Positions 1 through 41,756 of a DNA stretch of 41,756 nucleotides are shown here, piece by piece; positions within the stretch are counted from its first letter, which is position 1; each line of letters opens with the position of its first letter. The position numbers were made by a program, and so were the translations under genes. The stretch covers positions 1 to 41,756 of the forward strand of contig CAJXRC010000014.1 of assembly GCA_913058405.1 (NCBI GenBank), given 5' to 3'. Source of the DNA: an uncultured Colwellia sp. GTDB taxonomy: Bacteria; Pseudomonadota; Gammaproteobacteria; Enterobacterales; Alteromonadaceae. The notes under the pieces are model-generated. The model had not been told where the DNA came from. It worked only from the letters and a program-made list of their open reading frames with translations, and did not search any database.

Positions 1-50
1 GATCTACACTATCCTCTTCGTCGGCAGCGTCAGATGTGTATAAGAGACAG
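1..50 (+). other. Nextera adapter contamination, left end
   Basis: This is not genomic DNA. Positions 1-9 match the end of the Illumina P5 flow-cell sequence, 10-17 (TATCCTCT) match a Nextera i5 index that I recall as S503/N503, 18-31 match the Nextera read-1 primer, and 32-50 are the Tn5 mosaic end AGATGTGTATAAGAGACAG. Genomic sequence starts at 51. Any reading frame that starts here (translating as MCIRDS...) is an artefact. Confidence 0.98.
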
Positions 51-52
51 TC

Positions 53-634
53 ACAGAGTCTACCTTGTTGGATATGACAGATGCCGAATTACAGCAACAT
101 GTTCAAGGTTGTCGTGCAGTAGTCTCATGCCTTGGGCACAATTTAAATTTCAATGGCATGTTTGGTCATCCTCGCCGCTTGGTTACGGGGGCAGTCCAAC
201 GCTTATGTCGCGCTATTGAAGCAACAGCAGCAAACATAACAAGTACCCCTGTTAAATTTATTTTAATGAATACTACGGGTAATCAAAATACACAGGCGGG
301 AGAAAAAGTGTCGGTTGCACAATCTATGGTAGTTGGTTTGATCCGATTATTATTGCCACCACATGCCGACAACGAAGAGGCTGCGGGATATTTACAATCA
401 CGTTATGGCCGTCATCATAAGATGATTGAATGGGTGGCGGTTCGCCCTGACAGTTTGATAGATGAAGGTAGTGTCACACACTATCAAGCTTATGAATCTC
501 CTATTCGTAGTGCCATTTTTGATGCAGGTAAAACCAGTCGAATCAACGTTGCAAATTTTATGTCTCAGTTGGTCATTGATAGCGGTACATGGAATAAATG
601 GAAAAGCAAAATGCCTGTCCTTTATAATAATTAG
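53..634 (+). CDS. NAD(P)-binding SDR-like oxidoreductase, 5'-truncated
   Basis: The frame is open from the adapter junction to the TAG at 632-634, so the start and the N-terminal Gly-rich nucleotide-binding loop are missing. What remains (about 194 residues) begins just before a stretch reading LLDMTDAELQQHVQGCRAVV then SCLGHN, which resembles the middle of a Rossmann fold in atypical short-chain dehydrogenases and NmrA-like proteins. Later segments FILMNTTGNQN and WVAVRPDSLIDEG fit the same family (the RPDSLID stretch follows a conserved RP). Substrate is unknown. The truncation is due to the contig end. A TTG at 65 and ATG at 74 are internal codons and should not be taken as starts. The next gene, a VOC protein, follows after about 110 bp on the same strand. 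Confidence 0.75.
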   Translation, partial: TESTLLDMTDAELQQHVQGCRAVVSCLGHNLNFNGMFGHPRRLVTGAVQRLCRAIEATAANITSTPVKFILMNTTGNQNTQAGEKVSVAQSMVVGLIRLLLPPHADNEEAAGYLQSRYGRHHKMIEWVAVRPDSLIDEGSVTHYQAYESPIRSAIFDAGKTSRINVANFMSQLVIDSGTWNKWKSKMPVLYNN

Positions 635-747
635 CGATGAAACTTTAATGAATTATTGGCCTTTAGCTCTTTGCATAGAGACACTCAACATGGCCAATTA
701 TGTAAACATAAAACATAAAACATAAAACACTAAACAGGCAGAAATAA

Positions 748-1107
748 ATGATGAAAATGAATTACTTTGTTTTAGGCACCAATAATATGCAACTAGCGAT
801 TCAATTCTACGATAAATTATTTGAAGGCAGTAAAATGAATAAAATGCACTCAGAGGGGCGCATGACTTTATGGGCAGGGGATGATTTTATGTTTGCATTA
901 GCAGAGCCCTTTGATGGTGAAGAGGCGACTGCAGGCAATGGTACTATGGTTGGGTTCAATGTCGACTCTGCATCCGAGGTAGAGCGTTTATACAATAAAG
1001 CGTTGGTTATTGGTGGTGTTGATGAAGGATCACCTAAGATCCGCTCAGGGAAACTCTCTGCTTATGTAAGAGATTTAGATAAAAATAAACTCTGTTTTTT
1101 TGAGTGA
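748..1107 (+). CDS. VOC family protein (glyoxalase/bleomycin-resistance fold)
   Basis: A 119-residue single-module vicinal-oxygen-chelate protein. It starts with a typical beta-alpha unit (NYFVLGTNNMQLAIQFYDKL) and ends with VRDLDKNKLCFFE, the usual last strand carrying a metal-ligand Glu. The segment AGDDFMFALAEPFDGEEAT and the Gly-rich NGTMVGFNV match the small cytosolic VOC proteins often annotated as glyoxalase. No signal peptide is seen. The family includes lyases, dioxygenases and antibiotic-binding proteins, so substrate cannot be assigned. It lies downstream of the SDR gene on the same strand and converges with the LysR gene 40 bp further on. ATG codons at 748, 751 and 757 are all possible starts; the first is used here. 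Confidence 0.8.
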   Translation: MMKMNYFVLGTNNMQLAIQFYDKLFEGSKMNKMHSEGRMTLWAGDDFMFALAEPFDGEEATAGNGTMVGFNVDSASEVERLYNKALVIGGVDEGSPKIRSGKLSAYVRDLDKNKLCFFE

Positions 1108-1147
1108 AAGTATCTATGTATTATTATTGATGCCTAAATACAATAAG

Positions 1148-2026
1148 TTAATTATTCATTTTATGACGTAGTTCATGTGTTACCCAATCAACAAAATAGC
1201 GAATGCGCGTAGACATCAGCTTTGCATGTGAATAAACAACATTCACCTCGAGGGGAGGGGATTCAAATGCTTCTAATACGGTACACAGCTCGCCATTTTT
1301 AAGTTCTTGCTCTATTTGGTAAGAGAGAAATTGTCCTAATCCAAGGCTCTCTTTTACTACGCTCAGGGCTGAAGTAATGTTATTACAAATAAGCGGACCT
1401 TTTACGGGAATTGAGATCACTTTGTCATTTTCATAAAAATTCCAATTACTACCGTTACTTAAGCCGGTAAAAAGAATGCAAGGGACATCACTAATATTTT
1501 TGGGTTTGATAATTGGCGCTAAGCTATTTAACAACGCCGGTGTAGCACAAATAATTTTTCGTACACTACCTACTTTTCTAGCAATCATGTTTGAGTCGTT
1601 TAAAGGGCCAATTCGAATGGCAACATCGACTCCTTCTTCTATCAAATTGATGTTTTGATCAGATAATTCCAACTCGATGGTTACTTGTTTGTGTTCCTGT
1701 AAAAACTTTGTGATTAATGGCGCAATGTAAGCTGAACCGTACATTACAGATGCTGATACTTTCAATTTACCACTAGGGGCTTTTTGATTCGCACTTATTT
1801 CTAGCTCAGATTGTTCTATTTCGTATTGTATTTTTCTACATCGTTGTAGATAACGCTTACCTTCTTCTGTGATGGCTATCTTACGTGTTGTTCTATTGAT
1901 TAGTCTGATTTGTAGATGTTCTTCTAAAGCAGCCAAAGTACGTACAACCGTGGGCAATGAAGTATTTAATTCATTCGCTGCTTTGGTCAAGCTACCACTT
2001 TCTATGATCTGCATGAACACTTGCAT
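1148..2026 (-). CDS. LysR family transcriptional regulator (start uncertain)
   Basis: Typical LysR protein: N-terminal winged helix (MQIIESGSLTKAANELNTSL, then a recognition helix through RLINRTTRKIAITEEG) and a C-terminal periplasmic-binding-like effector domain (SASVMYGSAYIAPLITKFL, GVDVAIRIGPLNDSNMIARK). It is transcribed divergently from the DJ-1 gene at 2164, the usual geometry for LysR control of a neighbour. The ATG at 2026 gives 292 residues but omits the first few residues of the usual LysR start. In frame upstream the DNA reads I-I-D-K-L-I-A before this Met, and a GGAG Shine-Dalgarno (2053-2056) stands 5 nt from an ATT (2045-2047) and 8 nt from an ATC (2042-2044). The true start may therefore be a rare ATT or ATC codon. 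Confidence 0.9.
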   Translation of the reverse strand: MQVFMQIIESGSLTKAANELNTSLPTVVRTLAALEEHLQIRLINRTTRKIAITEEGKRYLQRCRKIQYEIEQSELEISANQKAPSGKLKVSASVMYGSAYIAPLITKFLQEHKQVTIELELSDQNINLIEEGVDVAIRIGPLNDSNMIARKVGSVRKIICATPALLNSLAPIIKPKNISDVPCILFTGLSNGSNWNFYENDKVISIPVKGPLICNNITSALSVVKESLGLGQFLSYQIEQELKNGELCTVLEAFESPPLEVNVVYSHAKLMSTRIRYFVDWVTHELRHKMNN

Positions 2027-2052
2027 AGCAATAAGTTTGTCGATAATTATTA

Positions 2053-2056
2053 CTCC
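2053..2056 (-). promoter_or_regulatory. Ribosome-binding site pointing to a non-ATG start of the LysR gene
   Basis: On the minus strand GGAG is followed by TAATA, then ATT and ATC. It lies 26 nt from the first in-frame ATG (2024-2026), too far to serve it, and that ATG has no Shine-Dalgarno of its own. Placement suits initiation at ATT or ATC, which would restore the usual LysR N-terminus (xDKLxAMxxF). Confidence 0.5.
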
Positions 2057-2163
2057 ATAAAATGAAACTATGTTATCCGTATTCGTATATTTATTCCACT
2101 AATTAAAGGGGTGATAATAACCGTTAAGGGGCATTATGATACATAACAGCAAGGTCTACTCAC

Positions 2164-2787
2164 ATGAAAAAAATTATGATGTTACTCGCAAACGGTGTCG
2201 AACCACTAGAGATGTCAGTATTCACAGATGTTATGGGCTGGGCAACAATACTCGGTGATGAAGCTATTGAGCTGACAGATGTTGCATTACATACGGAGAT
2301 AGAAACAACCTTTGGACTGACTATTAAACCATCGAAAATGCTGCAAGATATTGACTTAGCTGATTATGATGCAATTGCTATTCCTGGTGGTTTTGAACCT
2401 TCTGGGTTTTATGTTGATGCATTGAGCGAGCCTTTTATAAAGGCAATAAAATATTTTAATGAACAGGGTAAAACTATCGCGAGTGTCTGTGTTTCGTCTA
2501 TTGCTTTAGGCAATGCCGGTATATTAACAGGTAAAAAAGCGACAACTTACCATCAGGTTGGTGGTAAACGTAAACAACAGCTGGAAGAAAGTGGTGCAAT
2601 ATTTATTGATCGTCCTATAGTGCAAGACCAACATATTATTACTTCAACAGGTCCAGGAACCGCGATAGAAGTTGCTTTTTCATTATTAGAGCAAGTCACT
2701 TCAGCAGAAAATGTAGCCGAAATTCGTAGAAAAATGCGTGTGCCAACACCTTCTGATGATTGGTATCTATCTCCACAAGTAACATAG
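2164..2787 (+). CDS. DJ-1/PfpI family protein
   Basis: A 207-residue class I glutamine amidotransferase-like protein of the DJ-1/ThiJ/PfpI superfamily. Seen in the sequence: the N-terminal strand MKKIMMLLANGVEPLE with a conserved Glu at about residue 13, the loop AIPGGFEPSG, the nucleophile elbow ASVCVSSIALGNAGIL with Cys109, and GKKATTYH after it. This matches the Glu/Cys pair of DJ-1, whose relatives include Hsp31-type glyoxalases, protein deglycases (still debated) and chaperones. Which activity this one has cannot be read from the sequence. It is divergent from the LysR gene, a likely regulator, and is followed 66 bp later by a secreted VOC protein, possibly in one transcript. Two VOC proteins close by make a role in reactive carbonyl stress plausible. 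Confidence 0.85.
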   Translation: MKKIMMLLANGVEPLEMSVFTDVMGWATILGDEAIELTDVALHTEIETTFGLTIKPSKMLQDIDLADYDAIAIPGGFEPSGFYVDALSEPFIKAIKYFNEQGKTIASVCVSSIALGNAGILTGKKATTYHQVGGKRKQQLEESGAIFIDRPIVQDQHIITSTGPGTAIEVAFSLLEQVTSAENVAEIRRKMRVPTPSDDWYLSPQVT

Positions 2788-2853
2788 TGTTTATAGATAA
2801 AACAGGATTCTCGCTTCATTGTTCGGTTAGCAAAATATTGGAAAAAGAATGAC

Positions 2854-3342
2854 ATGATTAACAAAATACATTACCTCTTATTAACGATAGGAATACTTAT
2901 GAGTTCACTTACCTCTGCAGAAACAATAGATATTCAAAAACAAAAAGTTATGACCCAAGGCTTAAGCCATTTAGGGTTAACTGTGTCTAAACTGGAACAA
3001 ACAACAAGGTTTTTTACTGATACTTTAGGTTGGAGACTTGCCGGAGAAAAACCAGCATATCCAGCAAAATTTGTTACTGATGGCAATATGTTCATAACGC
3101 TTTGGCAGGTATCGAATGGTGATACAGTTGTTAACTTTGATAGAAAAAATAATGTGGGTTTACACCATTTAGCACTTTCTGTTGCCAGTAAAGAAAATTT
3201 AGTAATTTTACATGAACGTTTTAAAACTGTTGATGACTTAGTTATTGAATTCGGTCCTGAGATAAATGGACAGGGCCCAACTGTGCATATGATGATTAGA
3301 GAACCCAGTGGCAACCGCATTGAATTTACTTATAAACCTTAA
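2854..3342 (+). CDS. Secreted VOC family protein
   Basis: A 162-residue protein with an N-terminal signal peptide (positive MINK, hydrophobic core YLLLTIGILMSSL, cleavage likely after SLTSA), then one VOC module: LSHLGLTVSKLEQTTRFFTD, LGWRL, GNMFITLWQ, NNVGLHHLALSV, and the closing MMIREPSGNRIEFTYKP. The His in the first strand, the His in HHLAL and the Glu in RIEF are the expected metal-ligand positions of the glyoxalase I fold. Export to the periplasm is unusual for a glyoxalase I-like protein because glutathione hemithioacetals are cytosolic, so another substrate is likely. It probably belongs with the upstream DJ-1 gene. Confidence 0.8.
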   Translation: MINKIHYLLLTIGILMSSLTSAETIDIQKQKVMTQGLSHLGLTVSKLEQTTRFFTDTLGWRLAGEKPAYPAKFVTDGNMFITLWQVSNGDTVVNFDRKNNVGLHHLALSVASKENLVILHERFKTVDDLVIEFGPEINGQGPTVHMMIREPSGNRIEFTYKP

Positions 3343-3371
3343 TTAATTTCAATGGATATTCACTCTTGTTT

Positions 3372-3427
3372 ATGGCGCTAAACACTATTTTTTTAACGAC
3401 TAGTGCCATGCATACTTTAGTCGTTAA
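3372..3427 (+). terminator. Two overlapping hairpins after the secreted VOC gene
   Basis: Arms 3372-3380 and 3401-3409 pair over 9 bp with one G-U. Arms 3393-3402 (TTAACGACTA) and 3418-3427 pair perfectly over 10 bp. The two share 3401-3402 and their spans overlap, so only one can form at a time. No clear T-run follows either one, so terminator function is only likely. They lie about 30 bp past the VOC stop and about 85 bp before the marR promoter. Confidence 0.4.
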
Positions 3428-3510
3428 CCTGCAATATCTCGTTTTTAAGTCAGTATTAAGACTGATTTAATTACGCATTATATTTAATGAATGCTAAAAA
3501 AATTATTTAT

Positions 3511-3539
3511 TTGACAAAATTCATGCATATGCATATAAT
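3511..3539 (+). promoter_or_regulatory. Consensus sigma-70 promoter of marR
   Basis: TTGACA at 3511-3516 and TATAAT at 3534-3539 with exactly 17 bp between them: a perfect match to the housekeeping consensus. The spacer holds the palindrome ATGCATATGCAT (3523-3534), so a dimeric repressor bound there would block RNA polymerase. Confidence 0.85.
3523..3534. promoter_or_regulatory. Putative MarR operator 1
   Basis: Perfect 12-bp palindrome ATGCATATGCAT between the -35 and -10 boxes of the marR promoter, touching the first base of the -10. The same core recurs at 4015-4032 and, with one mismatch, at 4784-4795, each time upstream of the next gene. Confidence 0.75.
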
Positions 3540-3572
3540 TTACTGGTTATCTCTTTTTATCCGGAATTTACT

Positions 3573-3995
3573 TTGACAACGCCCTATTGCTTTAACTTGG
3601 CCATGCGCAAATCAAGTCGCTTGATCACGCAGTTTTATGAAGATAGATTAAGTGCCGTTGGCCTTAAATCCGGTCAGTTTTCTATTCTTAAAGCGGTAAG
3701 CTTTCTAAAGCAGACTTCTAATAAGGAGCTGCAGGGTATTTTAGTACTAGATCAAACCACCTTATCAAGGAACTTGAAGCCTCTTTTTCGTGATGGTTAT
3801 CTAAAACTAAGCCCTGACTCAAATGATGCACGCGTTAAGCTGATCAGCCTAACAACGCAAGGGAAAGCTTTATATGAAAAAGCGGATCCTCTATGGCAAA
3901 AGGCGCAAGATGATCTTGAGAAAAAACTGGGATCTGAAGAGGTTAAAAATATATTAACGTTAGCTGATTCTTTTGTTAAAGCATTAGCTAGGTAA
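3573..3995 (+). CDS. MarR family transcriptional regulator
   Basis: A 140-residue winged-helix regulator: FNLAMRKSSRLITQFYEDRL (dimerisation helix), LKSGQFSILKAV, the recognition helix region LVLDQTTLSRNLKPLFRDGY, and the wing DSNDARVKLISLTTQGKALY, which carries the D-x-R of MarR proteins. The start used is TTG at 3573, preceded at 7 nt by GGA; an ATG at 3603 would cut into the first helix. Its promoter has a consensus sigma-70 form with a palindromic operator inside, so autorepression is likely. It heads a same-strand run of GST, RND exporter and DUF1302 outer-membrane protein, and related palindromes before the next two genes suggest it controls them too. MarR proteins of this kind respond to phenolic, oxidative or electrophilic ligands; the ligand here is unknown. 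Confidence 0.88.
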   Translation: MTTPYCFNLAMRKSSRLITQFYEDRLSAVGLKSGQFSILKAVSFLKQTSNKELQGILVLDQTTLSRNLKPLFRDGYLKLSPDSNDARVKLISLTTQGKALYEKADPLWQKAQDDLEKKLGSEEVKNILTLADSFVKALAR

Positions 3996-4014
3996 TGTTT
4001 TTTTTTAAAAACAA

Positions 4015-4032
4015 TACATGCATATGCATGTA
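4015..4032. promoter_or_regulatory. Putative MarR operator 2
   Basis: Perfect 18-bp palindrome TACATGCATATGCATGTA, containing the same core as operator 1, located 20 bp after the marR stop and about 93 bp before the GST start. It is the longest and most symmetric of the three sites. Confidence 0.75.
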
Positions 4033-4124
4033 CGTTGATGAAGTAGAGTTATGTTATACAAGAAAATATTAAAACACGTGTTAAAAGGCAAATTGGTAAT
4101 GGATAAAGTAGTGGAGAATTGTTT

Positions 4125-4775
4125 ATGAGTAAGGACTTTAAGCTATATTACAACCCGATAACGGTGAATAGCATCAAGGTAATGTTACTTTGTAATGCGT
4201 TAAAGATAGTGCCCGAATACAAAAATATTGAACTGCAAAAAGGCGAGCATAAATCCGCTTCTTTTTTACAGCTAAACCCTGATGGTCGGGTGCCTGTTTT
4301 GATTGATGGAGGTTTTGTTCTAAATGAATCAGCAGCGATATTGCAATACTTGGCTCACAAATATCAGTCTACATTATGGCCAAATGAACTAGAGCATCAG
4401 GCTCAAGTATTAAAATGGTTGTTTTGGCAAGGTAATGAGTGGAATAAAGTCGTGGGGGCGTATGCTCATCATCAAGTCGTTTTACCCCATTGGCGAAATT
4501 CGCAACCCGAATCTTTTTCAGCGCAACATTTGGCAAAATTCGAGCAAGTAATGTCAACGTTCAACGGTGCTTTAAACGTTAAAGAATATCTGGTTGGTAA
4601 TCATTTGACACTCGCCGATATTAGTATTGGCAGTTACTTGATATTCGCAGCTGAAGCAAATATGCCACTTGATAAATACCAACATGTTCGTCGGTGGTTA
4701 GAAAATTTACAAGTGACGCCTTGGTGGCAAGAAACTCAAGCGCAACTATTAAAAATCCTAATTGTTAAATTATAA
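4125..4775 (+). CDS. Glutathione S-transferase family protein
   Basis: A cytosolic GST of 216 residues counted from the ATG at 4125, which has GTGGAG 8 nt upstream; an in-frame TTG at 4119 is less likely. The N-terminal thioredoxin-like domain shows KLYYNPITVNSIKVMLLCNAL, the cis-Pro loop NPDGRVPVL and the glutathione-binding ES pair in LNESAAILQYLAHKY. The C-terminal helical domain contains the hydrophobic N-capping motif region YLVGNHLTLADISIGSYL. GSTs add glutathione to electrophiles or bind them. With a MarR regulator before it and an exporter after it (30 bp gap), it looks like the conjugating or sensing step of a detoxification unit. The substrate cannot be told. Confidence 0.88.
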   Translation: MSKDFKLYYNPITVNSIKVMLLCNALKIVPEYKNIELQKGEHKSASFLQLNPDGRVPVLIDGGFVLNESAAILQYLAHKYQSTLWPNELEHQAQVLKWLFWQGNEWNKVVGAYAHHQVVLPHWRNSQPESFSAQHLAKFEQVMSTFNGALNVKEYLVGNHLTLADISIGSYLIFAAEANMPLDKYQHVRRWLENLQVTPWWQETQAQLLKILIVKL

Positions 4776-4783
4776 AAATTAAT

Positions 4784-4795
4784 ATGCATATACAT
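4784..4795. promoter_or_regulatory. Putative MarR operator 3 (one mismatch)
   Basis: ATGCATATACAT differs by one base from the perfect core ATGCATATGCAT. It fills most of the 30-bp gap between the GST stop and the RND start, so it could give separate control of the exporter. Confidence 0.55.
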
Positions 4796-4805
4796 GAGGT
4801 GTAAT

Positions 4806-7800
4806 ATGAATTCTGTACCCAAACCATTATTTGCCAGCCGGTTGGCAGGCATTATTGTTAAATACCCAAAATCTACTGTTTTTATTAGTTTACTGCTGAT
4901 GATCGTGTTGTTAAGTGCATTACCGAGATTATATAAAGATACTCGTGCAGATGCATTTCTTGCTGAAGATAATCCCGCATTAGTGTATCGAAATAAAGTA
5001 AAAGAACAGTTTGGCTTAAGCGACCCAATCGTTGTTGCTGTTATTAATGAATCGGATCATGGCGTTTTTAATCCTGCTTCATTAAATTTAGTTAATTGGT
5101 TAAGTGAAGAAGTTTCTGCCTTGGAGAATATCAATGCAGACCGAGTAACCAGCTTGGCAACCGAAAATAATATTACCGGCTCTGCAGAAGGAATGGCTGT
5201 TGATCCCTTCTTTGATGAATATCCTGATACCCAGCAAGTTGCTGATAAAATTTGGCGACAAGTCTCAGATTTTCCAATTTATATGGGAAATTTGGTGGCT
5301 AAAAATGGTCAGGCGACCCTTATTGTTGCGGAGCTAAATGATGAGGCGTTGGTTGAAGCAACCTATCAAGAGATTCTAGCGCTTGTTGAAAAAGCCCCTA
5401 AAACGCTCGGTGATAAAATTTATGTGGCTGGTGAGGGGGCTATTGCCGGTTACTTAGGAAGTTATATTGATGCGGACGCCCAGCGTTTAAATCCGTTGGC
5501 CGGTCTTATTATCACCATCATTATTTTACTCGCTTTTAGGCGTGTCAGCCCAGGCATATTATCCAATGTTATTATTGCCGCGTCGGTATTAATGACCTTA
5601 AGTATTATGGCACTTAATGATGTTGCTTTTTTTGTTATTACTAATGCGTTGCCGGTTATTCTTATTGGTATTTCAGTCGCAGATTCCATTCATATCTACA
5701 GTCATTATTTTGAGTTACAAGCTAAGTCCCCAAATAGAGATAAGAAAGAAATTATTGTCGAAACCTTTGAAGAAATGTGGCGTCCTATTACGTTAACCAC
5801 ATTGACAACTATTGCGGGTTTTTTAGGATTATATTTTGCCGCGTACATGCCTCCATTTAAATATTTTGGTCTATTCACCGCGGTAGGTGTTGCCATTGCT
5901 TGGCTTTATTCATTGGTTTTTTTACCAGCGTCATTGGCCATTATTCAACCCTCGGCAAGTAAAGGCATGACTAAATTAGCTCAGAATAACCAAGTGGATA
6001 AACTATCCAAAATGATGATGTCTTTAGGGAAAGTCACGTTAGGTAATGCAAGAATGGTTATTGCTATTTTTATGGTCATCATCGTATCCGGTATTTACGC
6101 AGCGACTTTTCTAACGGTAAATGAAGATAGAATCGCCACTTTTCATCCCAGTGAACCAATATTCAAAGCGGATACAGCCATCAATAAATTTTTAAATGGT
6201 ACCTATAATTTAGATATTGTTATTGAAGCGAGTGAGAATGAAGGGTTATTTGAGCCGGTAAATTTACAGAAGATGCAGGCATTACAAAATTACGCGCTAA
6301 CGCTAACCAACGTGCAGGGCGCAACGTCGATAATAGATTATTTAAAGCAAATGAATCGCTCGTTAAACGGTGGTAGCAAAGCAAGTTATCAATTACCGCA
6401 ACAGAAAGAATTGATTGCTCAATATTTCTTAATTTATTCTGCTTCATCAGATCCCACAGATTTCGAAGAAGAAGTTGATTACGACTACCGGGTCGCCAAT
6501 ATGCGTTTAAATTTAAATAAAGGCAGTTACCAAGATACTAAAGATGTGGTTCTTCAACTAGAAGCTTATATAAAAGAAAACTTCAAAAATAGTGATTTAA
6601 CCGCAATGGTTAGTGGTCGAGTTACGGTTAATTATCACTGGATAAAAGATTTGGGTGAAAGCCACTTCGTTGGCTTGGGCATTTCATTATTTTTAGTTTG
6701 GGCGGTGTCGGCCCTATTATTTGGCTCACTATCGGCTGCCATATTTGCCATTATTCCGGTGATGAGTTCCATTTTATTGGTCTATGCCACTATGGTGATA
6801 CTAAAGATAAACCTTGGCATAGGCACTTCTATGTTTGCGTCTGTTGCCATTGGCTTAGGTGTCGATTTTGCTATTCATACGATAGACAGATTAAAAAGCT
6901 TATATCGAAAAACTAACGGTGATTGGAATAAAACCTTGGCTGACTTCTATCCGTCTACAGGGCGTGCACTGTTTTTAAACTATTTAGCTATCGCACTGGG
7001 TTTTGGGGTGTTGATATCGAGTAAAGTTGTACCATTAACTAACTTCGGTACTATCGTGGTTATTGCTGTTACCACCAGTTTCCTTGCTAGTTTGAGTTTA
7101 CTTCCAGCATTGATCAAAGTATTTAAACCACGTTTTATAAGTGATGTTATCCCTGAGGTAAGTACTGATGTTGCTACTAATGATCCTAATTCAAAACAAC
7201 CCGTTATGGCGAGAAAGTGGCTACGAATCTCAAGTATTATTGTCGCAGTTGCCACACTTGGTGGGTTAGCCATTACTAATCAGGGCCATGCAGCAATCAT
7301 TGATATAAACACGTTAGAACCTATGGCCGTGGTTGCCAATATTAACGCTGTTGATGACGGCGAATACGTTAGTCGCGACCTTGTCATGACCTTAAAAGAT
7401 AAGCGCGGAAAAGTACGTGTACGAGAAACCAAAGCTTATAGAAAGCATTATGAAAATGAGAAACGTACCATCTTATTTTATAGAAAACCGACGAATGTAA
7501 AGGGGACTTCTTTTTTAACGTTTGATTATCAAGACGCTAAAAAAGATGATGATCAATGGTTATATTTACCCGCCTTACGTAAAGTTAGACGAATATCGGC
7601 ATCTGACCGTGGCGACTACTTTTTAGGTACTGACTTTACTTATGAAGACATGAAACTTGAAGGTAAATTGGACGTTACTGACTTAGATTTTACTGTACTT
7701 AACGCTGAAACGTTGAACATAGTCGATGATAATTCTTATCAAAGTTTATTGATGTCAGGCACTCCGAAAAATACCACTATCGCTAAGGAATTGGGTTATA

Positions 7801-8057
7801 GCCGCACTGAGTTTTGGGTCGACACAAAAAGTTGGTTAATTATCAAAGCAAAATACTGGGACCTTAAAGGCAAGTTACTTAAAACATTAGTCAGTCGAGA
7901 TATTCGACTTGTTGATGACATCTATACCCGACATGAAATGACCATGAAAAACAGTAAAACGGGTCACCAAACGACGTTCAGCTTTAGTCATGTTAATTAC
8001 AAAACCTTAGTAAAAGACAGCTTGTTTTCTAAACGCGCGATGAAGCAAGGAAAGTAA
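4806..8057 (+). CDS. RND/MMPL exporter fused to a LolA-like periplasmic domain
   Basis: A 1083-residue inner-membrane protein; ATG 4806 is chosen because GAGGTG sits just upstream, though ATG 4794 is in frame. Residues 1 to about 780 form an HpnN/MMPL-type RND transporter with two repeats, each with a first helix, a large periplasmic loop and a helix cluster. The family signature is seen twice, as GISVADSIHIYSHYFE and IGLGVDFAIHTIDR. Residue 801 is a Met that starts MARKWLRISSIIVAVATLGG, followed by a stretch ending GHA. This reads like a complete signal peptide, followed by about 250 residues resembling the outer-membrane lipoprotein-sorting (LolA-like) family (AYRKHYENEKRTILFYRKP, DDQWLYLPALRKVRRI, GTDFTYEDM). 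In related clusters these two parts are, as I recall, separate genes. Here they form one frame, so the old signal peptide would act as an extra membrane helix and place the domain in the periplasm. Cargo is probably lipidic or hydrophobic. Confidence 0.85.
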   Translation: MNSVPKPLFASRLAGIIVKYPKSTVFISLLLMIVLLSALPRLYKDTRADAFLAEDNPALVYRNKVKEQFGLSDPIVVAVINESDHGVFNPASLNLVNWLSEEVSALENINADRVTSLATENNITGSAEGMAVDPFFDEYPDTQQVADKIWRQVSDFPIYMGNLVAKNGQATLIVAELNDEALVEATYQEILALVEKAPKTLGDKIYVAGEGAIAGYLGSYIDADAQRLNPLAGLIITIIILLAFRRVSPGILSNVIIAASVLMTLSIMALNDVAFFVITNALPVILIGISVADSIHIYSHYFELQAKSPNRDKKEIIVETFEEMWRPITLTTLTTIAGFLGLYFAAYMPPFKYFGLFTAVGVAIAWLYSLVFLPASLAIIQPSASKGMTKLAQNNQVDKLSKMMMSLGKVTLGNARMVIAIFMVIIVSGIYAATFLTVNEDRIATFHPSEPIFKADTAINKFLNGTYNLDIVIEASENEGLFEPVNLQKMQALQNYALTLTNVQGATSIIDYLKQMNRSLNGGSKASYQLPQQKELIAQYFLIYSASSDPTDFEEEVDYDYRVANMRLNLNKGSYQDTKDVVLQLEAYIKENFKNSDLTAMVSGRVTVNYHWIKDLGESHFVGLGISLFLVWAVSALLFGSLSAAIFAIIPVMSSILLVYATMVILKINLGIGTSMFASVAIGLGVDFAIHTIDRLKSLYRKTNGDWNKTLADFYPSTGRALFLNYLAIALGFGVLISSKVVPLTNFGTIVVIAVTTSFLASLSLLPALIKVFKPRFISDVIPEVSTDVATNDPNSKQPVMARKWLRISSIIVAVATLGGLAITNQGHAAIIDINTLEPMAVVANINAVDDGEYVSRDLVMTLKDKRGKVRVRETKAYRKHYENEKRTILFYRKPTNVKGTSFLTFDYQDAKKDDDQWLYLPALRKVRRISASDRGDYFLGTDFTYEDMKLEGKLDVTDLDFTVLNAETLNIVDDNSYQSLLMSGTPKNTTIAKELGYSRTEFWVDTKSWLIIKAKYWDLKGKLLKTLVSRDIRLVDDIYTRHEMTMKNSKTGHQTTFSFSHVNYKTLVKDSLFSKRAMKQGK

Positions 8058-8058
8058 G

Positions 8059-9384
8059 ATGAGGATGCAACTAGGGCTCTCTTTTTTATCGTTGATAATA
8101 GCTTTATTACTGGCGATAAGTAATAAAGCACATGCCGAGTATAGTGCTATTTTGGAACAGGAATGGTCTATTGATAATAATGGTAACGGACAAAAGTTTG
8201 AGACCCTCTTTGAACCACAATACACGAGTAGTTTATCGGATAATGTGGAGATGACCTTTATTGGTAGAGTACGTTTTGATTCATTTGATCATTTAGGCAT
8301 GGCAAATAAAAATGCGGAAAACTACAGTGGAATAAATGGTCCATTATTCGCTAATAATCACACATCGTTTAGTATCAGAGAGTGGTATTTTGATACAGAA
8401 ATAGCCAATAGCTTTTGGCGAATAGGTAAACAACAAGTGGTTTGGGGGCAGGCTGATGGTTTAAAAGTGCTTGATGTGGTAAATCCGCAAAGCTACCGAG
8501 AGTTTATTCTTGATGACTTCGATGATTCTCGTATTCCATTATGGATGTTGAATGTTGAAATCCCCGTTGGTGATGATGATAGTCTACAGCTATTGTGGAT
8601 ACCTGATCTCAGTTATAACGAATATGCCATTGCGGGCAGTGTTTACCAAGCAACATCACCATTACTGGTACCAATATTACCAGAGGGTTTTGAACTTGCA
8701 GGTTTTCATCAGAGCAAGCCAGACTCGGTCATTAAAGACAGTGATGTTGGCTTGCGCTATTCAAAGTTTTATCAGGGCTGGGATTTAACCTTTAACACCC
8801 TTTATCACTTTCTTGATGCACCGGTTAATTACCAGGTTGTTGAGAAAAATAAGGTCTCTATTTATGCTCAATATGAACGGAGTTATCTTATTGGCGGAAC
8901 AGCTAGTAAGGCTTTTGGCGATTTTACCTTACGTACCGAGGTGGGTTATAGCAGTGACAGTTTTCATTTAGTAGATAACGATTCGGCTAATTATCTGACC
9001 AAACAAGGTATTCATCAATCTGCTGATGTTTCTTCTGTGATCGGTTTGGATTTTCAAGGGTTAACGGATATTTTTATCAGTGCACAGTGGTTTCAAAGTT
9101 ATTTACTAGACGACGGGGTGGGTCTAGTAAGACCTCAGCACGATCATAGCTTTTCATTAATCTATAACCAGAGTTTTGCCAATGAAGTATGGACATTTGA
9201 AGGCTTAATATTACATGGGCAAGATAAAGGTGATGGTTCAATACAGGCAAAGTTAAGTTACATGTTGGAAAGCAATATAAAGTTATGGTTGGGCACTGAT
9301 ATTTTTTATGGCAATAAGTCAGCTTTATTTGGTCAGTTTAAAGAAACAGACCGAGTTAATATTGGCATTGAATGGGGATTTTAA
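8059..9384 (+). CDS. DUF1302-like outer-membrane protein
   Basis: A 441-residue protein starting 1 bp after the RND stop, so it is co-translated with it. The signal peptide is MRMQLGLSFLSLIIALLLAI with cleavage likely after SNKAHA. The mature part is rich in alternating hydrophobic and polar strands with aromatic ends and finishes in NIGIEWGF, an outer-membrane barrel signature with terminal Phe. The segment FWRIGKQQVVWGQADGLKVL followed by DVVNPQSYREFILDD is characteristic of DUF1302 proteins. These often occur with DUF1329 or LolA-like proteins and RND transporters in marine bacteria. With the RND-LolA fusion it could form an envelope-spanning route for a hydrophobic compound; this is inference from gene order. 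Confidence 0.82.
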   Translation: MRMQLGLSFLSLIIALLLAISNKAHAEYSAILEQEWSIDNNGNGQKFETLFEPQYTSSLSDNVEMTFIGRVRFDSFDHLGMANKNAENYSGINGPLFANNHTSFSIREWYFDTEIANSFWRIGKQQVVWGQADGLKVLDVVNPQSYREFILDDFDDSRIPLWMLNVEIPVGDDDSLQLLWIPDLSYNEYAIAGSVYQATSPLLVPILPEGFELAGFHQSKPDSVIKDSDVGLRYSKFYQGWDLTFNTLYHFLDAPVNYQVVEKNKVSIYAQYERSYLIGGTASKAFGDFTLRTEVGYSSDSFHLVDNDSANYLTKQGIHQSADVSSVIGLDFQGLTDIFISAQWFQSYLLDDGVGLVRPQHDHSFSLIYNQSFANEVWTFEGLILHGQDKGDGSIQAKLSYMLESNIKLWLGTDIFYGNKSALFGQFKETDRVNIGIEWGF

Positions 9385-9546
9385 TGCCAATTACTTAGGG
9401 CAGTGTTGTTAGTCTTTATGCTGGCTTTATTCAACGGTAACGGCGTCAAAAATAAGTGTTCGTTACGGTACTCCAATATTACGCGCTTCAGTTGGGAAAT
9501 ATTCATTGACAAAATTTTGAGCGTTCTCAATTGAATCAAAGGTATA

Positions 9547-9608
9547 AAATCAAGGTATTACTAATAACGTATTACCCTAGTAATCCGTTATTAGTAATAC
9601 CTTGATTT
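9547..9608. terminator. Large hairpin, bidirectional terminator
   Basis: Perfect 23-bp inverted repeat (arms 9547-9569 and 9586-9608) with a 16-nt loop that holds a further 5-bp stem (9571-9575 with 9580-9584). It ends two convergent genes; the right arm overlaps the stop codon of the alpha/beta hydrolase gene (9607-9609). The arms start and end with A and T runs, which suits termination in both directions. A very small mobile repeat is an alternative. Confidence 0.7.
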
Positions 9609-10464
9609 AAGTTGTTAATTCTGGAAGTAATTGTGATTCCCATAAGGCGCTTTTAAATTTTTTCTTAAAAAAACCAAAATGGCCAATATTCTCAATATTT
9701 AATTGTTCAGCAGAAATCCTGATCATTTTAGGTGAAATATCACTAAAAAATCCATGTAAAGAATTAATGTTTTCAGCAGACATAAGTTGATCGTCAGTAA
9801 AGGAAATTGAGGTCATAGGTTTATTAAATAACTGGTAAGCCATTTGTACTGCTTGGTTTTCTATCCCTAATAAATAGTGAGGGTGTAAACACCATGCTCG
9901 CCATTGCTTCATTACACCAAAGGGTAAATTACCTACCATACCTAAACGTTTACCAGGAAAGTAACCTAATACTTTTAGTGACACTGGCGCAACAAAGTAC
10001 CAGAGAAACCATACTTTGTATTTTAATGCCGCAGCATTTTTACGCCAATAACCACTACCACTAGCAACAGTGATCACTTTTGAAACCAAGCCAATATTAG
10101 GGATCATTGCGGTAATTTGACCGCCTAAACTGTGGCCAATCCAATAAATATCTTTATCTTTAATCTCAATTGATACTTGCTCTAATATTTTTTTACAATC
10201 AAAAACCGCCCAATCAGTGATGGTTGTATCTGATTCTTTATAATGCACTTTATCAGCAGACCCCATAGAAGAATAATCAAAGGTAGTAACTAGGTAGCCA
10301 TAACTCGCTAACCATAAAGCGAAATCTTGGTAGAAAATTTTATCTACCCCTAAAGCCGGAGCGATCACTACCGCCGCTTTTACCTCTTCTTTTGGGCAAA
10401 AAAAGGTAGCATAAACAGGTTTGCCATTATCGGCTGTTAATTCTACATCTTTTATATCTATCAT
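9607..10464 (-). CDS. Alpha/beta hydrolase
   Basis: A 285-residue hydrolase of the COG4757-like group. The nucleophile elbow GHSLGG places the catalytic Ser at residue 112, and the early segment VVIAPALGVDKIFYQDFALW followed by LVTTFDYSSMGSA is typical of these proteins. The C-terminal GHFGFF carries the likely catalytic His. No signal peptide or membrane helix is obvious, so it is probably cytosolic. It is the last gene of the bufferin operon, 40 bp after the DoxX gene. Whether it takes part in bufferin maturation is unknown; it is not one of the core bufferin genes that I know. Confidence 0.82.
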   Translation of the reverse strand: MIDIKDVELTADNGKPVYATFFCPKEEVKAAVVIAPALGVDKIFYQDFALWLASYGYLVTTFDYSSMGSADKVHYKESDTTITDWAVFDCKKILEQVSIEIKDKDIYWIGHSLGGQITAMIPNIGLVSKVITVASGSGYWRKNAAALKYKVWFLWYFVAPVSLKVLGYFPGKRLGMVGNLPFGVMKQWRAWCLHPHYLLGIENQAVQMAYQLFNKPMTSISFTDDQLMSAENINSLHGFFSDISPKMIRISAEQLNIENIGHFGFFKKKFKSALWESQLLPELTT

Positions 10465-10504
10465 GATGATTTCTCTTGAAATTATGGTTATATTTCTTGT
10501 TTGG

Positions 10505-10972
10505 TTAGTTGTCAGTAACCTTGCTTAGCTTTATTTTCAATAAGTTATCTAATGATAATTTCCCTGCACCAAATAACACAACTTGCAATAGCAGTAAGCC
10601 CCATATAACGTGTGAATAAAGTGCTGCGGGAGCAATCTCAGTTAAGCTGACAACGGCAACGATATTTACAACAGTTAAACCTAAAGCACCAAATCGACTG
10701 GCTAAACCTAGTATCAATAAAACTGGCAGAATGAGTTCACCTGCTGTGCCCAAATACGCAGCTAGTTCAAAAGGAATAAACGGCACGCTGTATTCTTCTT
10801 CAAACAAAAATAAAGTGGAATCCCAATCTCTTAGCTTTGTTAGGCCAGAAGCAAAAAATACCCAAGCTACGTAAAATCTTGCACCGAGCAGTGCCAGGGG
10901 CTGTAAATAATTTAGCAGTTGACTCACTTGGGTGTAAGGTTGAATAAATCGTTGGGTAATTGTTGTCATCAT
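10505..10972 (-). CDS. bufD: DoxX family membrane protein (BufD/GigT-like)
   Basis: A 155-residue DoxX-type protein with four predicted membrane helices: PLALLGARFYVAWVFFASGL, LAAYLGTAGELILPVLLILG, GALGLTVVNIVAVVSL, and SHVIWGLLLLQVVLF. AAGGA precedes ATG 10972. DoxX proteins accompany DUF2282/DUF692/DUF2063 genes in bufferin operons and in the gold-induced gig operon of Cupriavidus, where the role of the DoxX member is not settled (membrane redox or metal sensing are ideas). Its position after bufC supports the name, with a 97-bp gap. The gene symbol rests on context, since DoxX sequences alone do not tell subgroups apart. Confidence 0.82.
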   Translation of the reverse strand: MMTTITQRFIQPYTQVSQLLNYLQPLALLGARFYVAWVFFASGLTKLRDWDSTLFLFEEEYSVPFIPFELAAYLGTAGELILPVLLILGLASRFGALGLTVVNIVAVVSLTEIAPAALYSHVIWGLLLLQVVLFGAGKLSLDNLLKIKLSKVTDN

Positions 10973-11069
10973 GTTGTTCCTTTACGGGTAAAATTTTATT
11001 TAAATTGTGGTTTTTAGATTTAATTAGGGTTTGTTTAAGCGTTAATTCGGACTTAAGTTACTTTGTAAA

Positions 11070-11912
11070 TTAAACTTTTAAATGATTAATCAGGTTTTGT
11101 TCCAGTGCTATACCAATCCATTGCGCGAAGTCAAAGTCATGTTCAAGCTCGTTATTATTGGTCATAATATCTAATGCTTTACCTATACTTACCCCTTGTT
11201 TTATTAGTGTTAACCAAGCGTATTCACTTGCCGATAATTCGCGTATTTCAGCGTTGTAATAAGGTCTATATATCAGTACTTTTTGCGAGAAATCACCTTG
11301 CACTAGTTTATCGAGTGATTGTTGAATAAATTTTTGGTTGAGCTCTTCCGCGGTATCGGAAACCACACGTTGTTGATGAGATAGCCAAAACTCAATCACA
11401 GGATAATTAGAATTCAAGCCAAATTGGCTGGTTGTTAGTTCTATATAAATTTCATCTATGTCGTGTGTTGCTAATAGTTGTAAGCTTGCTTGTTCTATTA
11501 CCGAATTTTTCGCACGCATACTCTGTTGTCTCAGTCGGTCTACTTGCGCAATATCAGCAACAAAAGGGTAGTCAGATAATTGTGCTAAATTAGTGAGTAG
11601 CGATGGAAAATCATCTCCCCAAAGTGCCCAGTCCCCATGTTTAGGTGGTGACGATATTAATAATTCACGACTAGCATAATTAAATAAACCTTCACCAATT
11701 AAGGTTAAAACAGTAGGAAAACTTATCGCGAGTGCTTGTTGGGCTGTTGCTAATAAATTGTTGCGATATATCGCCATTCCTCTGGGGTCGAATTCATCAA
11801 TTACTTCACTATCGGCAGAGGGGAATATGGCAGAAATGAGCGTTTGCTGTTGTTGTGCAACTTGTTCAAATGCTGCTTGGAGTGAGTGTTTTTTTGCGTC
11901 GTTGTTATTCAT
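11070..11912 (-). CDS. bufC: BufC-type partner protein (DUF2063)
   Basis: A 280-residue protein from the ATG at 11912, which overlaps the end of bufB by 8 bp and has GAGTGAG upstream; a start at 11930 is also open. The N-terminal half matches the DUF2063 putative DNA-binding family: LQAAFEQVAQQQQTLISAIF, then GMAIYRNNLLATAQQALAIS and FPTVLTLIGEGLFNYASREL, ending near GDWALWGDDFPSLL. In bufferin, methanobactin and HvfABC-type systems such proteins bind the MNIO enzyme and help present the precursor peptide, and they are no longer thought to be DNA-binding. The overlap with bufB points to a stoichiometric BufB-BufC complex in the cytosol. Confidence 0.88.
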   Translation of the reverse strand: MNNNDAKKHSLQAAFEQVAQQQQTLISAIFPSADSEVIDEFDPRGMAIYRNNLLATAQQALAISFPTVLTLIGEGLFNYASRELLISSPPKHGDWALWGDDFPSLLTNLAQLSDYPFVADIAQVDRLRQQSMRAKNSVIEQASLQLLATHDIDEIYIELTTSQFGLNSNYPVIEFWLSHQQRVVSDTAEELNQKFIQQSLDKLVQGDFSQKVLIYRPYYNAEIRELSASEYAWLTLIKQGVSIGKALDIMTNNNELEHDFDFAQWIGIALEQNLINHLKV

Positions 11913-12846
11913 GTATAAACTCACTCTCAAGTCCTGTCATAGCCGTTGTGACTTTTGATGAATGATTATCACCAAAAACCTGCTCTGCTATCATTCTCGC
12001 TTTGTCGGCTTCTGCGACTAATGTATGCCAGCTAGGCAGATTATTATCCCATTCAACTAAGGTAGGAATTTTTCCAAAACGCTCTAATGCGCTGCGATAT
12101 AGTTGCCATCCTTGGCTAGAAACAGCTTGGCTATGATCATCAATAATGAGCTCACCTTCTTTTACCTCGGTAAAACCTGCAAGATGAATTTCACCGACCA
12201 TAGTTGTCGGAATTTCAGCTAACCATTGTTGTGCATAGTCTAAAGGTTGTGCCGCATTAATGTTGTTGGCCGTCACAATGATATTGTTTAAATCAACTAA
12301 TAACTTGCAGCCAGTTAACTCTGCAAGACGGACTAAAAATTCGGTTTCAGGCATACATGCATGTGAGTATTGAATATAAGCTGATAGGTTTTCTACTAAC
12401 AGTGAACGACCTAACGATTGTTGAACACGGTCAATATTGTGCGCTAGCACCATCAAGGTTTGCTCGCTGTAAGCTAGCGGTAATAAATCTCCCGCATGCA
12501 CTTGTTGACCATTTAATTGGCTCCAACTAAAACAAGCATGGTCAGACATTAAAATAGGGTTGCAAGTACTTGCTAACTGTTTAAGCTTTTGTAAATACTG
12601 GCTAGGTACACCTTGTGCTGAGCCTAAGCCCATTGCGGTTGAATGCAAACTGATAGCATATTTTTCACTGGCTTGAGCTAAGACACTTTGTGTTGCGCCG
12701 CCTTGTGCAAAAAAATTTTCTGAATGTACTTCGACAAAATCGATATTTGATGGAGTTGTTAACGCCTCAGTAAAGTGTTGGTGTCTTAATCCAACACCAA
12801 TAAGTACGTCAGACTTCAATTTTTCATTTGGTCTTTGTAATGACAT
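11905..12846 (-). CDS. bufB: MNIO family bufferin maturase (DUF692)
   Basis: A 313-residue multinuclear non-heme iron oxidative enzyme (DUF692, TIM-barrel). Metal-ligand motifs are visible in order: GVGLRHQHF, FVEVHSENF, ISLHSTAMGLGS, LMSDHACFSW, LLVENLSAYIQYS, LLVDLNNI, GEIHLAGF, IDDHS and VEWDNN. These give the His, Asp and Glu set that binds two or three iron ions. Relatives (MbnB, TglH, HvfB, BufB) modify cysteines of a precursor to oxazolone/thioamide, thiooxazole or related heterocycles. AGGAG at 12856-12860 serves ATG 12846 and is kept clear of the repeat element just upstream. The presumed substrate is the BufA protein at 13103-13387. Confidence 0.92.
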   Translation of the reverse strand: MSLQRPNEKLKSDVLIGVGLRHQHFTEALTTPSNIDFVEVHSENFFAQGGATQSVLAQASEKYAISLHSTAMGLGSAQGVPSQYLQKLKQLASTCNPILMSDHACFSWSQLNGQQVHAGDLLPLAYSEQTLMVLAHNIDRVQQSLGRSLLVENLSAYIQYSHACMPETEFLVRLAELTGCKLLVDLNNIIVTANNINAAQPLDYAQQWLAEIPTTMVGEIHLAGFTEVKEGELIIDDHSQAVSSQGWQLYRSALERFGKIPTLVEWDNNLPSWHTLVAEADKARMIAEQVFGDNHSSKVTTAMTGLESEFIHE

Positions 12847-12862
12847 GAATTCAACTCCTAAA

Positions 12863-13019
12863 TACCAAGTTCAATAAATTATTGCTCACTTGTACTGGTT
12901 AAAATACGCCAGGCCAGCGTTGCTCTCAATTACAATAGCTAGCTATTGCTCAATCGAGCGTCTTGCCCTGATTTATTTTTCCTTTGTACAACAAGAGCAC
13001 AAACTTAATGTCATTGGCA
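12863..13019 (-). mobile_element. 157-bp MITE-like repeat, copy A
   Basis: This stretch is an inverted-orientation copy of 29079-29235: on aligning by eye, the two share most of their length, including AAATTATTG, CTTGT-CTGGTTAAAATAC, GCGTTGCTCTCAAT, CTCAATCGAGCG and ACAAACTTAATG. Both are 157 bp. Terminal repeats are degenerate here (TACCAAGTTC at the left, GTCATTGGCA at the right). No coding sequence is inside. It is inserted between bufA and bufB within one transcription unit. Confidence 0.8.
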
Positions 13020-13021
13020 TG

Positions 13022-13085
13022 ATACCAAGCTCAATAACGACTAGTTACTCCAAGCGGACCAATAAGTTTAATCCGTTGGGTATTA
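13022..13085. repeat. Short repeat remnant next to MITE copy A
   Basis: ATACCAAGCTCAATAA at the left resembles the left end of copy A (ATACCAAGTTCAATAA, 15 of 16 identical), and ATCCGTTGGGTAT at the right is a rough inverted match. It looks like a deleted second copy in tandem. With copy A it makes up nearly all of the 257-bp gap between bufA and bufB. Confidence 0.45.
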
Positions 13086-13102
13086 ATCGTAACTATCGAC
13101 TA

Positions 13103-13387
13103 TTACTTTGCTTTATCTTCAGCAAACTTTTTCTTGGCTGCTGCTTTTAAAAGGCCGCCAATATCTTCACAAGTGCCTTTAGCAACTAGTTTCCACTCAC
13201 CTGGATCTTTATCTACTGCTGATTGTCCTGCACATGAATGTGTTCCCGCTAAGTTAGCGCAATCATTTTGACCAGCCATCGCTACGCCATAACACTTCTC
13301 TTTACTCGCCGCTTGAGCTGGCGCAGTAACTGCAGTAGAAAGGGCAACAACTAGTGCTGCACTAGCAAGTAATTTTTTGTTATTCAT
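13103..13387 (-). CDS. bufA: BufA1-type periplasmic bufferin precursor (DUF2282)
   Basis: A 94-residue precursor of a copper-binding ribosomal peptide. ATG 13387 is chosen because GAGG lies upstream and a clean signal peptide follows (MNNKKLLASAALVVALSTAV, cleavage likely after APAQA); a start at 13420 would add 11 non-signal residues. The mature part of about 68 residues carries four cysteines at 32, 43, 52 and 73 in the family pattern EKCYGVAMAGQNDC, THSCAGQS, GEWKLVAKGTC. In studied bufferins the central cysteines become thiooxazoles through BufB-BufC and the product binds copper in the periplasm. The C-terminal tail is Lys/Ala-rich. Neighbours bufB, bufC and bufD on the same strand support the call. 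Confidence 0.93.
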   Translation of the reverse strand: MNNKKLLASAALVVALSTAVTAPAQAASKEKCYGVAMAGQNDCANLAGTHSCAGQSAVDKDPGEWKLVAKGTCEDIGGLLKAAAKKKFAEDKAK

Positions 13388-13397
13388 AATAAAGCCT

Positions 13398-13778
13398 CTA
13401 TTTAATTGTATTGTGGTCAAGCTGCTTGCTTAACCAACGGTTTATTTCTTCAGTGCTTACGCCACCTATTAAGCGAGATTTTGAACCAGAGCGGCCTAAT
13501 AACACTAATGATGGAACGCCTGTCACTTCAAGTTGTTTTGCTAACTGTGTTTGCTCATCAACATCAATCTTGATCACGTTTAGCTGATCTACATAATGTT
13601 TTGATACATCGACCATTATTGGTGCCATGCTTTTACATGGTGAGCACCATGAAGTACTAAAATAAATAAGTACCCATGATTTTTCATGCTCGCACCAGTT
13701 AAGACCTTGCAGGTTGAGTTCTTCTTTCATTGGCAAAGGCTTAACTCGGGCAAACTTTGTAAGAAAATTATTCAGCAT
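13398..13778 (-). CDS. Thioredoxin-fold protein
   Basis: A 126-residue thioredoxin-like protein with the active site FSTSWCSPCKSMAPIM (WC-S-P-C instead of WCGPC), the cis-Pro loop VTGVPSLVLLG and the following IGGVSTEEINRWL. No signal peptide is seen, so it should act in the cytosol. It overlaps the YHS gene by 11 bp (ATG inside GATGCTGAATAA) and ends 10 bp before the bufA start, so the three are surely co-transcribed. A role in keeping BufA cysteines reduced before modification is a reasonable guess, not shown by sequence. Confidence 0.9.
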   Translation of the reverse strand: MLNNFLTKFARVKPLPMKEELNLQGLNWCEHEKSWVLIYFSTSWCSPCKSMAPIMVDVSKHYVDQLNVIKIDVDEQTQLAKQLEVTGVPSLVLLGRSGSKSRLIGGVSTEEINRWLSKQLDHNTIK

Positions 13779-14247
13779 CTAATTGCGCAATAGATACACC
13801 TTGAATACCAGACCAAGTTCTATCTGCAGTAGCGATGTAACCAGGGATATCAGTTGCCCATTTTTTCTGAACTGCTTTGTTCAAGTTCAAATACAATTTA
13901 CCATCAACAATTTTCCATGCTGTTGGGTCAGTATCTAATTTTTTGTTTAACGCTACGCCCATCGCACAAAATCCGCCAAATTGTGGTGCAAACTGTCCAG
14001 GGTTTTGTTTGAATTGATCACGATTTGCTTCACTGCTAAATTGATAAATAGCGCTCTTATAAGTCGCGGTGTATTTTTGATTACCTTTAGTTGCTTTACT
14101 GTCGGTGAAATATGAAACAGCATCATAACCATGAATAGCAAGGTCATTTTCATTGCTATTAACATCAATTTGAGCAGCAAAGCTTACACTGCTGATTGCG
14201 AGAGTTGCGACGATTGCGACAGATTTAAGTAGAGTAGAGATATTCAT
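13768..14247 (-). CDS. Secreted YHS domain protein
   Basis: A 159-residue protein, first in the bufferin operon. ATG 14247 has AAGGAG upstream at a good distance and opens a signal peptide (MNISTLLKSVAIVATLAISS, cleavage likely after VSFA); the longer frame to 14355 lacks these. The YHS domain spans about residues 30-130: LAIHGYDAVSYF, YTATYKSAIYQFSSEANRDQF, and FGGFCAMGVA with its single Cys, then a closing DPTAWKIVDGKLYLNLN. Many YHS proteins bind or accompany heavy metals (copper and silver transporters carry YHS-type domains). With BufA downstream it may be a second periplasmic metal-handling factor. Translationally coupled to the thioredoxin gene. Confidence 0.88.
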   Translation of the reverse strand: MNISTLLKSVAIVATLAISSVSFAAQIDVNSNENDLAIHGYDAVSYFTDSKATKGNQKYTATYKSAIYQFSSEANRDQFKQNPGQFAPQFGGFCAMGVALNKKLDTDPTAWKIVDGKLYLNLNKAVQKKWATDIPGYIATADRTWSGIQGVSIAQLDAE

Positions 14248-14279
14248 TAAAAGCTCCTTGGAGGCTAAGTGGTAAAGGA

Positions 14280-14322
14280 GTACAACGTTTTGTTGTACAT
14301 AAATTATTGTTGTACATAAATT
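14280..14322. promoter_or_regulatory. Repeated GTTGTAC motif in the buf-araC intergenic region
   Basis: TGTTGTACATAAATT occurs twice as a direct repeat (14291-14305 and 14308-14322, 17 bp apart). The left copy also pairs with GTACAAC (14280-14286) as an inverted repeat GTACAAC-5-GTTGTAC. It lies between the YHS start and the divergent AraC gene. Direct repeats at this spacing are the usual format for AraC-family operators, so control by the neighbouring regulator is likely. Confidence 0.55.
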
Positions 14323-14449
14323 TTTGTGTATAGACATAAGTGGTGTAATATTCACAGCGCTTCGTCATGTGGTTACTTTAACAAGCTGCTTGTGAGCGAA
14401 TGCCGCTATGAGTCTCTAACTTGAAACCAATCGTCTAAAAGAGTTATTT

Positions 14450-15277
14450 ATGGATCAATTAAGTCAAATTTTAGAAAATCTTTCTTTTAATGCTGATGTT
14501 TTTTTCAGCGGTAACTTGTGTGGTATTCAAAGTTTAGGCGGGGCTGATAGTAAAAAAGGACATCTGCATTTATTAAAATCGGGCATATTGACCATTGTTT
14601 GTGAAGAAGGGCATAAAGTTACCCTAGATAAGCCGTCGGTTATTTTTATGCCGGGCCCGAGTAAACATCAAGTTATTGCCAGTGAGTCGGATGATGCCGA
14701 GTTAGTTTGTGCTGATGTCGATTTTCATTCGGGCAGTGGCGCTGCCTTGGTAAATGCATTACCAAAATTTATTTGTTTGAACATTGATCAGCATGATCCT
14801 GTTGGAAGAACTGCACACTGGTTGTTTGAAGAAGCGTTTAACAAACAAGCTGGTCAACAGATGATCGTGAATAAGCTCGGTGATATTTTCTTGATACAAA
14901 TACTGCGACATGTCATTAAGGAAGGCATCGTTATTCAGGGCATGTTAGCGGGTATGGCGCATCCTCAATTATCAACATTAATGTCAGCATTGCATAAACG
15001 GCCGCAAGAACAGTGGACCGTTGAGTTAATGGCTGAAACAGCCTTAATGTCGCGAGCTAAGTTTGCCGCTTTATTTAAAGATACGATAGGGCAAGCCCCC
15101 AGTGACTATTTAACAGACCTACGTATTGCTATCGCGCAAGGTTTGTTGAAAAAAGATAAACCTGTTAGCTTTGTTGCTAATGAGGTGGGTTATGAACATG
15201 GCTCTGCGTTGGCTCGAGTCTTTAGGAAAAAAACGGGATTATCACCAAAAGAATGGTTAATGAAATTTAGGAAGTAA
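14450..15277 (+). CDS. AraC family regulator (cupin plus AraC HTH)
   Basis: A 275-residue regulator of the group with an N-terminal cupin domain (KGHLHLLKSGILTIVCEEGH, then LDKPSVIFMPGPSKH) and a C-terminal pair of helix-turn-helix motifs (ELMAETALMSRAKFAALFKD, then VSFVANEVGYEHGSALARVF, then KKTGLSPKEWL). ATG 14450 lies 11 nt after AAAGAG. It is divergent from the bufferin operon and shares a 202-bp gap holding direct repeats, so it is the likely regulator. Studied bufferin operons are under ECF sigma factors, so an AraC regulator would be a different control. The effector bound by the cupin is unknown; a His and a Cys in this domain could take a metal but this is speculation. Confidence 0.88.
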   Translation: MDQLSQILENLSFNADVFFSGNLCGIQSLGGADSKKGHLHLLKSGILTIVCEEGHKVTLDKPSVIFMPGPSKHQVIASESDDAELVCADVDFHSGSGAALVNALPKFICLNIDQHDPVGRTAHWLFEEAFNKQAGQQMIVNKLGDIFLIQILRHVIKEGIVIQGMLAGMAHPQLSTLMSALHKRPQEQWTVELMAETALMSRAKFAALFKDTIGQAPSDYLTDLRIAIAQGLLKKDKPVSFVANEVGYEHGSALARVFRKKTGLSPKEWLMKFRK

Positions 15278-15288
15278 TACGATTGGTA

Positions 15289-15335
15289 TATACCCAAGCT
15301 ACCTGAAATACGCATCTTCAATTGGTTTGGGTATA
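15289..15335. repeat. REP-like palindromic element, TATACCCAA ends
   Basis: 47 bp bounded by TATACCCAA and TTGGGTATA, between the convergent AraC and LysR genes. The internal GCATCTTCAAT matches the GCATCTTGAAT near the right end of the 264-bp element at 20631-20894, so the two appear to belong to one family, this being a minimal copy. Confidence 0.6.
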
Positions 15336-15358
15336 ACAGCAACACATAGCGTTGCTGT
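15336..15358. terminator. Hairpin between convergent araC and lysR genes
   Basis: ACAGCAAC (15336-15343) pairs with GTTGCTGT (15351-15358) across a 7-nt loop. It directly follows the REP-like element and lies 7 bp before the end of the LysR gene. No strong T-run is present. Confidence 0.45.
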
Positions 15359-15364
15359 GTAAAA

Positions 15365-16234
15365 CTACGACAAATGTTCAACCAAGTAATCTACTAGCAG
15401 TCTTATTTTGGGCGACAAGTGACGATTTTGCGGATAAATGGCCCATATGCCTTCATCTGGCGCGCGATAATTATCTAATAAGGTGACCAGTTCACCACTT
15501 TGCAAATGTTGTTTAACATAATAATCGGGTAGTTGTACTATGCCTAGCCCTTTCAGTGCAGCATCAGTCAAGCTATAACCGCTGTTGTATCGTAACCGTC
15601 CCGTAATGCGAACGCTCTTTTCCTTGTCAGACTCTCTAAAATGCCAATAATTATTTGTTCCCAATAAACAGCGATGCTTATTAAGTTCTGAAATTGAGTG
15701 AGGTATGCCATGTTTGTGCAAATAAAGTGGTGAGGCACAAACAAAGTTTGATCGTTCTCCTAATTTTTTTGCCATCATTGAAGAGTCACTTAAGTTGCCT
15801 AAACGAATAGCTAAATCATAACCATCTTCAACTAAATCAACTCTCTGATTACTCAAGTAAGCTGATACTTCAACATCGCTGTATTGTTTTAGGAAATTAT
15901 TCACCAGCGGTAATATCTGCTTTTCGCCATAGGTAACGGGAGCTGTCAGCTTAATTTTACCTTGAGGTTTCGATTGTAAATTTGTGATTGCCCGTTCAGC
16001 AGCGTCAAGCCCATCAAGTACACTGCGACAGTGTTGATAAAAAATGCGTCCCTCTTCAGTTAATGAGACCTTGCGTGTAGTGCGATAAAATAATTTGATA
16101 TTTAAGCGCTTTTCTAACGCACTTATTTGCCGGCTTACTTGGGCTGTCGATATTGCCATTTTTTTTGAAGCAAGCGTAAAACTCTCATTTTCAGCAACGT
16201 AAACAAACTCACTAATCCCTTCCCATTGCATCAT
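15365..16234 (-). CDS. LysR family transcriptional regulator, divergent from frmA
   Basis: A 289-residue LysR protein. The start is normal: WEGISEFVYVAENESFTLAS, then KKMAISTAQVSRQISALEKR, then LFYRTTRKVSLTEEG. The effector domain shows LTAPVTYGEKQILPLVNNFL and DLAIRLGNLSDSSMMAKKLG. It is divergent from frmA with a 153-bp gap. In many gammaproteobacteria a LysR gene sits beside adhC/frmA and activates it in response to formaldehyde, in contrast to the FrmR repressor of E. coli. That role is likely here from position alone. About 150 bp of AT-rich DNA between the two genes should hold its binding sites; I see no convincing promoter in it. Confidence 0.92.
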   Translation of the reverse strand: MMQWEGISEFVYVAENESFTLASKKMAISTAQVSRQISALEKRLNIKLFYRTTRKVSLTEEGRIFYQHCRSVLDGLDAAERAITNLQSKPQGKIKLTAPVTYGEKQILPLVNNFLKQYSDVEVSAYLSNQRVDLVEDGYDLAIRLGNLSDSSMMAKKLGERSNFVCASPLYLHKHGIPHSISELNKHRCLLGTNNYWHFRESDKEKSVRITGRLRYNSGYSLTDAALKGLGIVQLPDYYVKQHLQSGELVTLLDNYRAPDEGIWAIYPQNRHLSPKIRLLVDYLVEHLS

Positions 16235-16369
16235 TGTTACCTATATGTAAAAGTAATTTACCAAAGCGCTATATTATCATTGTTTCAGAAATAGATATAA
16301 TGTTGCTTACAGAGAAAAATACGATTTGCCAAAGTAACGCTATAATTGAGCATTACCTTGGCCTTATAA

Positions 16370-17518
<1,149 letters not shown>

Positions 17519-17626
17519 GCATTAGCCACTTTGATAAATAATAGCTCGCCATCTCGGTAAGTAACAGTTTTCCGTTACCCCTTTTCTAGCAATAAGCAGA
17601 GTGGGGTAGCGTCTTGAGGTTTTACT

Positions 17627-18478
17627 ATGACAATTAACCATGTAATTGAAAACGTAAGTGTAAATAAAAGTTTTGGTGGATGGCATAAGCAATATAGCCA
17701 TCAATCCACCACGTTAAATTGTACGATGAAATTTGCAATTTACTTACCACCTAAGGTATCAGACGGGGAAAAAGTACCGGTATTGTATTGGCTTTCTGGC
17801 TTAACGTGCACCGATGAAAACTTTATGCAAAAATCGGGCGTTCAGCGTATGGCTGCAGAGCTTGGCATTGCCATTGTTGCGCCAGATACCAGCCCACGTG
17901 GAGAGCAGGTAGCTAATGATGAAGGTTATGATTTAGGGCAGGGCGCAGGCTTTTATGTTAATGCAACTCAAGCACCTTGGAATCGTCATTACCAGATGTA
18001 TGATTATGTGGTGAATGAACTACCGCAGCTAATTGAATCCATGTTTCCTGTCTCAGATAAACGAGCAATTTCCGGGCATTCTATGGGAGGACATGGCGCA
18101 CTGACTATTGGCATGTTAAATCCAAAGCGTTATAGCTCAATGTCTGCGTTTAGTCCTATCTGCAATCCGATAAACGCTCCTTGGGGCAAAAAAGCTTTCA
18201 CTACTTACTTGGGTAAAGATAAAGCCACTTGGCTTAATCACGATGCAAGTGAGTTGATGCGACAAGCAACACAGTTTATTCCGGCTAAAGTTGACCAGGG
18301 TGGCGCGGATGATTTTCTTGCTGAGCAGTTACAACCTGAGACGTTAGAAGCCGCAGCTAAAGCCAGTGGTTATCCTTTGACCTTGTGTATTCGTGAAGGT
18401 TATGACCACAGTTACTATTTTATTTCATCATTTATTGAAGATCATCTGCGCTTTCATGCAGAACACCTCAATAAGTAG
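17627..18478 (+). CDS. fghA: S-formylglutathione hydrolase
   Basis: A 283-residue esterase D-type hydrolase that turns S-formylglutathione into formate and glutathione, the second step after FrmA. The nucleophile elbow is [10 protein letters not shown] with Ser152. The early motif [20 protein letters not shown] is the signature of this family, and the C-terminal [17 protein letters not shown] carries the catalytic His. It starts 108 bp after frmA on the same strand, so one transcript is likely. The gene is followed by a clear stem-loop. Also named frmB or yeiG in E. coli. Confidence 0.96.
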
Positions 18479-18497
18479 TTACTCTGCGAATATCGTA

Positions 18498-18537
18498 AAA
18501 TAGTGCCTTTATTGCTCAATTATTGAAGGCACTATTT
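18498..18537 (+). terminator. Terminator after S-formylglutathione hydrolase
   Basis: AAATAGTGCCTT (18498-18509) and its exact complement at 18526-18537 form a 12-bp stem with a 16-nt loop. It starts 20 bp after the stop codon and the 3' arm ends in TTTATT. Confidence 0.75.
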
Positions 18538-18544
18538 ATTCACT

Positions 18545-18578
18545 TTGAATCATGATGAGACCACTCATCATGATTCAA
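18545..18578. repeat. 15-bp perfect inverted repeat with 4-nt loop
   Basis: TTGAATCATGATGAG (18545-18559) and its exact complement (18564-18578) with loop ACCA. It follows the terminator by 8 bp. With no T-run it may be a second terminator or a protein-binding palindrome. The remaining 200 bp to the diguanylate cyclase gene is AT-rich with nothing else I can identify. Confidence 0.55.
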
Positions 18579-18782
18579 GCATAAACTTGAATGTTAAATT
18601 ATTGCTGTAAAATGTGTAATTTATTTTCTTCAAAGCTATAGACTTTAGTCTAATTTACTCTGTCTTACGCTTTTTTTGTCTATAAAAACAACAAGATTAT
18701 GACTTTTACGCTTGTTACTCACAAATGATGACGTTAAAATAGTTAACAATATCATAACAAATCAAGAGTATAGGAATGCAGT

Positions 18783-19784
18783 ATGTCCTTTGAAGATGAG
18801 TATCAAGTAACGTCTGAATTTAGTGAGCGTACCCATGACTTCCTCTCTAGTCATTTAATTTCTCCCACCCCAGTAAATTATTCAGTAATTTATCTCTATA
18901 TCAGCAATGAAAATGAAATGTTATCTGCTGCTATAAATAAAAAACTGAAACAGGACGAATTAATCACTGCAGATTTCATGGCTGATTTATTTGAACGTTA
19001 TGTATCTCTTACAGAGCAAATTGAAAATACGGTATTAGCCCCTTTTGAAAAAACCTTAAGTAAGACACTAGAACAGATTACTAAACAGGTAAGTAATGAA
19101 GAGAAAGCGGCAATTAATTTAGAAAAGTTAGATAAAATTTTAGCTAAGACTAAAACTAATACTTCAATGGACAATATTGTTAGTTATCTTTTTAATACGA
19201 TAAATAGTACTAAAGCTCAACATGAAGAATTGTCTGAAAAGTTGACCACGACTCAACAAGAGATTAGTCAATTAAAAGACAAACTAGCTTCATCAAGACA
19301 AGAAGCCTTAGTTGACTCTTTAACCGGTTTATTAAATCGTCGTGGTTGTGATGAAAAGTTACAAAACTTATCTCACGCCGATACGCATTCCTCTTTAGCC
19401 ATTGATATTGATCACTTTAAAAAGGTTAACGACACCTTTGGCCACTTTATTGGTGACAAAGTTATTCAGCGTATTGCAAAAACTATTCAAAGCCATATTG
19501 GTGAGCAAGATCTCGCGGTACGTTTTGGTGGTGAAGAGTTTGTGGTTGTAATGGCGCACACTCCTCTTGCTGAGGCAAAAAATATTGCAGAGAAAATACG
19601 TATCGCGATCTCTAAAATGAGATTAAAGCAAAGAGATACTAATACCTTTTTACCGCCAATCTCTGTGTCTATTGGTATTGCTCAAAATGATAATATTTCA
19701 GAGTGGACCACCTTATTTGAACAAGCAGATACTGCACTTTATCAAGCTAAAAACTCTGGGCGAAACTGCTGTATTTGTGCGTAG
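18783..19784 (+). CDS. Diguanylate cyclase (GGDEF domain)
   Basis: A 333-residue cytosolic protein. Residues 1 to about 170 are helical with coiled-coil stretches (LTTTQQEISQLKDKLASSRQ) and no membrane segment. The C-terminal GGDEF domain begins at DSLTGLLNRRGCDEKL, with DIDHFKKVNDTFGHFIGDKV and the active site RFGGEEF (GGEEF at residues 249-253), so it should make cyclic di-GMP from two GTP. The usual inhibitory site R-x-x-D, five residues before GGEEF, reads GEQD, so Arg is missing and product inhibition through this site is unlikely. The input signal is not recognisable. It appears to be a single-gene unit. Confidence 0.93.
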   Translation: MSFEDEYQVTSEFSERTHDFLSSHLISPTPVNYSVIYLYISNENEMLSAAINKKLKQDELITADFMADLFERYVSLTEQIENTVLAPFEKTLSKTLEQITKQVSNEEKAAINLEKLDKILAKTKTNTSMDNIVSYLFNTINSTKAQHEELSEKLTTTQQEISQLKDKLASSRQEALVDSLTGLLNRRGCDEKLQNLSHADTHSSLAIDIDHFKKVNDTFGHFIGDKVIQRIAKTIQSHIGEQDLAVRFGGEEFVVVMAHTPLAEAKNIAEKIRIAISKMRLKQRDTNTFLPPISVSIGIAQNDNISEWTTLFEQADTALYQAKNSGRNCCICA

Positions 19785-19931
19785 TAAAAAATCACCTTAT
19801 TGATTTTACTTATTTACGACAAACATGAGAACAAAAAGGGTGCACTTTTTTCATAGCCAAGGATCAACATTGGCTTAAAATTACGTGCTGATCTCCCTGT
19901 AGTGATTCCTCAGTATTAATAAGCAAACTGT

Positions 19932-20576
19932 TTATAGGTGGCCCACCTTAACCAATATAATCGTTTCCTGTTCTACATACGGAAAGTGCTCGCTCAGGTG
20001 AGGGCTACGAATCCAAGAACCTTCTGGATAGCGACCATGCTCATCTATAAATTCGCCACTCATGACAAATATTTCTTCACCACCAAAATGCTTATGAGGC
20101 TGAAATCGCTCACCTTTAGGCCATTTAACAAGTGCGGTTGATTCTCCTTCAAAGCTATGCAACGGCATAACCATTAAATTACCCATGCCTGCTGACCAGC
20201 TTTTCGTAGCGGTATCGATGACAACATGTTCATTATCACCTAATTGAAATTGGTGAAGTTTTACTAATAATATACAGCCATCCTTACTAAAAGGTGCATG
20301 ACGAAATCCTTCAGGGTTTCGAAAGTAGCTGCCTGCATGATAATCGCCAGTGTGATCAGAAAAGGTGCCTGAGAGTACAAGGATCTCTTCGCCCAGCGGA
20401 TGGTCATGTTCAGTAAAGCTAGCGCCGGGATCAAATTTTACTAAGCTCGTTGCATGACCTCTTTCTGCATCTTCTCTTGCTAAAGGTTTACGCCAAACAC
20501 CAGCTTTAGGGCTTGCTACCCAAGGTTGTTCCTGGGTATTAATAAATACTTGTTCATCGAAGTTCATATTGAGCAT
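19932..20576 (-). CDS. Double-cupin protein (ChrR-like cupin)
   Basis: A 214-residue protein of two cupin barrels. The first has GASFTEHDHPLGEEILVLSG and the second GERFQPHKHFGGEEIFVMSG; each carries the H-x-H...E metal pattern and is followed by a second half (GSYFRNPEGFRHAPFS and GSWIRSPHLSEHFPYV) with the last His. The layout is like the ChrR cupin fold of anti-sigma factors, but the zinc-binding anti-sigma domain is absent, so this is a stand-alone cupin, perhaps a dioxygenase or a metal-dependent sensor. AAGGA precedes ATG 20576. No sigma-factor gene adjoins it. Upstream lies a 264-bp repeat element. Confidence 0.8.
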   Translation of the reverse strand: MLNMNFDEQVFINTQEQPWVASPKAGVWRKPLAREDAERGHATSLVKFDPGASFTEHDHPLGEEILVLSGTFSDHTGDYHAGSYFRNPEGFRHAPFSKDGCILLVKLHQFQLGDNEHVVIDTATKSWSAGMGNLMVMPLHSFEGESTALVKWPKGERFQPHKHFGGEEIFVMSGEFIDEHGRYPEGSWIRSPHLSEHFPYVEQETIILVKVGHL

Positions 20577-20630
20577 TGTTTTTCCTTTAACGTTTGTAAT
20601 TTTAAGAGGAAGACTTCATAACTGTGGGTA

Positions 20631-20894
20631 TATACCCGTTACCAATTAAAGTGCAGAATTTCAGCGGGAATTAAAAACACTCTACGCAAGGAAAATAATT
20701 TAAGCATAGCTATTCTATGGTTTGATTATTTAACGCGGTATAAAGTGATTTTAAACCCATCAAAGAAGCGCTTGATCAACATCACTTCATCGTTGCTGTG
20801 ACTTATAATGGAACAACCATTATTTAATCACCGCGCCTTGAATTGAAATTGCTCAAGCACTCTGAAACCTGCATCTTGAATGATAACGGGTATA
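20631..20894. mobile_element. 264-bp MITE-like element, TATACCCGTTA ends
   Basis: The ends are imperfect inverted repeats of about 33 bp: the left begins TATACCCGTTACCAATT and the right, read inward, begins TATACCCGTTATCATTC; both continue to a shared ATGCAG or GTGCAG and a TTTCAG. There is no coding sequence inside. A small internal hairpin ATAATGG-CCATTAT lies at 20806-20823. The element fills most of the gap between the cupin gene and the divergent MFS gene. It looks like a non-autonomous transposable repeat related to the 47-bp element at 15289-15335. Confidence 0.65.
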
Positions 20895-21004
20895 GTGCTT
20901 AACACCTTGTTTTCATTGTGGGGATTTTGTTGTGCTTCTTGCCGTGGTAAACTACTCGCAATTTTTTCCGATTTCTTCATTTATTTTTAGGTTTTATCAA
21001 CGTT

Positions 21005-22369
21005 ATGAGTGTTTCAGGTTTAAACCGTATTGAGAAAAAAGCTGCCTTTTCCTTAGCCAGTGTCTTTGGCGTGCGCATGTTAGGCTTGTTCATGATCTTA
21101 CCCGTATTTGCCATTTATGGTGAACAGCTAACGGGCTATAGTCCAATTTGGTTAGGGTTAGCTATTGGTGCATACGGCTTAACACAAGCTTTATTGCAAA
21201 TACCTATGGGTATTCTTTCGGATAAATATGGTCGAAAACCTGTCATTCTTGCTGGTTTAGTCGTTTTTCTTATTGGTAGCATTGTCGCGGCAATGTCCGA
21301 CACTATTTATGGTGTTGTGCTTGGTCGAGCAATTCAAGGCATGGGCGCTATCGCTAGTGCAATTCTTGCCTTAGCTGCCGATCTAAGTCGAGAAGAACAA
21401 CGACCTAAAGTCATGGCAACCATTGGCATGTTCATCGGTTTGTCATTTACTTTTGCGATGATTTTAGGACCAATAGTTGCTGATGCTTTTGGTTTAAGTG
21501 GCTTATTTTGGTTTACCGGCATATTGACTATTTTTGCCATGGCGATGATTCAATTTATGGTGCCAAACTCAGTGAACAAAGCACCGCGTGGCGATAATGT
21601 TGCCTTGCCCGAGCAAATTACACGTTTGATTCGCCATCCACAATTATCCCGTTTAAATTGGGGCGTTTTCATTCTACATATGACACTGACGGCTTGTTTC
21701 ATTACTTTGCCGAAACAGTTTGTCGCCAGTGGCTTATCCCTTGAAGATCATTGGCAAATTTATTTACCTACTTTATTAGGTTCTTTCTTTTTAATGGTGC
21801 CATTTATGATTTTTGCCATTAAGAAACAGAAAGAAAAACCCATGTTCAGTGCCGCTATTACACTATTGGCCATCGCTTTATTCTTACTTTGGTTATTACC
21901 GAGTGGTTTTTGGAGCTTGGTACTGTCAGTTGTACTCTTTTTCACTGCATTTAATTATTTAGAGGCAACCATGCCATCAATCTTATCGCGAATAGCGCCT
22001 GCTGGCGTGAAAGGTAGTGCTATGGGAATCTATTCGAGTAGTCAGTTTTTAGGTGCTTTTGTTGGTGGTATTTTGGGTGGTTATATAGCGAGTCAATATG
22101 GCGAACAAACTATCTTTTTAGTGATGACAATAGTAACGGTTATTTGGTTGGGATTAAGCTTTGGTATGCAGTCATTGAAAAAATCAAAAAGCTTTAGTTT
22201 TGCCACCAATATTACCTGTGAAGATCAAGCTGATAAAATGGCAGAACAATTAATCAATATGCCGGGTGTTATCGAAGCAACGCTAGTACATACCGAGGCA
22301 GTCGCTTATCTAAAGGTAGATGTTAAAACGGCAGATTTACTCGCCATTAAAGCGTTACTACAAGGTTAG
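21005..22369 (+). CDS. yajR: MFS transporter, YajR-like, with C-terminal YAM domain
   Basis: A 454-residue major facilitator with 12 predicted helices. Motif A is visible between helices 2 and 3 as GILSDKYGRKPVILAG, and helix 5 carries GPIVADAFGLSGLFW. After helix 12 a soluble tail of about 65 residues (CEDQADKMAEQLINMPGVIE, VAYLKVDVKTADLLAIKALL) has the beta-alpha-beta look of the ferredoxin-like YAM domain that defines YajR. The natural substrate of YajR is not established; a drug-proton antiporter fold is known from the E. coli structure. It is oriented away from the cupin gene. The start at 21005 gives the expected length. Confidence 0.88.
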   Translation: MSVSGLNRIEKKAAFSLASVFGVRMLGLFMILPVFAIYGEQLTGYSPIWLGLAIGAYGLTQALLQIPMGILSDKYGRKPVILAGLVVFLIGSIVAAMSDTIYGVVLGRAIQGMGAIASAILALAADLSREEQRPKVMATIGMFIGLSFTFAMILGPIVADAFGLSGLFWFTGILTIFAMAMIQFMVPNSVNKAPRGDNVALPEQITRLIRHPQLSRLNWGVFILHMTLTACFITLPKQFVASGLSLEDHWQIYLPTLLGSFFLMVPFMIFAIKKQKEKPMFSAAITLLAIALFLLWLLPSGFWSLVLSVVLFFTAFNYLEATMPSILSRIAPAGVKGSAMGIYSSSQFLGAFVGGILGGYIASQYGEQTIFLVMTIVTVIWLGLSFGMQSLKKSKSFSFATNITCEDQADKMAEQLINMPGVIEATLVHTEAVAYLKVDVKTADLLAIKALLQG

Positions 22370-22458
22370 GTTACTGAAATCATCTTTAGTTGAAGGTGTT
22401 CTCGATACCTAAGTTTTATACGGTTATCATCGAGCATCTCTCAGCAATATATTAAAAG

Positions 22459-22496
22459 CCCGCTAAACTAAAGTTTATCTTAAGCAATTTAGCGGG
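22459..22496 (+). promoter_or_regulatory. Hairpin over the ribosome-binding site of the dodecin gene
   Basis: CCCGCTAAA (22459-22467) pairs exactly with TTTAGCGGG (22488-22496) across 20 nt. The 3' arm overlaps the only purine-rich stretch (GCGGGA) before the dodecin ATG at 22503, so the folded RNA would hide the ribosome site. It could also simply be the terminator of the MFS gene, though it lacks a T-run. Confidence 0.5.
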
Positions 22497-22502
22497 ACTA
22501 TT

Positions 22503-22718
22503 ATGTCTGAACATCACACTTACAAAAAAATTGAAATGGTTGGCTCATCTAAAAATAGTATTGAAGATGCTATTGAGAATGCCTTGGCAGAGTGTAAAAA
22601 ATCAATTAATAATATGGATTGGTTTGAGGTCATCGAAACTCGAGGTCATATAGTTAATGGCGCTGTCGGCCATTACCAGGTTACCTTGAAAATAGGCTTT
22701 AAAATTGAATCAAGTTAA
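22503..22718 (+). CDS. Dodecin flavin-storage protein
   Basis: A 71-residue dodecin, about the usual size. It begins YKKIEMVGSSKNSIEDAIEN, has the flavin-stacking Trp in NNMDWFEVIETRGHI, and ends VGHYQVTLKIGFKIE. Dodecins form hollow 12-subunit spheres that bind FMN, riboflavin or CoA and buffer free flavin in the cytosol. The gene stands alone between the YajR-like gene and the convergent GreA/B-like gene. A stem-loop covers its ribosome-binding site. Confidence 0.92.
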   Translation: MSEHHTYKKIEMVGSSKNSIEDAIENALAECKKSINNMDWFEVIETRGHIVNGAVGHYQVTLKIGFKIESS

Positions 22719-22763
22719 CTTGGTATAGCTAAACTCAGTTTGAGTAACAAATGCATTTTTAGT

Positions 22764-23249
22764 TTATTTCAGTGTCATAACATAATCTTCTAGTTTATTG
22801 CTGCCGAGCATGACTTCTATGTCATCGTCTAGCTGTTTGCCTATCAATGCTATTCCCATCGGTGATTGCGGTGTTATCACCGTGATATTTTGTTGAGCAA
22901 TTTGACAGCGAAATCCTCCAGCAGCAGGTCCTATAAAAAACCAATGATTAGCGTCTGAATCAGCGGATAATTGTACTAGAGCGGCTAAAGCGATATAGCT
23001 ATCATTATTAAACTCAAGTAGCTCAAGCGCTTTATAGGCATCGATAGCGTGCTGGAACTCAATCACTCGCTTAGACTGTCCTTCAGCCAAGTAGCTCGCC
23101 TCTATTGCTAGGGTGTCATATTGTGTTTCAGCAACACTTTGATCATCAACCGCAGCGGCATGTGCTTCATTTGCAGCATCAATAGCTTGTTGAAGTTGTT
23201 TCGAGAGTGCAGTGACAACAAGGTCAACTAACTGTTTTTTATTAGGCAT
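22764..23249 (-). CDS. GreA/GreB-like elongation factor protein
   Basis: A 161-residue protein with an N-terminal helical part (VVTALSKQLQQAIDAANEAH, YDTLAIEASYLAEGQSKRVI) resembling the coiled coil of GreA/GreB and a C-terminal FKBP-like domain (YIALAALVQLSADSDANHWF, FIGPAAGG, and ITPQSPMGIALIGKQLDDDI). The last motif matches the conserved end of GreA (SP-x-G-x-AL-x-GK). The acidic tip pair that drives transcript cleavage in GreA/GreB is not clear in the coiled coil, so it may act like Rnk or other Gre-fold proteins that bind the RNA polymerase secondary channel without cleavage. It converges with dodecin and is divergent from fadH. Confidence 0.78.
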   Translation of the reverse strand: MPNKKQLVDLVVTALSKQLQQAIDAANEAHAAAVDDQSVAETQYDTLAIEASYLAEGQSKRVIEFQHAIDAYKALELLEFNNDSYIALAALVQLSADSDANHWFFIGPAAGGFRCQIAQQNITVITPQSPMGIALIGKQLDDDIEVMLGSNKLEDYVMTLK

Positions 23250-23415
23250 AAAGTTTTATTCTATTGTAATGGTAATTCTTACTAGTAAGCAGAGATAGTT
23301 ACTTCGTTGGGCGTAGTGTTAAATGAAATACTAACGCGGCGATTTTATCATAACTTGTGTTTTTGTCTAAATGTCAGTAAATTAATGACACTATAACAAC
23401 TGGTACGACCAATAG

Positions 23416-25470
<2,055 letters not shown>

Positions 25471-25595
25471 GCCTATTTGGGTGAAATCAACACTTTAATG
25501 CGAAGATAGCTGTAGTTAACCGAAGAAAAACTCTATATTTCTTCGGTTTATTATTGATATACTGTCGTGAATTAATTTTTTTTAGATAGAGCAAA

Positions 25596-26924
25596 GTGCA
25601 AGAAATAATTGTCGATAGTGGTGATATTGAATTCCTAACCACGCCTAAAGAATATAAGCAGCAGTTGTTGTCCCTTATTGAGAGCGCACGCCAGCGTATT
25701 TTCATTACTGCTTTATATCTGCAAGATGATGAGGCGGGTAGAGAGATCCTCCATGCCTTATACCAAGCGAAAGCTAACTTCCCAACGATGGAAATCAATG
25801 TCTTTGTTGATTTTAACCGTGGCCAACGTGGCTTAATTGGTGAAAAGGCAAGCTTAGGTAATCGTGCGCTTTATTTGAAATTAGCACATGAATACCCACA
25901 TACGGTTAATGTTTATGGTGTAGCAGTTAAGCGTAAAGAAGTCTTTGGAGTTTTGCACCTAAAAGGCATGGTGTTCGATGAGAAGCTTTTCTATACTGGC
26001 GCAAGTATCAATGATATTTACCTTCATCAAGGCGAGCGATACCGTTTAGATCGCTACTGCACTATCAATAGTGCCGTATTAGCCAATAGTTTTTGCCATT
26101 ACTTATCTGATACTTTTATCAAATCAGGCTTAGCGCCACTACTTAATCAAGAATGGTTACCTGATGCTATAGAGCAAAAGAAAAACCTAGTCGCATTAAA
26201 ACTTAAATTAAAAAATTCTCACTATATCACTGCACAACAGCAAAGGCTTAGCCAATCAAAACTCGTGAGTGATAAAACCTTTATTACACCGTTAGTAGGT
26301 TTTGGTCGCCGTAAAAACGAGCTTAATCGAGCTACTCGTCATTTAGTACAAAAAGCCGATGATAATATGGTGCTGTTTACACCTTATTTTAATCTGCCTC
26401 ATTCTCTTGCTAAAGATGTGATTAGAGCACTGAAACGTGGTGTTAAAACAACCGTAGTTGTAGGTGATAAAACAGCGAATGACTTCTTTATTGGCAACGA
26501 TGAAGATTTCAGTACTATAGGTATAATTCCTTACGTTTATGAAATGTTGCTTAAGCGCTTTGTTAAGCGTTATCAGAATTTTATTGACCAAGGTTTATTG
26601 AATATCCATTTATGGAAAGACAAAGATAATAGCTTCCACCTTAAAGGGTTACGCGTTGATGATCGTTATCATTTAATCACGGGCAGTAATTTAAACCCCC
26701 GAGCTTGGGCACTAGATTTAGAAAATGGTTTACTTGTTGACGATGTTAATAAGCAGCTTTTACAAAAAACGGATGATGAACTGGTCGGAATTTTAGTTAA
26801 TACCACTAAAGTGTCGCATTTCTCTGATATCGAATCAGTAGAAGACTATCCTGAAAAGCCTCAGAAGTTATTGAAAAAAATCCGTGTTGCTCAAATAGAT
26901 AGAGTATTGAAGCGATTTTTATAA
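25596..26924 (+). CDS. pssA: CDP-diacylglycerol--serine O-phosphatidyltransferase (PLD family)
   Basis: A 442-residue phosphatidylserine synthase of the phospholipase D superfamily, as in E. coli. Two HKD motifs are present: LHLKGMVFDEKLFYTGASIN (His121) and FHLKGLRVDDRYHLITGSNL (His348). The enzyme makes phosphatidylserine from CDP-diacylglycerol and serine, the first committed step to phosphatidylethanolamine, at the inner face of the membrane with no membrane helix of its own. The start is GTG at 25596, needed for the conserved N-terminus (QEIIVDSGDIEFLTTPKEYK). It converges with the BamA-like gene across 85 bp. Confidence 0.95.
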   Translation: MQEIIVDSGDIEFLTTPKEYKQQLLSLIESARQRIFITALYLQDDEAGREILHALYQAKANFPTMEINVFVDFNRGQRGLIGEKASLGNRALYLKLAHEYPHTVNVYGVAVKRKEVFGVLHLKGMVFDEKLFYTGASINDIYLHQGERYRLDRYCTINSAVLANSFCHYLSDTFIKSGLAPLLNQEWLPDAIEQKKNLVALKLKLKNSHYITAQQQRLSQSKLVSDKTFITPLVGFGRRKNELNRATRHLVQKADDNMVLFTPYFNLPHSLAKDVIRALKRGVKTTVVVGDKTANDFFIGNDEDFSTIGIIPYVYEMLLKRFVKRYQNFIDQGLLNIHLWKDKDNSFHLKGLRVDDRYHLITGSNLNPRAWALDLENGLLVDDVNKQLLQKTDDELVGILVNTTKVSHFSDIESVEDYPEKPQKLLKKIRVAQIDRVLKRFL

Positions 26925-27009
26925 CCGACATTCATTGAAGTAAGAACCTTCTTTAGTTAAAGGTATTGTTAAAGATATTGTTAGAGAGGGATAGCTACTG
27001 AAAATATCA

Positions 27010-28788
27010 TTAGAATGACTTTTTCGCCTGCACTCTAATTTCAAAGCCATTAACTTCGGGGTTATCACTTTGTGGAAAAGCAAAGTCGATATGAATGATG
27101 GGATGGTTACCGCCTGAATGTGGGGAATGTAGTCTCAAACCAAGCCCCGCAGAGCCTAACCAACCTTCTTCTATGTTTTTCACTGTTGACTCACCATAGG
27201 TTCGACCCGTATCGACAAAAGCTACACCGGCTAAATCAAACAGTTTAAAAAGATTTATTGCTGGATAGTATCTGATTTCAGAAGTAACTTTAACGCTATC
27301 TTGTCCGTGCTGATATTGTAGTGGAAAGCCACGTAAACCCGTATTGCCTCCCATAGTTACTGGTTGGTCAAGGTATTGATTTTTACTGACAACATTGGTA
27401 TTACTTAAATAAAACCCCCAGTTTTTATTTAATTGATAAAAATACTCCCCGCTAAGTCTTACCAATAAACGACTGTCTCTTTGTTGATAAATGTCATTTG
27501 CTAATGAGAAGTCAAGCAGTAACAAGGAGTTATCATGCAGGTTGAAGCCCTTTTTTACTCGCATCTTCCATATAGTCCATGCGGAGTTCTCTTTATTGCC
27601 ATTGCCTATACCAAGACTTGAGTTAAGTTGCCAACCATGGTTGAAATCCTCTATTTGAGTGATCAAGTGTACATTGGTTAGCTTTCTAAAATCCTTTTCA
27701 ATATATTCAAAAGCTAACCATGGATAGAGTAAATCTCTATCTTCAGGTCTCACATCAGTCAGCACAGGATTGGATAAGTCGTCTTTCTCTTCATCAGAAA
27801 GCTCGGTGAAAGTATCTTTATCCTGTGTTATGCCAAATCGATATCTGAGTAAGCGGTTATCACTGTTAAAATTTAGCCAGGCATAACTTGCTTCTTTAAA
27901 GCTAACATCATGGCCAAATGCACTTTGGTCTTGATCATTTTGAAAAATGGTATCGTTGCGAGATTCTTCGTTAAAGCCTATATGATAAGCTGTCTTGGTA
28001 TGAAAACCGGCAAAAATTTTATGTAGAAATAAACTACGTTGTTGGCCATCATCATTATCGGCGAATCCTAATTTTACTGAGGTATTTTGTTTTTGAAAAA
28101 GTGGGATAGTGGCTACTAATTTGTAACCTGAACGCTGGGCGTTTCGGTACGATTCAATTTCGGTGTCTATGCCTAAGCCGAGTAAATTACGCTCTTTTAT
28201 TCCGAAGCTATAGGTGTTTATTCCGCCTTTACGACCAAAGCTAATGGTCGGCATAAGTGACCAATTATCCCAAGTGGTAATAGTGATATTCTCTACGTCT
28301 TCGTCACTGCTAACTTCTGCATCTCTAAGGTATTTCTGGCTACGTAAATGACGTTCCAGTTCAGCCATATCAGCAAAGGTCTTTGTACATTTTTTGATAA
28401 AGAAATTAGCTTCGTTTTCTAGCGTTATAATCTTGGTATCAATGTGGATGGCATTGGCCCAACGATGTAAAAAAGTAAAACCTTCTTCATTTTTATCGAA
28501 GATTGTTTGTGGTTTGAATATTATCTTTGGTTGACTGGTATCGCACAAAAACATATCTTCTGAAGGCTCAATATCTGTCGAATCTGAACTCATAGTTTTT
28601 TGTTCAGCAACGCGTTCGTTAGCCGATATTGTGGGGCAAACAATAGTTAATAATAAGCCAGCGACTAGCAATGAAAGTCGTCCAGCGAATACATCATCTC
28701 GCCAAGTAAGTGAGATTTTATTGTTAGATTTTGGCGATATGGCATTACATTGTTTTATTTTTTTTATGACTTTTAATAAAAACAGCAT
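27010..28788 (-). CDS. BamA/TamA family outer-membrane protein
   Basis: A 592-residue outer-membrane protein. A positively charged leader of about 35 residues precedes a hydrophobic stretch GRLSLLVAGLLLTIVCPTIS with cleavage likely near SANE, so the annotated start may be too early. Residues of about 90-165 contain one POTRA-like unit (ITLENEANFFIKKC ... LERHLRSQKYLRDAEV ... ITITTWDNWSLMPTISFGRK). The rest is a 16-strand barrel of the Omp85 type, with NTGLRGFPLQ (the barrel-lid RGF motif) and the end GLGLRLHSPHSGG, IHIDFAFP, EIRVQAKKSF. With a single POTRA it resembles small Omp85 or patatin-associated barrels more than BamA itself. No partner gene is adjacent. The function may be export or insertion of a protein or lipid. 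Confidence 0.82.
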   Translation of the reverse strand: MLFLLKVIKKIKQCNAISPKSNNKISLTWRDDVFAGRLSLLVAGLLLTIVCPTISANERVAEQKTMSSDSTDIEPSEDMFLCDTSQPKIIFKPQTIFDKNEEGFTFLHRWANAIHIDTKIITLENEANFFIKKCTKTFADMAELERHLRSQKYLRDAEVSSDEDVENITITTWDNWSLMPTISFGRKGGINTYSFGIKERNLLGLGIDTEIESYRNAQRSGYKLVATIPLFQKQNTSVKLGFADNDDGQQRSLFLHKIFAGFHTKTAYHIGFNEESRNDTIFQNDQDQSAFGHDVSFKEASYAWLNFNSDNRLLRYRFGITQDKDTFTELSDEEKDDLSNPVLTDVRPEDRDLLYPWLAFEYIEKDFRKLTNVHLITQIEDFNHGWQLNSSLGIGNGNKENSAWTIWKMRVKKGFNLHDNSLLLLDFSLANDIYQQRDSRLLVRLSGEYFYQLNKNWGFYLSNTNVVSKNQYLDQPVTMGGNTGLRGFPLQYQHGQDSVKVTSEIRYYPAINLFKLFDLAGVAFVDTGRTYGESTVKNIEEGWLGSAGLGLRLHSPHSGGNHPIIHIDFAFPQSDNPEVNGFEIRVQAKKSF

Positions 28789-28799
28789 CGCGTACCTAA

Positions 28800-29077
28800 A
28801 ATAAAGAAGTGATGAGTAATATGTTTATATATCACTCATTTAACTATAGCGTTAACAAACCACTTCAACATTATTTATTTAGTTTTTTGTTCTGTTCTCA
28901 GGGGATTTTTCAGTCTCAGTGTACTCAATTGTCACTTGTATTTATTGTTACACCAGCATGGAATAAATAATAATATCGCTTTGAACGAAATAATCACTTT
29001 AATCCAATATTCATGGGGATCCGCAAGAGTGTAGTGATTACATTAACAACTCATGTGGCTTGGGTATATAGGAAATA
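28800..29077. other. Non-coding AT-rich region
   Basis: The gap between the BamA-like gene and the repeat copy B holds no convincing gene. The promoter of the minus-strand gene should lie here. A stretch CTTGGGTATA at 29059-29068 is the complement of the end sequence of the TATACCCAAG family and could be a half-copy. Confidence 0.4.
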
Positions 29078-29236
29078 ATACCAATTCCATTAAGTTTGTG
29101 ATCTTGTTGTGCGTAGGAAAAATATTTCAAGGCAAGGCGCTCGATTGAGTAATAGCTGGCTATTGGGATTGAGAGCAACGCAGTCGTGAAGTATTTTAAC
29201 CAGCACAAGTGGGCAATAATTTAATGGAATTGGTAT
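29078..29236 (+). mobile_element. 157-bp MITE-like repeat, copy B
   Basis: The core 29079-29235 is 157 bp with perfect 16-bp terminal inverted repeats counted with one more base on each side (ATACCAATTCCATTAA at 29078-29093, complement at 29221-29236). It is a reverse-complement relative of 12863-13019, the copy inside the bufferin operon. No open reading frame. Intact termini suggest that this copy is the younger one. Confidence 0.8.
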
Positions 29237-29402
29237 AAACAGCAAATAGATGATCAAGGCTCTTTTATTTATATCATGCTAATATTTATGAAATTTCTAT
29301 AAAGTTAAGATAGTATATCTTATCAATAAAATTAATATTTGCTGCCCTTATACCCATTACGATTCAAAGAGCAGTTTAACTAATCGCCATAAAAGGTTAA
29401 TT

Positions 29403-29798
29403 ATGTTCAGTGAAAAAATGATGCCACAGTTCAGTGATACGGATGCTTTAGGGCATATTAACAATACTAAACCACCTGTTTGGTTTGAAGGCGGACGTGT
29501 TCCTATATTTAGGTTTTTCACTCCTGATTTGGACCCGAAGAAATGGCAGCTTATCATTGCTAAAATAGAAGTCTCTTATCACGGACAACTATTTTATGGT
29601 CAAGAAGTTGAGATCAGAACATTCGTTAGCCGAATTGGTGGTGCCTCGTTTGATGTTTATCAAGAGCTTTGGCAACATGGTGAGAAATGTGTGTCGGGAA
29701 CGGCTGCCATGGTAAATTTTGATTATGAAACTCAAAGCTCTAAAAAAATATCTGATGAGATTCGTGCCCAATTAACTGAACACCTTATCGAATTATAA
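29403..29798 (+). CDS. Acyl-CoA thioesterase (4HBT hotdog fold)
   Basis: A 131-residue hotdog-fold thioesterase of the YbgC/FadM type. The signature Asp lies in FSDTDALGHINNTKPPVWFE, followed by the central helix and the strand WQLIIAKIEVSYHGQLFYGQ with EVEIRTFVSRIGGASFDVYQ. It probably hydrolyses an acyl-CoA to free acid and CoA in the cytosol; chain length is unknown. ATG 29403 is preceded by AAAGG. A second, diverged protein of the same kind is encoded at 39751-40128. Confidence 0.9.
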   Translation: MFSEKMMPQFSDTDALGHINNTKPPVWFEGGRVPIFRFFTPDLDPKKWQLIIAKIEVSYHGQLFYGQEVEIRTFVSRIGGASFDVYQELWQHGEKCVSGTAAMVNFDYETQSSKKISDEIRAQLTEHLIEL

Positions 29799-30156
29799 AG
29801 CTTTCATTTTTTAGTTTTTGAGCTCATTTATTGCAAACCTGTTAATGCAAGATTAACTTTAACTGGTAAGGGCTCAAAATTTTAGCGGCAGCTACTAATT
29901 ATCAGTGATAACAATTAATTAGTAGGCAATATCTTCGCCGTATTTAGACACTGATTTTCATATGTCATTTAGTTCGGTATTTTTAAAAGAGATTAAAATA
30001 AAATAATTGAGCTTTTAACAAAAAATCACTCGAATTTGATCGCTGCTCACTATAGAATTACCCCCTTAAACTAAATTTCAAAGACACACTTTCTTTCTAC
30101 TTAAATAGAAAAAGAAATGACGTACGTCTTAATAGCTCAATTAATAGGATATTTTC
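29799..30156. other. Non-coding region before ssb
   Basis: About 360 bp without a convincing reading frame. It should contain the ssb promoter. In many gammaproteobacteria ssb is divergent from uvrA; here a thioesterase gene sits upstream on the same strand instead. I can point to no clear LexA box or sigma-70 pair. Confidence 0.4.
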
Positions 30157-30861
30157 ATGGCGGGTGTAAATAAAGTAATCATAGTAGGTAACTTAGGTAA
30201 AGATCCTGAGGTACGTTTTATGCCAAATGGTGGTGCAGTAGCAAATATTACTGTTGCAACGTCAGACTCATGGAAAGACAAACAAACTGGTGAGCAGAAA
30301 GAAAAAACAGAATGGCATCGTGTTGTTATGTTTGGAAAACTTGCTGAAATTGCTGGTGAATACTTGAAAAAAGGTTCAAAAGTATATCTTGAAGGATCTT
30401 TGCAAACGCGTAAGTGGACCAACCAACAAGGTCAAGATCAATACACTACTGAAATTGTATTACAGGGTTTTAATGGCGTAATGCAAATGTTAGATGGTAA
30501 GTCGTCTCAAGGCCAAGGCGGTGGCTTTGCTAATCAAGGACAACAGCAAAGTGGTGGCTTCCAACAACAAGCTCCACAGCAGTCAGGTGGATTTTCTAAC
30601 CAGCCAGCTCAACAAGGTGGGTTTTCTAACCAAGGACAGCAAGCAAAAGCACCAGCACAACAAGGTGGCTTTGCGCAGCAGCAACAAGCACCAGCACAAC
30701 AAGGTGGTTTTGCTCCGCAGCAGCAAGCACCAGCACAACAAGGTGGCTTTGCTCCTCAACAACAAGCACCAGCACAACAGGGTGGTTATCAGCAACAGCA
30801 AGCACCTAAAGTGAACCCACAAGAACCATCAATTGATTTTGATGATGATATCCCTTTCTAG
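30157..30861 (+). CDS. ssb: Single-stranded DNA-binding protein
   Basis: A 234-residue SSB, longer than the usual 175-180 because of its linker. The OB-fold spans residues 1 to about 110 ([60 protein letters not shown]). The linker is rich in Gln, Gly, Ala and Pro and contains a tandem 13-residue unit [13 protein letters not shown]. The conserved tip DFDDDIPF binds repair and replication partners. A stem-loop terminator follows, and directly after it comes the recombinase module. Confidence 0.97.
30649..30801 (+). repeat. Tandem 39-bp repeat in the SSB linker
   Basis: Three units of 39 bp (30649-30687, 30688-30726, 30727-30765) and a shortened fourth of 36 bp (30766-30801), each starting GCACCAGCACAACA and encoding [13 protein letters not shown] or a close variant. 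Units differ mostly at third positions, so the repeat number may vary between strains. Confidence 0.85.
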
Positions 30862-30911
30862 GCTTCCGGTTGTTCTTTTTGTAAAGACACCTTAAAGTAA
30901 AAATATATAAG

Positions 30912-30935
30912 ACCTCGTTAATACGGGGTTTTTTT
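30912..30935 (+). terminator. Rho-independent terminator of ssb
   Basis: ACCTCG and CGGGGT pair (one G-U) around a 6-nt loop and are followed by a run of seven T. It lies 50 bp after the ssb stop and 85 bp before the first recombinase gene, which is therefore insulated from ssb. Confidence 0.85.
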
Positions 30936-31020
30936 ATATTTATTTGAAAATTTAGGTTGAACATCCTAATCAACTCATTATAGTAGGTTCATATGTATGT
31001 AAAATGTTAAATGGTGATTC

Positions 31021-32286
31021 ATGGAGTATAAGGCTAAATCCTTCAAAATTGACGATACAGGTGAAAGGGCAATATTGATTGTTGATGATTTGGGTATGCC
31101 AGTAGATATGCCTAGTCGGTATTTATTAAGGAAACGTGAACCACTAGCTACTAGAACAGTACATAACCTTGCAAAAAATGTTTGTCAATTATATCGCTGG
31201 GCTGACGAACTTGGTGCTGATATAGAAGAACGCATTAAGCTAGGGCATATTTTTGGTATAACTGAAATAGATTCGCTAGTGAACTATCTTTCGAAAAATC
31301 GTAGGCAGGTACTAAAACAAGAATTAAACAGTAAAGAAAATATTGTTGAGTTTGCTGGTTATGTTTCTGGCTCAATGCTAAAGCAGAAAATTGATGCAGT
31401 AAAAAACTATTTTACATGGTTAGGAAATTTAGCTATTGAAAACAGACTAATAACAGACCCATATTATGCTGCAATAGGACCAGCAATTAAAGATTTAAAT
31501 GAGCAGCTTGATGCTAGAAAAACAAGTTCACAAAGTAAGCCGCGCGTAGGGTTAACGGAAGTTGAGCAGCAATATCTTCTTGATGTTACGCATCCAGAAA
31601 ATTTAAAAAATCCATTTGAGTTAAGAACTAGAGTTCGGAATCACCTAATATTGAAGCTTTGGCTGATGTGTGGGGTCCGATTAGGTGAGCTATTAGCACT
31701 TAAAACAGAAAATTGTCACTTGATAGGTGACTCTCCGTACCTTTATTTTGGGCATAATATTACTAAAGAAAAAGATCCTCGCCCGATACCTCCTGATGCA
31801 AAAACATTACCACGTAAAATATATATTACTCCATCGTTAGCGAATGATGTTGATAGTTATATCATGAATGAGAGAAAAGCTCGTGGCAGAGAAGCTAGAA
31901 AGGCTGCTTCATATGTATTCTTAAATACGTATGTTAAACCATCACCAATGTCTGAAGGAGCTATTTATCATATGACTAGCTTACTAAAAGATAAGTTTCC
32001 AGACCACCTTGCTAACCTTCACCCTCACCGATTAAGACATACATTTAATGACAATTTGGTTTTAACTTTTGCCGACAGTATGGGGGAAGAGGAATTCTTA
32101 AATTTACAACGTTGGTTAAATGGTTGGTGTGATACAAGTAGTGAAGGAGGAACTTATACCCATAGATCTCAAGAAATACGTGTTCAGAGGTGCCTAACAA
32201 CTTTACAGGATAATATTCTAGAGGGTAATTGGAAAAAGGAAAGTAGATCTGATATCTCCACATATGATGAAGATATTTCTTTCTAA
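31021..32286 (+). CDS. Tyrosine recombinase (IntA-like)
   Basis: A 421-residue site-specific recombinase. The N-terminal half is a core-binding helical domain (TVHNLAKNVCQLYRWADELG). The catalytic domain has Arg220 in CGVRLGELLAL, the box H-x-x-R at His336-Arg339 in HPHRLRHTFNDN, a Trp at 369 in the usual H/W position and Tyr379 in GGTYTHRS, so all active-site residues are there. It is the first of three recombinase genes in a row and lies next to the ssb terminator, hence probably near one end of the mobile element. In order and size it matches IntA of strand-biased circularizing elements or TnpA of Tn554-like transposons. That match is from memory of gene order, not a search. Confidence 0.88.
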   Translation: MEYKAKSFKIDDTGERAILIVDDLGMPVDMPSRYLLRKREPLATRTVHNLAKNVCQLYRWADELGADIEERIKLGHIFGITEIDSLVNYLSKNRRQVLKQELNSKENIVEFAGYVSGSMLKQKIDAVKNYFTWLGNLAIENRLITDPYYAAIGPAIKDLNEQLDARKTSSQSKPRVGLTEVEQQYLLDVTHPENLKNPFELRTRVRNHLILKLWLMCGVRLGELLALKTENCHLIGDSPYLYFGHNITKEKDPRPIPPDAKTLPRKIYITPSLANDVDSYIMNERKARGREARKAASYVFLNTYVKPSPMSEGAIYHMTSLLKDKFPDHLANLHPHRLRHTFNDNLVLTFADSMGEEEFLNLQRWLNGWCDTSSEGGTYTHRSQEIRVQRCLTTLQDNILEGNWKKESRSDISTYDEDISF

Positions 32287-33012
32287 CCTTTAGTTGCGGT
32301 GTTCATAAATATTAATTTAGATACGCCAAATTACGCAGCGGCTACCATTTGTATTGTTCAAATTCCAAACAAGCAGTCGATATGCTCTATTTTCACAATC
32401 TTGCTGTTGACTCCCTGTTAAATAATTCCATATGAATATGATGAAGTCGATGCCCGCACTAGTTTTTTGTGTTATGTTTATCAAACCTTTGCAGGAAGGG
32501 TATAAGTTTAGGCCTCTATATCACTTTTGCACTGCTTCGAAAAGCATTGGGTAGTACCAAAAAATTTCATATGTATGAATTCATTCAGAATGATAACAGT
32601 GGACTGGTATGCTCAATTTATCTCAATTCAAAAGACGACTCCCAAATACTACTTCAGTGCTGTGGCTTTGCGCGACTATTGAGACTAATAATAACTCTAA
32701 GTTTTATGTCATAAGCCCTGAAGATCAATACAATTTATCATGCGCTCTGATGGAGCTCTATCAAGAAGAAATCAAAGACATCGCCATTGACATGGTAACC
32801 AGTGATGAGCTCATCAAAGCACCTAACGAAGAAAAATATCATAGTCGCGGCTACTATTTTTTCTTTCTAACGCTAGCTAAATATTCACCTCCTATTAGAC
32901 CCCATTAGTTATCGATTAAACCACTCTCGATTTAAATTGCGGGTATGTGCGGCGATATATTGACAGTTAATGCATCACCAGTGCGTAGCGCTTGAATATA
33001 ATTAGGTTCAAA
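32287..33012. other. Gap between first and second recombinase genes
   Basis: About 730 bp separate genes that in related modules are close together. It holds one possible small gene (32609-32908) and otherwise AT-rich sequence. TTCATATGTATG occurs here (32566-32577) and also before intA (30988-30999), a 12-bp match of uncertain value. Decay of a former gene or an insertion is possible. Confidence 0.4.
32609..32908 (+). CDS. Hypothetical protein or gene remnant
   Basis: A possible 99-residue protein that I do not recognise. From about residue 25 on it looks protein-like (KFYVISPEDQYNLSCALMEL, then YQEEIKDIAIDMVTSDELI), but the first part is odd and no ribosome site is evident before ATG 32609; a stop codon lies just upstream in frame. 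Overlapping frames in the same place also stay open for up to 80 codons, so this could be the 3' part of a frameshifted gene or not a gene at all. Confidence 0.3.
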   Translation: MLNLSQFKRRLPNTTSVLWLCATIETNNNSKFYVISPEDQYNLSCALMELYQEEIKDIAIDMVTSDELIKAPNEEKYHSRGYYFFFLTLAKYSPPIRPH

Positions 33013-34611
33013 ATGACAAATGAATTAATAATAAATAAGCCAATTTTTGATTTTAAACTTAAAGAACTTTACCCATATGAGCCAATATTTACTGAGAGCC
33101 AAATACAGGGGCGTAGTCGAATAATAGATACATCACATGAACAATGGGATATAGGTGAAACAGGAACTATTACACTAAATTTTTTTCTAGTCGAAGCATC
33201 AAATGAAGAATTATTAGACCAAATGAAATATGTAATTGGATGGTTTGTAAAGTCAAAAAGTCCAAGTCATTCATTCTCTATATTTAATGAAGTAACAAAA
33301 TTTATAAATTCATGCGACTCTTTTGATGATGAATCAGGAGAAGATTTAGCTGATGCATTATCAGATGAAATACTATATTACTTTGTTAATAACCGTAAGC
33401 AACATGATGAGAAATCCCTAAATTGTATACGGCAATGGTATCAACAAGGTACTAAATTGAAACTACTTATGTTTCAAAAACCTGTTGCTAATGCCCTGAA
33501 TGAATTGAAACTAAAAGGCAATGTGAAGGGGCTTGATATTCTCGTATATATTAAAGGTAAAAGTCCACTTAATTCAAATCAACTTGATGATCTTCGCCAG
33601 TTGTTACAGGAATATGGAAGTACATTTCAAGTTGGGCAAGCTAATTATTGGCGTTTAGTCGCCACATGGATTTTTATTACATTAGGTGTACGTCCTTTGC
33701 AGTTACGCTTAATGATGGCGATTGATCTAGCGGTAAATATAGATAAAGAGACAGGGCGAAAGACTTACATTTTAAATGTGCCATCAGTAAAGAAAAGATA
33801 TGAGTTCCCAAGGAGCCAATTTAGAACAAGACCTATACCTGCCTTTTTAGGGGAAATGTTGCAAAAATTGAAAGATTATAATATTCAATGGATAGCTGAA
33901 AATAATTACCCTATTGATTCAAATGAAATCCCCTTGTTTATGCCAACAACAGGCCATAGCAAACGTAAAAGTAATTCTAGACACGTAATGTTTAAAAACG
34001 TTTATAGCTCAGATTCAATTTCAACTGCGCCTAAGTTACTTTTAAAGCAACTTAATAAATATCAAGTTGAATCAGGAAGAGACACTTTTAATCATAAGTT
34101 AACTCCACGTCGCCTCAGAAAAACATTTGCTACTCATGCCGCCGCTTGTGGAACTCCTGCAATGCTTCTTATGGAACTATTGGACCATGAAGATATGCAG
34201 CATGTGATGATTTATTATAAATTAGGAGCTAATTTCGCCAATAAAATTGACCAAGTATATCGTGATCAGTTTGGATCTATTTTTGAGTATTTTAAAGGGG
34301 AAATTACTTTAAAGGAATTGAACGAGACTAATAAAAATGAACAAGTATTTGGCCCTGCTGGCCTACGTCGTTTAGTTGGTATTGGCTTTTGTGGCAAAGA
34401 TAAATTATGTCGATTAGCCCCTCCTTATTCATGCTATACATGCCGTAAATTTGAAGCTTGTAATGATAAAAAGCTTCATGAAAATGTACTTGATGTCATG
34501 CTTGATGATGTTATACAGCTATTTGGTGAGGCAGCAGCACCAGAAAAGTATGAAGTAGATCATATAAAAGCTTGCCGCTCTCTGATTCAACAATTGGGGG
34601 GAAGTAAATGA
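33013..34611 (+). CDS. Tyrosine recombinase-fold protein (Tfp/TnpB-like)
   Basis: A 532-residue protein; ATG 33013 has AGG upstream, while a TTG at 32992 is also in frame. The catalytic domain shows Arg227 in LGVRPLQLRLM, then PRRLRKTFATHAA, where the His of the H-x-x-R box is replaced by Arg366 but Arg369 is kept, then His392 in LLDHEDMQHV and Tyr401/402 in VMIYYKLG. So only one of the usual residues is changed. After the fold comes a cysteine cluster FCGKDKLC plus YSCYTCRKFEAC, probably a zinc site. It overlaps the next gene by 4 bp (ATGA). Its size and position fit Tfp of SE elements. Whether it cuts DNA or helps the other recombinases is not known. Confidence 0.8.
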   Translation: MTNELIINKPIFDFKLKELYPYEPIFTESQIQGRSRIIDTSHEQWDIGETGTITLNFFLVEASNEELLDQMKYVIGWFVKSKSPSHSFSIFNEVTKFINSCDSFDDESGEDLADALSDEILYYFVNNRKQHDEKSLNCIRQWYQQGTKLKLLMFQKPVANALNELKLKGNVKGLDILVYIKGKSPLNSNQLDDLRQLLQEYGSTFQVGQANYWRLVATWIFITLGVRPLQLRLMMAIDLAVNIDKETGRKTYILNVPSVKKRYEFPRSQFRTRPIPAFLGEMLQKLKDYNIQWIAENNYPIDSNEIPLFMPTTGHSKRKSNSRHVMFKNVYSSDSISTAPKLLLKQLNKYQVESGRDTFNHKLTPRRLRKTFATHAAACGTPAMLLMELLDHEDMQHVMIYYKLGANFANKIDQVYRDQFGSIFEYFKGEITLKELNETNKNEQVFGPAGLRRLVGIGFCGKDKLCRLAPPYSCYTCRKFEACNDKKLHENVLDVMLDDVIQLFGEAAAPEKYEVDHIKACRSLIQQLGGSK

Positions 34612-36818
34612 GTGATACTATAGATAAGTCATTATTAGATTCCGACTCTAATAACCTTCCCAAGAAAAAGTCGCGTGTCAAAAGACGTAGTCAAGATGTT
34701 ATAACATTGTTCACTCCGTCGGATAATTGCAAAGAAAATATAGAAACATACATTAAAAGTGCAAAAAAACTTCAACTGCCAATGTTTAATTATGGGGTGA
34801 AATGGACTAAATATACTTGGAATATTCGTGGTTTTGAATCGACAACAAGGCTAAGAGACGTAACCCACGATGCTAATATTATATTCACTCAAAGCAATGG
34901 ATTAAAACCTCGACAAAAAGTCGCTAAGGATGACGAAATACCTTTTATGGAGCCGTTTTTATCTTTTGCTAAGGCTTATGTTACACACAGTCACAAAATC
35001 AAGGCAAAAACTCATGACACTCATATGGTGACAATGAGAGCATTGCGGTATGTCTATGAAGTATTACCAGATAAAAGTAACCCATGTATAAATGATGTTC
35101 TTCCTGAGCATTTTGATTTAGCCCTTCGTATTGCTATAAAAAGAGAGAAAAGTTCTACTCTTTACGTAACTGGAGGCAAGCTAGAAGAGCTGGCTGAAAA
35201 ACTAGATAAATATAACTTAACCAGAGGACTAATAGACTGGACTAGTCCGATCCCTCGAGACTATAAACATGGAGGGACAGCTCATAATCGAGGAGGAAAA
35301 AAAGCTAAAAAAGAAAGAGCAAAGAAACTCCCAAAAACAGAAGTTTTGCTATTTCTTTCCGCTATGTGGGGGCATTATGATGAAATTGAAGAGCGAGACA
35401 AAGCGCTAGTCTGTATGGCTGTTACTTTAATGATCTGTGGTTTTCGTATGGATGAATTCGTAGGATTAGATCTTAACTGTATACCAAGCCGTGAAGAATA
35501 TGAGTCACAGGATTTTGAGCTTGATCCTGAGTTAGGTTCATATACTCGTATTCTTCGTATCAGAGCTTTAGCGAAAAAAAAGTATCATTGGGAAGATAAA
35601 ATAGTTCCAGCATGTGCTGTTGATATTATTTTTGAAGCAGTTGAAAGATTGAAAGCTTTAAGTGAACCACATCGCCGTACTGCCCAAATGTTTCTTGAAG
35701 AAGGGAAGTGGTGGGTATTTTCCTCTTATGATGATGATGATTATCTCTCGGCTAAGGAAGTGCAAGCCATTTTGGGGTTTTCAGGACACTCGACCTCCAA
35801 TGTGATCAGTACTTTAAAACGCTATGGTGTTGAAAAAGATCCTGATTCGCCTCCTCGACATACGCGGTTTAGAGTTGGGGATATACATGAAGGGTTTAGC
35901 GACCACTATGCTGAGCGCATAGAGCCTATTAAGAATGGCTTTGGTCATGGTGAACTAATAATACCAATATGGGAATTTCTAAGTTTACGTTTTCAAGATC
36001 AGTATACACCTAAAGAAAAACTCAATGTTTTTGCACAACCTTTAACTGGCACTCAAGTCCAAGATTTTTTTAGGGGAAGAGATTATAAATCAAGAGTTAG
36101 CGGTGAAGAAAAGCGTATGCTTAGTGTTTTTGAGCGATATGAATTTTTGGCATTAAAAGATGTGGATGATTCTGTTAGGACTCATCAGTTTAGACACTTG
36201 CTAAATACATTGATGCAAGAATCAGATATGTTCTCACAAGAAGATATTGCTAAAAATTTTTTACGGAAAAATGCTCAAGATAATAAAGCTTATAATCATA
36301 AGATTGAGCCCTCAAAATATCAAGAACTCACTAAGCACTTTCAAGATAGTGTACTAAGTAAGCTCAATATTGATGCTGCTCAGGCTAAAAATGTTATACA
36401 GATGTTCCCATTGTTATCTCAAGAAGATCTACAAAAAGATATGGATGAGTCAGGCTCTTACCATTTTACGGGTATTGGTAGATGTAGACATGATTACACT
36501 CAAGGTCAATGTGGTATGCACTATATGTGCTTACGGAACTGTATTAATTATAAGCGTAAGAAAGGTGATCCTGATGAAGTTAAAGAATTAACAGTCAGAC
36601 TCAATACAACTCAAAAACAAATGGATCTTGCTAAAGAAGACGCTGATGATGATTTTCAAGGTGCAAATAACTGGTATTTAAATCATAAAGAGCTGGTTAA
36701 TGGCTGTAAAACTGCACTAGCAATTGAAAGTAATGATAATATACAAATAGGTGAAATAGTTCAGATATTTCCTAATGGCATAGATCAGTGTGAGGAACAT
36801 GAAAGTGAAGAAACATAG
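34608..36818 (+). CDS. Large tyrosine recombinase (IntB-like)
   Basis: A 736-residue protein that starts inside the stop of the preceding gene. Recombinase residues: Arg280 in CGFRMDEFVGLDL, His526-Gln-Phe-Arg529 in RTHQFRHLLNTLM, Tyr562 in NKAYNHKIEP. The H/W position nine residues before Tyr reads Arg553. A basic linker (NRGGKKAKKERAKKLPKTE) stands before the catalytic domain, and a cysteine/histidine cluster GRCRHDYTQGQCGMHYMCLR near the C-terminus resembles a zinc-binding end. A final stretch is helical and acidic (HESEET). Large size and third place in the set fit IntB of SE elements or TnpB of Tn554. It overlaps the small downstream gene by 20 bp. Confidence 0.82.
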   Translation: MSDTIDKSLLDSDSNNLPKKKSRVKRRSQDVITLFTPSDNCKENIETYIKSAKKLQLPMFNYGVKWTKYTWNIRGFESTTRLRDVTHDANIIFTQSNGLKPRQKVAKDDEIPFMEPFLSFAKAYVTHSHKIKAKTHDTHMVTMRALRYVYEVLPDKSNPCINDVLPEHFDLALRIAIKREKSSTLYVTGGKLEELAEKLDKYNLTRGLIDWTSPIPRDYKHGGTAHNRGGKKAKKERAKKLPKTEVLLFLSAMWGHYDEIEERDKALVCMAVTLMICGFRMDEFVGLDLNCIPSREEYESQDFELDPELGSYTRILRIRALAKKKYHWEDKIVPACAVDIIFEAVERLKALSEPHRRTAQMFLEEGKWWVFSSYDDDDYLSAKEVQAILGFSGHSTSNVISTLKRYGVEKDPDSPPRHTRFRVGDIHEGFSDHYAERIEPIKNGFGHGELIIPIWEFLSLRFQDQYTPKEKLNVFAQPLTGTQVQDFFRGRDYKSRVSGEEKRMLSVFERYEFLALKDVDDSVRTHQFRHLLNTLMQESDMFSQEDIAKNFLRKNAQDNKAYNHKIEPSKYQELTKHFQDSVLSKLNIDAAQAKNVIQMFPLLSQEDLQKDMDESGSYHFTGIGRCRHDYTQGQCGMHYMCLRNCINYKRKKGDPDEVKELTVRLNTTQKQMDLAKEDADDDFQGANNWYLNHKELVNGCKTALAIESNDNIQIGEIVQIFPNGIDQCEEHESEET

Positions 36819-37221
36819 GTATATAACTGCTGACGATGAGTCTGATATTTTAAAGTATCTGGAAGAGTGGAAAACAGGGAGATACGGGAAAAAACTTAAT
36901 TGGGGTATATTGGATAAAGCCTTTGGCTTTTCTCGGCAAGCCTTAAGTGGCAATAAAAATATATATGATGCTTATATTGAAACCAAAGAGAAGTTAAAAG
37001 AAGCAAATACTGAAATTGACGCTTTAAGTGATATAGCAAAAGAAAATAAAGAGCTTAAAACGGAACTATCAAAAGCAAATAAAAAAATACATGAATATGA
37101 GCAAAAGTATATTAGATGGCAAGTAAATGCAATGGCTAAAGGTGTCAGTGTAGAGGCTCTTAATAAAGCGGTTGATCCTTCAATTAAAGAAGAGCTTCGT
37201 AAACGAGCTCAAGATAATTAG
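36799..37221 (+). CDS. Small coiled-coil protein of the recombinase module (Srap/TnpC-like)
   Basis: A 140-residue protein that overlaps the end of the large recombinase gene; GAGG stands before ATG 36799 (GTG 36790 is an alternative). The N-terminal part has a helix-turn-helix look (WGILDKAFGFSRQALSGNKN). The middle is a coiled coil (KEKLKEANTEIDALSDIAKE, then LKTELSKANKKIHEYEQKYI). This matches the small fourth gene that follows the recombinases in SE elements (srap) and TnpC in Tn554, both auxiliary factors for recombination direction or efficiency. Function is inferred from order and shape. Confidence 0.72.
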   Translation: MKVKKHRYITADDESDILKYLEEWKTGRYGKKLNWGILDKAFGFSRQALSGNKNIYDAYIETKEKLKEANTEIDALSDIAKENKELKTELSKANKKIHEYEQKYIRWQVNAMAKGVSVEALNKAVDPSIKEELRKRAQDN

Positions 37222-37790
37222 CCTTGATTAGATTTAGTTGGATTAGTCAGCATGCGATCTTACGAATTAAAAAATAGAGTTTGATATAAACTGACAACTC
37301 AGAAGAAAATTTAAAGCTATAGAGAGAGCTGATAATCCACATTATAAGCATCAACATCAATAATCACCTTATGACTTCAATTAGCCAAAAGCGGAAGTTA
37401 GGATTTGAGTTAAAAACGGCAGTTCAGAGATCCTAAAGCTTCCTTATTCACTTAAAAATTTACGTCTTTTCATAACTGAAATTGTGCCGGAAATTTTTGC
37501 ACAGAATTAGATCTCAAATCTCCAAAGCGGACATATGAATCATTCAAATTTCAAAAGAATTTAGAGTATTAAGCCTATGGCGCTAACGCCCCAAAGCACC
37601 ATAGAGTATAAAACTTATGCTCATTTTGTCTGCAATCGAGGCGTATAAATCAAAGATTTTCTAGGTATTGCGAAGAAGAGGATTCTATAATGGTACCCTA
37701 TATTGTCTCGTTGCTGTTGGGGATACCATGATATTACTGTTAAGATCCTATCCTAAGATATCATCCCACAAAAAAGAAGTCATTTCCGAG
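37222..37790. other. Long non-coding stretch after the recombinase module
   Basis: About 570 bp with no convincing gene on either strand. An imperfect hairpin CTATGGCGC / GCACCATAG (37575-37605, one mismatch) is the only clear structure I see. The gap separates the plus-strand recombinases from four minus-strand metabolic genes and could hold element regulatory sites or old cargo. No tRNA gene or direct repeat of the 30936-31020 region was found by eye. Confidence 0.4.
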
Positions 37791-38429
37791 TTAGGGAATT
37801 TGATGATTCATTTTTTCTCGTTTAGTCGTTAAGTAATTCATATTTGTTGGAAGCACTTCTGGTAATATTTCAACTCTCTGAACATCAATACCGGCTAACG
37901 CAAGAGCATTAATTTTTGCAGGGTTATTAGTCATCAAATCAATTTTTTGCACTTGCAGTCGCTCAAGAATTTCTTGGCAAACTTGATAATCTCTCATGTC
38001 TTCCTTGAAACCTAACAATAGGTTTGCTTCGACTGTATCAGCACCTTGATCTTGTAAATGATAAGCTCTTATTTTGTTATATAAACCAATGCCTCGTCCT
38101 TCCTGACGCATATATAACAAAACACCACTGCCACGTTCAGCAATACTTTCCATTGCGATAGCTAATTGTTCACCACAATCACAACGATTTGAAAACAACG
38201 CATCTCCGGTCAAACATTCAGAATGCACACGTACCAAGACACGTTCACCTTCAGCCCATTTACCCATAGTTAATCCGATGTGTTCTTTACCATCGGATAA
38301 TCCATAAAAGCTATGAATAGTAAATTCACCAAATTTAGTTGGCAATATTGATTGAGAGTCGTTTTGATGTTTTATTTTCATAAATTCGTTTGGGTTAATC
38401 TGTATTTTTATTTCATGTTTTGCCGTCAT
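37791..38429 (-). CDS. ribA: GTP cyclohydrolase II
   Basis: A 212-residue stand-alone RibA, slightly longer than E. coli (196). It opens the imidazole ring of GTP to give the first riboflavin intermediate, formate and pyrophosphate. The zinc site is HSECLTGDALFSNRCDCGEQ (three Cys). EGRGIGLYNKIRAY follows with the catalytic Arg and Tyr region, and NNPAKINAL marks the C-terminal GTP site. It is not fused to RibB. It lies 81 bp downstream of the aminotransferase gene on the same strand. No FMN riboswitch is visible upstream. Its place next to a recombinase module, away from other rib genes, suggests it may be a second copy. Confidence 0.95.
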   Translation of the reverse strand: MTAKHEIKIQINPNEFMKIKHQNDSQSILPTKFGEFTIHSFYGLSDGKEHIGLTMGKWAEGERVLVRVHSECLTGDALFSNRCDCGEQLAIAMESIAERGSGVLLYMRQEGRGIGLYNKIRAYHLQDQGADTVEANLLLGFKEDMRDYQVCQEILERLQVQKIDLMTNNPAKINALALAGIDVQRVEILPEVLPTNMNYLTTKREKMNHQIP

Positions 38430-38510
38430 AGTCTCATTCCCTATATCTTAATTAAAGCAAATTGAGAAATGAGATTTTATACACCTTTAAGTTAAATGCT
38501 TAAAAAGGTT

Positions 38511-39575
38511 TTAAAGTGGCACAACCCAGCCGAATTTATCTTCCCGAGTACCATACTGAATTCCCGTCAACTCATTATAGAGCTCCCTTGCAACATCACC
38601 TGTTTTGTTATTGTTAATTACATACTCTTTACCTTTAAACTCGAATTTTCCTACGGGTAAAATATCTGCAGCAGTGCCGGAGCCAAAAGCTTCCGTTATT
38701 TTACCACTGTCAATACCAGCTAGAACATCATCAATATCTAAGCATTGTTCTGAAATTTCATAACCCAAGGCAGGTGCCAATTTTAAGATCGAATCGTGGA
38801 TAATACAGGGCAATATATTTCCGTTTTGTACAGGGGTTACAACATGCTTTCCTTCATAAACGAAATATATATTAATTTCGCCAACATTTTCGATATACCT
38901 CCCTTCAACAGGGTCTAACAAGAGAACTTGAGAATACCCCAATTGAATAACTTCTTCTGAATTTAATATACTAGGCATATGACTACCACCTGTTTTGAAC
39001 TCTCCATTACCGTCTTTTACTGCACGACGATATTCATCGGCGACGAAGACTGAAATAGGTATCAACTCTCCTTTGAAATAACTACCGGCAGGTCTTGTAA
39101 TTATATAGTGGCTATAATCACGACTTGAGCCGTGATATAGTTTAGTGCTGGCCGCAATCATTATTTGCCGTATTAATAAAAATGCGCCTTGTTTGTCAGG
39201 AACCCAATCCTGATCTAAATAAACTAACGACTTTATGGCTTCCAAGTGCAAACTTTCATCAATTTCAGGCATTAACATACGCTTTGCTGAACGATTAAAG
39301 CGCTTTACATTGTCTTCAGGACGAAATAAATTGATATCACCATTTACATTTCGATATGCTTTGAGACCTTCAAGTATTTTCTGATTAGAATGCAAAAAAG
39401 CAGCAAAGGGTTCTAGAGGTAAAGACTGGTAAGGACAAATGACAGCGTTATGCCAGCTATGTTCTAGAGTAAAATGTTGTATGAACATATGATCAGAAAA
39501 AGTCTCGCCAAAGTAAAGCTCTTCAGGGCAAATACCTCGTTGGCTTGGTGAAAGGGATGTAATTTCAATCATCAT
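38511..39575 (-). CDS. ilvE: Branched-chain amino acid aminotransferase (fold type IV PLP)
   Basis: A BCAT-like aminotransferase of about 355 residues. Motifs seen: FGETFSDHMF and the conserved QKILEGLKAYR near the N-terminus, NVKRFNRSAKRM, the PLP Lys in GEFKTGGSHMPSILNSEEV, EVIQLGYSQVLLLDPVEGRY, VGEINIYFVYEG, and the phosphate-binding ITEAFGSGTAADILPVG. It transfers amino groups between leucine, isoleucine or valine and 2-oxoglutarate. The N-terminal sequence before FGETF varies in this family: ATG 39575 gives the usual length, but the frame stays open upstream to ATG 39635 and TTG 39701, none with a strong ribosome site. It may be a paralogue with a special acceptor. It likely shares a transcript with ribA. 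Confidence 0.88.
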   Translation of the reverse strand: MMIEITSLSPSQRGICPEELYFGETFSDHMFIQHFTLEHSWHNAVICPYQSLPLEPFAAFLHSNQKILEGLKAYRNVNGDINLFRPEDNVKRFNRSAKRMLMPEIDESLHLEAIKSLVYLDQDWVPDKQGAFLLIRQIMIAASTKLYHGSSRDYSHYIITRPAGSYFKGELIPISVFVADEYRRAVKDGNGEFKTGGSHMPSILNSEEVIQLGYSQVLLLDPVEGRYIENVGEINIYFVYEGKHVVTPVQNGNILPCIIHDSILKLAPALGYEISEQCLDIDDVLAGIDSGKITEAFGSGTAADILPVGKFEFKGKEYVINNNKTGDVARELYNELTGIQYGTREDKFGWVVPL

Positions 39576-39750
39576 ACTTAACAACTCATTTATATTTATT
39601 TTAATTGAAGTGACCAACTGATTTATGCTATTCATTTCATCATTTTTTGGGGGCAGCTGAATTTTTACAACTGAACTTACACCAAGAAATGATCTGAACA
39701 ACTACACTTCTCTTTGAAGATTGATTGTAACCTAAAGCGAACATCTACAA

Positions 39751-40128
39751 TCAAGATTTGCCTGAAAATAACTCACGCATCTTTTGAGGACAAAATGTCG
39801 ATTTTCCTGAATTTTTGTCAACATATACCACGACAGATTGGGCCTCAACGGCCAATAACCTTTGTTGCCAAACTTCTTGAATTAAAGTTAACGAACTATT
39901 GCCCACCTGTTTTACTCGTGTTTTTACTTGCACCGTCGTATCATTAAAGATTTCACGGCGAAAATTTTGTTCAAGATTCACCAACATATAAGTAAACCGC
40001 ATCGGGGCTAATAACTCTTCAAAAAACTCATGCCTAGCCTCTTCTAGCCAAACTGGTAGAGCTGTATTACTTACATGACCAGAAGCATTAACTTCACTTG
40101 TGCGTGGTTTAATTACTATTTCGTGCAT
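39751..40128 (-). CDS. Acyl-CoA thioesterase (4HBT hotdog fold)
   Basis: A 125-residue hotdog protein from ATG 40128 (AAGGA at a good distance; an in-frame start at 40155 has none). The segment RTSEVNASGHVSNTALPVWL is the position of the 4HBT active site, where most members have Asp (as in FSDTDALGHINNT of the protein at 29403). Here the aligned residue reads Asn (EVNASGHVSN), so catalysis may rely on another residue or be weak. Later strands: YMLVNLEQNFRREIFNDTTV and VGNSSLTLIQEVWQ. It lies between the aminotransferase and fadH-like genes on the same strand. Confidence 0.8.
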   Translation of the reverse strand: MHEIVIKPRTSEVNASGHVSNTALPVWLEEARHEFFEELLAPMRFTYMLVNLEQNFRREIFNDTTVQVKTRVKQVGNSSLTLIQEVWQQRLLAVEAQSVVVYVDKNSGKSTFCPQKMRELFSGKS

Positions 40129-40322
40129 TCTTTTTTCCTTAAATATGGAGGGCATTAATTTTAATATCTACATTGTTCTAGTCAACTTCCAGACTCCCTC
40201 CTGTCAACAACAGAATAATAATCTAAAGTAATAAATCTGTCCTGTAGTGATGTGATGGACAACTTGCACCTAAGTTTGGTATTTTGTACCAAAATTAGGT
40301 GCACTTTAAACTTTGAACAGTG

Positions 40323-41719
40323 CTATAACGTTTTTGCCAACTCTAAACCAACAGCGAAGGCTTTCTTCGCATCCATACCTCGGGCATCTTGTGCTGCGCC
40401 AATAACATGTACGTTAACACCACTATTTTCGAGTTCACTCACAAGATCGCTACGAGATTTTTGTCCCGCACATACAATAACTGTATCAACATCTAAAACT
40501 TTATTTTCGCCTTTGTGAGTAATATCAACGCGTTTTGAGTCAACTTGGTTAAAAGTAACACCGCCCCACATTTTAACTTGACGCTTTTGCAAAATGGTAC
40601 GGTGGATCCATCCTGTGGTTTTACTTAAATCAGAGCCCACTTTCATATCTCGCACTTCAAGCATGAAAATTTCTCGATCAACAGGCGGTATCGATTGCGT
40701 TTTAGTAATACCGCCACGGGTTGCAAAATTACTATCAATGCCCCATTCCGCCATAAACGCTTCTTTACTTTGTTGTTGATGCCCTTCAGGCTCAGTAAGA
40801 AATTCTGCAACGTCAAAACCAATCGGTCCTGCGCCAATAATTGCTACACGTTTACCAACCGTTTTTCTATCAACGAGTACATCAAGGTAATTCAAGTATT
40901 CTGCCGTTTCAGTTCCAGGGATTGGTGGTGTCCAAGGACGTACACCAGTCGCAACGACAACGTCGTCATACCTTTCTTCAAGCAATTGCTCCTTAGTTGC
41001 AGTTTGCCCTAAGCGAACATTTACTTCTGCGCGTTCAAAACGATGTTTGAAATAGCGTAATGTTTCAAAAAACTCTTCTTTGCCAGGAATACGTGCAGCA
41101 ATTTCAAACTCACCACCCAATGTATCGCGTGATTCAAATATCGTTACCTGATGACCACGTTCCGCAGCAACGGCCGCAATAATCATTCCAGCAGGGCCTG
41201 CACCCACTACAGCAATTTTTCGAGGCTGTTCGGTTGGTTGTACCTTTACTTCGTATTCTTTACACGCATTTGGATTAACAAGGCAAGTGGCTACTTTTCC
41301 TTCAAAAACTTGATCTAAACAGCCTTGGTTACAACCGATACACGTATTTATCTCATTTGCTCGACCTTGTTCCGACTTGATAACAAAATCAGGATCTGCC
41401 AAGAAAGGACGTGCCATCGACACCATATCAGCCTGTCCGTTAGCGATGATTTCTTCAGCAACTTCAGGTGTATTAACTCGATTACAGGCGACAACAGGTA
41501 CACTTACTTCTTTACGCAACTTCGCTGTTACACCACTAAATGTTGCGCGTGGTACACCAGATGCAATGGTAGGCACACGCGCTTCATGCCAACCAATACC
41601 GGTATTGATGATATTAATACCAAGCTTTTCTACTTCTTTAGCTAAAGAAACAACTTCTTCCCAACTACTACCGCCTTCAACTAGATCGAGCATAGACAAA
41701 CGGTAAATAAGAATAAATT
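40323..41719 (-). CDS. FadH-like NADPH-dependent dienoyl-CoA reductase, 5'-truncated
   Basis: The frame runs from the adapter junction (first full codons read [16 protein letters not shown]) to the stop at 40323, about 465 residues, so roughly 210 N-terminal residues are missing at the contig edge. Remaining parts: end of the TIM barrel ([26 protein letters not shown]), the 4Fe-4S motif CIGCNQGCLDQVFEGKVATC, the FAD loop AVVGAGPAGMIIAAVAAERG and the NADPH loop AIIGAGPIGFDVAEFL. It is clearly a paralogue of the gene at 23428 but not a copy, as linker sequences differ throughout. A TTG at 41697-41699 is internal. Other enzymes of this build (trimethylamine dehydrogenase, enoate reductases) are possible, but the cysteine spacing is that of FadH. 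Confidence 0.9.
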
Positions 41720-41756
41720 CTGTCTCTTATACACATCTGACGCTGCCGACGAAGAG
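41720..41756 (-). other. Nextera adapter contamination, right end
   Basis: The minus strand here ends with the Tn5 mosaic end (41720-41738) and the Nextera read-1 primer (41739-41752). The last four bases (AGAG) fit the start of the complement of the same index seen at the left end. Genomic sequence stops at 41719. Confidence 0.97.

Follow-up and report, generated by a model that had tools for sequence, protein, structure and literature searches.

The window, by which we mean the whole 41,756-nucleotide stretch of DNA from an uncultured Colwellia sp., carries a run of minus-strand genes in the order YHS, thioredoxin, bufA, bufB, bufC, doxX and alpha/beta hydrolase, with the boundaries that the original prediction had given them. 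The bufferin core within this run held up well. BufA, a DUF2282 bufferin-type precursor (94 aa, 13103-13387; PF10048, 89.8 bits), has the predicted four cysteines, all invariant across 19 aligned rows, and an N-terminus that we judged by eye to be a signal peptide; it matched only one NCBIfam bufferin precursor model, at 30.3 bits (cut-off 60), and no solved relatives were found up to E 0.1. BufB (313 aa, 11905-12846) is an MNIO enzyme by PF05114 (286.6 bits, well above cut-off) and scores 307.4 bits against the NCBIfam BufB model NF050167 (cut-off 310). The “full metal-ligand set” claimed for it stands as far as the columns go: 12 aligned MNIOs share invariant columns (His, Asp, Glu and Asn) of the MNIO iron-binding kind, which include the presumed iron ligands. 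BufC, the DUF2063 partner (280 aa, 11070-11912; PF09836, 49.7 bits, cut-off 27.2), and the DoxX-family membrane protein (155 aa, 10505-10972; PF07681, 63.4 bits, above cut-off) complete the core as expected; DoxX scores 60.7 bits against the NCBIfam HvfX model (cut-off 80), and a DoxX match, in one case a fragment, was present in 16 of 20 family loci. Between bufA and bufB lies a 162-bp interspersed repeat (12862-13023) with eight more near full-length copies in the same genome at 78-87% identity.

The run begins with the YHS protein (159 aa, 13768-14247), whose signal-peptide-like N-terminus agrees with its predicted secretion and which is a member of the YHS (seleno)protein family NF041384 (158.2 bits, cut-off 70). 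It contains a single cysteine in the whole protein, Cys94 in the motif GGFC, which is invariant among 65 aligned YHS sequences; 74 of 80 YHS proteins likewise have exactly one cysteine beyond residue 25. Since the Asp-plus-three-Cys metal site cannot form with one cysteine, a classical metal-binding YHS domain was ruled out. The accessible text of PMC13188914 lists a GxU motif for NF041384, and all 80 YHS proteins have cysteine at the GxU-like place, with no selenocysteine-containing form beside bufferin, although this is a weak test for selenocysteine because TGA ended every ORF that we called and cysteine was demanded by one of two search patterns. Foldseek found no solved relatives of YHS at E 0.001 or better, its weak matches being ciliary proteins and, in toluene/o-xylene monooxygenase, the YHS portion; a sequence search of solved chains gave two ciliary chains (E 5e-8 and 1.5e-7 for the whole chain, no single stretch being significant by itself) and one designed protein (E 0.057). 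A plasmid search with YHS returned 82 records, every one below 60% identity, and of two such regions that we opened, one was unannotated and in the other YHS was next to genes for an AraC regulator and a glutaredoxin. The accessible literature on NF041384 yielded no stated function.

The thioredoxin (CSPC; 126 aa, 13398-13778; PF00085, 71.8 bits) has no signal peptide, as befits the cytosolic location predicted for it. Its proposed translational coupling to YHS is less certain: the two reading frames do overlap by 11 nt, but eight other aligned thioredoxins start 11 to 16 residues later, so that Met17 may be the true start, in which case a short gap would replace the overlap. The alpha/beta hydrolase (285 aa, 9607-10464; PF12146, 31.2 bits) is indeed the final gene of the run, and a terminator-like hairpin at its stop (9547-9608; 29-nt arms, 97% complementary; -34.8 kcal/mol, z -9.0) suggests that it may share the operon transcript; however, no blastp match to it was obtained in 112 related loci, and we rejected it as a conserved part. 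Divergent from the run is a plus-strand gene for an RclR-like AraC-family regulator with a Cupin_6 domain (14450-15277; PF12852 and PF12833), and between it and the YHS gene lies an operator-like direct repeat with two RGAC half-sites 21 bp apart (14407-14439, minus strand). The regulator gene, this site, the 162-bp repeat and the hairpin were all absent from the original prediction. Generic promoter and terminator scans gave matches no more numerous than in shuffles.

Whether the extra genes are conserved with bufABC in related genomes was the question on which the original prediction had hung, and the answer differs from gene to gene: YHS is, thioredoxin is in part and the hydrolase is not. 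Across 98 family genomes (three MNIO fragments dropped; YHS counted when on the same strand and no more than 3 kb away), YHS accompanied 19 of 23 MNIO places with at least 44% identity and none of the 78 with lower identity. Twenty family loci picked by BufB similarity held YHS in 17 cases (16 intact, one degenerate), and YHS was found in none of 12 lower-similarity control MNIO loci. The thioredoxin is an optional part of the arrangement, present in 8 of the 20 family loci and in 18 of 31 GTDB loci with BufA, and missing from the 12 controls except for one 29-bit match; in two Marinobacter loci (L087 and L095) the thioredoxin gene comes after DoxX instead. What stands of the predicted bufferin-type operon with extra genes is thus the core, YHS and an optional thioredoxin.

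The order of these genes is also fixed. Our GTDB set comprised 80 loci chosen by YHS, 31 of which contain BufA, and in all 31 YHS lies directly before BufA on the same strand, with or without a thioredoxin gene between them. The BufB tree contains one clade (SH-aLRT 99) with YHS in 46 of 50 rows, or 18 of 22 among the rows not selected by YHS; in the other four, YHS is missing from the DNA examined, which for L024 reached less than 300 bases upstream of bufA. A cysteine in the SDHACF loop of BufB that seemed specific to this clade was considered as a mark of partnership with YHS and rejected, since the loop insertion spans the whole clade, including rows without YHS, and the cysteine is not always kept. 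The linkage spans several orders of marine Gammaproteobacteria, the complete set being found also in a cultured marine relative, Cognaticolwellia aestuarii KCTC 12480 (L085), and outside the clade YHS adjoins buf genes in an Erythrobacter and in a beta-proteobacterial MAG. In L101 and L123, both of them long branches, the linked MNIOs are divergent, which hints at more than one origin. Class-wide the arrangement is rare: of 59 genomes in a class sample that carry a close BufB, only 2 had the YHS-BufB pair, namely this genome and one family member.

YHS also persists on its own. No buf gene was found beside YHS in 49 of the 80 GTDB loci, some of them on short contigs, and an AraC gene was present in 12 of these 49. 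A second cassette in the same Colwellia genome has AraC, YHS, thioredoxin and DoxX genes intact while bufABC is gone; L058 has no bufBC and L059 only pieces of them. Another YHS locus, L048, has a sigma-70-like gene nearby.

Residues C24, H40, H73 and C87 of the regulator are kept in 54 of 54 regulators, and H40, H73 and C87 are also present in E. coli RclR, whose Cys89 aligns with C87 in both of our alignments; its Cys21 aligns with C24 in one alignment and is three columns off in the other. According to the accessible text of PMC7464077, E. coli RclR is an HOCl sensor whose action depends on Cys21 and Cys89 becoming oxidized; the RclA protein, its target, reduces Cu(II). The operator-like site agrees with 22 of 31 consensus positions, a score equalled by none of 200 shuffles. 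Among 42 scored intergenic regions, 24 (that of the window among them) beat all 200 of their shuffles and 18 had no clear site, including 11 of the 14 AraC-YHS-only regions. The exact site pattern, drawn from its two matching sites, has just those two matches in this genome, here and at C90:2263, each before a YHS gene; the consensus and patterns were built from these same loci. With a looser pattern, 15 of 29 family matches lay upstream of a YHS gene at a distance of about 210 bp or less, a third match in this genome fell away from YHS, and the backward control gave more matches than the pattern itself (40 vs 29). Some bufABC-less loci (L092, L093, L097 and C90 of this genome) also have the site ahead of YHS.

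The original prediction had suggested that the extra genes serve bufferin maturation or metal transfer, the thioredoxin reducing BufA for BufB and YHS delivering copper to the exported bufferin or taking it up from there. The tight linkage, the constant order of YHS, thioredoxin where present, and BufA, the retention of a thioredoxin gene at another position in Marinobacter, and the adjacency of YHS and buf genes outside the clade are all in keeping with such roles, but the rest of the evidence makes them unlikely: the lone cysteine of YHS leaves it without the classical metal site, only one of the two proteins bears a signal peptide, YHS is missing from the examined DNA of four clade rows, and it occurs where no buf gene was found and survives intact, with thioredoxin, after bufABC has been lost. 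YHS is instead probably a co-regulated periplasmic thiol protein and not a maturation enzyme. One might go further and suppose that regulation is all that the two have in common, the bufferin genes having been captured downstream of an AraC-YHS promoter without any functional link between the products. The AraC-YHS pairs that stand without buf genes and the operator-like sites in bufABC-less loci fit this idea, yet we find it rather improbable given that the linkage is kept across several marine orders and, long branches notwithstanding, may have arisen more than once.

A further doubt concerns the signal. The four invariant regulator residues could bind metal as one site within the cupin domain, making the regulator a copper sensor and the operon a plain copper response, and bufferins are reported, in the accessible portion of PMC12452194, to enhance growth under copper stress. 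Three of these residues are shared with the HOCl sensor of E. coli, however, so their presence need not mean copper, and a sensor of copper in place of oxidants seems doubtful to us.

The reading that we favor, and to which we give about an even chance on sequence grounds, is that a bufferin-1-type copper RiPP operon has been built into an older thiol/oxidant stress unit made up of the RclR-like AraC regulator and the secreted YHS protein. C24, C87 and the two histidines would let the regulator sense oxidants and/or copper, and it would bind the 21-bp direct repeat and switch on the YHS-bufferin operon. If known bufferins are a guide, BufB and BufC would convert the two central BufA cysteines to thiooxazoles, and BufA would be exported to buffer copper. 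Beside it in the periplasm, YHS would act as a single-cysteine redox protein (some relatives have selenocysteine at that position), neither a bufferin maturase nor a classical YHS metal carrier, while the optional thioredoxin may supply cytosolic reducing power, for instance by keeping the BufA cysteines reduced before modification. The recurrence of much of the arrangement in marine relatives suggests that copper buffering may belong to a thiol/oxidant stress response. It is a bolder and quite speculative step to propose that bufferin in this marine gammaproteobacterial clade is an arm of an oxidant (HOCl-like) response under the RclR-like sensor, with YHS as a dedicated periplasmic thiol/selenol reductase guarding or repairing copper-bufferin or periplasmic thiols under combined damage by copper and oxidants.

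Several known systems resemble parts of this locus. E. coli rclR-rclABC has a similarly built AraC-type regulator whose gene diverges from an operon that includes genes for a periplasmic and an inner-membrane protein; unlike the window, no bufferin, YHS, thioredoxin or DoxX gene is annotated there, and the window regulator lies far under the RclR equivalog cut-off (NF040475, 108.9 bits vs 400). For the metal-binding YHS/TRASH domains there is a weak match to PF04945 (30.0 bits, just under the cut-off of 30.3), but the three Cys ligands given in the accessible text of PMC4626032 are missing. Family NF041384 includes the window YHS as a clear member, with cysteine where the family lists GxU, although here the gene shares its operon with a bufferin core. 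The Bufferin-1 cluster has the same four core genes (DUF2282-MNIO-DUF2063-DoxX) and a precursor with signal peptide and four cysteines (PMC12452194). That paper describes sigma-factor and NrsF genes in Buf1 clusters, gives extremely low proportions for further conserved genes, and in its main text mentions neither YHS nor thioredoxin; a published description of the YHS-bufferin arrangement did not turn up in our literature searches. In contrast, the window has YHS and thioredoxin in front and an AraC regulator, so that the known bufferin clusters gain, in one clade, a secreted YHS protein and another type of switch with a recognizable DNA site. If our reading is right, it would tie copper RiPPs to thiol/oxidant stress in a concrete way that can be tested, and would place the YHS (seleno)protein family in a genetic setting.

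On the minus strand of the window, the genes run in the order YHS (13768-14247), thioredoxin (13398-13778), BufA (13103-13387), BufB (11905-12846), BufC (11070-11912), DoxX (10505-10972) and alpha/beta hydrolase (9607-10464). Gene and family matches bear out the bufferin-type core of the original prediction: BufA, a precursor of the DUF2282 kind, has four cysteines; BufB is an MNIO enzyme (307.4 against the NCBIfam BufB cut-off of 310, i.e., slightly below), and BufC a DUF2063 protein, with DoxX following. The hydrolase, which had also been proposed as part of the operon, had to be given up as a conserved part, with no blastp match at 1e-3 in 112 loci (20 from the family, 12 further and 80 from GTDB). 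A strong, near-perfect hairpin with 29-nt arms lies at its stop (9547-9608). A 162-bp interspersed repeat at 12862-13023 has eight further near full-length copies in the genome (78-87% identity), one of which also lies in the window (29075-29236). The copy at 12862-13023 sets bufA and bufB 256 nt apart, against 42 nt or less in 25 of 30 GTDB loci. MNIO genes lie at two further loci of the same genome, a DUF2282-type locus on contig 30 and a locus on contig 90 whose precursor is rich in Cys.

The linkage of YHS to the bufferin genes is well supported. We searched 98 family genomes with BufB and with YHS and paired the places found, after three short fragments or second pieces were dropped from each list (leaving 101 of 104 MNIO rows and 77 of 80 YHS rows). 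A same-strand YHS gene lies within 3 kb of 19 of the 23 MNIO places that reach 44% identity (window counted) and of none of the 78 below 44% (Fisher p 5e-17, the matches being mutually related). One dropped fragment, on contig 6 of genome G019, is what is left of BufB in locus L059 (43% identity across 37 residues) and adjoins a YHS gene; with fragments restored, the linkage is 19/24 high-identity vs. 1/80 low-identity places. YHS is intact in 16 of the 20 family loci fetched, degenerate in one (L051) and missing in three, and it occurs in none of the 12 control loci, whose MNIOs are at most 43% identical, as expected of a gene conserved with the bufferin genes; the same expectation for thioredoxin held in 8 of the 20 and failed in the others. 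A close AraC homologue is found in 14 of the 20 (a 52-bit match in L052 excluded), divergent directly from YHS in 11, while a single control, L160, has an AraC match (149 bits) and a thioredoxin-like one (29 bits).

In a quick maximum likelihood tree of 63 MNIOs, built without bootstrap, one branch (SH-aLRT 99) holds 50 rows, 46 of them with YHS; of the latter, 28 came from GTDB and had been picked by YHS, and among the other clade rows YHS is present in 18/22. One of the four rows lacking it, L024, has fewer than 300 bases upstream of bufA. The thioredoxin label changes nine times among YHS-bearing rows, and the gene has therefore been gained or lost often. YHS also accompanies bufferin genes in two MAGs, from an Erythrobacter (L101) and a beta-proteobacterium (L123), whose MNIOs are long-branch and outside the clade.

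Scanning GTDB with 14 YHS proteins yielded at least 561 relatives, and near YHS in the best 80 of these lie BufA (31 loci), BufB (30) and thioredoxin (18), fractions that are no estimate of frequency because the loci were picked by YHS similarity, and that include some redundancy (L070 and L071 are near copies; the BufB of L082 is the same as that of family locus L035). BufA follows YHS on the same strand in all 31, with thioredoxin between the two in 15 and elsewhere in three; named hosts include Motiliproteus, Moritella, Psychromonas, Marinobacter, Glaciecola and Cognaticolwellia. An AraC gene lies within 2.5 kb of YHS in 32 of the best 80, buf genes being absent from 12 of these loci. In 37, none of the four genes is near YHS, an absence that is not firm since some of these loci are on short contigs.

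The window YHS protein belongs to NF041384, a family placed among selenoproteins with a GxU motif in a review (PMC13188914); the conserved GG[YF]C fits the place of that motif. Its single cysteine, Cys94, is invariant across 65 aligned sequences, and 74 of the 80 best GTDB proteins (of at least 561) have exactly one cysteine past residue 25. The classical YHS metal site, described in PMC4626032 as one Asp and three Cys, cannot form here because three cysteines are needed and one is present. Of five AlphaFold models, the best has high confidence past the leader (mean pLDDT 89), and Foldseek found nothing similar among solved structures at an E-value of 0.001 or better; a sequence profile matched two ciliary proteins over the whole chain (E 5e-8 and 1.5e-7) as repeated weak stretches. 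We infer a redox role for Cys94.

The YHS start is separated by 202 nt from a divergent AraC gene (14450-15277, plus strand), whose protein scores 108.9 bits against the RclR model, below the cut-off of 400. C24, H40, H73 and C87 are kept in 54/54 related regulators (17 of which come from loci that lack a complete bufferin core; weaker matches to AraC left out). E. coli RclR is activated via oxidation of Cys21 and Cys89, according to PMC7464077; both alignments made pair Cys89 with C87, and Cys21 falls opposite C24 in one and three columns off in the other. Between the genes, a direct repeat (14407-14439) presents two RGAC half-sites with a 21-bp spacing. Of the 42 intergenic regions scored with its consensus, which was itself derived by eye from these regions, 24 (window included) outscore every one of 200 shuffles and 18 do not (two more were too short to score); for AraC-YHS pairs without buf genes, 3 of 14 regions pass. 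Within the genome, a pattern drawn from its two sites has exact matches there only, two one-mismatch matches and one backward-control match. A looser pattern has a third match in this genome, away from YHS, and 29 across the 98 family genomes; in 15 cases a YHS gene begins within ~210 bp downstream of the match. Its backward control gives 40 matches, so there is no enrichment of the pattern as such, and only its placement is telling.

The original prediction held that the extra genes, YHS and thioredoxin among them, may be unrecognised parts of bufferin maturation or metal transfer. A second cassette in the genome (L057, contig 90, 625-3133) has AraC, YHS, Trx and DoxX open and bufABC gone; 231 bases are left between Trx and DoxX, one stretch of which resembles a BufA leader by eye. 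The cassette at L058:5061-7807 reads AraC-YHS-Trx-BufA-DoxX with no match to BufB (MNIO) or BufC (DUF2063), so its BufA, which keeps four cysteines, may be modified in trans or left unmodified, and in L059 BufB and BufC are present as pieces only. From these three loci, YHS outlives the bufferin enzymes, and its persistence speaks against a function confined to maturation. Further, more distant thioredoxin-family genes follow BufC at L047:7544-8053 (ResA-like) and L049:7485-8018, a second sign of thiol chemistry there. A co-regulated thiol protein is the best-fitting reading of YHS, for which we infer the chemical steps and the stress sensed.

Several other neighbours were seen. A conserved protein of 327-345 aa adjoins DoxX (L035:3130-4125, L036:2883-3920, L047:8960-9952, L049:8260-9243), 46-50% identical to that of L035 and matching no Pfam or NCBIfam family in L035, L036 and L047. 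Beside it and DoxX, L035:2294-3169 encodes a sulfatase-modifying-factor-like protein; bufferin fusions with such a domain are on record in PMC12452194. In L048, where no AraC match occurs, a sigma-70-like gene (L048:8179-8691) lies downstream of YHS-Trx-BufA-BufB-BufC, and on a Pseudoalteromonas plasmid (L161:4001-5714) YHS adjoins AraC and glutaredoxin genes with no annotated bufferin gene.

By term count, the main texts of PMC12452194, PMC13097082 and PMC12538549 mention neither YHS nor thioredoxin, and we found no published account of the YHS/thioredoxin/AraC-bufferin arrangement among the matches listed from the literature (mostly non-subscription) on bufferins, MNIO/DUF692, DUF2282 and the YHS domain. 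In a class sample of 185 genomes, 59 have BufB matches at E 1e-50 or better, some at contig ends (e.g., in genome G121), and a YHS match beside such a BufB, paired by eye, was seen only in the Colwellia genome itself and one family member. With the pairing in only 2 of 59 BufB genomes, the YHS-bufferin arrangement is characteristic of one largely marine clade and not of bufferin clusters at large.
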